Notes under the pieces: generated by a model
The model's input: only the letters and a program-made list of their open reading frames with translations
Databases searched by the model: none
Told to the model about the DNA's origin: nothing
Shown: positions 1 to 32,056 of the stretch, one piece after another
How the letters are laid out: every line of letters begins with the position of its first letter
How positions within the stretch are numbered: position 1 is the first letter of the stretch
Assembly: GCA_947625495.1 (NCBI GenBank)
Contig: CANQOQ010000016.1
Span: forward strand, 1-32,056
Source: Candidatus Gastranaerophilales bacterium
GTDB lineage: Bacteria > Cyanobacteriota > Vampirovibrionia > Gastranaerophilales > Gastranaerophilaceae
Length of the DNA: 32,056 bases
Direction of reading: 5' to 3'
Made by a program: the position numbers and the translations under genes

Positions 1-30
1 TTGAAGTATTTTATCAAGCATATCTTTCAT
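1..30 (-). CDS. Partial CDS, N-terminus only (possibly peptide chain release factor 1)
   Basis: An ATG on the minus strand at 30-28 opens a frame reading MKDMLDKILQ that runs off the left edge. It begins 5 bases after the thyX stop codon, so it is probably the next gene of the rpmE-thyX transcription unit. The short N-terminus would suit the start of a class I release factor such as PrfA, a frequent neighbour of rpmE, but ten residues cannot establish this. The gene identity is a guess; the existence of a coding start here is moderately supported by the spacing. Confidence 0.35.
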   Translation of the reverse strand, partial: MKDMLDKILQ

Positions 31-35
31 AATAA

Positions 36-734
36 TTACACCCTAACCGGCTTTCTGCCGCATGATTTGTCTTCGTCGCAATAGCCGAATCTTTCGCATT
101 TCGGCACCAAATAATCTTTTAACCAATCTTCTTCTTTAATAAGTTCATCGCACATTCTTTTAACAAGTATTCTTATTTCAGTTTGAGCTCTTGAACACAA
201 TCTTAAATTTGCCAGATGGATTAACTCTCTTAAGTTCAAGCTAGCCACCATTGAAGTTGAAGCAGCATTAGGAAGTACGGCTCTTGCATCTTCAGCGGGA
301 ATTCCCGCTTCTGTTAATTCCAGATAAAAATCAGAAATTTTATTCATAAAATTATCAAATTTTTCCTTTAACTCGGGATTTTTTTCGATAGTATCGGGAG
401 TTAAATATTCAAATTGACCTTTTTCTCTAACGTATCTTTGAGATTTTTGAGAAAAAGACATGTGTCTGTGTCTTACCAATTGATGCGAGCATGCACGTGA
501 AATATTGCTGATTGCAAAACTTATTTGAATATGTTCAATAGTTGAATAATGTCCCGAAGAAATTACTCTTTTTATGAGTTTAAGCATTTTTTCTTTATCT
601 TGAGCAGACTCACAATCATATATATTCAGAGGAGAATCCGCACTATAGCAGGTTCTGCATGCGGTATAAATTGTTTTAAGCATATTTTCGGGTTTTGATA
701 TTAATCTAACCTGTGCATACTTATTTTCTGACAT
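36..734 (-). CDS. thyX: Flavin-dependent thymidylate synthase ThyX
   Basis: Makes dTMP from dUMP using FAD, NADPH and methylene-tetrahydrofolate; this family replaces ThyA in many anaerobes and cyanobacterial relatives. The 232-aa protein has the usual family length. The ThyX signature RHR-x7-S is at residues 88-98 (R88, H89, R90, S98) and is followed by R100. The C-terminal SRAQTEIR segment matches the conserved helix near the dUMP site. The start is fixed by a strong GGAGG ribosome binding site just upstream. It lies downstream of rpmE on the same strand, separated by two hairpins, so it is probably transcribed partly by read-through. The next gene starts 5 bases after its stop. Confidence 0.97.
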   Translation of the reverse strand: MSENKYAQVRLISKPENMLKTIYTACRTCYSADSPLNIYDCESAQDKEKMLKLIKRVISSGHYSTIEHIQISFAISNISRACSHQLVRHRHMSFSQKSQRYVREKGQFEYLTPDTIEKNPELKEKFDNFMNKISDFYLELTEAGIPAEDARAVLPNAASTSMVASLNLRELIHLANLRLCSRAQTEIRILVKRMCDELIKEEDWLKDYLVPKCERFGYCDEDKSCGRKPVRV

Positions 735-761
735 ATCCTACCTCCTCATAAAACATAAATA

Positions 762-808
762 CCCACTTAAAAGCGGGCATAAAAAACTGTGCCTTTAAGG
801 CACAGTTT
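762..808 (-). terminator. Tandem hairpins between rpmE and thyX, first one terminator-like
   Basis: Read on the minus strand, a 10-bp perfect stem (784-793 with 799-808, 5-nt loop) follows the rpmE stop codon closely and ends in a short U run (complement of the A run at 781-786). A second, weaker 6-bp stem (762-767 with 772-777, including a G-U pair) follows without a U run. The first should act as an intrinsic terminator or attenuator after rpmE. Leakiness would feed thyX, for which I see no clear separate promoter. Confidence 0.75.
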
Positions 809-812
809 AAAG

Positions 813-1019
813 TTATTTTTTATTTTGCTGATAACGTCTTTTGAATCTTTCAACTCTTCCTTCCGTATCAACAATTTTTTGGTTTCCTGTATAAAACGGA
901 TGACAATTATTGCAGATTTCAACCGTAATATCATCAAGCACGGAACCGGTTTCAATTTCGTTTCCGCATACACATTTTATTACAGTTTTTTTGTATTCGG
1001 GATGTATTTCTTTTTTCAT
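813..1019 (-). CDS. rpmE: 50S ribosomal protein L31, zinc-binding (C+) type
   Basis: Component of the large ribosomal subunit at the intersubunit bridge. The 68-aa sequence begins [12 protein letters not shown] and ends with a basic tail, as in typical L31. C16, C18, C36 and C39 form the CxC...CxxC zinc site, so this is the zinc-containing paralogue rather than the cysteine-free YtiA type used in zinc starvation. The CHPFYTG motif follows the last cysteine. It has its own strong promoter at 1054-1081 and is followed by a terminator-like hairpin. No second L31 is seen in the window. Confidence 0.97.
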
Positions 1020-1053
1020 TTTTGCTACCTCAATTAATATTTATTCTTATTGA

Positions 1054-1081
1054 ATTATAATCACTAAAAATTTTATATCAA
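1054..1081 (-). promoter_or_regulatory. Sigma-70-type promoter of rpmE
   Basis: On the minus strand TTGATA (1081-1076), a 16-bp spacer and a perfect TATAAT (1059-1054) lie 35 bases before the rpmE start codon. It is arranged back to back with the promoter of the pilin gene. Confidence 0.75.
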
Positions 1082-1098
1082 GTAAAATAATATGTTTT

Positions 1099-1127
1099 TT
1101 GTTACATTTAATAAAAAATGATATACT
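1099..1127 (+). promoter_or_regulatory. Sigma-70-type promoter of the first pilin gene
   Basis: TTGTTA (1099-1104), a 17-bp spacer and TATACT (1122-1127) lie about 34 bases before the start codon at 1161. Transcription would start near 1134, leaving a short leader with a GGA ribosome binding site. Confidence 0.7.
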
Positions 1128-1160
1128 ATATGAGTAAATTAGCAGAAAAGGACTAAGAAC

Positions 1161-1748
1161 ATGAAAAAAGGATATACTCTTGCGGAAGTACTGATAACAT
1201 TGGTAGTTTTAGGAATAATAATGGCAATAAGTATTCCTCTGCTTTTTGGCGCAAAACCCAATAAGGATGCAATGATGTATAAGAAAGCAATATATAATAT
1301 ACAAGCAGCAATGGTAGGGGTAATGGATGATCCGATGGCCACCTTATCAAATGAATATTGGGCAGATCCTGATGTAACGAGCTCAGGTTTTTGTGAAGCA
1401 TTTGAAAGTGCAATGAATACATTGGGCGGAGCAAATTGCAGCGGGGCTTCAACTTATGACAATCCTAATTTTACTACATCTGACGGTATAAAAGTATGGG
1501 GACTTGAAGGTACAAACTTTACCGCAACCGGATATAAAGAAGAAAAAGGAAAAACAATTTACGTGGATAGAGAACTTTCCGCATCGGAAAAAAATAAACT
1601 TAAAACTTCACGTGACGCTTCACATGCAAATCCGGGATTAAAAATTTTAGTTACTAATGACGGAAGAGTTAAAACCGGTTCATCTGCAGATTGGAATTTT
1701 GAAAATAATATTATTAAAAAGTTTATTTCAAATAATCAAAATAAATAA
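1161..1748 (+). CDS. Type IV pilin-like protein (prepilin), paralogue 1
   Basis: A 195-aa protein with a class III prepilin leader. A short basic MKKG precedes the cleavage site G|YTLAE, with Glu at +5 of the mature protein, then a hydrophobic helix to about residue 24 ending in SIP. Prepilin peptidase should cut after Gly4 and the protein should assemble through its N-terminal helix, as in type IV pili, type II secretion or competence pseudopili. The globular part has two cysteines (FCEA near residue 77, NC near residue 93) that may form a disulfide. It shares the blocks PNFTTSDGI, WGLEG, TIYVDR and GLKI with the next gene, so the two are tandem duplicates. The specific pilus or system cannot be told from sequence. 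Confidence 0.85.
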   Translation: MKKGYTLAEVLITLVVLGIIMAISIPLLFGAKPNKDAMMYKKAIYNIQAAMVGVMDDPMATLSNEYWADPDVTSSGFCEAFESAMNTLGGANCSGASTYDNPNFTTSDGIKVWGLEGTNFTATGYKEEKGKTIYVDRELSASEKNKLKTSRDASHANPGLKILVTNDGRVKTGSSADWNFENNIIKKFISNNQNK

Positions 1749-1766
1749 CTTCACTAAAAAAGAGTG

Positions 1767-1795
1767 TTGAAATAAAAAAAATGTGGTATTATTTA
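1767..1795 (+). promoter_or_regulatory. Promoter of the second pilin gene
   Basis: TTGAAA (1767-1772), a 17-bp spacer and TATTTA (1790-1795). The upstream in-frame ATG at 1781 lies inside this promoter, which supports translation from GTG 1829 instead. Confidence 0.5.
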
Positions 1796-1828
1796 TATAG
1801 TATAAGTTGTGAGCATAAGGAAAAGATT

Positions 1829-2422
1829 GTGAAAAAATTTGCATTTACTCTTTCAGAAGCACTTGTTACATTGGCAATCTTAGGTGTACTTGCTGCTATT
1901 TTGATACCGGTTTTGGATAATATACGTCCCGATAAAGATAAGCTTACATATAAAAAAGCGTTATATTCACTGCAAAAAGCTCTTTCATCAGCAATGGATT
2001 CGGATGTTTTTCCGAATACTGCCAATTCGGCAGCCTATTGGAAAGATGAAAGAATAGAACCGGAAGCATTTTGTGAAGCAGTTGCAGAATCTTTAAACGT
2101 TGCGGGTGATGTCAATTGTAAGATTCCCTCAGGTTCATCTTCTTTTGTGAATCCTAACTTTACCACTAATGACGGTATAAGATTTTGGGGGTTAGAAGGT
2201 AAATTTACATCGGATGATCGTACCATTTATGCTGATAGAGCTCTTTCACAAAATGAAATTAATACATTAGAAACAAAAAGAGGCAGAAGTGCAGATGACC
2301 TCGGATTAAAAATTCGTGTAGGTTATGACGGAAGAGTTGATACTCCTGATACTGATGAATTTGAATTTGAAAACGGATTAATTGAAATGTCACTTCAAGC
2401 TACTGAAGGTAATCTTCAATAA
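1829..2422 (+). CDS. Type IV pilin-like protein (prepilin), paralogue 2
   Basis: Translation most likely starts at GTG 1829, preceded by AAGGAAAAG. The in-frame ATG at 1781 would add 16 residues that bury the prepilin leader, and it overlaps the promoter. From GTG the protein is 197 aa, beginning MKKFA|FTLSEALVTLAILGVLAA. The residue before the cleavage point is Ala rather than Gly, a variant I associate with pilin-like proteins of gut cyanobacterial relatives; Glu is kept at +5. The globular part shares the same blocks and cysteine pair with the preceding gene. Length and domain order are nearly identical to that gene, so this is a tandem duplicate under its own promoter. A strong terminator follows. 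Confidence 0.82.
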   Translation: MKKFAFTLSEALVTLAILGVLAAILIPVLDNIRPDKDKLTYKKALYSLQKALSSAMDSDVFPNTANSAAYWKDERIEPEAFCEAVAESLNVAGDVNCKIPSGSSSFVNPNFTTNDGIRFWGLEGKFTSDDRTIYADRALSQNEINTLETKRGRSADDLGLKIRVGYDGRVDTPDTDEFEFENGLIEMSLQATEGNLQ

Positions 2423-2440
2423 CGAATTTTTAAGAATTAA

Positions 2441-2478
2441 AAAAACACGATAAACATTTTAGTTTATCGTGTTTTTTT
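2441..2478 (+). terminator. Intrinsic terminator after the pilin pair
   Basis: A perfect 15-bp stem (2441-2455 with 2462-2476) with a 6-nt loop and a T run follows the stop codon at 2422. The A and T tracts on both sides would let it work on either strand. Confidence 0.9.
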
Positions 2479-2543
2479 ATAAGTATATTGTACAAAATTT
2501 GTGTCTGTGTCAAAATAAATCAATAAGATAGAGGGAGCAATAT

Positions 2544-3353
2544 ATGAGCGAAAAAAAACAAGCAGATATAGGAATTATAGGCGGAAGCGGATTTTATGAT
2601 TTTTTTAAAGAATCAGGTAAACCTTATGATGAAATAACAATAGATACACCATATGGGAAACCGTCAGATCCTATAACAATAGGTGAAATACACGGACATA
2701 AAGTTGCTTTTATACCCAGACACGGCAGAGACCATAGATTTCTTCCTCATACAATTAATTACAGGGCAAACATTTGGGCTTTAAAATCTTTGGGAGTAAC
2801 AAGAGTAATATCTCCCTGTGCTGCAGGCAGTCTGCAAAAACATGTTAAACCCGGAGATTTTGTAATATGCGACCAATTTGTAGATTGGACTGACGGCAGA
2901 AAAAATACATTTTTTGAAGGTCCAAATTGTGTTCACCCGAGTGCCGCCGACCCATATTGTCCCGAACTCAGGGAAATAGCAATCGAACAAGCAAAAAAAC
3001 AAGGGATAACCATTCATGAAACAGGATGCGTTGTTGTAATTAACGGCCCAAGATTTACAACAAAAGCAGAATCTAAATTCTTCACAAATCAAGGCTGGGA
3101 AGTTATTAACATGAGCCAATATCCCGAAGTCCATCTTGTTAGAGAGCTTGATATGTGTCCTTTAACCATTGCACTTATAACCGATTATGATGCAGGACTG
3201 GTAGGTGACGTTCCTCCAGTTACTCATCAGGAAGTTATTCAGGTATTTAAATCCAATATTTCTAGATTAAAAAAATTATTACTCGCTATTATAGAAAACA
3301 TTCCTGATGAAAGAAACAATTGTGAATGTTATAAAACATCTCAAACATCATAG
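2544..3353 (+). CDS. mtnP: S-methyl-5'-thioadenosine phosphorylase
   Basis: Cleaves methylthioadenosine with phosphate to adenine and methylthioribose-1-phosphate in methionine salvage and polyamine recycling. The 269-aa protein has the class I nucleoside phosphorylase layout: GGSG phosphate loop (residues 13-16), RHGRDH (59-64), NYRANIWALKSLGV (72-85), NGPRF (167-171), M190 in the sugar-binding strand, and TDYDAGL with D214 and D216. The two aspartates match the 6-aminopurine-recognising pair of MTA phosphorylases rather than the Glu/Asn type of guanosine/inosine enzymes. A clear GGGAG ribosome binding site precedes the ATG. It is followed 11 bases later by the yggT-family gene, a likely operon. 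Other enzymes of the salvage pathway are not in the window. Confidence 0.92.
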   Translation: MSEKKQADIGIIGGSGFYDFFKESGKPYDEITIDTPYGKPSDPITIGEIHGHKVAFIPRHGRDHRFLPHTINYRANIWALKSLGVTRVISPCAAGSLQKHVKPGDFVICDQFVDWTDGRKNTFFEGPNCVHPSAADPYCPELREIAIEQAKKQGITIHETGCVVVINGPRFTTKAESKFFTNQGWEVINMSQYPEVHLVRELDMCPLTIALITDYDAGLVGDVPPVTHQEVIQVFKSNISRLKKLLLAIIENIPDERNNCECYKTSQTS

Positions 3354-3364
3354 ATAGGATTAAA

Positions 3365-3628
3365 ATGATTTCTTACGCAATATCCATAATATTTAAAATA
3401 ATATATTTAATAATAATTGCTGTAGTATTAATAAGCTGGATACCTGTTTTTGACGTTCATAAAGAACCGATAGCGTCATTAATAGCCGTTTATGATAAAA
3501 TAATGGCTCCATTTAGAGCAATAATTCCGCCGATTGGAATGCTTGATATTTCGCCAATCGCAGCAATTATTGTTCTTCAAATAATAGAAAGAATTTTATA
3601 CTCTATTTTTGCCCCTTTAGGACTGTAA
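3365..3628 (+). CDS. YggT-family membrane protein
   Basis: An 87-aa protein with two hydrophobic segments (about 5-25 and 62-82) around a loop with SWIPVFD and PFRAIIPPIGMLDISPI. This is the YggT/YlmG signature, in which a PFR...P...G.DiSP motif precedes the second helix. Family members are linked to cell division, nucleoid or plastid distribution and osmotic tolerance, but the biochemical role is not settled. It probably shares a transcript with mtnP. Its stop codon abuts that of the convergent bioY-like gene with no terminator between them. Confidence 0.88.
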   Translation: MISYAISIIFKIIYLIIIAVVLISWIPVFDVHKEPIASLIAVYDKIMAPFRAIIPPIGMLDISPIAAIIVLQIIERILYSIFAPLGL

Positions 3629-4249
3629 TCAGGCAAAAACTACCCACAATATTTTTCTCAGAACCATGGCAATTAGTACTGTTACAAAGCTAATTACTAT
3701 ATCAAACAATAACTTAATAATTGATTGATAATAAATCCAATTAAATATAAATTCAAAAGATTCATGTTTTATAAGAGCAAGAATTGCCATATAGATAATT
3801 CCTATAATATGAATAATTAGAACTCCATATAAAACACCAAGAATAATATCTTCAAAAGAAGGTTTATTCTTAAATTTATGGGAACAAATGATAACAGAGA
3901 AGATGTAAGCAAGAATATAGCCAAAATTATATTGTAAAATATAAGAAGGTCCTCCTCCAAGTGCAAATACGGGGAACCAAGGGGTTAATCCTAAAATTAT
4001 ATATAAAATAACCGTAATTAAAGCCCATTCCGGAGCCAAAAGAGCAGCAATAAATAATAATACCGGTATCTGAGGTACATATCCGAATTTTATATAATCT
4101 CCTATATTTATATTTATCTCGGAAAATGTAGCTGTTATAAGCAGCAAAATACATATAAAAACCAGAGTCAATGTCCCCAGTGTAAATCTCATTTTTTGGT
4201 TATCTTTATATAACCTTATAAGTCCTGCCTTTAAACGTTTATTCATCAT
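3629..4249 (-). CDS. bioY: BioY-family biotin transporter substrate-binding subunit
   Basis: A 206-aa integral membrane protein with about six hydrophobic segments. The central block (about residues 60-115) contains PQIPVLLFIAALLAP, GLTPWFPVFALGGG and LQYNFGYILAYI. These match the core of BioY, the S-component of ECF-type biotin transporters, where a G.PVFa.ggg motif and an FGY.lg motif line the ligand site. The N-terminal cytoplasmic stretch of about 25 residues is longer than usual. No ECF ATPase or T-component gene is nearby, so it would act alone or with a shared energising module encoded elsewhere. Its start overlaps the end of the upstream acetyltransferase gene by 11 bases, which suggests translational coupling. 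Confidence 0.8.
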   Translation of the reverse strand: MMNKRLKAGLIRLYKDNQKMRFTLGTLTLVFICILLLITATFSEININIGDYIKFGYVPQIPVLLFIAALLAPEWALITVILYIILGLTPWFPVFALGGGPSYILQYNFGYILAYIFSVIICSHKFKNKPSFEDIILGVLYGVLIIHIIGIIYMAILALIKHESFEFIFNWIYYQSIIKLLFDIVISFVTVLIAMVLRKILWVVFA

Positions 4250-4766
4250 AAGAATATTTTACCTTTGTTATTTCGTTTTTTATTTTATTAAAATTATTTT
4301 TAAATTTATCATACCAGATATTTTGTGTAAACATTATAATAGCATTTTCGCCGTTATCCTGATAATAATTTTTTCTGACTCCGACAGATTCAAATAAAAA
4401 TTTAGAATATAGATTAATAGCGGGGATATTACTTTCTCTAACTTCAAGAGTTATAAATTTAATCATATCTTTATAGCAATCATCAACAGATTTAATAAGA
4501 AGGAGCTGAGCCAACTGCATATTCCTATAATCAGGATGAACTGCGAGTGCAGTAATATGAGCTTCTTCTAATATTTTCCAAAAACCTATATATGCAACTA
4601 TTTTATTATCTTGATTTTTTACGGAGTAATAAACAGCAAGATTGTTAGCAAGTTCATTGTAAAAAGAATTTTTAGACCAATGATGTTCGGGATGAATCAA
4701 TTGTTCAATATCATAAACCTCATTAACATCATCAGGTGTCATTTTTGTTACTTTTACATTTTGCAT
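4239..4766 (-). CDS. rimI: GNAT acetyltransferase, RimI-like (ribosomal protein S18 alanine acetyltransferase)
   Basis: A GNAT-fold protein of 175 aa from ATG 4766, which is preceded by AAGGAT at good spacing; a longer frame from 4796 lacks a comparable site. The acetyl-CoA region reads HITALAVHPDYRNMQLAQLLL (about residues 70-90), with the Q/R-x-x-G/A loop somewhat degenerate (RNMQLA instead of RGxGIG). It is followed by LEVRESNIPAINLYSKFLF, the RimI-typical LEVR.sN..A..LY...GF segment, with LF in place of GF. These points fit RimI, which acetylates the N-terminal Ala of S18, but the degenerate loops leave room for another substrate. It is coupled to the bioY-like gene downstream. Confidence 0.75.
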   Translation of the reverse strand: MQNVKVTKMTPDDVNEVYDIEQLIHPEHHWSKNSFYNELANNLAVYYSVKNQDNKIVAYIGFWKILEEAHITALAVHPDYRNMQLAQLLLIKSVDDCYKDMIKFITLEVRESNIPAINLYSKFLFESVGVRKNYYQDNGENAIIMFTQNIWYDKFKNNFNKIKNEITKVKYSYDE

Positions 4767-4844
4767 TATTAATATCCTTTGCAAAAATTGTAACAAAGAG
4801 TATACAAAGTTTCAATTTATCAAAAAAGTAAAGATAATTTTTAT

Positions 4845-5930
4845 ATGGAACACGCATATATTCATATACCGTTTTGCAAAAGAAAATGCAGATATTGTTC
4901 GTTTGTTTCGGGAGTTAATATAGAATTCAAGGAACAATATATAAAAGCACTATTAAAAGAAATAAAACAGGAATATAAACAAGAGAAATTAAAAACTTTG
5001 TATATAGGGGGAGGAACTCCGTCCTTACTTGATATTGACGATTTAAGCAAAATAATTTCCTTTTTTTCTTTTTATGAAAACGCCGAAATAACCCTTGAAG
5101 TGAACCCTGAAACCGTTGAAAAAAATAAATTTAAAGAAATTAAATCAATGGGAGTGAACAGAATTTCTTTAGGTGTTCAAAGTTTTAATGATGAAATATT
5201 AAATATAATAGGCAGAAATCATACAAAAGAAACAATATATAAGGCATTTGAGACATTAAGACTTGCGTCTTTTGACAATATAAATATTGATATTATATAT
5301 GGGCTTGTCAATCAATCGTTTGAAGTGTTTAAACAAGATGTTGAAAACAGCATTATACTTGGTAGTGAACATATTTCGGCTTACGGTTTAAAAATAGATG
5401 AAAATTCATACTTCTACAAAAATCCTCCCTCTAACCTGCCCGATGACGAAACTCAGGCGCAATATTATGAATATTTATGCAAAAGATTTAAAGAGAATAA
5501 TTATAAACACTATGAAATAAGCAATTTTGCAAAAAACGGGTATGAGTCAAGGCATAATCTTGCATACTGGCAAAATAAAAATTATCTCGGATTCGGCTTA
5601 AATGCAAGCGGATACATAAATAATATCAGATACAAAAATCAATCCGAATTTGATAAATATATATATAACCCGTTGAAAAAAGAAGAAGAAACAGCTCTTA
5701 CTCAAAGTCAGATTAAGGAAGAAGAAATATTTTTGGCCTTAAGACTTAATGAAGGTATTAATATCAATGAAATAAACAATAAATTTAACATTGATTTTTT
5801 AAATGATTACAAAAAAATAATAAAAAAATATCAGGATTTAAATATGCTGGAAGTTAAAAATAACCGCTGCAGGTTAACTTTAAAAGGAGTACTTTTAAGC
5901 AGCGAAATAATGAGTGAATTTATTGACTAA
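4845..5930 (+). CDS. hemW: HemW-like radical SAM protein (heme chaperone; often annotated coproporphyrinogen III oxidase)
   Basis: A 361-aa radical SAM enzyme. The N-terminus carries IHIPFC-KRK-C-RY-C (C11, C15, C18), which binds the 4Fe-4S cluster, with IPF upstream as in HemN/HemW. Next come the GGGTPSLL SAM-binding motif (about 56-63), LEVNPE and GVNRISLGVQSFND, and a C-terminal winged-helix-like HemN_C region ending with LTLKGVLLSSEIMSEF. The length and single cluster motif fit HemW, a heme-binding chaperone, rather than the longer HemN oxidase. It lies divergently from rimI with only a short gap, and its stop overlaps the stop of the opposite-strand gene that follows. Confidence 0.88.
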   Translation: MEHAYIHIPFCKRKCRYCSFVSGVNIEFKEQYIKALLKEIKQEYKQEKLKTLYIGGGTPSLLDIDDLSKIISFFSFYENAEITLEVNPETVEKNKFKEIKSMGVNRISLGVQSFNDEILNIIGRNHTKETIYKAFETLRLASFDNINIDIIYGLVNQSFEVFKQDVENSIILGSEHISAYGLKIDENSYFYKNPPSNLPDDETQAQYYEYLCKRFKENNYKHYEISNFAKNGYESRHNLAYWQNKNYLGFGLNASGYINNIRYKNQSEFDKYIYNPLKKEEETALTQSQIKEEEIFLALRLNEGININEINNKFNIDFLNDYKKIIKKYQDLNMLEVKNNRCRLTLKGVLLSSEIMSEFID

Positions 5931-6640
5931 TTTTCTTTTTGCTGCATTCCCACTTTAGACCCTGCAATAATAAAAGTTAAAGGCAGGATTTTAGAAGTAA
6001 CCGAAGATATGGAAGGTACATCTTTTAAAAGCATACTCGCCGTAAGACATAAATCATCAGCGTGAACCAAATAATCCTCGGGTTTAACATCATGCTTAAT
6101 TTCTTCTTTAAATATTTTATTGTTAGCTTTATTTACTATTTTATTACCTATTTCCATACCGCTGACTAAAGTAATAACCGTAGCGGCGACTCTCGGCAGC
6201 ATATTTATTATTCGGTTTAAAACTTTAAATCCGCCGTTTGAAGAAGGGATTTGAGGCATTTTTATATTTGTTTTATCCAAAATTTTATTAACAACGGCAA
6301 GCATACTGACCGGAACAAATATACTTCCGATATACTGCTGAGCTGCTTCTCTTAATTTGTATTTATGATTTTCTTTATTTTTATCAGATAAAATACCGCC
6401 GGTAAGTCCGCCCGTAACGGCACCAAGCCCAACCATAAGGACATCTTTTTCATCATAAGTCAAATTTTTTAGAGCCAGTGAAGGATTTTTAGTTTTTGCA
6501 AGCGCATAAACAACTCCCACACCTGCGCCTATACCTGCCAAACCGCCTATAATAGATGCCGTAGTGACCTTTTTTTTGTTTTTCTTATTATTATTAATGT
6601 TTGCTCTTGAAGCTGTTATTGCTTCTATTACGTTAGACAC
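5927..6640 (-). CDS. Glycine-rich membrane protein of unknown function
   Basis: A 237-aa protein starting at GTG 6640 behind a GGCGGAG ribosome binding site. Residues 1-25 are basic and rich in Asn/Lys. Residues 28-48 (SIIGGLAGIGAGVGVVYAL) and about 70-85 (GLGAVTGGLTGGI) are glycine-zipper-like hydrophobic segments. Two or three further hydrophobic stretches follow (FVPVSMLAVV near 110, LPRVAATVITLVSGMEIG near 150, and a C-terminal ILPLTFIIAGSKVG). A soluble helical segment near 165-210 contains HDVKPEDYLVHADDL. I do not recognise a named family. Glycine zippers are common in pore-forming and membrane-association segments. It is monocistronic and convergent with hemW, overlapping by 4 bases. 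Confidence 0.75.
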   Translation of the reverse strand: MSNVIEAITASRANINNNKKNKKKVTTASIIGGLAGIGAGVGVVYALAKTKNPSLALKNLTYDEKDVLMVGLGAVTGGLTGGILSDKNKENHKYKLREAAQQYIGSIFVPVSMLAVVNKILDKTNIKMPQIPSSNGGFKVLNRIINMLPRVAATVITLVSGMEIGNKIVNKANNKIFKEEIKHDVKPEDYLVHADDLCLTASMLLKDVPSISSVTSKILPLTFIIAGSKVGMQQKEN

Positions 6641-6777
6641 TTTTTTACTCCGCCGTAATCTACATGTATTACAAATCAGCTGAATATTTTATTTGCCTGT
6701 TTGTTAATTTTATTTACAATCAAATAAATTTAATAATAATTATATTAAAATATCAATAATAAAAGGCAATAACCTAT

Positions 6778-7533
6778 ATGATTGATACACATTCACATAT
6801 TAATTTTGAGGAATACAGAGAAAATTTTGATGATTTTATATCGGAGCTTAAAAAAAACGATATAGAAAAAGTAATAATACCGGGGGTAGAACCTTCAACT
6901 TTTAATGAAATTATAGAACTGTGCGAAAAATATGATATGTTATACGGTGCAATCGGCATACATCCTTCTGAATTTAATACTTATAATTCTGATTCCGAAA
7001 ACGAGATAAAAAAACTGTTATCGCACAAAAAAATTACAGGTATTGGTGAAATAGGCCTTGATTATCACTACGGCATAGACAGTAAAGAAGAACAAAAAGA
7101 TATTTTAATAAAACAGCTTGAAATAGCCCAAGAGTTTCAATGTCCCGTAATAATACACGATAGAGAAGCTCATGATGACTGCTTTAATATTATAAAAGAA
7201 TTTAATTTGAAAGATGTCATTTTTCACTGTTTTTCAGGTGACGTTAATTTTGCAAAAAAATGTATTGATAACGGTTTTTATATAGCAATTGGCGGTGTGG
7301 TTACGTTTAAAAATGCTAAAGAACTAAAAGAAGCTGCCAAATATGTTCCCTTAGAAAGACTGCTTCTTGAAACAGACGCACCATATCTTGCCCCTGTTCC
7401 ATTCAGAGGCAAAATAAATTCACCTCTTTATTTAAAATATATAGCTCAAGAAATAGCTTTATTAAAAGATATCGACACGGAAACGGTAAAAAAATACACA
7501 ACGGATAATGCGAAAAAGGTATTTAAACTCTGA
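6778..7533 (+). CDS. tatD: TatD-family metal-dependent DNase
   Basis: A 251-aa TIM-barrel hydrolase of the TatD/YcfH type. Metal ligands are visible: MIDTHSH at the N-terminus (H5, H7), GEIGLDYHY with the bridging Glu near 92, a His in PVIIHDREA near 128, FHCFSGD with a His near 153, and LLLETDAPYLAP with the catalytic Asp near 203. Members have 3'-5' exonuclease or D-aminoacyl-tRNA deacylase-like activity and act in DNA repair or quality control. Its TGA overlaps the ATG of tlyA (TGATG), so the two are translationally coupled. Confidence 0.92.
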   Translation: MIDTHSHINFEEYRENFDDFISELKKNDIEKVIIPGVEPSTFNEIIELCEKYDMLYGAIGIHPSEFNTYNSDSENEIKKLLSHKKITGIGEIGLDYHYGIDSKEEQKDILIKQLEIAQEFQCPVIIHDREAHDDCFNIIKEFNLKDVIFHCFSGDVNFAKKCIDNGFYIAIGGVVTFKNAKELKEAAKYVPLERLLLETDAPYLAPVPFRGKINSPLYLKYIAQEIALLKDIDTETVKKYTTDNAKKVFKL

Positions 7534-8342
7534 TGACAAAAGAAAGACTTGATAAAATACTGACAGAAAAAGGATATTTTGACACCAAAAGTAAAGCCCA
7601 AGCCTCAATTATGGCGGGAGATGTTAAAATAGACGGAAATACAATAACAAAAGCCGGTTTTTTAATTGAATTAAAAGAGAATACAAATATTGAAATAAAG
7701 ACAATGCCGTTTGTATCAAGAGGCGGATTTAAACTAGATAAAGCAATAAAAGAATTTAATATTAATTTGAATAATAAAATATGCCTTGATGCGGGTGCCT
7801 CTACGGGGGGATTCACCGACTGCATGCTGCAAAACGGCGCAAAAAAAGTATACAGCGTAGATGTCGGCTACGGTCAAATAGCGTGGAAGCTCAGAACCGA
7901 TTCGAGAGTTAAAGTAATTGAAAAAGTAAACATAAAAAACTGCCCCGAATCAGCAATTTATTCATCTAAAGACGAAAAAGCCGATTTTATTACAATGGAT
8001 TTATCTTTTATTTCAATAACAAAAGTTTTAAATAATATTATAAAACTGGCGGATAAAAGCAGTTTTGAAATAGTGTCATTAATTAAACCGCAGTTTGAAG
8101 CGGGCAGAGAACAAGTCGGCAAAAACGGAATCGTGAAAGAAAAACAAACCCATATTCAAGTAATAAACAATATTATAAATTATGCAAAATCAATCGGATT
8201 AAATATAAACGGTTTAACCTATTCACCTATTAAAGGCACCAAGGGGAATATAGAATATTTAATTTATCTTTCGAATAAAGATGAATCAATAGAAATAAAT
8301 ACGGAACAAATCGTAAATGAAGCGCACGAAAACAATTACTGA
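7533..8342 (+). CDS. tlyA: TlyA-family rRNA 2'-O-methyltransferase
   Basis: A 269-aa protein with an N-terminal S4 RNA-binding domain (about 1-60, starting MTKERLDKILTEKGYF) and an FtsJ-type methyltransferase domain. SAM motif I is CLDAGASTGGFTDCML (about 88-103). Other blocks are VDVGYGQIAWKLR, DLSFIS and LIKPQFEAGR, matching the K-D-K-E fold class of 2'-O-methyltransferases. TlyA methylates 23S (and in some lineages 16S) rRNA at C1920/C1409-type sites; older annotations call it hemolysin A. It is coupled to tatD and converges with the small XRE gene, overlapping it by 7 bases. Confidence 0.92.
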   Translation: MTKERLDKILTEKGYFDTKSKAQASIMAGDVKIDGNTITKAGFLIELKENTNIEIKTMPFVSRGGFKLDKAIKEFNINLNNKICLDAGASTGGFTDCMLQNGAKKVYSVDVGYGQIAWKLRTDSRVKVIEKVNIKNCPESAIYSSKDEKADFITMDLSFISITKVLNNIIKLADKSSFEIVSLIKPQFEAGREQVGKNGIVKEKQTHIQVINNIINYAKSIGLNINGLTYSPIKGTKGNIEYLIYLSNKDESIEINTEQIVNEAHENNY

Positions 8343-8566
8343 TTAACGGCGAAATCAAGTTTTTGCTGAACGGGTTCAGCTTCAAAAAGCTCACCTACAC
8401 CGCAGCCTAAGGTTTCACACAATCTGTCCATATTTTCATAAGAAGGCTGAGTCCTGCCTGATGCCCAAGAATATACCGTTTGCTGAGGGAGATTAAGGAC
8501 TTTGGCAAGCTTGTATAAGCTCCACCCTTTTTTCAACTTAACAGTCTCTTTTATTTTAATTTTCAT
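8336..8566 (-). CDS. Small XRE-family helix-turn-helix regulator
   Basis: A 76-aa protein consisting almost entirely of a Cro/C1-type HTH: SLYKLAKVLNLPQQTVYSWASGRTQPSYENMDRLCETLGCGVGELFE (about residues 16-62). Recognition-helix residues lie around QQTVYSWASG. A strong GGAGGAG ribosome binding site precedes the ATG. It is solitary: no toxin or other partner gene adjoins it, and its upstream region holds an 11-bp inverted repeat (8657-8691) that could be an operator or a terminator. Target genes are unknown. Confidence 0.88.
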   Translation of the reverse strand: MKIKIKETVKLKKGWSLYKLAKVLNLPQQTVYSWASGRTQPSYENMDRLCETLGCGVGELFEAEPVQQKLDFAVNQ

Positions 8567-8980
8567 TTTCTCCTCCGTTTGTATTTAATCCAGTGTCGCA
8601 CTTTCCCGCTGACTCCTCGTCACCGTTCAAGTGCTAACCTTTTAAAGTTGCCACTCAAAAATTTCGCTAACATTACTTATGCGAAATTTTTTCGGACAAA
8701 TATTCAACATATACATATATCATTATACATGTGTTACAAATGTTAACATAGTATTTTAAAAATTTTTCATTCTTTTAGTTGAATAAAAAACAATAATTTA
8801 CTATAAAATCAGTATTTTAATATTAAAGTAATAAATTCATACGTTTAATTTATTTTGAAAAAGGAATATTATTCATATAATTATATTAAATATAATCTTT
8901 TTTACGGAAAATAGTTTATAATATAGATAGGATAGGCAGAGTTGTTTTTAAACTAAAAAACAATAAAAGAGGAAACGAGA
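8567..8980. other. Intergenic region with GC-richer islet, inverted repeat and AT-rich promoter zone
   Basis: No gene is seen. Positions 8590-8640 are clearly more GC-rich than their surroundings and carry GCACTT/AAGTGC arms (8598-8603 and 8629-8634). A perfect 11-bp inverted repeat follows (8657-8667 with 8681-8691, 13-nt spacer), flanked by A and T tracts, so it could be a terminator or regulator-binding palindrome. The rest (8700-8980) is very AT-rich. It holds a TATAAT at 8917-8922 as the probable -10 element of the TPR gene at 8981; a convincing -35 is not apparent. GAGGAAACG at 8970-8978 is the ribosome binding site. Confidence 0.5.
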
Positions 8981-9571
8981 ATGAAAAAACTTTTTATATT
9001 GGTAATAGCTGCATTAACTATAGGAATGGGATTAGAAACAGTAAAAGCAGCAACAGCAGCAACAACAAGCGGTAATGATACAATAAAAGCAGCAATCGCA
9101 AAATATAAAAATAAAAATTTCATAGGTTGTATATCAGATTTAAGAATATATACAACAAAAGAGCCTTCCAGTGCAGTTGCCTGGTATTATTTAGGAAATT
9201 CCTATATGAATATAGCAATGAAAAAAGATGCTAATATTGCGTTTGATAAAGTCATCGAATTAAATACGGTTCCTTTATTAACATCATATTCTATACAAGC
9301 TAAACTATGTATGGAAAAACCGATAAGATGCAAATACCAAAAATTTACATATGATGAATTAGTAAAATTAAAAGCAAATCCGGAAAGTTTTATAGAGGAA
9401 TATCTAACACCGCCTCCGCCGGTAGTTGTTGAGGAAGTACCTAAAGATGCCGGTGAACTTGAAATAGAAAGACTTATTGACGGATATTACAGCAACAATA
9501 TTCATCCGAGTGCAAGAAATTTCATTATTCAAGAAAAAGCTAAGATAAAAAACATTCATAAAGCAAGTTAA
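8981..9571 (+). CDS. Secreted or periplasmic TPR-repeat protein
   Basis: A 196-aa protein with an N-terminal signal peptide (MKKLFILVIAALTIGMGLETVKA, likely cut near residue 23) followed by an Ala/Thr-rich linker. Residues about 35-100 form TPR-like helices (AIAKYKNKNFIGCISDLR; AWYYLGNSYMNIAMKKDANI; AFDKVIELN). A proline-rich stretch (LTPPPPVVVEEVP, about 142-155) leads to a short charged C-terminal domain. No enzymatic motif is visible; a scaffolding role at the cell envelope is an inference. Its stop overlaps the start of the next TPR gene (TAATG), so the two probably work together. Confidence 0.78.
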   Translation: MKKLFILVIAALTIGMGLETVKAATAATTSGNDTIKAAIAKYKNKNFIGCISDLRIYTTKEPSSAVAWYYLGNSYMNIAMKKDANIAFDKVIELNTVPLLTSYSIQAKLCMEKPIRCKYQKFTYDELVKLKANPESFIEEYLTPPPPVVVEEVPKDAGELEIERLIDGYYSNNIHPSARNFIIQEKAKIKNIHKAS

Positions 9572-10245
9572 TGTCCGACAGTAAATTAGAAGAATTATTA
9601 TATATAAAAAAAGATTACTCCGAGATTAAAGAATTATTAAAGTTCAAAACAGATTCTCGGAGTTTTAATATGCTTGGTCAAATTTATTTAAATACAACAG
9701 AACTTGACAAAGCTTATGAATATTATGAAAAAGCAAATAATATACAAAATTGTGCTTATATAAAATTTTTAAAAGGTGATTTGGAAGCTGCATTATTACT
9801 ATTAAATAATATAAAAGATGAATCTTCTTTTATAAACTGGCTTATAAATATAATAAATATAATAAAAGATAAAGAACCATATCCTACTTATTTTCAAATA
9901 AGAAATTTTTATGAACAGGATTTAGAAATGTTATTTAGAAGTAAACAAAATAATTTAATATATAAAATACTAAACAAAACAAAATATTTATCAAAATATA
10001 ATATGGAAATATATAAATATACAGGAAGAGTACTATATAATAATAAATATTATGAAGAAAGTAAAAACCATATAAAAAAGAGTATAGAAATATGTTACAA
10101 AGATCCTGAATCACATTTTTTATTAGGAGAAATATACATTAAAATAAATAAAAAAGATGAAGCTATAAATGAATTTAGGAAAGCAATAGAGGTAAATGAG
10201 AAATATTTGCCCGCCGAGGATAGGTTAAAAGATTTATTGAACTGA
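9571..10245 (+). CDS. Cytoplasmic TPR-repeat protein
   Basis: A 224-aa helical protein without a signal peptide, translationally coupled to the secreted TPR gene. TPR units are recognisable near residues 30-60 (FNMLGQIYLNTTELDKAYEY), 145-175 (YTGRVLYNNKYYEESKNHIK) and 180-215 (HFLLGEIYIKINKKDEAINE), with degenerate helices between. It is unusually rich in Tyr, Asn, Lys and Ile. No catalytic residues stand out; a protein-protein adaptor is the safest description. clpC follows 63 bases later with its own promoter-like sequence, so co-transcription is uncertain. Confidence 0.72.
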   Translation: MSDSKLEELLYIKKDYSEIKELLKFKTDSRSFNMLGQIYLNTTELDKAYEYYEKANNIQNCAYIKFLKGDLEAALLLLNNIKDESSFINWLINIINIIKDKEPYPTYFQIRNFYEQDLEMLFRSKQNNLIYKILNKTKYLSKYNMEIYKYTGRVLYNNKYYEESKNHIKKSIEICYKDPESHFLLGEIYIKINKKDEAINEFRKAIEVNEKYLPAEDRLKDLLN

Positions 10246-10308
10246 TTGTATAATTTATATTATTGTGTAGAATATATAATATAGAGTCTTATTAGGAGAA
10301 GTAAAGCA

Positions 10309-12750
10309 ATGTTTGAACGTTTTACGGAAAAGGCTATAAAAGTAATAATGCTTGCACAAGAAGAAGCAAGAAGACTGGGTCATAATTTTGTAGGTACGGA
10401 ACAAGTTCTTCTGGGATTAATAGGCGAAGGCACCGGCGTTGCAGCAAAGACATTAAAGACAATGGGTGTTACACTAAAAGATGCCAGAGTAGAAGTTGAA
10501 AAAATTATAGGCCGAGGTTCAGGCTTTGTTGCGGTAGAAATTCCTTTTACGCCTAGAGCAAAAAGAGTATTAGAACTATCTTGGGATGAAGCAAGACAGT
10601 TAGGACATAATTATATAGGAACAGAACATCTTCTTTTAGGGTTAATAAGAGAAGGTGAGGGAGTTGCTGCAAGAGTACTTGAAAATTTAGGAGTTGATTT
10701 AAATAAAGTAAGAAGCAATGTAATAAAAATGCTTGGAGAAACAAAACCGACACAAACATCAACTGCATCAACTGCTTCATCAGGCAAGACAAAAACCCCG
10801 AGTTTGGATGAATTCGGAACGGATTTAACCTTAGCAGCCCAAGAACAGCGCTTAGACCCTGTTGTAGGCAGAGAAAAAGAGATAGAACGTGTAATACAAA
10901 TATTAGCAAGAAGAACCAAAAATAACCCCGTATTATTAGGTGAACCCGGTGTTGGTAAAACTGCGGTTGTTGAAGGTTTAGCTGCAAGAATAGTAAATTC
11001 TGAAGTACCTGATATATTAGAAGGCAAAAAAGTTGTACAGCTCGATATGGGGCTTTTAGTAGCAGGCACCAAGTATAGAGGTGAGTTTGAAGAACGTCTC
11101 AAAAAGATTATGGATGAAATCCGCCAGGCCGGTAATATAATTCTTATTATAGATGAAATGCACACTCTAATCGGAGCAGGTGCAGCTGAAGGTGCAATAG
11201 ATGCGGCTAACATACTTAAGCCGGCTCTATCAAGAGGCGAAATTCAGGTTATAGGTGCTACAACTCTTGATGAATACAGAAAATACGTAGAAAAAGACCC
11301 TGCTTTAGAGAGAAGATTCCAATCTATTATAATAGAAGAACCTTCCGTTGAAGATACAATCGAAATTATAAAAGGCTTAAAACCAAAATATGAAGACCAT
11401 CATAAACTAAAAATTTCGGATGAAGCAATTGTAGCTGCAACAGAACTTTCATATAAGTACATAACAGACAGATTTCTGCCTGATAAAGCTATAGATATAA
11501 TAGATGAAGCAGCATCAAAGTTAAGAATACAAACAAGTGCGCTTCCTCCTGAAGGAAAAGAGCTTGAAAAACAATTAAAAGCAATAATAAAACAAAAAGA
11601 AGATGCAATAAGAAATCAAGAGTTTGAAACAGCTTCGAACCTTAGAGATGATGAAGCGGATTTAAAAGAAAAAATACGTGAAATGTCTCTAAAATGGAGA
11701 GAAGATAATGAAGAAAATAAACCTACGGTAACCGCAGAGCAGGTAGCTCAGGTTGTAAGCCAAATGACAGGTATTCCTACAACCAAAATTACCGAGGGTG
11801 AAAGTGAAAGATTATTAAAACTTGAAGAAACTCTTCATAACAGAGTAATCGGACAAGATCAGGCTGTTGTCGCTTTATCAAAAGCAATAAGACGTGCAAG
11901 AGTCGGTTTAAAATCACCTAATAGACCAATCGGAAGTTTTATATTCTCAGGGCCCACGGGTGTAGGTAAAACAGAACTTGCAAAAGCATTGGCAGAAGCC
12001 GTTTTTGGTTCAGAAGACAATATGATTCGTGTTGATATGTCTGAATTTATGGAAAAACATTCAACAGCGAAATTAATCGGTGCGCCTCCCGGATACGTAG
12101 GATATGATGACGGCGGTCATTTAACAGAGCTGATAAGAAAGAAACCCTACAGCGTTATACTGTTTGATGAAATCGAAAAAGCTCATCCCGATGTATTTAA
12201 TATAATGCTTCAAATATTAGATGACGGACGTTTGACCGATTCTAAAGGCAGACATGTCAACTTTAAAAATACAATTATAATTATGACAAGTAACGTCGGA
12301 GCGAGCATGATTACCAATACAAGCAGACTTGGTTTTGCCGTTGCCGAAGATGAGCAGAAAGATAAATATGAAAAATTAAAAGATACCGTTATGGAAGAAA
12401 TGAAAAAAGCCTTCCGTCCCGAATTCTTAAACAGAATTGACGATATTATAGTATTTGCTCATTTATCCAAACCTGAAATTCGTCAAATTGTTGATTTAAT
12501 GCTAAAAGACTTGTTTAAACGCTTAGAATCACAAAATTTAACAATAGAAGTAACGGATGAAGTAAAAGATTACTTGGGTGAGGCAGGATACTCTGAAGCA
12601 TACGGAGCAAGACCGCTAAGACGTTTAATACAAAAACGTATAGAAGACGGGTTGGCGGAAGAAATCTTATCCGGCAAGTATACTGAAGGTAACAAAATCG
12701 TGCTGAAACTGAAAGATGAAAAAATTATCTTTGAATGTGAAAAAGCATAA
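10309..12750 (+). CDS. clpC: ATP-dependent Clp protease ATP-binding subunit ClpC
   Basis: An 813-aa Hsp100 unfoldase that feeds substrates to ClpP and acts in protein quality control. Order of parts: two Clp_N repeats (about 1-145, each with LGHN(F/Y)(V/I)GTE), and a Ser/Thr-rich linker. Then comes AAA1 with Walker A GEPGVGKT near 210 and Walker [10 protein letters not shown] near 277. A middle segment holds a UVR motif ([20 protein letters not shown], about 440-460) that defines ClpC against ClpB. AAA2 carries Walker A GPTGVGKT near 548, [10 protein letters not shown], and the C-terminal sensor GARPLRR. The usual mcsA-mcsB-ctsR neighbours of Gram-positive clpC are absent, as in cyanobacterial-type loci. 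AGGAG precedes the ATG; a TATAAT sits at 10275-10280; a strong terminator follows. Confidence 0.98.
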
Positions 12751-12767
12751 AGCAAATAAAACTTAAC

Positions 12768-12804
12768 AAAAAGCCCCTTATAAAATCATGGGGGCTTTTT
12801 TTTT
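12768..12804 (+). terminator. Intrinsic terminator of clpC
   Basis: A 10-bp stem (12768-12777 with 12791-12800), 13-nt loop and a run of T follow the clpC stop codon by 17 bases. Confidence 0.92.
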
Positions 12805-12815
12805 GCAAAATAAAA

Positions 12816-12824
12816 TGTTATAAT
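12816..12824 (+). promoter_or_regulatory. Extended -10 promoter
   Basis: TGTTATAAT is a perfect extended -10 element (TGn plus TATAAT). The -35 position falls in the T run of the clpC terminator and is poor, as expected for extended -10 promoters. Predicted initiation is near 12831, at or next to an ATG. Confidence 0.6.
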
Positions 12825-12830
12825 TAGCGT

Positions 12831-12881
12831 ATGAGAAAAATATTATTAGATTGTTTATCTTCTTATTCATCTGACACTTGA
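12831..12881 (+). CDS. Possible 16-residue leader peptide
   Basis: An ATG lying at the predicted transcription start opens a 16-codon frame (MRKILLDCLSSYSSDT) whose stop codon sits in the left side of a hairpin. There is no room for a ribosome binding site, so translation would be leaderless. Its position, length and end in a hairpin resemble attenuator leaders, and the composition shows four Ser around one Tyr. This is a suggestion only; the frame may be chance. Confidence 0.25.
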   Translation: MRKILLDCLSSYSSDT

Positions 12882-12907
12882 AGTGAGTGCTTCATTTTTT
12901 AGTGTCA
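12872..12907 (+). promoter_or_regulatory. Leader hairpin with internal T6, possible attenuator
   Basis: Outer arms TGACACT (12872-12878) and AGTGTCA (12901-12907) enclose an inner stem TGAAG/CTTCA (12879-12883 with 12890-12894). The inner stem is followed by six T (12895-12900), so it alone resembles a weak intrinsic terminator. The outer pairing would strand the T tract in a bulge. The structure lies in the 5' leader of the small membrane protein gene at 12943. Confidence 0.45.
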
Positions 12908-12942
12908 CATTTTATTTTTAGAAGAAGAAAAGGCGGTCTTGT

Positions 12943-13170
12943 ATGCATAAATTTGCAACGTATTTTTCGGTAATGTTTTTGTTACTGTCAATTATAATGC
13001 TTTTAAGTGTATTATTTTTAAATATGCCACAATTAATGTCCGGTAATAAATTAGCTTTATTTGTGGTATTAAATTCAACGATACTTGTCTGTGTAGGAGT
13101 TTTCTTTATTTTATTTAAAGAAAGAATTATACATTATTTAGATAACTACAGAAGAGAAAAACAAATTTAG
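12943..13170 (+). CDS. Small two-helix membrane protein of unknown function
   Basis: A 75-aa protein with two long hydrophobic segments (about 7-29 and 38-59) and a basic tail (HYLDNYRREKQI). It is preceded by AAGGCGG at good spacing. I do not recognise a family. It has a roughly 110-base leader with a hairpin and a possible mini-ORF, which suggests regulated expression. It overlaps the convergent lipA by 4 bases. Confidence 0.6.
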   Translation: MHKFATYFSVMFLLLSIIMLLSVLFLNMPQLMSGNKLALFVVLNSTILVCVGVFFILFKERIIHYLDNYRREKQI

Positions 13171-14015
13171 TTATTATTAAACACATCCATAGCTTTATAA
13201 GAACTCCTTGCAAGAGGGGAAAAGAATGTATGTTTAATTCCTGTTTTCTTTGCTAATGAAGTAAGTTTATCATATTCAGACGGTTCATAATATTTGACAA
13301 CTTTAAGATGCTGTTTAGAAGGTTGAATATATTGTCCTATAGTAACAATATCACATTTAATTTTAGCCAAATCTTCAAAAACGGCGCAAAGTTCATCAAC
13401 GGTTTCTCCAAGCCCGACCATTAAACCGGTTTTAGTTAAAATATCAGAATTTTCTTTTATATATCTCAAGAAATCCAAAGAACGGCTGTATAGCGCTTGA
13501 GGGCGTGCTGTTTTATATAAAGAAGGAACTGTTTCTATATTGTGATTAAATACATCAGGCTTTGCCTTTATAACAGTATCAATATTATCGGTATCACCTT
13601 TAAAATCAGGTGTTAAAACTTCAACCTTAACATCAGGGGTCAAGAGATGAATAGATTTAATAATATCAGCAAAATGACCCGCACCGCCATCTGTTAAATC
13701 ATCTCTGGTAACGGAAGTAATAACTGCATATTTTAATCCTAAACTTTTAACAGCCTGAGCAATTTTAACAGGTTCATCCGGATTAATATCTTGAGGTCTG
13801 CCGGAAGTTATATTACAAAACCTGCAATTTCTTGTACAAACAGTACCCATAACAAGAAAAGTGGCGGTATTTTTAGCATAACATTCACTCTTATTAGGGC
13901 AGCGGGCAGATTCACAAACGGTATTTAAACAATTTGATTTTAATATATGTCTTACTTCTTTTGTTTTTTCTGTATCTATTATGCCTTTTTTTAAGTACTG
14001 AGGTAATCTGTCCAT
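13167..14015 (-). CDS. lipA: Lipoyl synthase
   Basis: A radical SAM enzyme that inserts two sulfurs into protein-bound octanoyl groups to make lipoate. The 282-aa protein carries both cluster motifs of the family: the auxiliary cluster C34-x4-C39-x5-C45 (CESARCPNKSEC) and the radical SAM cluster C60-x3-C64-x2-C67 (CTRNCRFC). VITSVTRDDLTDGGAGHFA follows, and the C-terminal ARSSYKA provides the conserved Ser ligand of the auxiliary cluster. The partner octanoyltransferase LipB and the 2-oxoacid dehydrogenases are not in the window. It is downstream of the anti-sigma gene with a 38-bp gap holding an AT-rich hairpin, so part of its transcription may come from the sigma operon. Confidence 0.96.
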   Translation of the reverse strand: MDRLPQYLKKGIIDTEKTKEVRHILKSNCLNTVCESARCPNKSECYAKNTATFLVMGTVCTRNCRFCNITSGRPQDINPDEPVKIAQAVKSLGLKYAVITSVTRDDLTDGGAGHFADIIKSIHLLTPDVKVEVLTPDFKGDTDNIDTVIKAKPDVFNHNIETVPSLYKTARPQALYSRSLDFLRYIKENSDILTKTGLMVGLGETVDELCAVFEDLAKIKCDIVTIGQYIQPSKQHLKVVKYYEPSEYDKLTSLAKKTGIKHTFFSPLARSSYKAMDVFNNN

Positions 14016-14025
14016 TTTTCTCTCA

Positions 14026-14053
14026 CTTTTTTATATTTTATCATATAAAAAAG
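14026..14053 (-). other. AT-rich hairpin between the anti-sigma gene and lipA
   Basis: A perfect 10-bp inverted repeat (14026-14035 with 14044-14053) begins immediately after the anti-sigma stop codon. It lacks a U run on the minus strand, so it is at best a weak terminator; mRNA stabilisation is another possibility. Confidence 0.4.
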
Positions 14054-14734
14054 TTATTTAGCAGTTAATAAAGCTTGAGAATTATCATCAAAAGAAAATT
14101 CAACCAAATCATCACTTTTAGGAAAATCAAATGCCACAGGAGCTTCTGCAGCATGAGCTTTAATATAATGGGTATTAAAAAAGCTTATACCGATATATAA
14201 AGACAACACAACAAGTACAGAAATCATAAAACCAAATACTATTGCAGCTCTTTTATATACACTTTCAAATGAATACTTGTTTTCTTCTCTTAATTTTTTA
14301 ATGATTTTTTTTGAAAAATTTATATTTAAATTATCTTTAAAATCACTGACGGAATTTTTTATATTATTTTTAAGCCCGTAAGCAATAGCAAGTTCCGCTC
14401 TTGCAGGTTTGGATTTAAGGAGATATTTACGAAAACGGATACTATCATCATAACAAAGTTCATCATCAATATAAGGTGAAATATTTTTATAAAAGACTTC
14501 ATATTCTCTTATATTAAAAATCTGATTAGCCTCTATGCGTTCAAACTCATCTTGCAGCTTTTGATATTCAAAATGAAGATTTTTAATAATTTCTTTCATT
14601 TCCAGATATTTTTTATAACAGTCATTGCAATATTGAAAATGATTTTCAACAAATAATCTGTCATCTTCATTCAATTTATTTTCAATGTATAAAAAAAGCA
14701 TAGAAGAAACTTTTTTACAAACCAAATTATCCAA
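14054..14734 (-). CDS. Membrane-anchored zinc-finger anti-sigma factor
   Basis: A 226-aa protein encoded directly after the ECF sigma gene. The N-terminus has a ZAS-type zinc module with C6, H32, C36 and C39 (VENHFQYCNDCYKKY, the HxxxCxxC element). A second module that has lost its cysteines is suggested near residues 82-115 (ISPYIDDELCYDDSIRFRKYL). A single transmembrane helix lies near 168-190 (AIVFGFMISVLVVLSLYIGISFF), followed by a short outside tail. The ZAS domain would hold the sigma factor at the membrane until a signal releases it. No protease gene for signalling is nearby. Confidence 0.85.
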   Translation of the reverse strand: MDNLVCKKVSSMLFLYIENKLNEDDRLFVENHFQYCNDCYKKYLEMKEIIKNLHFEYQKLQDEFERIEANQIFNIREYEVFYKNISPYIDDELCYDDSIRFRKYLLKSKPARAELAIAYGLKNNIKNSVSDFKDNLNINFSKKIIKKLREENKYSFESVYKRAAIVFGFMISVLVVLSLYIGISFFNTHYIKAHAAEAPVAFDFPKSDDLVEFSFDDNSQALLTAK

Positions 14735-14746
14735 TATAAGACTCCT

Positions 14747-15355
14747 TTAATTTAAATAAGGTTTAAGAGATTCCTGCATTTTATTTCTGGCACGAGAAAT
14801 TCTTGACTTAACGGTACCGACATTTGTTTTAGTAATTTTAGCAATTTCTTCATAACTTAGTCCTTGCAATTCTCTTAAAATAATAACAAGTCTAAAATGT
14901 TCGGGAAGATTGCATATAGTATTTCTAATAACATCAGTAAGTTCTTTGCCTAAAGTTTTTTCATCAGGTTTCATCTTATTATCACAAATATTTAGCACAC
15001 AATTATCATTTCCGTCATCATTTTGCCAATAAGAATCAATAGAAACGGAATCAATAGAACGTTGTTTTTTTCTGAGTTCGTCATAAAAAAGATTAGAAAC
15101 TATTTGCCCAATCCAAGATTTAAAGAGTTTGGGATTTTTAAGTGTTTTAATATTTTTGGACATTCTAAAGAGAGTTTCTTGAGTTAAATCGGAAATACTT
15201 TCTTTAGGTGCGCCAAGATAACAAAAGGAAGCATAAATATTTTTCTGTTCACGTTTAATAAGTTCCTCAAGAGCGTTATAATCATCTTCCTGAGCAGTAC
15301 ATATCAAATCATACAGATTCATATCTTTATATTTTTTTCCGGCTAAACCTCTCAA
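14747..15355 (-). CDS. ECF-type RNA polymerase sigma factor
   Basis: A protein of up to 202 aa with region 2 (ISDLTQETLFRMSKNIKTL...FKSWIGQIVSNLFYDELRKKQR, about 55-100) and region 4 (LPEHFRLVIILRELQGLSYEEIAKITKTNVGTVKSRISRARNKM, about 150-193). Region 4 contains a clear HTH. The start is either TTG 15355, which has AGAGGT 7 bases upstream, or ATG 15322; the former has the better ribosome binding site. It forms a two-gene unit with the anti-sigma factor, separated by 12 bases. The regulon is unknown; autoregulation would be usual. Confidence 0.9.
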   Translation of the reverse strand: MRGLAGKKYKDMNLYDLICTAQEDDYNALEELIKREQKNIYASFCYLGAPKESISDLTQETLFRMSKNIKTLKNPKLFKSWIGQIVSNLFYDELRKKQRSIDSVSIDSYWQNDDGNDNCVLNICDNKMKPDEKTLGKELTDVIRNTICNLPEHFRLVIILRELQGLSYEEIAKITKTNVGTVKSRISRARNKMQESLKPYLN

Positions 15356-15491
15356 GTAAAATACCTCTAAAAATATTTCTCATAACCAGAAAATAAGTGA
15401 AACGAAAAACATAATCTATGACCTGTTTAGTATAAACACTCAGGTATACATATAAACAATATGAAAATAAAATAAATAATGAATAAAATAC

Positions 15492-15520
15492 TTGACTAAG
15501 AATTATGCTTTAGATAAACT
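15492..15520 (+). promoter_or_regulatory. Promoter of tRNA-Glu
   Basis: TTGACT (15492-15497), a 17-bp spacer and TAAACT (15515-15520) lie 14 bases before the tRNA 5' end. Confidence 0.7.
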
Positions 15521-15534
15521 AATAAGTAACAAAA

Positions 15535-15610
15535 GGTCCCATCGTCTAGAGGCCTAGGACACATCCCTTTCACGGATGCGACAGGGGTTCAAATCCCCTT
15601 GGGACTACCA
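15535..15610 (+). tRNA. tRNA-Glu (anticodon TTC), CCA encoded
   Basis: All arms can be drawn: acceptor GGTCCCA with TGGGACT (first pair G-U), D arm TCGTCTAGAGGCCTAGGA, anticodon stem CATCC/GGATG around CTTTCAC, and T stem AGGGG/CCCCT around TTCAAAT. The discriminator is A at 15607 and CCA is encoded at 15608-15610. The 5' half closely resembles cyanobacterial and plastid tRNA-Glu. Confidence 0.97.
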
Positions 15611-15615
15611 TTTTT

Positions 15616-15637
15616 AGAGCCTATTGGCTCTTTTTTT
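15616..15637 (+). terminator. Terminator of tRNA-Glu
   Basis: Six-bp stem AGAGCC/GGCTCT (15616-15621 with 15626-15631), 4-nt loop, then a T run to 15637, starting 5 bases after the CCA end. Confidence 0.88.
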
Positions 15638-15638
15638 A

Positions 15639-16691
15639 TTATGTCCACTCAGACAATTCACGTTTTGAAAAGCCCCATTCTATAGGCTTACCATGGAAAC
15701 AGATATTATGACATTGTTTGCAAAATCTGCATAACGGCTTTGGAGAAGAAATAAAATCATTAATTTCTTTTGCCTCTTTTACATCACTTATTTTAATATA
15801 ATCCTCTTTTTCTATAGGAATATTAAGTTTAAAATATTTACTAAAAGCACCTATATGTGCATGAATCCAACAATAATAAAAATTACCTCTTGCATAAGAA
15901 ACACCAAAATCTCGACCGAATTCTTTATGTATACAGTTATATCTTTTTTCAATATAATCTTGACTTCCTGTTATATCTATAACAGGTTTACCCCAACAGT
16001 GACAGGTTTCAATATTTATATTTTCTTTACTAAATTCTATATCCTGTTTACCCCAACAGTGGCAGTTTTTAGTATTTAAATTTTCTTTGCTTACTTTTCG
16101 TGTTTTTAAATCATAGAGTTTATCACTATATATCACATCGTTTCTGTAATTTATGCCATATTTTTTTGCCCTATTTTCTCCAATACTTCTGTCAATATCA
16201 ATAGGATGATTTGTAACCTGTATTTCCATATCAGCATTTTTTGCTGCCAGATAGAATTCTTCATCCATGTCTTTTAGCAATATACCGTTAGTAAGGATTT
16301 TTTTCTTAGAGTTAGGGAATAATTCAGCGGTTAAATTAATCATTTTTGTAATATCAGGATTTAACAGCGGTTCACCCCCTATGAAAATAATAGATATATC
16401 CTTATTCGGAAATAAAGCTTTTATTTTTCTAAAATCTTTTTCAAATTGTTCATATTCAATAAATTCTTGCTTTGATAAAGGAGAAAATGCATCACAACTT
16501 TTACAGTTTAAATTACAATGAGATGCTGCTTCTACAAATATTTCTTTAAGGTTACCGTTACTTTCAATGTATTTATAAGCATTTTTTTGGTTGCGAGGAG
16601 GGATTATTTTTTTGTATTTATTATTTAAATCAGAAAGTATATAACCTGCTAAAAAACAAGAAATACTACATATAAAATTTCTCCTCTTCAT
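15639..16691 (-). CDS. Radical SAM protein with N-terminal membrane segment and internal repeat
   Basis: A 350-aa protein. Residues 1-20 (MKRRNFICSISCFLAGYILS) form a basic start plus hydrophobic stretch, like a membrane anchor or a degenerate Tat-type leader. The radical SAM core follows: C59-x3-C63-x2-C66 (CNLNCKSC), FIGGEPLLNP, and ILTNG. Residues near 200-245 hold a 20-residue tandem repeat, each copy with KEN-N----CHCWGK, encoded by a 60-bp duplication. The C-terminus is cysteine-rich (PLCRFCKQCHNICFHG), suggesting an auxiliary Fe-S cluster as in SPASM-type proteins. The substrate is unknown. It lies tail to tail with tRNA-Glu and is divergent from a GT2 gene, so a cell-surface or peptide modification role is conceivable but unproven. 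AAAGGAG precedes the ATG. Confidence 0.78.
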   Translation of the reverse strand: MKRRNFICSISCFLAGYILSDLNNKYKKIIPPRNQKNAYKYIESNGNLKEIFVEAASHCNLNCKSCDAFSPLSKQEFIEYEQFEKDFRKIKALFPNKDISIIFIGGEPLLNPDITKMINLTAELFPNSKKKILTNGILLKDMDEEFYLAAKNADMEIQVTNHPIDIDRSIGENRAKKYGINYRNDVIYSDKLYDLKTRKVSKENLNTKNCHCWGKQDIEFSKENINIETCHCWGKPVIDITGSQDYIEKRYNCIHKEFGRDFGVSYARGNFYYCWIHAHIGAFSKYFKLNIPIEKEDYIKISDVKEAKEINDFISSPKPLCRFCKQCHNICFHGKPIEWGFSKRELSEWT

Positions 16692-16798
16692 ATCATCTCC
16701 TTTATATATAATATTATATACTATTATATTACTTAAGTATGCATGTTTATATTTATTTTTGTAATATTATATTTTATATAAAATTTTATAAAATTACT

Positions 16799-17587
16799 AT
16801 GAATAAAATTTCCGTAATAATACACACATACAATAATGAAAAAATAATAGCTGAATGTCTTGAGGCTGTGAAAGATTTTGATGAAATTATTATTTGCGAT
16901 ATGTACTCATCCGATAAAACTCTTGAAATCGCTAAAAAATATAATTGCAAAATAGTTATGCACGAAAAGACAGAAATAGTTGAACCTGCAAGAAATTTTG
17001 CAATCTCTCAAGCCTCAAATGAATGGGTTTTAATTGTTGATTCCGATGAAATAATTTCAGAAGAACTTAAAAATTATTTGTTCAATTTTGTTAAATCAAA
17101 TACAAAATACAGTGCCATAAAATTTCCCAGAATAAATTATTATTGGAATATAGCACTTGAAATGCAATACCCTGATTATATTATAAGATTCGCAAAAAAA
17201 TCAGATATATTTTGGCCAAAAGAGATACACTCACAGCCCAAAATATCAGGAGAAATATATACAATCCCAAAAGAGGAAAGAAATTTAGCATTTATTCACT
17301 ATAGACACAGTTCACCCACTGATTATATTGCGACTATGAATAAATATACCGATCAGGAAGTCCAAAAATTTATTAATTCAAATAAAAAGAAACCGTTTAT
17401 GCCGATTGCTATCTGGAAATCATTTTTCCTCATAATAGAAAAATTTATATTAAAAAAAGGGTATAAAAACGGAATTGACGGATTAATAATAAGTATATTA
17501 TTCGGATTTTATAAGTTTCTCACATATACAAAATATTATGTATATTTAAACGAAAAAGAAAAAGAAACAAAGAATAAAAATAAATAA
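16799..17587 (+). CDS. Glycosyltransferase family 2, WaaE/KdtX-like
   Basis: From ATG 16799 the protein is 262 aa and starts directly with the GT2 strand MNKISVIIHTYNNEKIIAEC; an upstream in-frame ATG at 16739 would add a low-complexity hydrophobic stretch. DEIIICDMYSSDKT (about 28-41) and EWVLIVDSDEIIS (about 74-86, the DxD-type metal site) follow, then PRINYYW and IHYRHSS, typical of the WaaE-type LPS core beta-glucosyltransferases. The C-terminal third is basic and amphipathic. A good ribosome binding site is not visible. The acceptor is unknown; a lipid-linked or LPS-core sugar is likely by family. Confidence 0.8.
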   Translation: MNKISVIIHTYNNEKIIAECLEAVKDFDEIIICDMYSSDKTLEIAKKYNCKIVMHEKTEIVEPARNFAISQASNEWVLIVDSDEIISEELKNYLFNFVKSNTKYSAIKFPRINYYWNIALEMQYPDYIIRFAKKSDIFWPKEIHSQPKISGEIYTIPKEERNLAFIHYRHSSPTDYIATMNKYTDQEVQKFINSNKKKPFMPIAIWKSFFLIIEKFILKKGYKNGIDGLIISILFGFYKFLTYTKYYVYLNEKEKETKNKNK

Positions 17588-17588
17588 C

Positions 17589-17807
17589 TTATCTGCCGCC
17601 GCAAACTTTACAGGGGACTCCGCCTCTTTTAACAGCTTCTTTTCTATCTATTCTAATACAGTTAACCGTGCATTTCTTAGCCCACTTACAAGACGGTGAA
17701 TGAATTTTTCCTGTTTTAGTATTATATACAACTACCTCCGCAAAACAAGGCATTGTATAAAATACAGATATAATTAATATGAAAATTATACTTAAAATCT
17801 TTTTCAT
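17589..17807 (-). CDS. Small secreted cysteine-rich protein
   Basis: A 72-aa protein with a signal peptide (MKKILSIIFILIISVFYTMPCFA, cut after CFA). The 49-residue mature part reads as a single motif: VVVYNTKTGKIH-PSC-W-KKC, then EAVKRGGVPCKVCGG. The pattern (K-x-H-x-x-x-C ... EA...G..PC..C) resembles the short metal-binding modules related to the Ada N-terminal zinc domain that are found on secreted nucleases and small exported proteins. A structural zinc or two disulfides are equally possible. It converges with the GT2 gene. Confidence 0.68.
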   Translation of the reverse strand: MKKILSIIFILIISVFYTMPCFAEVVVYNTKTGKIHSPSCKWAKKCTVNCIRIDRKEAVKRGGVPCKVCGGR

Positions 17808-17863
17808 TGGATAATATTAACATATTGTTTTTATATTGTCTATTTAAGTGAGGATTATAAAAA

Positions 17864-18355
17864 ATGACCGAATGCAAAAGTTTTTTACCTGTTATAGATA
17901 ATAAATCTAAAATTTTAATTTTAGGTTCAATGCCGGGAGTAAAATCACTACAAGAGCAGGAATATTATGCACATCCTCAAAACAGATTTTGGAAACTAAT
18001 GGGATTATTTTGTAATGAACCTGAATTACATGAATATAACTACAAAAGAAAATTAGAAATACTCCTTAAAAATAATATTGCACTATGGGACACAATAAAA
18101 ACATGCCTGAGGGAAGGAAGTTTAGATACGGATATTCAAAAAGAAATTCCTAATAATATAAGAGAATTACTTAATAAATACCCCAATATTAAAATAATAT
18201 GTCTTAACGGAAATAAAGCATATTGTGCATTTAAGAAATATTTCCCCGATTTATCAGAGAAATATAAATGTTTAAAAATGCCCTCGACAAGTCCGGCAAA
18301 TGCAAAATTTAAATTACGGGATTTATATAATATATGGAATTCTGCTATATCATAA
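17864..18355 (+). CDS. DNA glycosylase of the uracil/hypoxanthine superfamily (DNA-deoxyinosine glycosylase)
   Basis: A 163-aa protein of the UDG fold. Motif A region: ILILGSMPGVKSLQEQEYYAHPQNRFWKLMG (about 18-48), which matches the family 6 hypoxanthine-DNA glycosylases with GS-PG-SL and YYAHPQNRFW. The second motif, MPSTSPANA (about 139-147), is the usual substrate-binding loop. It removes deaminated bases (hypoxanthine, possibly uracil) to start base excision repair. It is monocistronic, followed by a long structured non-coding region. Confidence 0.86.
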   Translation: MTECKSFLPVIDNKSKILILGSMPGVKSLQEQEYYAHPQNRFWKLMGLFCNEPELHEYNYKRKLEILLKNNIALWDTIKTCLREGSLDTDIQKEIPNNIRELLNKYPNIKIICLNGNKAYCAFKKYFPDLSEKYKCLKMPSTSPANAKFKLRDLYNIWNSAIS

Positions 18356-18595
18356 ATCACTGTAGAATTTCTTAAGCCCCGCAGGGAAAACAGGAAAAAG
18401 CGAGTTCCAGCCCGACGGGCTTAGCTAGTAAATCGAGTGTCAAAAGGATATATATCAATTGTACAGCGCCGAGGAGGCAGTGGACAATTGAGAAACCGTT
18501 CCATTTGTCTTAAAAACGCAATAAAAAAATGGTCTTACTATTATCTAATTCTTTAATTGCATTATCAACAGCTCATACACATATCCTTTTTATAG
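18356..18595. other. Structured non-coding region, possible ncRNA or degenerate element
   Basis: No gene is visible. Three perfect inverted repeats occur within 220 bases: TAAGCCC/GGGCTTA (18373-18379 with 18417-18423), TCAATTGT/ACAATTGA (18455-18462 with 18484-18491, enclosing a GC-rich loop), and a wide pair AAAAGGATAT/ATATCCTTTT (18442-18451 with 18581-18590). The first 130 bases are more GC-rich than neighbouring genes. It lies where the DNA glycosylase gene (+) and the glycan operon (-) converge, so part may serve as a terminator, though no classic T run is attached. No known RNA family is recognised. Confidence 0.45.
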
Positions 18596-20065
18596 TTATA
18601 ATATCAATACTAATAATAAAATTAAAGATATACAAAATAAAATAATAGATATAAATAAAAATATATTAAAAAGTTTTTTATATTTTTTGTGTTTTTTACT
18701 ATGCTTATTTATTCCTATATTTAATTCTATATCTTTAAAATATTCAGAATATTTATTCTGTAATATTTCTAATTCATTAAATTTATTATTTTTTAAATAA
18801 GCGAAATAAACATCTCTTAATACATTAATAAAAACATCCTTATAATATTGCGGAAATAGGTCTTTTATTTTATTCCATACCAAATAAGAAAAATTAACTT
18901 CTTTAATACCATATTTTAAATGAATTTCTTCTGTGGGATTATCGGAAATAGTGTGAGAAATTCCTTGGCTATGCCATCTGTATACATACATAACATCAGG
19001 CAAATATCCGATTTTACCGTGCCTTGAAACCGTAATATGAGTATACCAATCACCCGGATATATGTCTGTGGGATAATCTTTGAGCTCGGATTTTAAATAT
19101 TCTGCTCGATAAACAACTGAACTTGCCGGAATATTATTACATTTAATCAAATTATAATAAGGCTGTGGATTTTTATATTTTGATTTACCTATAATAACCG
19201 GAGGCGAGCTTTTATCTTCATATATCATTTTTGCCGGATGATAACAAAGAACATAATCCGGATGTGATTCTAAAAAATCAACTTGTTTTTGAAGCTTATA
19301 TTCATCGCACCAATAATCATCCCCGTCACACAAAGCGATGTATTTTCCTTCTGCTCTCGGAAATTGAAAAGTTTTTGATATAAGATTTTTTTTGCTATAT
19401 TGATTTTCTAATTGATATATCGGTTTAATAATACTCGGATAATTATTTTCATATTCTCTTATAATTTCTTGAGTGCCGTCAGATGAAGCATCATCATTAA
19501 TTAAAACTTCAAAATTAAAATTTGTTTTTTGCGAGATAATTCTTTTTAAGCATTCGCCTATGTATTTTTTATGATTATAAGTTGCGCAACAAATTGAAAC
19601 CAAAGGGTGAATTTTTGCTTTAAGTATTTTCTCAAATAATATTTTTTCGCTTGATACCACTGTTCCTTTGTATGAATTTTTTACATAAAAATTTACACCT
19701 TGTTTGTTTGATTTAAAACATTCCAGTCTTATTTTACCTATCTTGCGCTCAAGTGCCATATTCTCCGCTGTTTGTATAAGCTTTGTCCCAATTCCTTGGC
19801 TTTGATATTCAGGTTGAACAACAAAATGTGTAATAAAACCTATATCCTGATTCAGATAAATGCAAAGTAACCCCAAAAGAACACCTTCCGGATTATAAGC
19901 CTCTATAATTTCCGCATTTTTACAAATTTTATCAGCATACTCATTTAAATTTTTTACATAAGAATTCAGATTGGGAGATAAAAAATCATCCCATTCTTTT
20001 AATATACAACACAGTTGTTGTGTGTTAAGAGTATTTATTTTAATATTACAAGATTGTATAATCAT
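18596..20065 (-). CDS. GNAT acetyltransferase - GT2 glycosyltransferase fusion
   Basis: A 489-aa protein from ATG 20065 (AGGA upstream; a TTG 24 bases earlier is a weaker choice). Domain 1 (about 1-150) is a GNAT: GFITHFVVQPEYQSQGIGTKL gives the Q-x-x-G-x-G acetyl-CoA loop. Domain 2 (about 152-400) is a GT2: PLVSICCATYNHKKYI, INDDASSDGT, and IALCDGDDYW as the metal-binding DxD, then CYHPAKM and WYTHITVSRHG. The C-terminus has a basic stretch (KHSKKHKKYKK) and one transmembrane helix (final 23 residues). The GNAT half resembles the separate GNAT encoded two genes upstream (21045-21500). The fusion suggests that it acetylates the sugar or residue it transfers. Last gene of the operon. Confidence 0.82.
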   Translation of the reverse strand: MIIQSCNIKINTLNTQQLCCILKEWDDFLSPNLNSYVKNLNEYADKICKNAEIIEAYNPEGVLLGLLCIYLNQDIGFITHFVVQPEYQSQGIGTKLIQTAENMALERKIGKIRLECFKSNKQGVNFYVKNSYKGTVVSSEKILFEKILKAKIHPLVSICCATYNHKKYIGECLKRIISQKTNFNFEVLINDDASSDGTQEIIREYENNYPSIIKPIYQLENQYSKKNLISKTFQFPRAEGKYIALCDGDDYWCDEYKLQKQVDFLESHPDYVLCYHPAKMIYEDKSSPPVIIGKSKYKNPQPYYNLIKCNNIPASSVVYRAEYLKSELKDYPTDIYPGDWYTHITVSRHGKIGYLPDVMYVYRWHSQGISHTISDNPTEEIHLKYGIKEVNFSYLVWNKIKDLFPQYYKDVFINVLRDVYFAYLKNNKFNELEILQNKYSEYFKDIELNIGINKHSKKHKKYKKLFNIFLFISIILFCISLILLLVLIL

Positions 20066-20136
20066 CAAGCATTTCCTTAATTTTTTCAACAGGATTAAAC
20101 ATCATTACAATTTATTTATGCAATTTTTCAATATTA

Positions 20137-21048
20137 TCAAAAAATATCGTACCCCCCCCCTGTATGCAGAAATAATATTTTAGAATTTGTAATATTTTTA
20201 TTTGATATAACATAATCGGCGCCAAGCAACGCTTTCCCTGAATAAGTCGGATCTGTTATTATACCGTCTGTTTTATATACATCTTTAATTTTAGTTAATA
20301 TTTCAGAATTATATTTACCGTAACCGCCAAACATATATTCATCAAATATTTCTACTTTTTTATTAATTAAATCGATATTTTCACCATATTTGCCAATATA
20401 CTCTGTTAATGATGAAATTACTTGTTCTTTTTTTCTTGCTATTGAAATTCCTATAAACTTAGTATCAGTAGTTTTTAAACCAAGTAACAAACCGGCTAAT
20501 GTCGTAGCTTGTCCAACCGGTAAAACAATATAATCAAATTCAATATTCATATCATGAAATTGCTGTTTTAACTCTTCACTTGCATTTAAATAAGCTCTGA
20601 TAGGAACATCTTCATTGCCTTTTCCATACTTATCACCATTTATATAGTATGGAGAATATCCTGATGATACGCATTCGTTATATACTATTTCTACCGTATC
20701 GGCTACATTTTCCCTTTTGCAATAATGAATATTAGCATCACACATTTTACAAAGTTCAATATTTATACTTTTAGGATACTGTCCGTCAATATCACAAGGA
20801 ACAATCGTATGACACGGTATGTTATTTGAAGCGCATATATTAGTCAAAATTCTACACAAATTAGAAGATGTACTTCCGTAGGCAATCATACAATTTTTAT
20901 TTTTACCAAGCATGTCTTTATAATATTCATACGCAATACGAACCTTGTTTCCACCAAAAGAAAACGGCAATAAATCATCTCTTTTTATATAAACTTCATT
21001 ATTATTTAATTTCGTTTTCATCTTGATAACAGGTGTTGTGAAATTCAT
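20137..21048 (-). CDS. PLP-dependent ACC deaminase / D-cysteine desulfhydrase-like enzyme, tail interrupted at a poly-G tract
   Basis: A 303-aa protein of PLP fold type II. Recognisable parts: YIKRDDLLPFSFGGNKVR with the PLP lysine at K35, MIAYGSTSSNLCR, LPVGQATTLAGLLLG (phosphate-binding loop), DGIITDPTYSGKALLG and the final LHTGG motif. Relatives deaminate ACC, desulfhydrate D-cysteine or act on other D-amino acids; the substrate here is not predictable. The frame meets nine G in a row (20152-20160 on the plus strand as C) in the HTGG codons and ends 4 codons later (YDIF). Removing one G would instead read GGGT-IFFDNIEKLHK and stop at 20112, which looks more like the normal family C-terminus. 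Overlaps the upstream GNAT gene by 4 bases. Confidence 0.8.
   Translation of the reverse strand: MNFTTPVIKMKTKLNNNEVYIKRDDLLPFSFGGNKVRIAYEYYKDMLGKNKNCMIAYGSTSSNLCRILTNICASNNIPCHTIVPCDIDGQYPKSINIELCKMCDANIHYCKRENVADTVEIVYNECVSSGYSPYYINGDKYGKGNEDVPIRAYLNASEELKQQFHDMNIEFDYIVLPVGQATTLAGLLLGLKTTDTKFIGISIARKKEQVISSLTEYIGKYGENIDLINKKVEIFDEYMFGGYGKYNSEILTKIKDVYKTDGIITDPTYSGKALLGADYVISNKNITNSKILFLHTGGGYDIF
20152..20160. repeat. Homopolymer tract, nine C (nine G in the coding strand)
   Basis: A run of nine C in otherwise AT-rich DNA, inside the 3' end of the PLP enzyme gene. Such tracts change length by slipped-strand mispairing and are classic phase-variation sites in surface-glycan genes. Sequencing error in the run length is also possible. 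Confidence 0.85.
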
Positions 21049-21500
21049 TTTGAAAGCCTCTTTTTAAAAATTATTTTTTCTTTATTCTTGTTTCCGAATA
21101 TTTCAAAGTTATTTTTTTCATACATTGATATCGCCTTTTCATTATCAACCGAACAATTTAATGTGATTGATGTAAAATCTTTTTCTTTGCACTTTGCTTC
21201 TAACATTTTTATTAAGCAAGAAATTATACCCTTTCTTCGATGTTGTTTTTTGCAGTATGCAAGTGTCACAAATGCTTGTTTTGTTTCAAAATCATTTATA
21301 TATGCAATGACTGTTGCGACAAACTCGTTTCCATCCCAAGCTTCAAATGTTGTCGCAAAATTAAGAATTTTTTTTGCATACTCATCTAATGAAATACGTT
21401 CTGATAATTTTGGAGTAAACTCAGAATTACAATTTTTTAAAAAATTCAAGAGTTCATCATAATCTAGCGTATTTATTTTATATATGTATTTATCCAACAT
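21045..21500 (-). CDS. GNAT acetyltransferase
   Basis: A 151-aa single-domain GNAT. The acetyl-CoA region reads AFVTLAYCKKQHRRKGIISCLIKML (about 76-100), with RRKGI as the R/Q-x-x-G loop, followed by ITLNCSVDNEKAISMYEKNNFEIFG, the usual SxxNxxAxxxYexxGF element with NF for GF. The N-terminal part (KINTLDYDELLNFLKNCNSEFTPKLSERI, EYAKKI) is clearly related to the start of the GNAT half of the fusion protein. It overlaps the PLP gene by 4 bases and follows the ATP-grasp gene by 9 bases. A small-molecule or nucleotide-sugar amine as acceptor is inferred from context only. Confidence 0.82.
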   Translation of the reverse strand: MLDKYIYKINTLDYDELLNFLKNCNSEFTPKLSERISLDEYAKKILNFATTFEAWDGNEFVATVIAYINDFETKQAFVTLAYCKKQHRRKGIISCLIKMLEAKCKEKDFTSITLNCSVDNEKAISMYEKNNFEIFGNKNKEKIIFKKRLSK

Positions 21501-21509
21501 TAAAAATCC

Positions 21510-22709
21510 TTATTCTACAACAAGTTTTACAAGTTCATACATTTTTTCCATTAAATCAAATGCTTCTTTTGGATTATTAAATTTTAAAATCATAATACCG
21601 ACCGTAGCATTGGATCCTTTTAGGGTAGTTACCTTTTCGCCAACCTTTTTTATCGGATAAAAATTAATTATATGTTCTTTTTCAAACTCGGGGTCAATTT
21701 GAATATCCTTCAAAACACCATTTTTAAGAGAATGAACAACGTAATATGCTGTGCATTTTGAGCTATGTTCACTGTTTAAATCGCAACAATCTTCGTTTAA
21801 TGCTGCTTTGATGGTATATTCAACTAAATCTACACCTGTGGATTCATATATTGCCTGTGGTCCGCAATTTCCACCATTACGAGTACCTATTTCCATCAAA
21901 TAAACTTGTTCATCTTTGCTGATTCGAGCCTCAAAATTATAAGAACCGGTTTTCATGTTTAGCAAATTAAGTACTTTTTGAATTTCGTTACGCAATTTCT
22001 GATGTAAATGCTTAGGCATCATATTTGGCCATATTGATGCAACCGGAGTGAACGGATTTTCTGCTTTTGGACTAAAATATTGACCTGCAAAAGCACTAAA
22101 AACAAGTTTCCCATCTATTGAAAACCCGTCCCCGTTTATTGAATGAGTATATGATTCTACGTATTCTTCAATAATAACCCTTTTTATACGAGAAAACGAC
22201 ATTGCATATTCAAATGCTTTTTCTAATTCCGATATATTATCTATTTTAGTAATACCTTTTGAACCGGATGAATCAACAGGTTTAACCATTACAGGCATTT
22301 TGAAATTATTAAAATCTTTCTTTGCTTCATTAATATTTTTAAAACCATTTGCCCTTGGAGTATTGAATCCGTTATCTTTCAAAAACGTTCTGAATAAATC
22401 TTTGTTTGATAGTATTTCAACAGATTTGTACGGATGCCCCGCTAAGTTAAGTTTTTCTGCCACATAAGCAGCTGTTGGTGCCGCAGGATCGGAAGCATAA
22501 CAAACTATCCCGTTGATTTTTTCTTTTTTTGCTATTTCTAAAACAGCGTCTTTATCCGTAGTACTAATGTCATAATATTTATCAGCATAGTGTTGTCCCG
22601 GATTGTCAGGCAGATAATCACAAACTATTGTGTAAAACCCCATTTCTTTGGCTTTTTTTATAGCAGGAATTTGAAAAAAAGAACCCCCCAGCATTATTAG
22701 TTTTTTCAT
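21510..22709 (-). CDS. ATP-grasp ligase
   Basis: A 399-aa protein from ATG 22709, which overlaps the aminotransferase stop (ATGA); AAAGGCG lies upstream. The N-terminal pre-ATP-grasp fold starts MKKLIMLGGSFFQIPAIKKAKEMG. ATP-grasp elements follow: MPVMVKPVDSSGSKGI (about 134-149, phosphate loop), VIIEEYVES, and MEIGTRNGG near 280 (Mg-binding E/N motif). Its closest look is to the carbamoyl-phosphate-synthase-L/PurK-like ligases that join an amino acid or carboxylate to an amine. Next to a sugar aminotransferase, attachment of an amino acid to an amino sugar is a reasonable inference, but the substrates are not known. Confidence 0.85.
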   Translation of the reverse strand: MKKLIMLGGSFFQIPAIKKAKEMGFYTIVCDYLPDNPGQHYADKYYDISTTDKDAVLEIAKKEKINGIVCYASDPAAPTAAYVAEKLNLAGHPYKSVEILSNKDLFRTFLKDNGFNTPRANGFKNINEAKKDFNNFKMPVMVKPVDSSGSKGITKIDNISELEKAFEYAMSFSRIKRVIIEEYVESYTHSINGDGFSIDGKLVFSAFAGQYFSPKAENPFTPVASIWPNMMPKHLHQKLRNEIQKVLNLLNMKTGSYNFEARISKDEQVYLMEIGTRNGGNCGPQAIYESTGVDLVEYTIKAALNEDCCDLNSEHSSKCTAYYVVHSLKNGVLKDIQIDPEFEKEHIINFYPIKKVGEKVTTLKGSNATVGIMILKFNNPKEAFDLMEKMYELVKLVVE

Positions 22710-23812
22710 AATTCGCCTTTCAGTATTTCGCATATAGTTTCTATATCTGTTTGCGTCAGTGTGCCATAGTATGGCAAACACAATACCTTGTGTTTCATCT
22801 CATTAACAACACTCAAATCACCTGTTATAACAGAACCTTTGTAGCATTCAAAGTCATTACAAGCAGGGTAAAAATATTTTCTTACCATTATATTTTTTGA
22901 CTTAAAGACATTATAAAGCTCGTCTCTATTTAAAGGATACGGTTTTTCTATAATTATCGGATAATATTGATATGAATTTGTTGTATCCTTTGGCATTTGA
23001 GGAATTCTGATTCCTTTTATTTTTGATAAATTATTATCATAGTATTGTTTAATTCTTGCACGATTTTGCTTTTCTTTTTCAAATATTTTTAAATTTTCAA
23101 GCCCCATTGCCGCTTGAAATTCATTCATTTTTCCGTTTATTCCTATGTCTTCAACAACTTCTTCAGACTGAATACCAAAATTACGAAGATTATAAATTCT
23201 CCTCTTTAAGTTTTCATCATTATATGTTAAGCAGCCACCTTCAATCGTGTTGAATAATTTTGTTGCGTGGAACGAAAACATTGTTATATCACCAAATGTT
23301 CCTATTCCTTGCCCGTCAATTTCCGTCGAAAATGTGTGAGCTGCATCATAAATTACTTTTAAATTATGTTTTTTCGCAATTTTATCAATTTTTTCAACAT
23401 CACAAGGAAAACCATAAACGTGAACTCCCAAAATTGCAGAAGTATTCGGAGTTATTAAACTTTCAATTTTATCAGAATCAATCGTCATTGTATTTGGTTC
23501 AATATCACAAAAGACAGGTTTGCAGTTATTCCATACTATACAATGAGGAGTTGCAGCAAAAGTAAACGGTGTTGTAATAACTTCACTTCCAAAAGGTAAA
23601 TCCATAGCTTTCAAAGCCGTTAATAAAGCTATTGTGCCATTGTTAAACAATGAAACATTCGGAACTTTTAAAACATCTTTCAACTTTGTTTCAAGTTCAT
23701 TATGCTTTACACCCATATTGGTAAGCCATCGAGAATCAAATATATCTTTAACTTCGGAAATGTAATTATCCAAATCAGGCAACAAAGGTCGTGTTACATA
23801 AATTTTATCCAT
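22706..23812 (-). CDS. DegT/DnrJ/EryC1/StrS-family sugar aminotransferase
   Basis: A 368-aa PLP enzyme from ATG 23812 (GGGAG 7 bases upstream; GTG 23818 is an alternative). Key sites: FNNGTIALLTAL, TTPFTFAATPHCIVWNNCKPVFCDI, VIYDAAHTF with the PLP-binding Asp near 156, and FSFHATKLFNTIEGG with the Schiff-base lysine at K185. FGIQ and MNEFQAAMGLENL follow. These enzymes transfer an amino group from glutamate to a keto-sugar nucleotide, made here presumably by the preceding SDR enzyme. The start lies inside the end of the SDR gene (8-base overlap) and the stop overlaps the ATP-grasp start, so all three are coupled. Confidence 0.93.
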   Translation of the reverse strand: MDKIYVTRPLLPDLDNYISEVKDIFDSRWLTNMGVKHNELETKLKDVLKVPNVSLFNNGTIALLTALKAMDLPFGSEVITTPFTFAATPHCIVWNNCKPVFCDIEPNTMTIDSDKIESLITPNTSAILGVHVYGFPCDVEKIDKIAKKHNLKVIYDAAHTFSTEIDGQGIGTFGDITMFSFHATKLFNTIEGGCLTYNDENLKRRIYNLRNFGIQSEEVVEDIGINGKMNEFQAAMGLENLKIFEKEKQNRARIKQYYDNNLSKIKGIRIPQMPKDTTNSYQYYPIIIEKPYPLNRDELYNVFKSKNIMVRKYFYPACNDFECYKGSVITGDLSVVNEMKHKVLCLPYYGTLTQTDIETICEILKGEL

Positions 23813-24719
23813 ATACACACTCCCTTAAATCTTTTAAACCTTTTTTATAATCGGTAAATTCAGTATTTCCAAGTATTTTTAAAGCTTTCTTGTTTGACAA
23901 AATGCTGTCTTTTATATCTCCTACTCGTTCAGGTAAGTAATTTGGCTTTTGTTTATAACCATATATTTTAGACATTTCATCAAATAATTCGTTTAAAGTT
24001 ATACCTTTATTCGTAGAAAAATTAATAATTTCATCTTTAATATCCGATTCAAGGACTTTTAAGCAGATATTGGCTATGTCTTGAACATAAATAAAATCTC
24101 TTATCTGAGCTCCGTCGCCAAAGATATTTATCTGAGTATTTTCCTTCATTGCTTTATCAAAAATTGCGACAACTCCGCTTTCTTTTGAAGATTTTTGCCT
24201 CGGACCATAAGCATTTGAGAATCTGAATATAATATATGGAACATTTGATAATTGAATATATTTTTCCATTGTAAGTTTTGATAATCCATAAGGGCTCATC
24301 GGTTCTGTCGGATGATTTTCGTCAACAGGTAAATATTTTGGATTACCATATACCGCTGCAGATGAAGCTGCAATAAATTTTTTAACATTATATTTCTTGC
24401 AACTCTCTAATAATCTTATTGTTGCCATTATGTTCATATCCGCATCAAAATAGGAGTTTGTGATTGAATAGTTCACGCTTGTTTGTGCAGCTAAATGGAT
24501 TACGTAATCGGGTCTTTCCGTTTCGAAAATCTTTTCTAAATCATCTTTTTCTATATTTATACGATATAGTTTTAATTTATCCAAATTTTTAAGATTAGCT
24601 TCGTCCCCCGAAGACAAATTATCCAAAACAACTGTGCTATAGTTGTTTTGTAACAAATTATCAGTTATATGAGAGCCGATAAATCCCGCTCCGCCCGTAA
24701 TTAAAACTTTTTTAAGCAT
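23805..24719 (-). CDS. NAD-dependent sugar epimerase/dehydratase (extended SDR)
   Basis: A 304-aa Rossmann enzyme of the GalE/RmlB type: GGAGFIG (9-15) for NAD, LAAQTSVNYS near 77-86, SSAAVYG, and the catalytic Y144-x3-K148 (YGLSK). FRFSNAYGPRQ and GDGAQIRDFIYVQDIA, the UDP-sugar-binding region, follow. The ring closes with SILSNKKALKILGNTEF, as in UDP-hexose 4-epimerases and related dehydratases. It would supply the nucleotide sugar to the aminotransferase. The exact reaction (epimerase or 4,6-dehydratase) cannot be fixed; the absence of the dehydratase TDE motif favours epimerase-like chemistry. Overlaps the upstream GT2 gene by 8 bases. Confidence 0.9.
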   Translation of the reverse strand: MLKKVLITGGAGFIGSHITDNLLQNNYSTVVLDNLSSGDEANLKNLDKLKLYRINIEKDDLEKIFETERPDYVIHLAAQTSVNYSITNSYFDADMNIMATIRLLESCKKYNVKKFIAASSAAVYGNPKYLPVDENHPTEPMSPYGLSKLTMEKYIQLSNVPYIIFRFSNAYGPRQKSSKESGVVAIFDKAMKENTQINIFGDGAQIRDFIYVQDIANICLKVLESDIKDEIINFSTNKGITLNELFDEMSKIYGYKQKPNYLPERVGDIKDSILSNKKALKILGNTEFTDYKKGLKDLRECVYG

Positions 24720-25677
24720 GATTTTTCGGTTTCCTTTTAATTTTGAATTTTATCCACAAAATTGTAACGATTTTGTGTGTTTTCTCTGCTGAATTTTTTA
24801 GAGAAAAAATATTTTCAATAAATGAATTTTTAATTTTTAATAAATATTTTTTATAATTTTTTCCTAATAAATTTTTAATTTCAGCTTGATAATCTTTTTC
24901 TGTATTATATGCCTCACCATCAACTAATATGGGAGTAAAAACATTTAATACAGCATCTTTTTCTTGTTGAGTTTTATCCTTAATAATTTCGCAAATATTA
25001 TTCAACATATATAATCTATCTTTTTTTCGTTTTTCTTTTTTTTCAGGGTTTAAACAGATAGATTTAGGATTTTCTCGATAATAGTATTTAACTGTATCCG
25101 TAAATGCAACTTTACGACTCTTTACTAATGTTTCTACCAAAACAGGATTATCTTCATAGTATGTATGTTCTTTAAATCTTATATTTGAAAATAATTCCTT
25201 TTTAAAAAGTTTTGAGCAAGTAGAACCATTAGTTATATATTTCATCTTTTCTACAAAATCAATAATAATTTTATTATCAAAATGATCCATCGGTTTTTGA
25301 TAATCTATACCTGTTCTTGTTAAAGTTCCACAAGCCATATCGGCATCATTTTCTTCGCATAGGTTATATAAAACTTCATAAAAATCAGTATCAAGCCAAT
25401 CATCTGCATCTAAAAAACCAATATATTCACCTGTTGAATTCTCTATTCCGGTATTTCTTGCTCCACCCAATCCCTTATTTTCTTGGCTAATAATTTTTAT
25501 TTGAGGGTTATTTATTGTTTTTAAAAATTCAAGAGTTTTTTCATCTGTTGAACCGTCATTTACTAAAATAATTTCAATATTCTTATATGTTTGATTAATA
25601 ACAGAATTTATTGCATTCTCAATATAATCTGTTTCAACATTATATACAGGAATAGTTACAGATATTTTTTTATTCAT
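24712..25677 (-). CDS. Glycosyltransferase family 2 (first gene of glycan operon)
   Basis: A 321-aa GT2 with MNKKISVTIPVYNVETDYIENAINSV at the start, IILVNDGSTDEKT (nucleotide-sugar site), GLGGARNTGIENSTGEYIGFLDADDW (about 70-95, metal-binding DAD), ACGTLTRTG, and YYEDNPVLVET (ED catalytic region near 173). The C-terminal 40 residues are strongly basic (FKIKRKPKN). It is the promoter-proximal gene of the seven-gene unit; its 30-base upstream gap leads into the inverted-repeat-bounded segment at 25707-25877. Acceptor and donor are unknown. Confidence 0.9.
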   Translation of the reverse strand: MNKKISVTIPVYNVETDYIENAINSVINQTYKNIEIILVNDGSTDEKTLEFLKTINNPQIKIISQENKGLGGARNTGIENSTGEYIGFLDADDWLDTDFYEVLYNLCEENDADMACGTLTRTGIDYQKPMDHFDNKIIIDFVEKMKYITNGSTCSKLFKKELFSNIRFKEHTYYEDNPVLVETLVKSRKVAFTDTVKYYYRENPKSICLNPEKKEKRKKDRLYMLNNICEIIKDKTQQEKDAVLNVFTPILVDGEAYNTEKDYQAEIKNLLGKNYKKYLLKIKNSFIENIFSLKNSAEKTHKIVTILWIKFKIKRKPKNHA

Positions 25678-25706
25678 TTATATTTTCCTTAAATCTCATC
25701 ACATTT

Positions 25707-25877
25707 TATTCATTATGTGAAGATTTATTTTTTTCATCTGCTCAAACATATATTATCACAAACAAATTACCTTATAAATTTGTTAAAAATTTTGTTATGT
25801 TCTCCTTTTTTTACATTTTTGATGGCTAAAAACACAGTAATAACAATACTTTTTTTTACAACTTCACATAATGAATA
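25707..25877. repeat. 16-bp perfect inverted repeat bounding a 139-bp promoter segment (candidate invertible switch)
   Basis: TATTCATTATGTGAAG at 25707-25722 is the exact reverse complement of 25862-25877. The enclosed 139 bases carry an extended -10 element on the minus strand pointing at the glycan operon. Arms of this kind around a promoter of a surface-glycan operon match the layout of known invertible promoters. A MITE-like remnant is the main alternative; no target duplication is visible at the edges. Confidence 0.6.
25752..25760 (-). promoter_or_regulatory. Extended -10 promoter facing the glycan operon
   Basis: TGTGATAAT on the minus strand (TGn plus GATAAT), with a TTTATA-like -35 at a plausible distance. 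Predicted start is near 25745, about 70 bases before the first operon gene. It lies between the inverted repeats, so inversion would point it away from the operon. Confidence 0.5.
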
Positions 25878-25893
25878 TATTGTAATCTTATAA

Positions 25894-26007
25894 AAATGTA
25901 ATGTTCTTCAAGCAAGAATAAATAAACTTTATACAGATAAATTAAACGGAATAGTTACTGAACAATTTGGGGCAGAAAAACATAACGAATGGAATAATGA
26001 ACTTTAA
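25894..26007 (+). pseudogene. Fragment resembling the C-terminal end of a serine recombinase
   Basis: An open stretch with no start codon reads ...LQARINKLYTDKLNGIVTEQF...EWNNEL and stops at 26005-26007. The pattern LYxDKLxGxIxxExF followed by a K/N/E/W-rich end is typical of the coiled-coil tail region of resolvase/invertase-type and large serine recombinases. Only about 37 codons remain, with a stop just upstream, so it is a remnant. It sits 16 bases beyond the right inverted repeat and upstream of tRNA-Val. The family assignment rests on pattern memory. Confidence 0.4.
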
Positions 26008-26055
26008 AACCATTACACCCAAATTACACCAATTGTCAAAAACAAGCAAAAATAA

Positions 26056-26084
26056 AAAGAGCCTTAAAACCGTTAAAGCTCTTT
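26056..26084 (-). terminator. Terminator of tRNA-Val
   Basis: On the minus strand, arms AAAGAGC and GCTCTTT (26084-26078 with 26062-26056), partly extended by further A-T pairs, are followed by a T-rich run. It begins 12 bases past the tRNA 3' end. Confidence 0.75.
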
Positions 26085-26096
26085 ATTTATTAAGTT

Positions 26097-26169
26097 TGGG
26101 CGTTAAGAGACTTGAACTCCTGACATCCTCCTTGTAAGGGAGGCGCTCTACCAACTGAGCTAAACGCCC
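26097..26169 (-). tRNA. tRNA-Val (anticodon TAC)
   Basis: 73 nt. Acceptor GGGCGTT/AACGCCC, D arm AGCTCAGTTGGTAGAGC, anticodon stem CCTCC/GGAGG around CTTACAA, and T stem CAGGA with a TCTTG-like partner around the conserved GTTCAAGTC. Discriminator A at 26097; CCA is not encoded. A good promoter lies not directly upstream but about 145 bases away, behind a GC-rich insert. Confidence 0.95.
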
Positions 26170-26305
26170 TTGCGTTTTTCTGCTTTGAACTTTTAACTCA
26201 ACTTGCCTTTTTTCTTTTACCCCCGCCCCGCGCCTCCTGCGGTCGGCGATAATTTATTGTTTCGAGAGGCTCCGCCTCTCTGGGCAACTGGGCTAAATGC
26301 CCTTA
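26170..26305 (-). other. GC-rich insert and partial 5' tRNA-Val copy between tRNA-Val and its promoter
   Basis: Positions 26285-26302 repeat the tRNA-Val 5' end (GGGCATTTAGCCCAGTTG on the minus strand against GGGCGTTTAGCTCAGTTG, two changes). Between this copy and the real tRNA lie about 110 bases with a GC-rich core (26220-26250) and a perfect hairpin GAGAGGC/GCCTCTC (26264-26270 with 26274-26280). The arrangement suggests an insertion that duplicated, or a tandem copy that lost, part of the tRNA. Confidence 0.6.
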
Positions 26306-26314
26306 GCATTTATT

Positions 26315-26342
26315 ATATTACTTGCTAAATATTTTTAGTCAA
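26315..26342 (-). promoter_or_regulatory. Probable promoter of the tRNA-Val transcript
   Basis: TTGACT (26342-26337) and TAATAT (26320-26315) with a 16-bp spacer; TATAAT at 26317-26312 is an alternative -10. Predicted start is near 26305, at the partial tRNA copy. Confidence 0.6.
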
Positions 26343-26350
26343 GTAGAAAA

Positions 26351-26380
26351 AAAAACGGGAAGAAAAATCTTCCCGTTTTT
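26351..26380 (-). terminator. Terminator of the reverse rubrerythrin gene
   Basis: A perfect 13-bp stem (26351-26363 with 26368-26380), 4-nt loop, and on the minus strand a U run from the A tract at 26347-26355. Confidence 0.92.
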
Positions 26381-26388
26381 TATATTAA

Positions 26389-26934
26389 TTAAAATAATCT
26401 TTTTAATAAGCCTTGGAATCCTTGACCGTGGCGAGCTTCATCTTTTGCCATTTCGTGAACGGTATCATGGATTGCATCATAGCCTAATTCTTTAGCTCTT
26501 TTTGCTATTTCCATTTTAGCTGCGCAAGCCCCTGCTTCTGCTTCAGCTCTCATTTCAAGATTTTTCTTTGTAGACGGAGTAACAACTTCACCTAAAAGTT
26601 CAGCAAATTTTGCGGCATGTTCTGCTTCTTCAAAAGCATATCTTTTATAAGCTTCAGCGACTTCAGGATAGCCTTCTCTTTCAGCTTGTCTGCTCATAGC
26701 AAGATACATACCTACTTCGGTACATTCACCTGCAAAGTGGTCTTTTAAACCTTGAAGAACTTGAGCATCAACATCTTTAGCAACTCCGATTACGTGTTCT
26801 GTTACCCAAGTTAAACCTTTTGTATCATCCACTTTATTAAATTTATCACCGCTAACTCCGCACATAGGGCATTTATCAGGTGCTTTATCACCTTCTACCG
26901 TATATCCGCAAACACTACATACAAATTTTGACAT
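26389..26934 (-). CDS. Reverse rubrerythrin (NADH peroxidase type)
   Basis: A 181-aa protein from ATG 26934 (GAGGT upstream; an earlier in-frame start at 26964 lacks support). The rubredoxin-type domain comes first: C6-x2-C9 (CSVCGY) and C22-x2-C25 (CPMCGV). A ferritin-like diiron domain follows with [28 protein letters not shown] and [10 protein letters not shown], giving the E/H ligands. This domain order is the opposite of classical rubrerythrin and defines the reverse form, which reduces hydrogen peroxide (and O2) in anaerobes using NADH-derived electrons. It has its own promoter and terminator. Confidence 0.93.
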
Positions 26935-26969
26935 ATCATACCTCACTTTTCCTTTTTCTGTCAAAAATT

Positions 26970-26998
26970 ATTATACTACATTTTTTTTATTATTTAAA
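26970..26998 (-). promoter_or_regulatory. Promoter of the reverse rubrerythrin gene
   Basis: TTTAAA (26998-26993), a 17-bp spacer and TATAAT (26975-26970) on the minus strand; the -35 overlaps the prmC stop codon. Confidence 0.6.
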
Positions 26999-27830
26999 AG
27001 TTTTTCTGTGCCGTAACTATTCTATCAATTGAATTCAAATCTTTAATAATCTCAATATTACAATATTCATGAGATTTAAGGATATCTTTAACTGCTTCTG
27101 CCTGTCCAAGACCAACTTCGAAGCATAAGAAACCTGATTTTTTTAAATATGCACCGGCTGTTTTTATAATTTTTTTATAAAATTCCAATCCGTCTTCATC
27201 GTTTGTAAATAATGCGGTTTTAGGGTCATACATAACCTCTTGTTCAAGAGTATCTTTATCTTTTAATGGGATATAAGGCGGATTTGAAACAATAATATCA
27301 AATTTGCCTTGAACTTTTTCAAACAAATCCGATTTATAAAATTTAATTTTTTCTCCTGCGCTATGGAACAAGGCATTTTTTCCTGCCATATTTAATGCTT
27401 CATCAGAGATATCAACAGCATGAACTTGAATATTACCATTTTCCAAAACAAGAGTTATCGCAATACACCCCGTTCCCGTTCCGATATCAAGAACATCCGC
27501 TGTTACATCAGATTTAATGTGTTTAAGAACATTCTGAACCAACAATTCCGTTTCAGGTCGCGGAATAAGAGTATATTCATTTACAAAAAACAATCTGCCG
27601 TAAAAATATGCCCGCCCCAGAATTTGCTGCAATGGTTTTCTTGTTTTAATACGGATTTCAATTATGTTTTTTAATTTGTCGACTTGCCATGATTCCAGTA
27701 TTTTACCCAATATAAAATCTTTATTTCCATAGTCAAACAAAACAGAAAGAGCAAAATCAACTTCTGATTTTGCTTCTTCAAAAGAAAAATTATTTTCCGT
27801 ATATAACTTTATAAATTGCTTTCTGTACAT
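26994..27830 (-). CDS. prmC: Peptide chain release factor N5-glutamine methyltransferase PrmC
   Basis: Methylates the GGQ glutamine of release factors RF1/RF2. The 278-aa protein has the N-terminal helical domain (about 1-95, with RKPLQQILGRAYFYG and FFVNEYTLIPRPETELLV). The SAM-dependent catalytic domain follows: DVLDIGTGTGCIAITL (motif I), VHAVDISDEAL, and the diagnostic VSNPPYIPL (NPPY motif). YDPKTALFTNDEDGLEFY and a C-terminal FEVGLGQAEAV complete the family pattern. Although prmC is often beside prfA, here it lies far from rpmE/thyX. The reverse rubrerythrin promoter begins in its stop codon. Confidence 0.95.
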   Translation of the reverse strand: MYRKQFIKLYTENNFSFEEAKSEVDFALSVLFDYGNKDFILGKILESWQVDKLKNIIEIRIKTRKPLQQILGRAYFYGRLFFVNEYTLIPRPETELLVQNVLKHIKSDVTADVLDIGTGTGCIAITLVLENGNIQVHAVDISDEALNMAGKNALFHSAGEKIKFYKSDLFEKVQGKFDIIVSNPPYIPLKDKDTLEQEVMYDPKTALFTNDEDGLEFYKKIIKTAGAYLKKSGFLCFEVGLGQAEAVKDILKSHEYCNIEIIKDLNSIDRIVTAQKNF

Positions 27831-27850
27831 AAGTACATTTTACAATAAAA

Positions 27851-28018
27851 CTACCTGAACAAATCTTTAAACTTAAATTTCATTTTTTTTGATAAAGAAT
27901 TGCAAATATGGAATTTTTCTAAAATAGGATTAGTATGCAAAAGTTTTTTGTCAGAAGCCTCTTGCTCTGATAATTTATTTTCATCAATTTTAATTTTTAC
28001 AATTTTTTTATCATCCAT
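27851..28018 (-). CDS. Small charged hypothetical protein
   Basis: Best read from ATG 28018 as 55 aa beginning MDDKKIVKIKIDENKLSEQE; a longer frame from 28075 would add a hydrophobic stretch overlapping mscL. It is Lys/Asp/Glu-rich with a basic C-terminus (KKMKFKFKDLFR) and no recognisable domain. The ribosome binding site is weak. It sits between mscL and prmC on the same strand, 37 bases after the mscL stop, so it may be co-transcribed. Whether it is translated is uncertain. Confidence 0.4.
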   Translation of the reverse strand: MDDKKIVKIKIDENKLSEQEASDKKLLHTNPILEKFHICNSLSKKMKFKFKDLFR

Positions 28019-28055
28019 AAATATATAAAACCATATTTTAAATAAAATTGCCAAT

Positions 28056-28520
28056 TTATTGAAGTTCAGAAGCACAGAACGGACATTTTTTAGCGTTTAT
28101 GTTAATTGTAGAACAACAATAAGGACATTCTTTTGTTGTTGCTTCTTGTTCTTCGCAAGCTTCTTCTTTTTTCTGTGCTTTCAGTTTGTTAATGGCTTTA
28201 ACGAGTAAAAATACAGAGAAAGCAACTATTATAAAGCTTATTAATGTATTAATAAATAAGCCGTAGTTAATAGTAACAATACCGGCATCTTGAGCTTCTT
28301 TAAGTGTTGAAAAGGTTTGTCCTGTTGTGGTAATAGGAATATATAAGTTACTAAAATCAACATTACCCATAACAAAACCTATAGGGGGCATGATGATATC
28401 TTTTACAAGAGAATTAACAATAGGAGAAAAAGCTCCGCCTATAATAATACCAACCGCCATATCAATAACATTACCCTTAACGGCAAACTCTTTGAACTCA
28501 CTTATAAATTCTTTAATCAT
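28056..28520 (-). CDS. mscL: Large-conductance mechanosensitive channel MscL with C-terminal zinc ribbon
   Basis: A 154-aa protein. The N-terminal amphipathic helix [48 protein letters not shown] is classic MscL TM1 with the pore constriction region. A periplasmic loop follows, then TM2 near 85-108 ([28 protein letters not shown]). In place of the usual short helical bundle alone, the tail ends in a CPYC...CPFC zinc ribbon (C132, C135, C146, C149). The channel opens under membrane tension to release solutes during osmotic downshock. The ribbon could regulate assembly or bind a partner; such tails occur in some lineages. Confidence 0.95.
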
Positions 28521-28539
28521 AACTTCTACCTCTTAATAT

Positions 28540-28887
28540 TTACTTAGATAATATTTTTTCAACTGCCTCACTTATAAACATTTGATTAACATTAAAACTA
28601 TCTTGTATATTTCTTAAAATTTCTCTAATATTATTCCAACCTTGTTGTTTTTCTTTAACCTTACGTACATCATCACCTGTAATATAAATATCAACGAGTT
28701 CTCCTCTTTGAGCTGCCTGAGCCAATTCACCAGATGACGGAGCATTTTTATACATTGAAGTAACATCTTGTATTTTGACTATGCCATTTTGCGCATAAGA
28801 ACTAAGTTTTCTGTTGATTTTCTGCATTTTTTTGGGTTTACCGCAAACAGCGATTACACGACCAAATGTTATTTCTGATGTTTTCAC
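28540..28887 (-). CDS. Hypothetical protein, weakly HPr-like
   Basis: Likely start is GTG 28887 (AAGGC 7 bases upstream), giving 115 aa; a frame from ATG 28923 adds a lysine-rich N-terminus that overlaps the probable promoter. Residues near 55-90 (TSMYKNAPSSGELAQAAQRGELVDIYITGDDV) and the following amphipathic helix recall the second half of HPr-type phosphocarriers (small sandwich with a G-E/D-x-V-x-I strand). There is no clear active-site His in the expected N-terminal position, so a PTS function is not supported. It is upstream of mscL on the same strand. Confidence 0.5.
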   Translation of the reverse strand: MKTSEITFGRVIAVCGKPKKMQKINRKLSSYAQNGIVKIQDVTSMYKNAPSSGELAQAAQRGELVDIYITGDDVRKVKEKQQGWNNIREILRNIQDSFNVNQMFISEAVEKILSK

Positions 28888-29056
28888 TTTTTTTGCCTTT
28901 TTTATTTTACTATAATATCGCATGAAGAAAAAATTATTTGCTAGTTTGTAAAGTATTTTTTTTAAAAAATTACAATTGGACTATACAAATTATCCAGGTG
29001 ACTAATAACATCATTTTTTTTATTGTTATATCTTATTCTTGGAGAGATATGACATA

Positions 29057-30301
29057 ATGAAATATAAAATAACAGTATTATTGCTAACTATAGGGTTAAT
29101 TATATACACCTTTACTATTGGTACAAAGTCTTTAAGTAATATATTTTTAATTTTAATATACGTATATCTTTTGGCGATAGTAAGACACTATCATAAAAAA
29201 TCAAACCAGCAGATTAAATCTTCCAAAAATTTATTGGATATTATTAATAATATCCCGATTCCTGCTTTTTTAAAAGACACTGAAAATACTATTATTGCCG
29301 CAAATAATGAATTCTTTAATTTACTGAATATTAAAAATACATCAAATTACAAGGAAATAAATAAATTAATAAATTTAAAATTTGATAAAACCAAAATTAT
29401 AGATGAAGAAAAGGAAATATATAAATCAGGCAAAACATTAATAGTAGAAAAGGATATTTCAAATAACAATTTTGAAAAATACCAAATATATAAAGTACCA
29501 ATATTTAACAATAATAAAGAATTAAAGAATATAGCTGTTTTTATAAAAAAAGTAGAAAACAGAAATATAAATAAAGAAAATAACCAAAATATAATAGCGA
29601 CACTAACGCATGATTTAAAGACACCTGCAGTAGCACAAATCCGTGCAATTGAACTGCTGTTAAAAGGCAATTTCGGCGAAATAAATGAAACTCAAAGAAC
29701 TTTTTTAAATGATATATTGAACTCCTGTAACAATATGCTTGAAATGCTTATAAACATGTTATGGCTGTATAAATTTGATAATAAACGTATTGCCGTTAAT
29801 GCCTCTTCTTTTGATGTAAATGAATTAATAAAAGAAATATTTAATGAAAATAAATTAATATTAAATTCCAACGGACACACATATAAATTAAATAATGAAA
29901 CTGCTAAAATTCATATTTTAGCTGATAAAATGCATATAAAAAGAATTATATTTAATCTTTTAACAAATGCAATAAGCCACAGCAAAGAAAATTCTCCTAT
30001 TTATATAGATTTAGATGTACAAAATAACAATTTTATATTCAAAGTAACAAGCCAGGGAGAACATATACCCGATGAACTTTTAAAATGTATTTTTGATAAG
30101 AATAAAATATTTAATCAAAAATGTGACGGACTGTCTACGGGGCTGGGATTATACCTTTCTAACTCACTTTTAGAACTAAACGGCGGTAAATTCATATATA
30201 ACTCTGAACAAAACGGAATGAATACTTTTGGTTTTACCTTAAAACTGTATAATCAACAAACGGAATTAAAAGCGAATTCGATAACCATAACTAATACATA
30301 A
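29057..30301 (+). CDS. Membrane sensor histidine kinase with PAS domain, orphan
   Basis: A 414-aa protein from ATG 29057. Two transmembrane helices (about 3-20 and 27-42) are joined by a very short loop, so sensing is probably in the membrane or cytoplasm. A PAS domain follows (about 57-165, IINNIPIPAFLKDTENTIIAANNEFFNLL). Next is HisKA with the phospho-acceptor H185 in TLTHDLKTPAVAQ. The HATPase domain has N-box NLLTNAISHSKENS, a degenerate G1, and STGLGLYLSNSLLELNGG as G2. It autophosphorylates and should donate to a response regulator, but none is encoded in the window. A terminator follows directly. Confidence 0.9.
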   Translation: MKYKITVLLLTIGLIIYTFTIGTKSLSNIFLILIYVYLLAIVRHYHKKSNQQIKSSKNLLDIINNIPIPAFLKDTENTIIAANNEFFNLLNIKNTSNYKEINKLINLKFDKTKIIDEEKEIYKSGKTLIVEKDISNNNFEKYQIYKVPIFNNNKELKNIAVFIKKVENRNINKENNQNIIATLTHDLKTPAVAQIRAIELLLKGNFGEINETQRTFLNDILNSCNNMLEMLINMLWLYKFDNKRIAVNASSFDVNELIKEIFNENKLILNSNGHTYKLNNETAKIHILADKMHIKRIIFNLLTNAISHSKENSPIYIDLDVQNNNFIFKVTSQGEHIPDELLKCIFDKNKIFNQKCDGLSTGLGLYLSNSLLELNGGKFIYNSEQNGMNTFGFTLKLYNQQTELKANSITITNT

Positions 30302-30335
30302 AAAAGCCGCCGTAAAAAATTACGACGGCTTTTTT
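30301..30335. terminator. Bidirectional terminator between the histidine kinase and hsp20
   Basis: A stem of about 16 bp with one mismatch (AAAAAGCCGCCGTAA against TTACGACGGCTTTTT) immediately after the kinase stop codon. T tracts on either strand allow it to terminate both converging genes. Confidence 0.92.
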
Positions 30336-30341
30336 GCTTCA

Positions 30342-30797
30342 TTATTTTACAATCAACTTCTTAGTTTGTTCTTTTTCTTTTAGTATTTTTGGTGCGGTAA
30401 TTATCAAAACACCATGTTCTAATTTAGCTTCCGATTTATCAACATCAATTTCTTCAGGGAGTTGAATCATTCTTGAAAATTCACCGTAGCTGAATTCAGA
30501 GTGTCTGTAGTTTTTATCTTCTTCATTTACTTCATCAATTTTTTTAGCTTTGATATTTAGGTAGTCTTTTTCAATATCAATATCTAAGTCTTCTTTTTTA
30601 ATCCCCGGGAGTTCAGCTTTGATTTCAAAATTTTTCCCTTTATCAGCTACTTCAATAGGCATTGAAAGTTTTTCCGTATCTTCAAAATACATATTTTGCG
30701 GGAAATAAGTGTCAAAATGTCTGTTCAACAAAGAGCTAATTTCGTCATTTACGGTTCTGATGAAATTATCAGGTGTTCTTCTAACTAAAAATTTCAT
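30342..30797 (-). CDS. Small heat shock protein, Hsp20/alpha-crystallin family
   Basis: A 151-aa ATP-independent holdase chaperone. The alpha-crystallin domain spans about 48-140: MPIEVADKGKNFEIKAELPGIKKEDLDIDIEKDYLNIKAKK, then a loop with EEDKNYRHSEFSYGEFSRMIQLPEEID and SEAKLEHGVLIITAPK. ELPG and the A-x-x-x-n-GVL motif mark the bacterial class A type. The C-terminal tail (LKEKEQTKKLIVK) carries LIV in place of the usual IxI dimer-binding motif. AAAGGAG precedes the ATG. No CIRCE or HrcA operator was recognised upstream. Confidence 0.95.
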   Translation of the reverse strand: MKFLVRRTPDNFIRTVNDEISSLLNRHFDTYFPQNMYFEDTEKLSMPIEVADKGKNFEIKAELPGIKKEDLDIDIEKDYLNIKAKKIDEVNEEDKNYRHSEFSYGEFSRMIQLPEEIDVDKSEAKLEHGVLIITAPKILKEKEQTKKLIVK

Positions 30798-30909
30798 AAT
30801 TTGCTCCTTTCAAATTTACTATTACTTTCAATATTTACGTTATAAATCTTTTTTTCGTAAATTTTGATTTTTTTAACATTTAATTAACAATTTGAAGGGG
30901 AAATATTAC

Positions 30910-30939
30910 TTGACTAAAACAACTTTGTATTTTTAAAAT
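30910..30939 (+). promoter_or_regulatory. Promoter of the small membrane protein gene at 31023
   Basis: TTGACT (30910-30915), an 18-bp spacer and TAAAAT (30934-30939). Predicted start is near 30946, leaving a leader of about 77 bases. Confidence 0.55.
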
Positions 30940-31022
30940 ATTTGTTATTTGGAATAAAAAAACATTTCATTTGAATAGATTTCTATAAAAACATGTCTGC
31001 AAGTTAAATAAAGGAGTAAAAA

Positions 31023-31340
31023 ATGAAAAATTTTATTTTGGGTTTTGGCAAAATTATTATTAATATTGGTATTATTGTACAACTTTTTGCAACAACTATT
31101 ATTTCTATTATTGTAGGTTGTGCTGTTTCATCAATGAATTATAATAATGAAGGATTGGGGATTTTAGCCGGAATTGGTACTTTTATCGCTCTATTAATCA
31201 TTGTAATTATGTCAAATTTTATAATTTACTTAATTATAGATATACACGATAGTTTCTTGTCAATCTCTGAAAGTCTTGAATTTATTTCAGAAAATATCCA
31301 CACAAAAAATTATACAGATACAATAGAGGATGATGATTAA
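31023..31340 (+). CDS. Small membrane protein of unknown function
   Basis: A 105-aa protein with two hydrophobic segments (about 5-36 and 46-72) and an acidic C-terminal tail (residues 76-105, ending DTIEDDD). AAAGGAG precedes the ATG, and a promoter is visible at 30910-30939, so expression is likely. No family recognised. It is the last protein gene before the tRNA-Leu region. Confidence 0.7.
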   Translation: MKNFILGFGKIIINIGIIVQLFATTIISIIVGCAVSSMNYNNEGLGILAGIGTFIALLIIVIMSNFIIYLIIDIHDSFLSISESLEFISENIHTKNYTDTIEDDD

Positions 31341-31363
31341 TAAATTATCATACTTGTCAGCTT

Positions 31364-31636
31364 AAAGTCTTTTTGGTTTCTTTTTCTACAGAAAAAGAAA
31401 CTGTCGATGGCGGGACTTTGCCTGAACGTTAGCGAGGGTATGAAACCCGAGCGCTACAGTGAAGGTATGCCGATTTATCGGCTGAACCCTATTGTTTGCG
31501 AATATTTTTGAGCAAACAATACGGTGAAAGTCCATCTTTTTATAAATATATTATAGTAATAATAATTTAAGCCAATAATTGAAAGTCTTTTTGGTTTCTT
31601 TTTCTACAGAAAAAGAAACTGTCGATGGCGGGACTT
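31364..31636. repeat. 55-bp perfect direct repeat carrying the tRNA-Leu 3' end
   Basis: 31364-31418 is identical to 31582-31636. The unit holds a 12-bp inverted repeat (31376-31387 with 31390-31401; second copy 31594-31605 with 31608-31619) plus the last 17 bases of tRNA-Leu, from the discriminator into the T loop. The copies are separated by 163 bp with hairpins ATTGTTTGC/GCAAACAAT (31491-31499 with 31512-31520) and GCCGA/TCGGC (31469-31473 with 31478-31482). A break in the T loop is where many integrases recombine, so this could be an attachment-site pair around the remains of an element. Confidence 0.85.
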
Positions 31637-31701
31637 GAACCCGCAAGGATTGCTCCACACGCCCCTCAAACGTGCGCGTATACCAATTCCGCCACATCGA
31701 C
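31620..31701 (-). tRNA. tRNA-Leu (anticodon GAG)
   Basis: 82 nt on the minus strand. Acceptor GTCGATG/CATCGAC, D arm with GAATTGGTATA, anticodon stem CACGT/GCGTG around TTGAGGG, a long variable arm (TGGAGCAATCCTT) as expected for type II tRNAs, and T stem GCGGG/CCCGC around TTCAAGT. Discriminator A at 31620; CCA not encoded. Partial copies of its 3' and 5' ends lie on either side. Confidence 0.96.
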
Positions 31702-31956
31702 ATAGATTTTATGATATTTAGTTGTCAGTTGTAATCAGCCATTCGTGGCGGACGGTTCTCGCTTCTCTCGAACCCCTCTCCTCAAAAGGTACACTGTACC
31801 TTTCAGCTGGACGGCTCGAAAATCAGAACTTACATTCGATTTTTCTACGCCGTCTGCGCATACTTTATTCGTACGTTTCGTTTATACTCAACTACGACTA
31901 AAGCATCGTCGGCAGAGTGCCACATCGACATAGATTTTATGATATTTAGTTGTCAG
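31691..31956. repeat. 38-bp perfect direct repeat carrying the tRNA-Leu 5' end and promoter region
   Basis: 31691-31728 is identical to 31919-31956. The unit contains the first 11 bases of tRNA-Leu and the sequence just upstream, including a CATAAAAT -10-like element. The copies are separated by 190 bp that are clearly more GC-rich than the surroundings and contain inverted repeats such as AAAGGTACA/TGTACCTTT (31785-31793 with 31795-31803) and GACGG/CCGTC arms. The remaining bases from 31957 to the window end are AT-rich and show no gene. Confidence 0.85.
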
Positions 31957-32056
31957 CCTTTTTAATTTTTATGTTAAGACAAACCACTAACATCTTAAAA
32001 TATTATCTTATGATAAATTTCTTTCGTCAACTTTATATTTTGATTTTTTATCTGAA

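Follow-up and report, generated by a model that had tools for sequence, protein, structure and literature searches.

What does a run of nine guanines do at the very end of an enzyme gene in AT-rich DNA? The run lies at positions 20152..20160 on the minus strand (poly-C on the plus strand) of the window, meaning the whole analyzed stretch of 32,056 nucleotides from a Candidatus Gastranaerophilales contig, and direct reading marks it as a candidate slippage site. It falls within an open reading frame for a PLP-dependent enzyme (20137..21048, minus strand; from the ORF list and PF00291) that, in the assembled nine-G state, encodes 303 residues with the C-terminus LHTGGGYDIF. Re-reading the minus strand confirmed the original prediction on this point. 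The nine guanines come after ...LFLHT and code for GGG in the LHTGG motif, after which the frame ends with YDIF and a TGA whose final base is 20137. The length of nine is that of the assembly consensus and may be off by one.

The enzyme belongs to the PALP family PF00291 (103.3 bits against a gathering cut-off of 35; E 2e-29), with the domain spanning residues 5-297 of 303 and the tract beginning at residue 297. Among NCBIfam models and PDB homologues, its nearest relatives are the D-cysteine desulfhydrase / ACC deaminase group (TIGR01275, NF052482, PDB 1j0a, 4d8t), with which it shares a full-length PALP domain, the GGNK lysine motif, and the terminal HTGG. It differs from that group in lying amid surface-glycan genes and in scoring at about half of the curated cut-offs (145.5 bits at G9 and 148.2 at G8 against 289.4 for TIGR01275).

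The genes surrounding the enzyme are all encoded on the same strand. The upstream cluster (21045..25677) consists of a GNAT acetyltransferase (21045-21500), an ATP-grasp ligase (21510-22781), a DegT aminotransferase (22706-23818), an NAD epimerase (23805-24719), and a family-2 glycosyltransferase (24712-25677). The downstream gene (18596..20065) combines GNAT and family-2 glycosyltransferase domains; it likely starts at the ATG at 20065, with AAGGA upstream, and the listed ORF extends to a TTG at 20089. Judged by gene content, the PLP gene likely sits in a surface-glycan cluster. Elsewhere in the window, a radical SAM gene carries an internal 60-bp tandem duplication (15976-16088) in which the residues CHCWGK are repeated.

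A change in length at the tract alters the reading frame and yields three differing C-termini. With eight guanines, the frame reads LHTGGG-TIFFDNIEKLHK (tail 20112..20151, minus strand; stop 20114-20112; 311 residues in total), as predicted from the first reading of the eight-G frame with its stop at 20112. With ten, a third frame that was absent from that reading continues after LHTGGG as VRYFLIILKNCINKL (20105..20151, minus strand; stop 20107-20105; 314 residues in total). Counted past HTGG, the tails comprise 13 residues at G8 (GTIFFDNIEKLHK), 5 at G9 (GYDIF), and 16 at G10 (GVRYFLIILKNCINKL). The catalytic core, with the complete PALP domain and HTGG, is retained at all three lengths. The gene thus has the layout of a C-terminal phase-variable gene, with a tract near the 3′ end and a conserved domain that is complete before the tract in every frame.

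The original prediction also held that the eight-G tail suits the enzyme family better, and to a slight degree it does. G8 scores highest of the three lengths, exceeding G9 by 0.3-2.7 bits in the eight closest NCBIfam models, and G8 alone extends to position 321 of 321 in TIGR01275. The codon score is +1.6 bits for the G8 tail and -9.2 for the G10 tail, where real gene ends have a mean of 2.5 (sd 3.6) and post-stop sequence a mean of -1.6 (sd 4.4). The codons of the G8 tail are coding-like and resemble real gene ends more than post-stop sequence; those of the G10 tail do not. The nine-G form nevertheless has its place in the family. Cyanobacterial homologues end between 4 and about 20 residues past HTGG, some at 4-6 and two at 4, so the G9 end is in the natural range and shows no obvious defect. 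The most apt description of the three forms is that of alternative C-termini.

These comparisons bear on whether the tract acts as an on/off switch, in which active enzyme would come from G8 (or G8 plus multiples of three) alone, G9 and G10 would be dead, and a glycan step would be toggled. The superior family fit and coding-like codons of the G8 form point that way, as do the chain lengths of solved homologues, which extend 8-15 residues beyond the aligned HTGG end. Such a switch is possible but doubtful, given that the PALP domain and HTGG are complete whatever the length and that two natural homologues stop just 4 residues past the motif. Because the core is intact at all three lengths, a change of tail is the likely effect, more so than a clean on/off switch.

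The tract is far from alone in its genome. The host, an uncultured gut bacterium related to cyanobacteria, has a genome of 1.88 Mb, with a GC content of 31% in the 594 kb sampled, and the sampled stretches contain all 40 of the G8-G10 tracts found genome-wide (2 of G8, 24 of G9, and 14 of G10). Runs of G or C in these 594 kb are bimodal in length: 90 runs of five, three of six, and none of seven precede the 2, 24, and 14 runs of eight, nine, and ten. Runs of A or T decay smoothly and have no second peak, and 300 kb of control stretches hold no G/C run above five. Markov models of the same genome give an expectation of about 0.1-3.6 runs of at least eight, against 40 found, and of 0.008-0.66 runs of at least nine, against 38 found. 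Long G runs are indeed improbable in such AT-rich DNA, as the original prediction had assumed, and the G9 of the window is one of these above-chance tracts. The Markov expectation and the bimodal run lengths rule out a chance origin. Congeners have the same gap in run length between five or six and nine; bimodality and gap, in host and congeners alike, set the tracts apart as a class of their own, as opposed to the upper end of a random distribution. A sequencer poly-G artefact is unlikely, since the lengths stay within 8-11, coding sequence continues on both sides, and the two strands are about equally represented.

The genes and promoters that bear tracts are of the glycosyltransferase, acyltransferase, LicD-like, phosphonate, restriction-modification, and adhesin-type classes. 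The poly-G switches of glycan genes that were invoked when the locus was first read thus have their counterpart here, in a genome-wide class that occupies the gene classes then named. Membership of the window tract in a class with in-silico signs of slippage-driven phase variation is supported, and the 40 tracts together look like a genome-wide slippage-switch set for surface sugars and surface proteins. The tract could instead be neutral, a slippery run that the gene tolerates on account of a tail irrelevant to the enzyme. Homologue tails do vary freely in length and sequence, but the concentration of the class in surface and defence genes and its bimodal lengths suggest upkeep by selection, and neutrality is considered unlikely.

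What the tracts do elsewhere in the genome is visible in their consensus states. Thirteen lie mid-gene and are not C-terminal; the frame runs through in 5 of these genes and is interrupted in 8, with open sequence beyond, an in-frame share near the one third predicted under free slippage. Three tandem acyltransferase paralogues share the position of the tract; the G9 copy is in frame, and the other two, both G10, are not. In a TupA-like pair, the G9 copy is in frame and the G10 copy is out, with 60-nt upstream flanks that are 98% identical, and a congener's TupA-like copy is likewise G10 and out of frame. In a cytidylyltransferase-PEP mutase gene the frame is broken at the tract, and the PEP-mutase half remains intact (E 7e-55). 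A LicD-like gene adjoins the cytidylyltransferase-PEP mutase gene at L047:13726-15937, with G10 in both, and the pair may possibly provide phase-variable phosphonate or phosphocholine-like decoration. A phage-type lysozyme gene, assembled with G9, is out of frame, and an additional G reopens 72 codons beyond; a search of viral contigs for strain variants of this lysozyme (L031) returned distant relatives only.

The same paralogues speak to the possibility of an assembly or sequencing error, by which all cells would truly have eight guanines at the window tract and the gene would be constant. Homopolymers of 9-10 are liable to consensus error, and eight is the length of the best-fitting frame. 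Even so, an eight-G run would itself fall in the tract class, paralogues with agreeing flanks differ from their neighbours by at least one G, and other genes would have to be corrected differently (by minus one, by plus one, or not at all), all of which makes such an error improbable.

Length differences are also seen between closely matched sequences in relatives. In the congener G012, two haplotype contigs that are 99.67% identical over 13.5 kb have G9 and G11, respectively, in a promoter-like spacer (L316:12409 and L317:1088); the mismatches between them lie mostly beyond the tract, which indicates two strains. G025 has a pair of copies, one G9 and one G10, whose 60-nt upstream flanks are identical. 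Together with the TupA-like pair, these cases make a good argument that tracts of this kind vary in length in nature, and variation at the window tract would follow by extension from these other loci. A comparable second copy or orthologue of the PLP gene was sought in 57 relatives, the phylum, genome_contigs, and viral_contigs, with nothing usable found.

The remaining tracts of the host illustrate further modes. Promoter tracts, ahead of Kelch and other genes, are arranged as a TTGCNN-type element, Gn, and TAAAAGTGG-TATAAT, giving a spacer of 18 at n of 8, 19 or 20 at n of 9, and 20 at n of 10. C-terminal tracts are found in the window gene and in two DUF1796 genes. Tracts at L047:5154, L050:1333, and L053:3692 stand directly ahead of very large ORFs (2302, 2418, and 1227 aa) that have a leader in common. 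A protein family of 164-172 aa with no Pfam match recurs beside tract-controlled genes (L032:3706-4203, 5768-6262, 7480-7974, and 11559-12053; L042:4414-4908; L047:4457-4975; L050:541-1059).

A G10 tract also lies in a short leader ORF (MFKKPDIMQIVGGG...) common to two unrelated genes, one of them type IIG-like restriction-modification. One leader is at L042:5103-5195 on the plus strand, and the other, on the minus strand, precedes the ORF L049:4108-4989. At G10 the leader stop overlaps the next start (TAATG, ATGA), and at G11 the leader ends about 40 nt earlier, an arrangement that possibly provides phase-variable translational coupling. By analogy, the stop position of the PLP gene might tune translational coupling to the downstream GNAT-glycosyltransferase gene, whose start at 20065 is 40-72 nt from the three stops. 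The two leaders lend this some plausibility, but in the window none of the three frames gets to the downstream start and the downstream gene has its own Shine-Dalgarno-like AAGGA, so a switch acting on the next gene is very unlikely.

Phase variation by frameshift, by promoter change, and by exchange of C-termini has been described (PMC6321876, PMC5320596). C-terminal phase-variable genes are known from Neisseria gonorrhoeae, with the class credited to work on Helicobacter canadensis (PMC5320596). The window gene resembles those of N. gonorrhoeae in its short repeat tract near the 3′ end and in last residues that switch among three frames. It differs in belonging to another phylum, in encoding a PLP enzyme of a glycan cluster, in that its variation is predicted, and in having no fusion to the next gene in any frame. 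As for the tract set as a whole, the poly-G tracts of Campylobacter are 53% G9 and 26% G10 (PMC6321876). The host is similarly AT-rich, with dozens of poly-G tracts that are intragenic or in promoters, lie mostly in surface-glycan and related genes, and peak at nine and ten (24 of 40 and 14 of 40); unlike Campylobacter, it is a Cyanobacteriota relative with many promoter-spacer tracts. Neisseria fetA and porA vary through the promoter spacer (PMC5320596), and several host tracts likewise lie between the TTGCNN-type element and TATAAT, where length alters the spacing. The window tract is coding, however, and the promoter-spacer mode is therefore inapplicable to it.

Slipped-strand mispairing is the standard explanation for simple-sequence contingency loci. 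The window tract is probably such a locus, a poly-G contingency locus in a surface-glycan cluster that would bring about C-terminal phase variation of the PLP enzyme. Mispairing during replication would alter the tract length, mostly by one G per step, and the population would hold enzyme variants with the three alternative tails. The G8 variant is most likely the fully functional form, and at G9 and G10 the enzyme is probably altered or weakened and not cleanly off. Slippage at this particular tract, along with any consequence for the enzyme's activity or the surface glycan, is what we infer from sequence. The original prediction of an enzyme in two forms, or switched, by slippage holds in part: slippage is well supported for the class and likely here, the frames number three, and the on/off element is unproven.

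MutS1 and MutL would be expected to slow slippage, though not to prevent it. Both occur in the host genome and in most of its congeners, whether these bear tracts or not, which excludes loss of mismatch repair as the cause, and the number of tracts varies from 0 to about 170 among related genomes with no link to either gene. By lipoyl synthase, the closest matches of the host come mostly from Candidatus Gastranaerophilales MAGs, with top identities of 73-79%. Tracts of nine or more occur in 36 of the 41 genomes of the genus (0 to 119 per genome) and in 201 of the 241 of the order, where a single genome reaches 176. Most genomes of genera g34 and g35 have few or no tracts, and part of g1 is also among the variable relatives. 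G runs occur in other members of the phylum as well, in raw counts uncorrected for base composition.

Poly-G phase variation is best known in host-adapted Campylobacter, Helicobacter, and Neisseria. The literature searched, which covered few subscription papers, yielded no paper on phase variation in Melainabacteria, Gastranaerophilales, or Vampirovibrionia. The mechanism is already known, and it is the host group that appears new for poly-G phase variation.

The balance tips toward a broader proposal, namely that much of this family of non-photosynthetic gut cyanobacterial relatives may have a simple-sequence contingency system that ranks among the larger ones known. Dozens to ~170 poly-G tracts per 2-Mb genome would be kept despite mismatch-repair genes and would act through promoter-spacer, frameshift, and C-terminal modes, possibly along with a slippery leader peptide coupled to the gene that follows it, in one case a type IIG-like restriction-modification gene. 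The hypothesis of a family-wide tract set is directly testable with existing metagenome reads, and it raises the question of why tracts are nearly absent from some sister genera. If true, it would explain many of the seemingly broken genes in assemblies of gut cyanobacterial relatives, and it would mean that these little-known gut commensals constantly reshuffle their surface glycans, adhesins, and restriction-modification.
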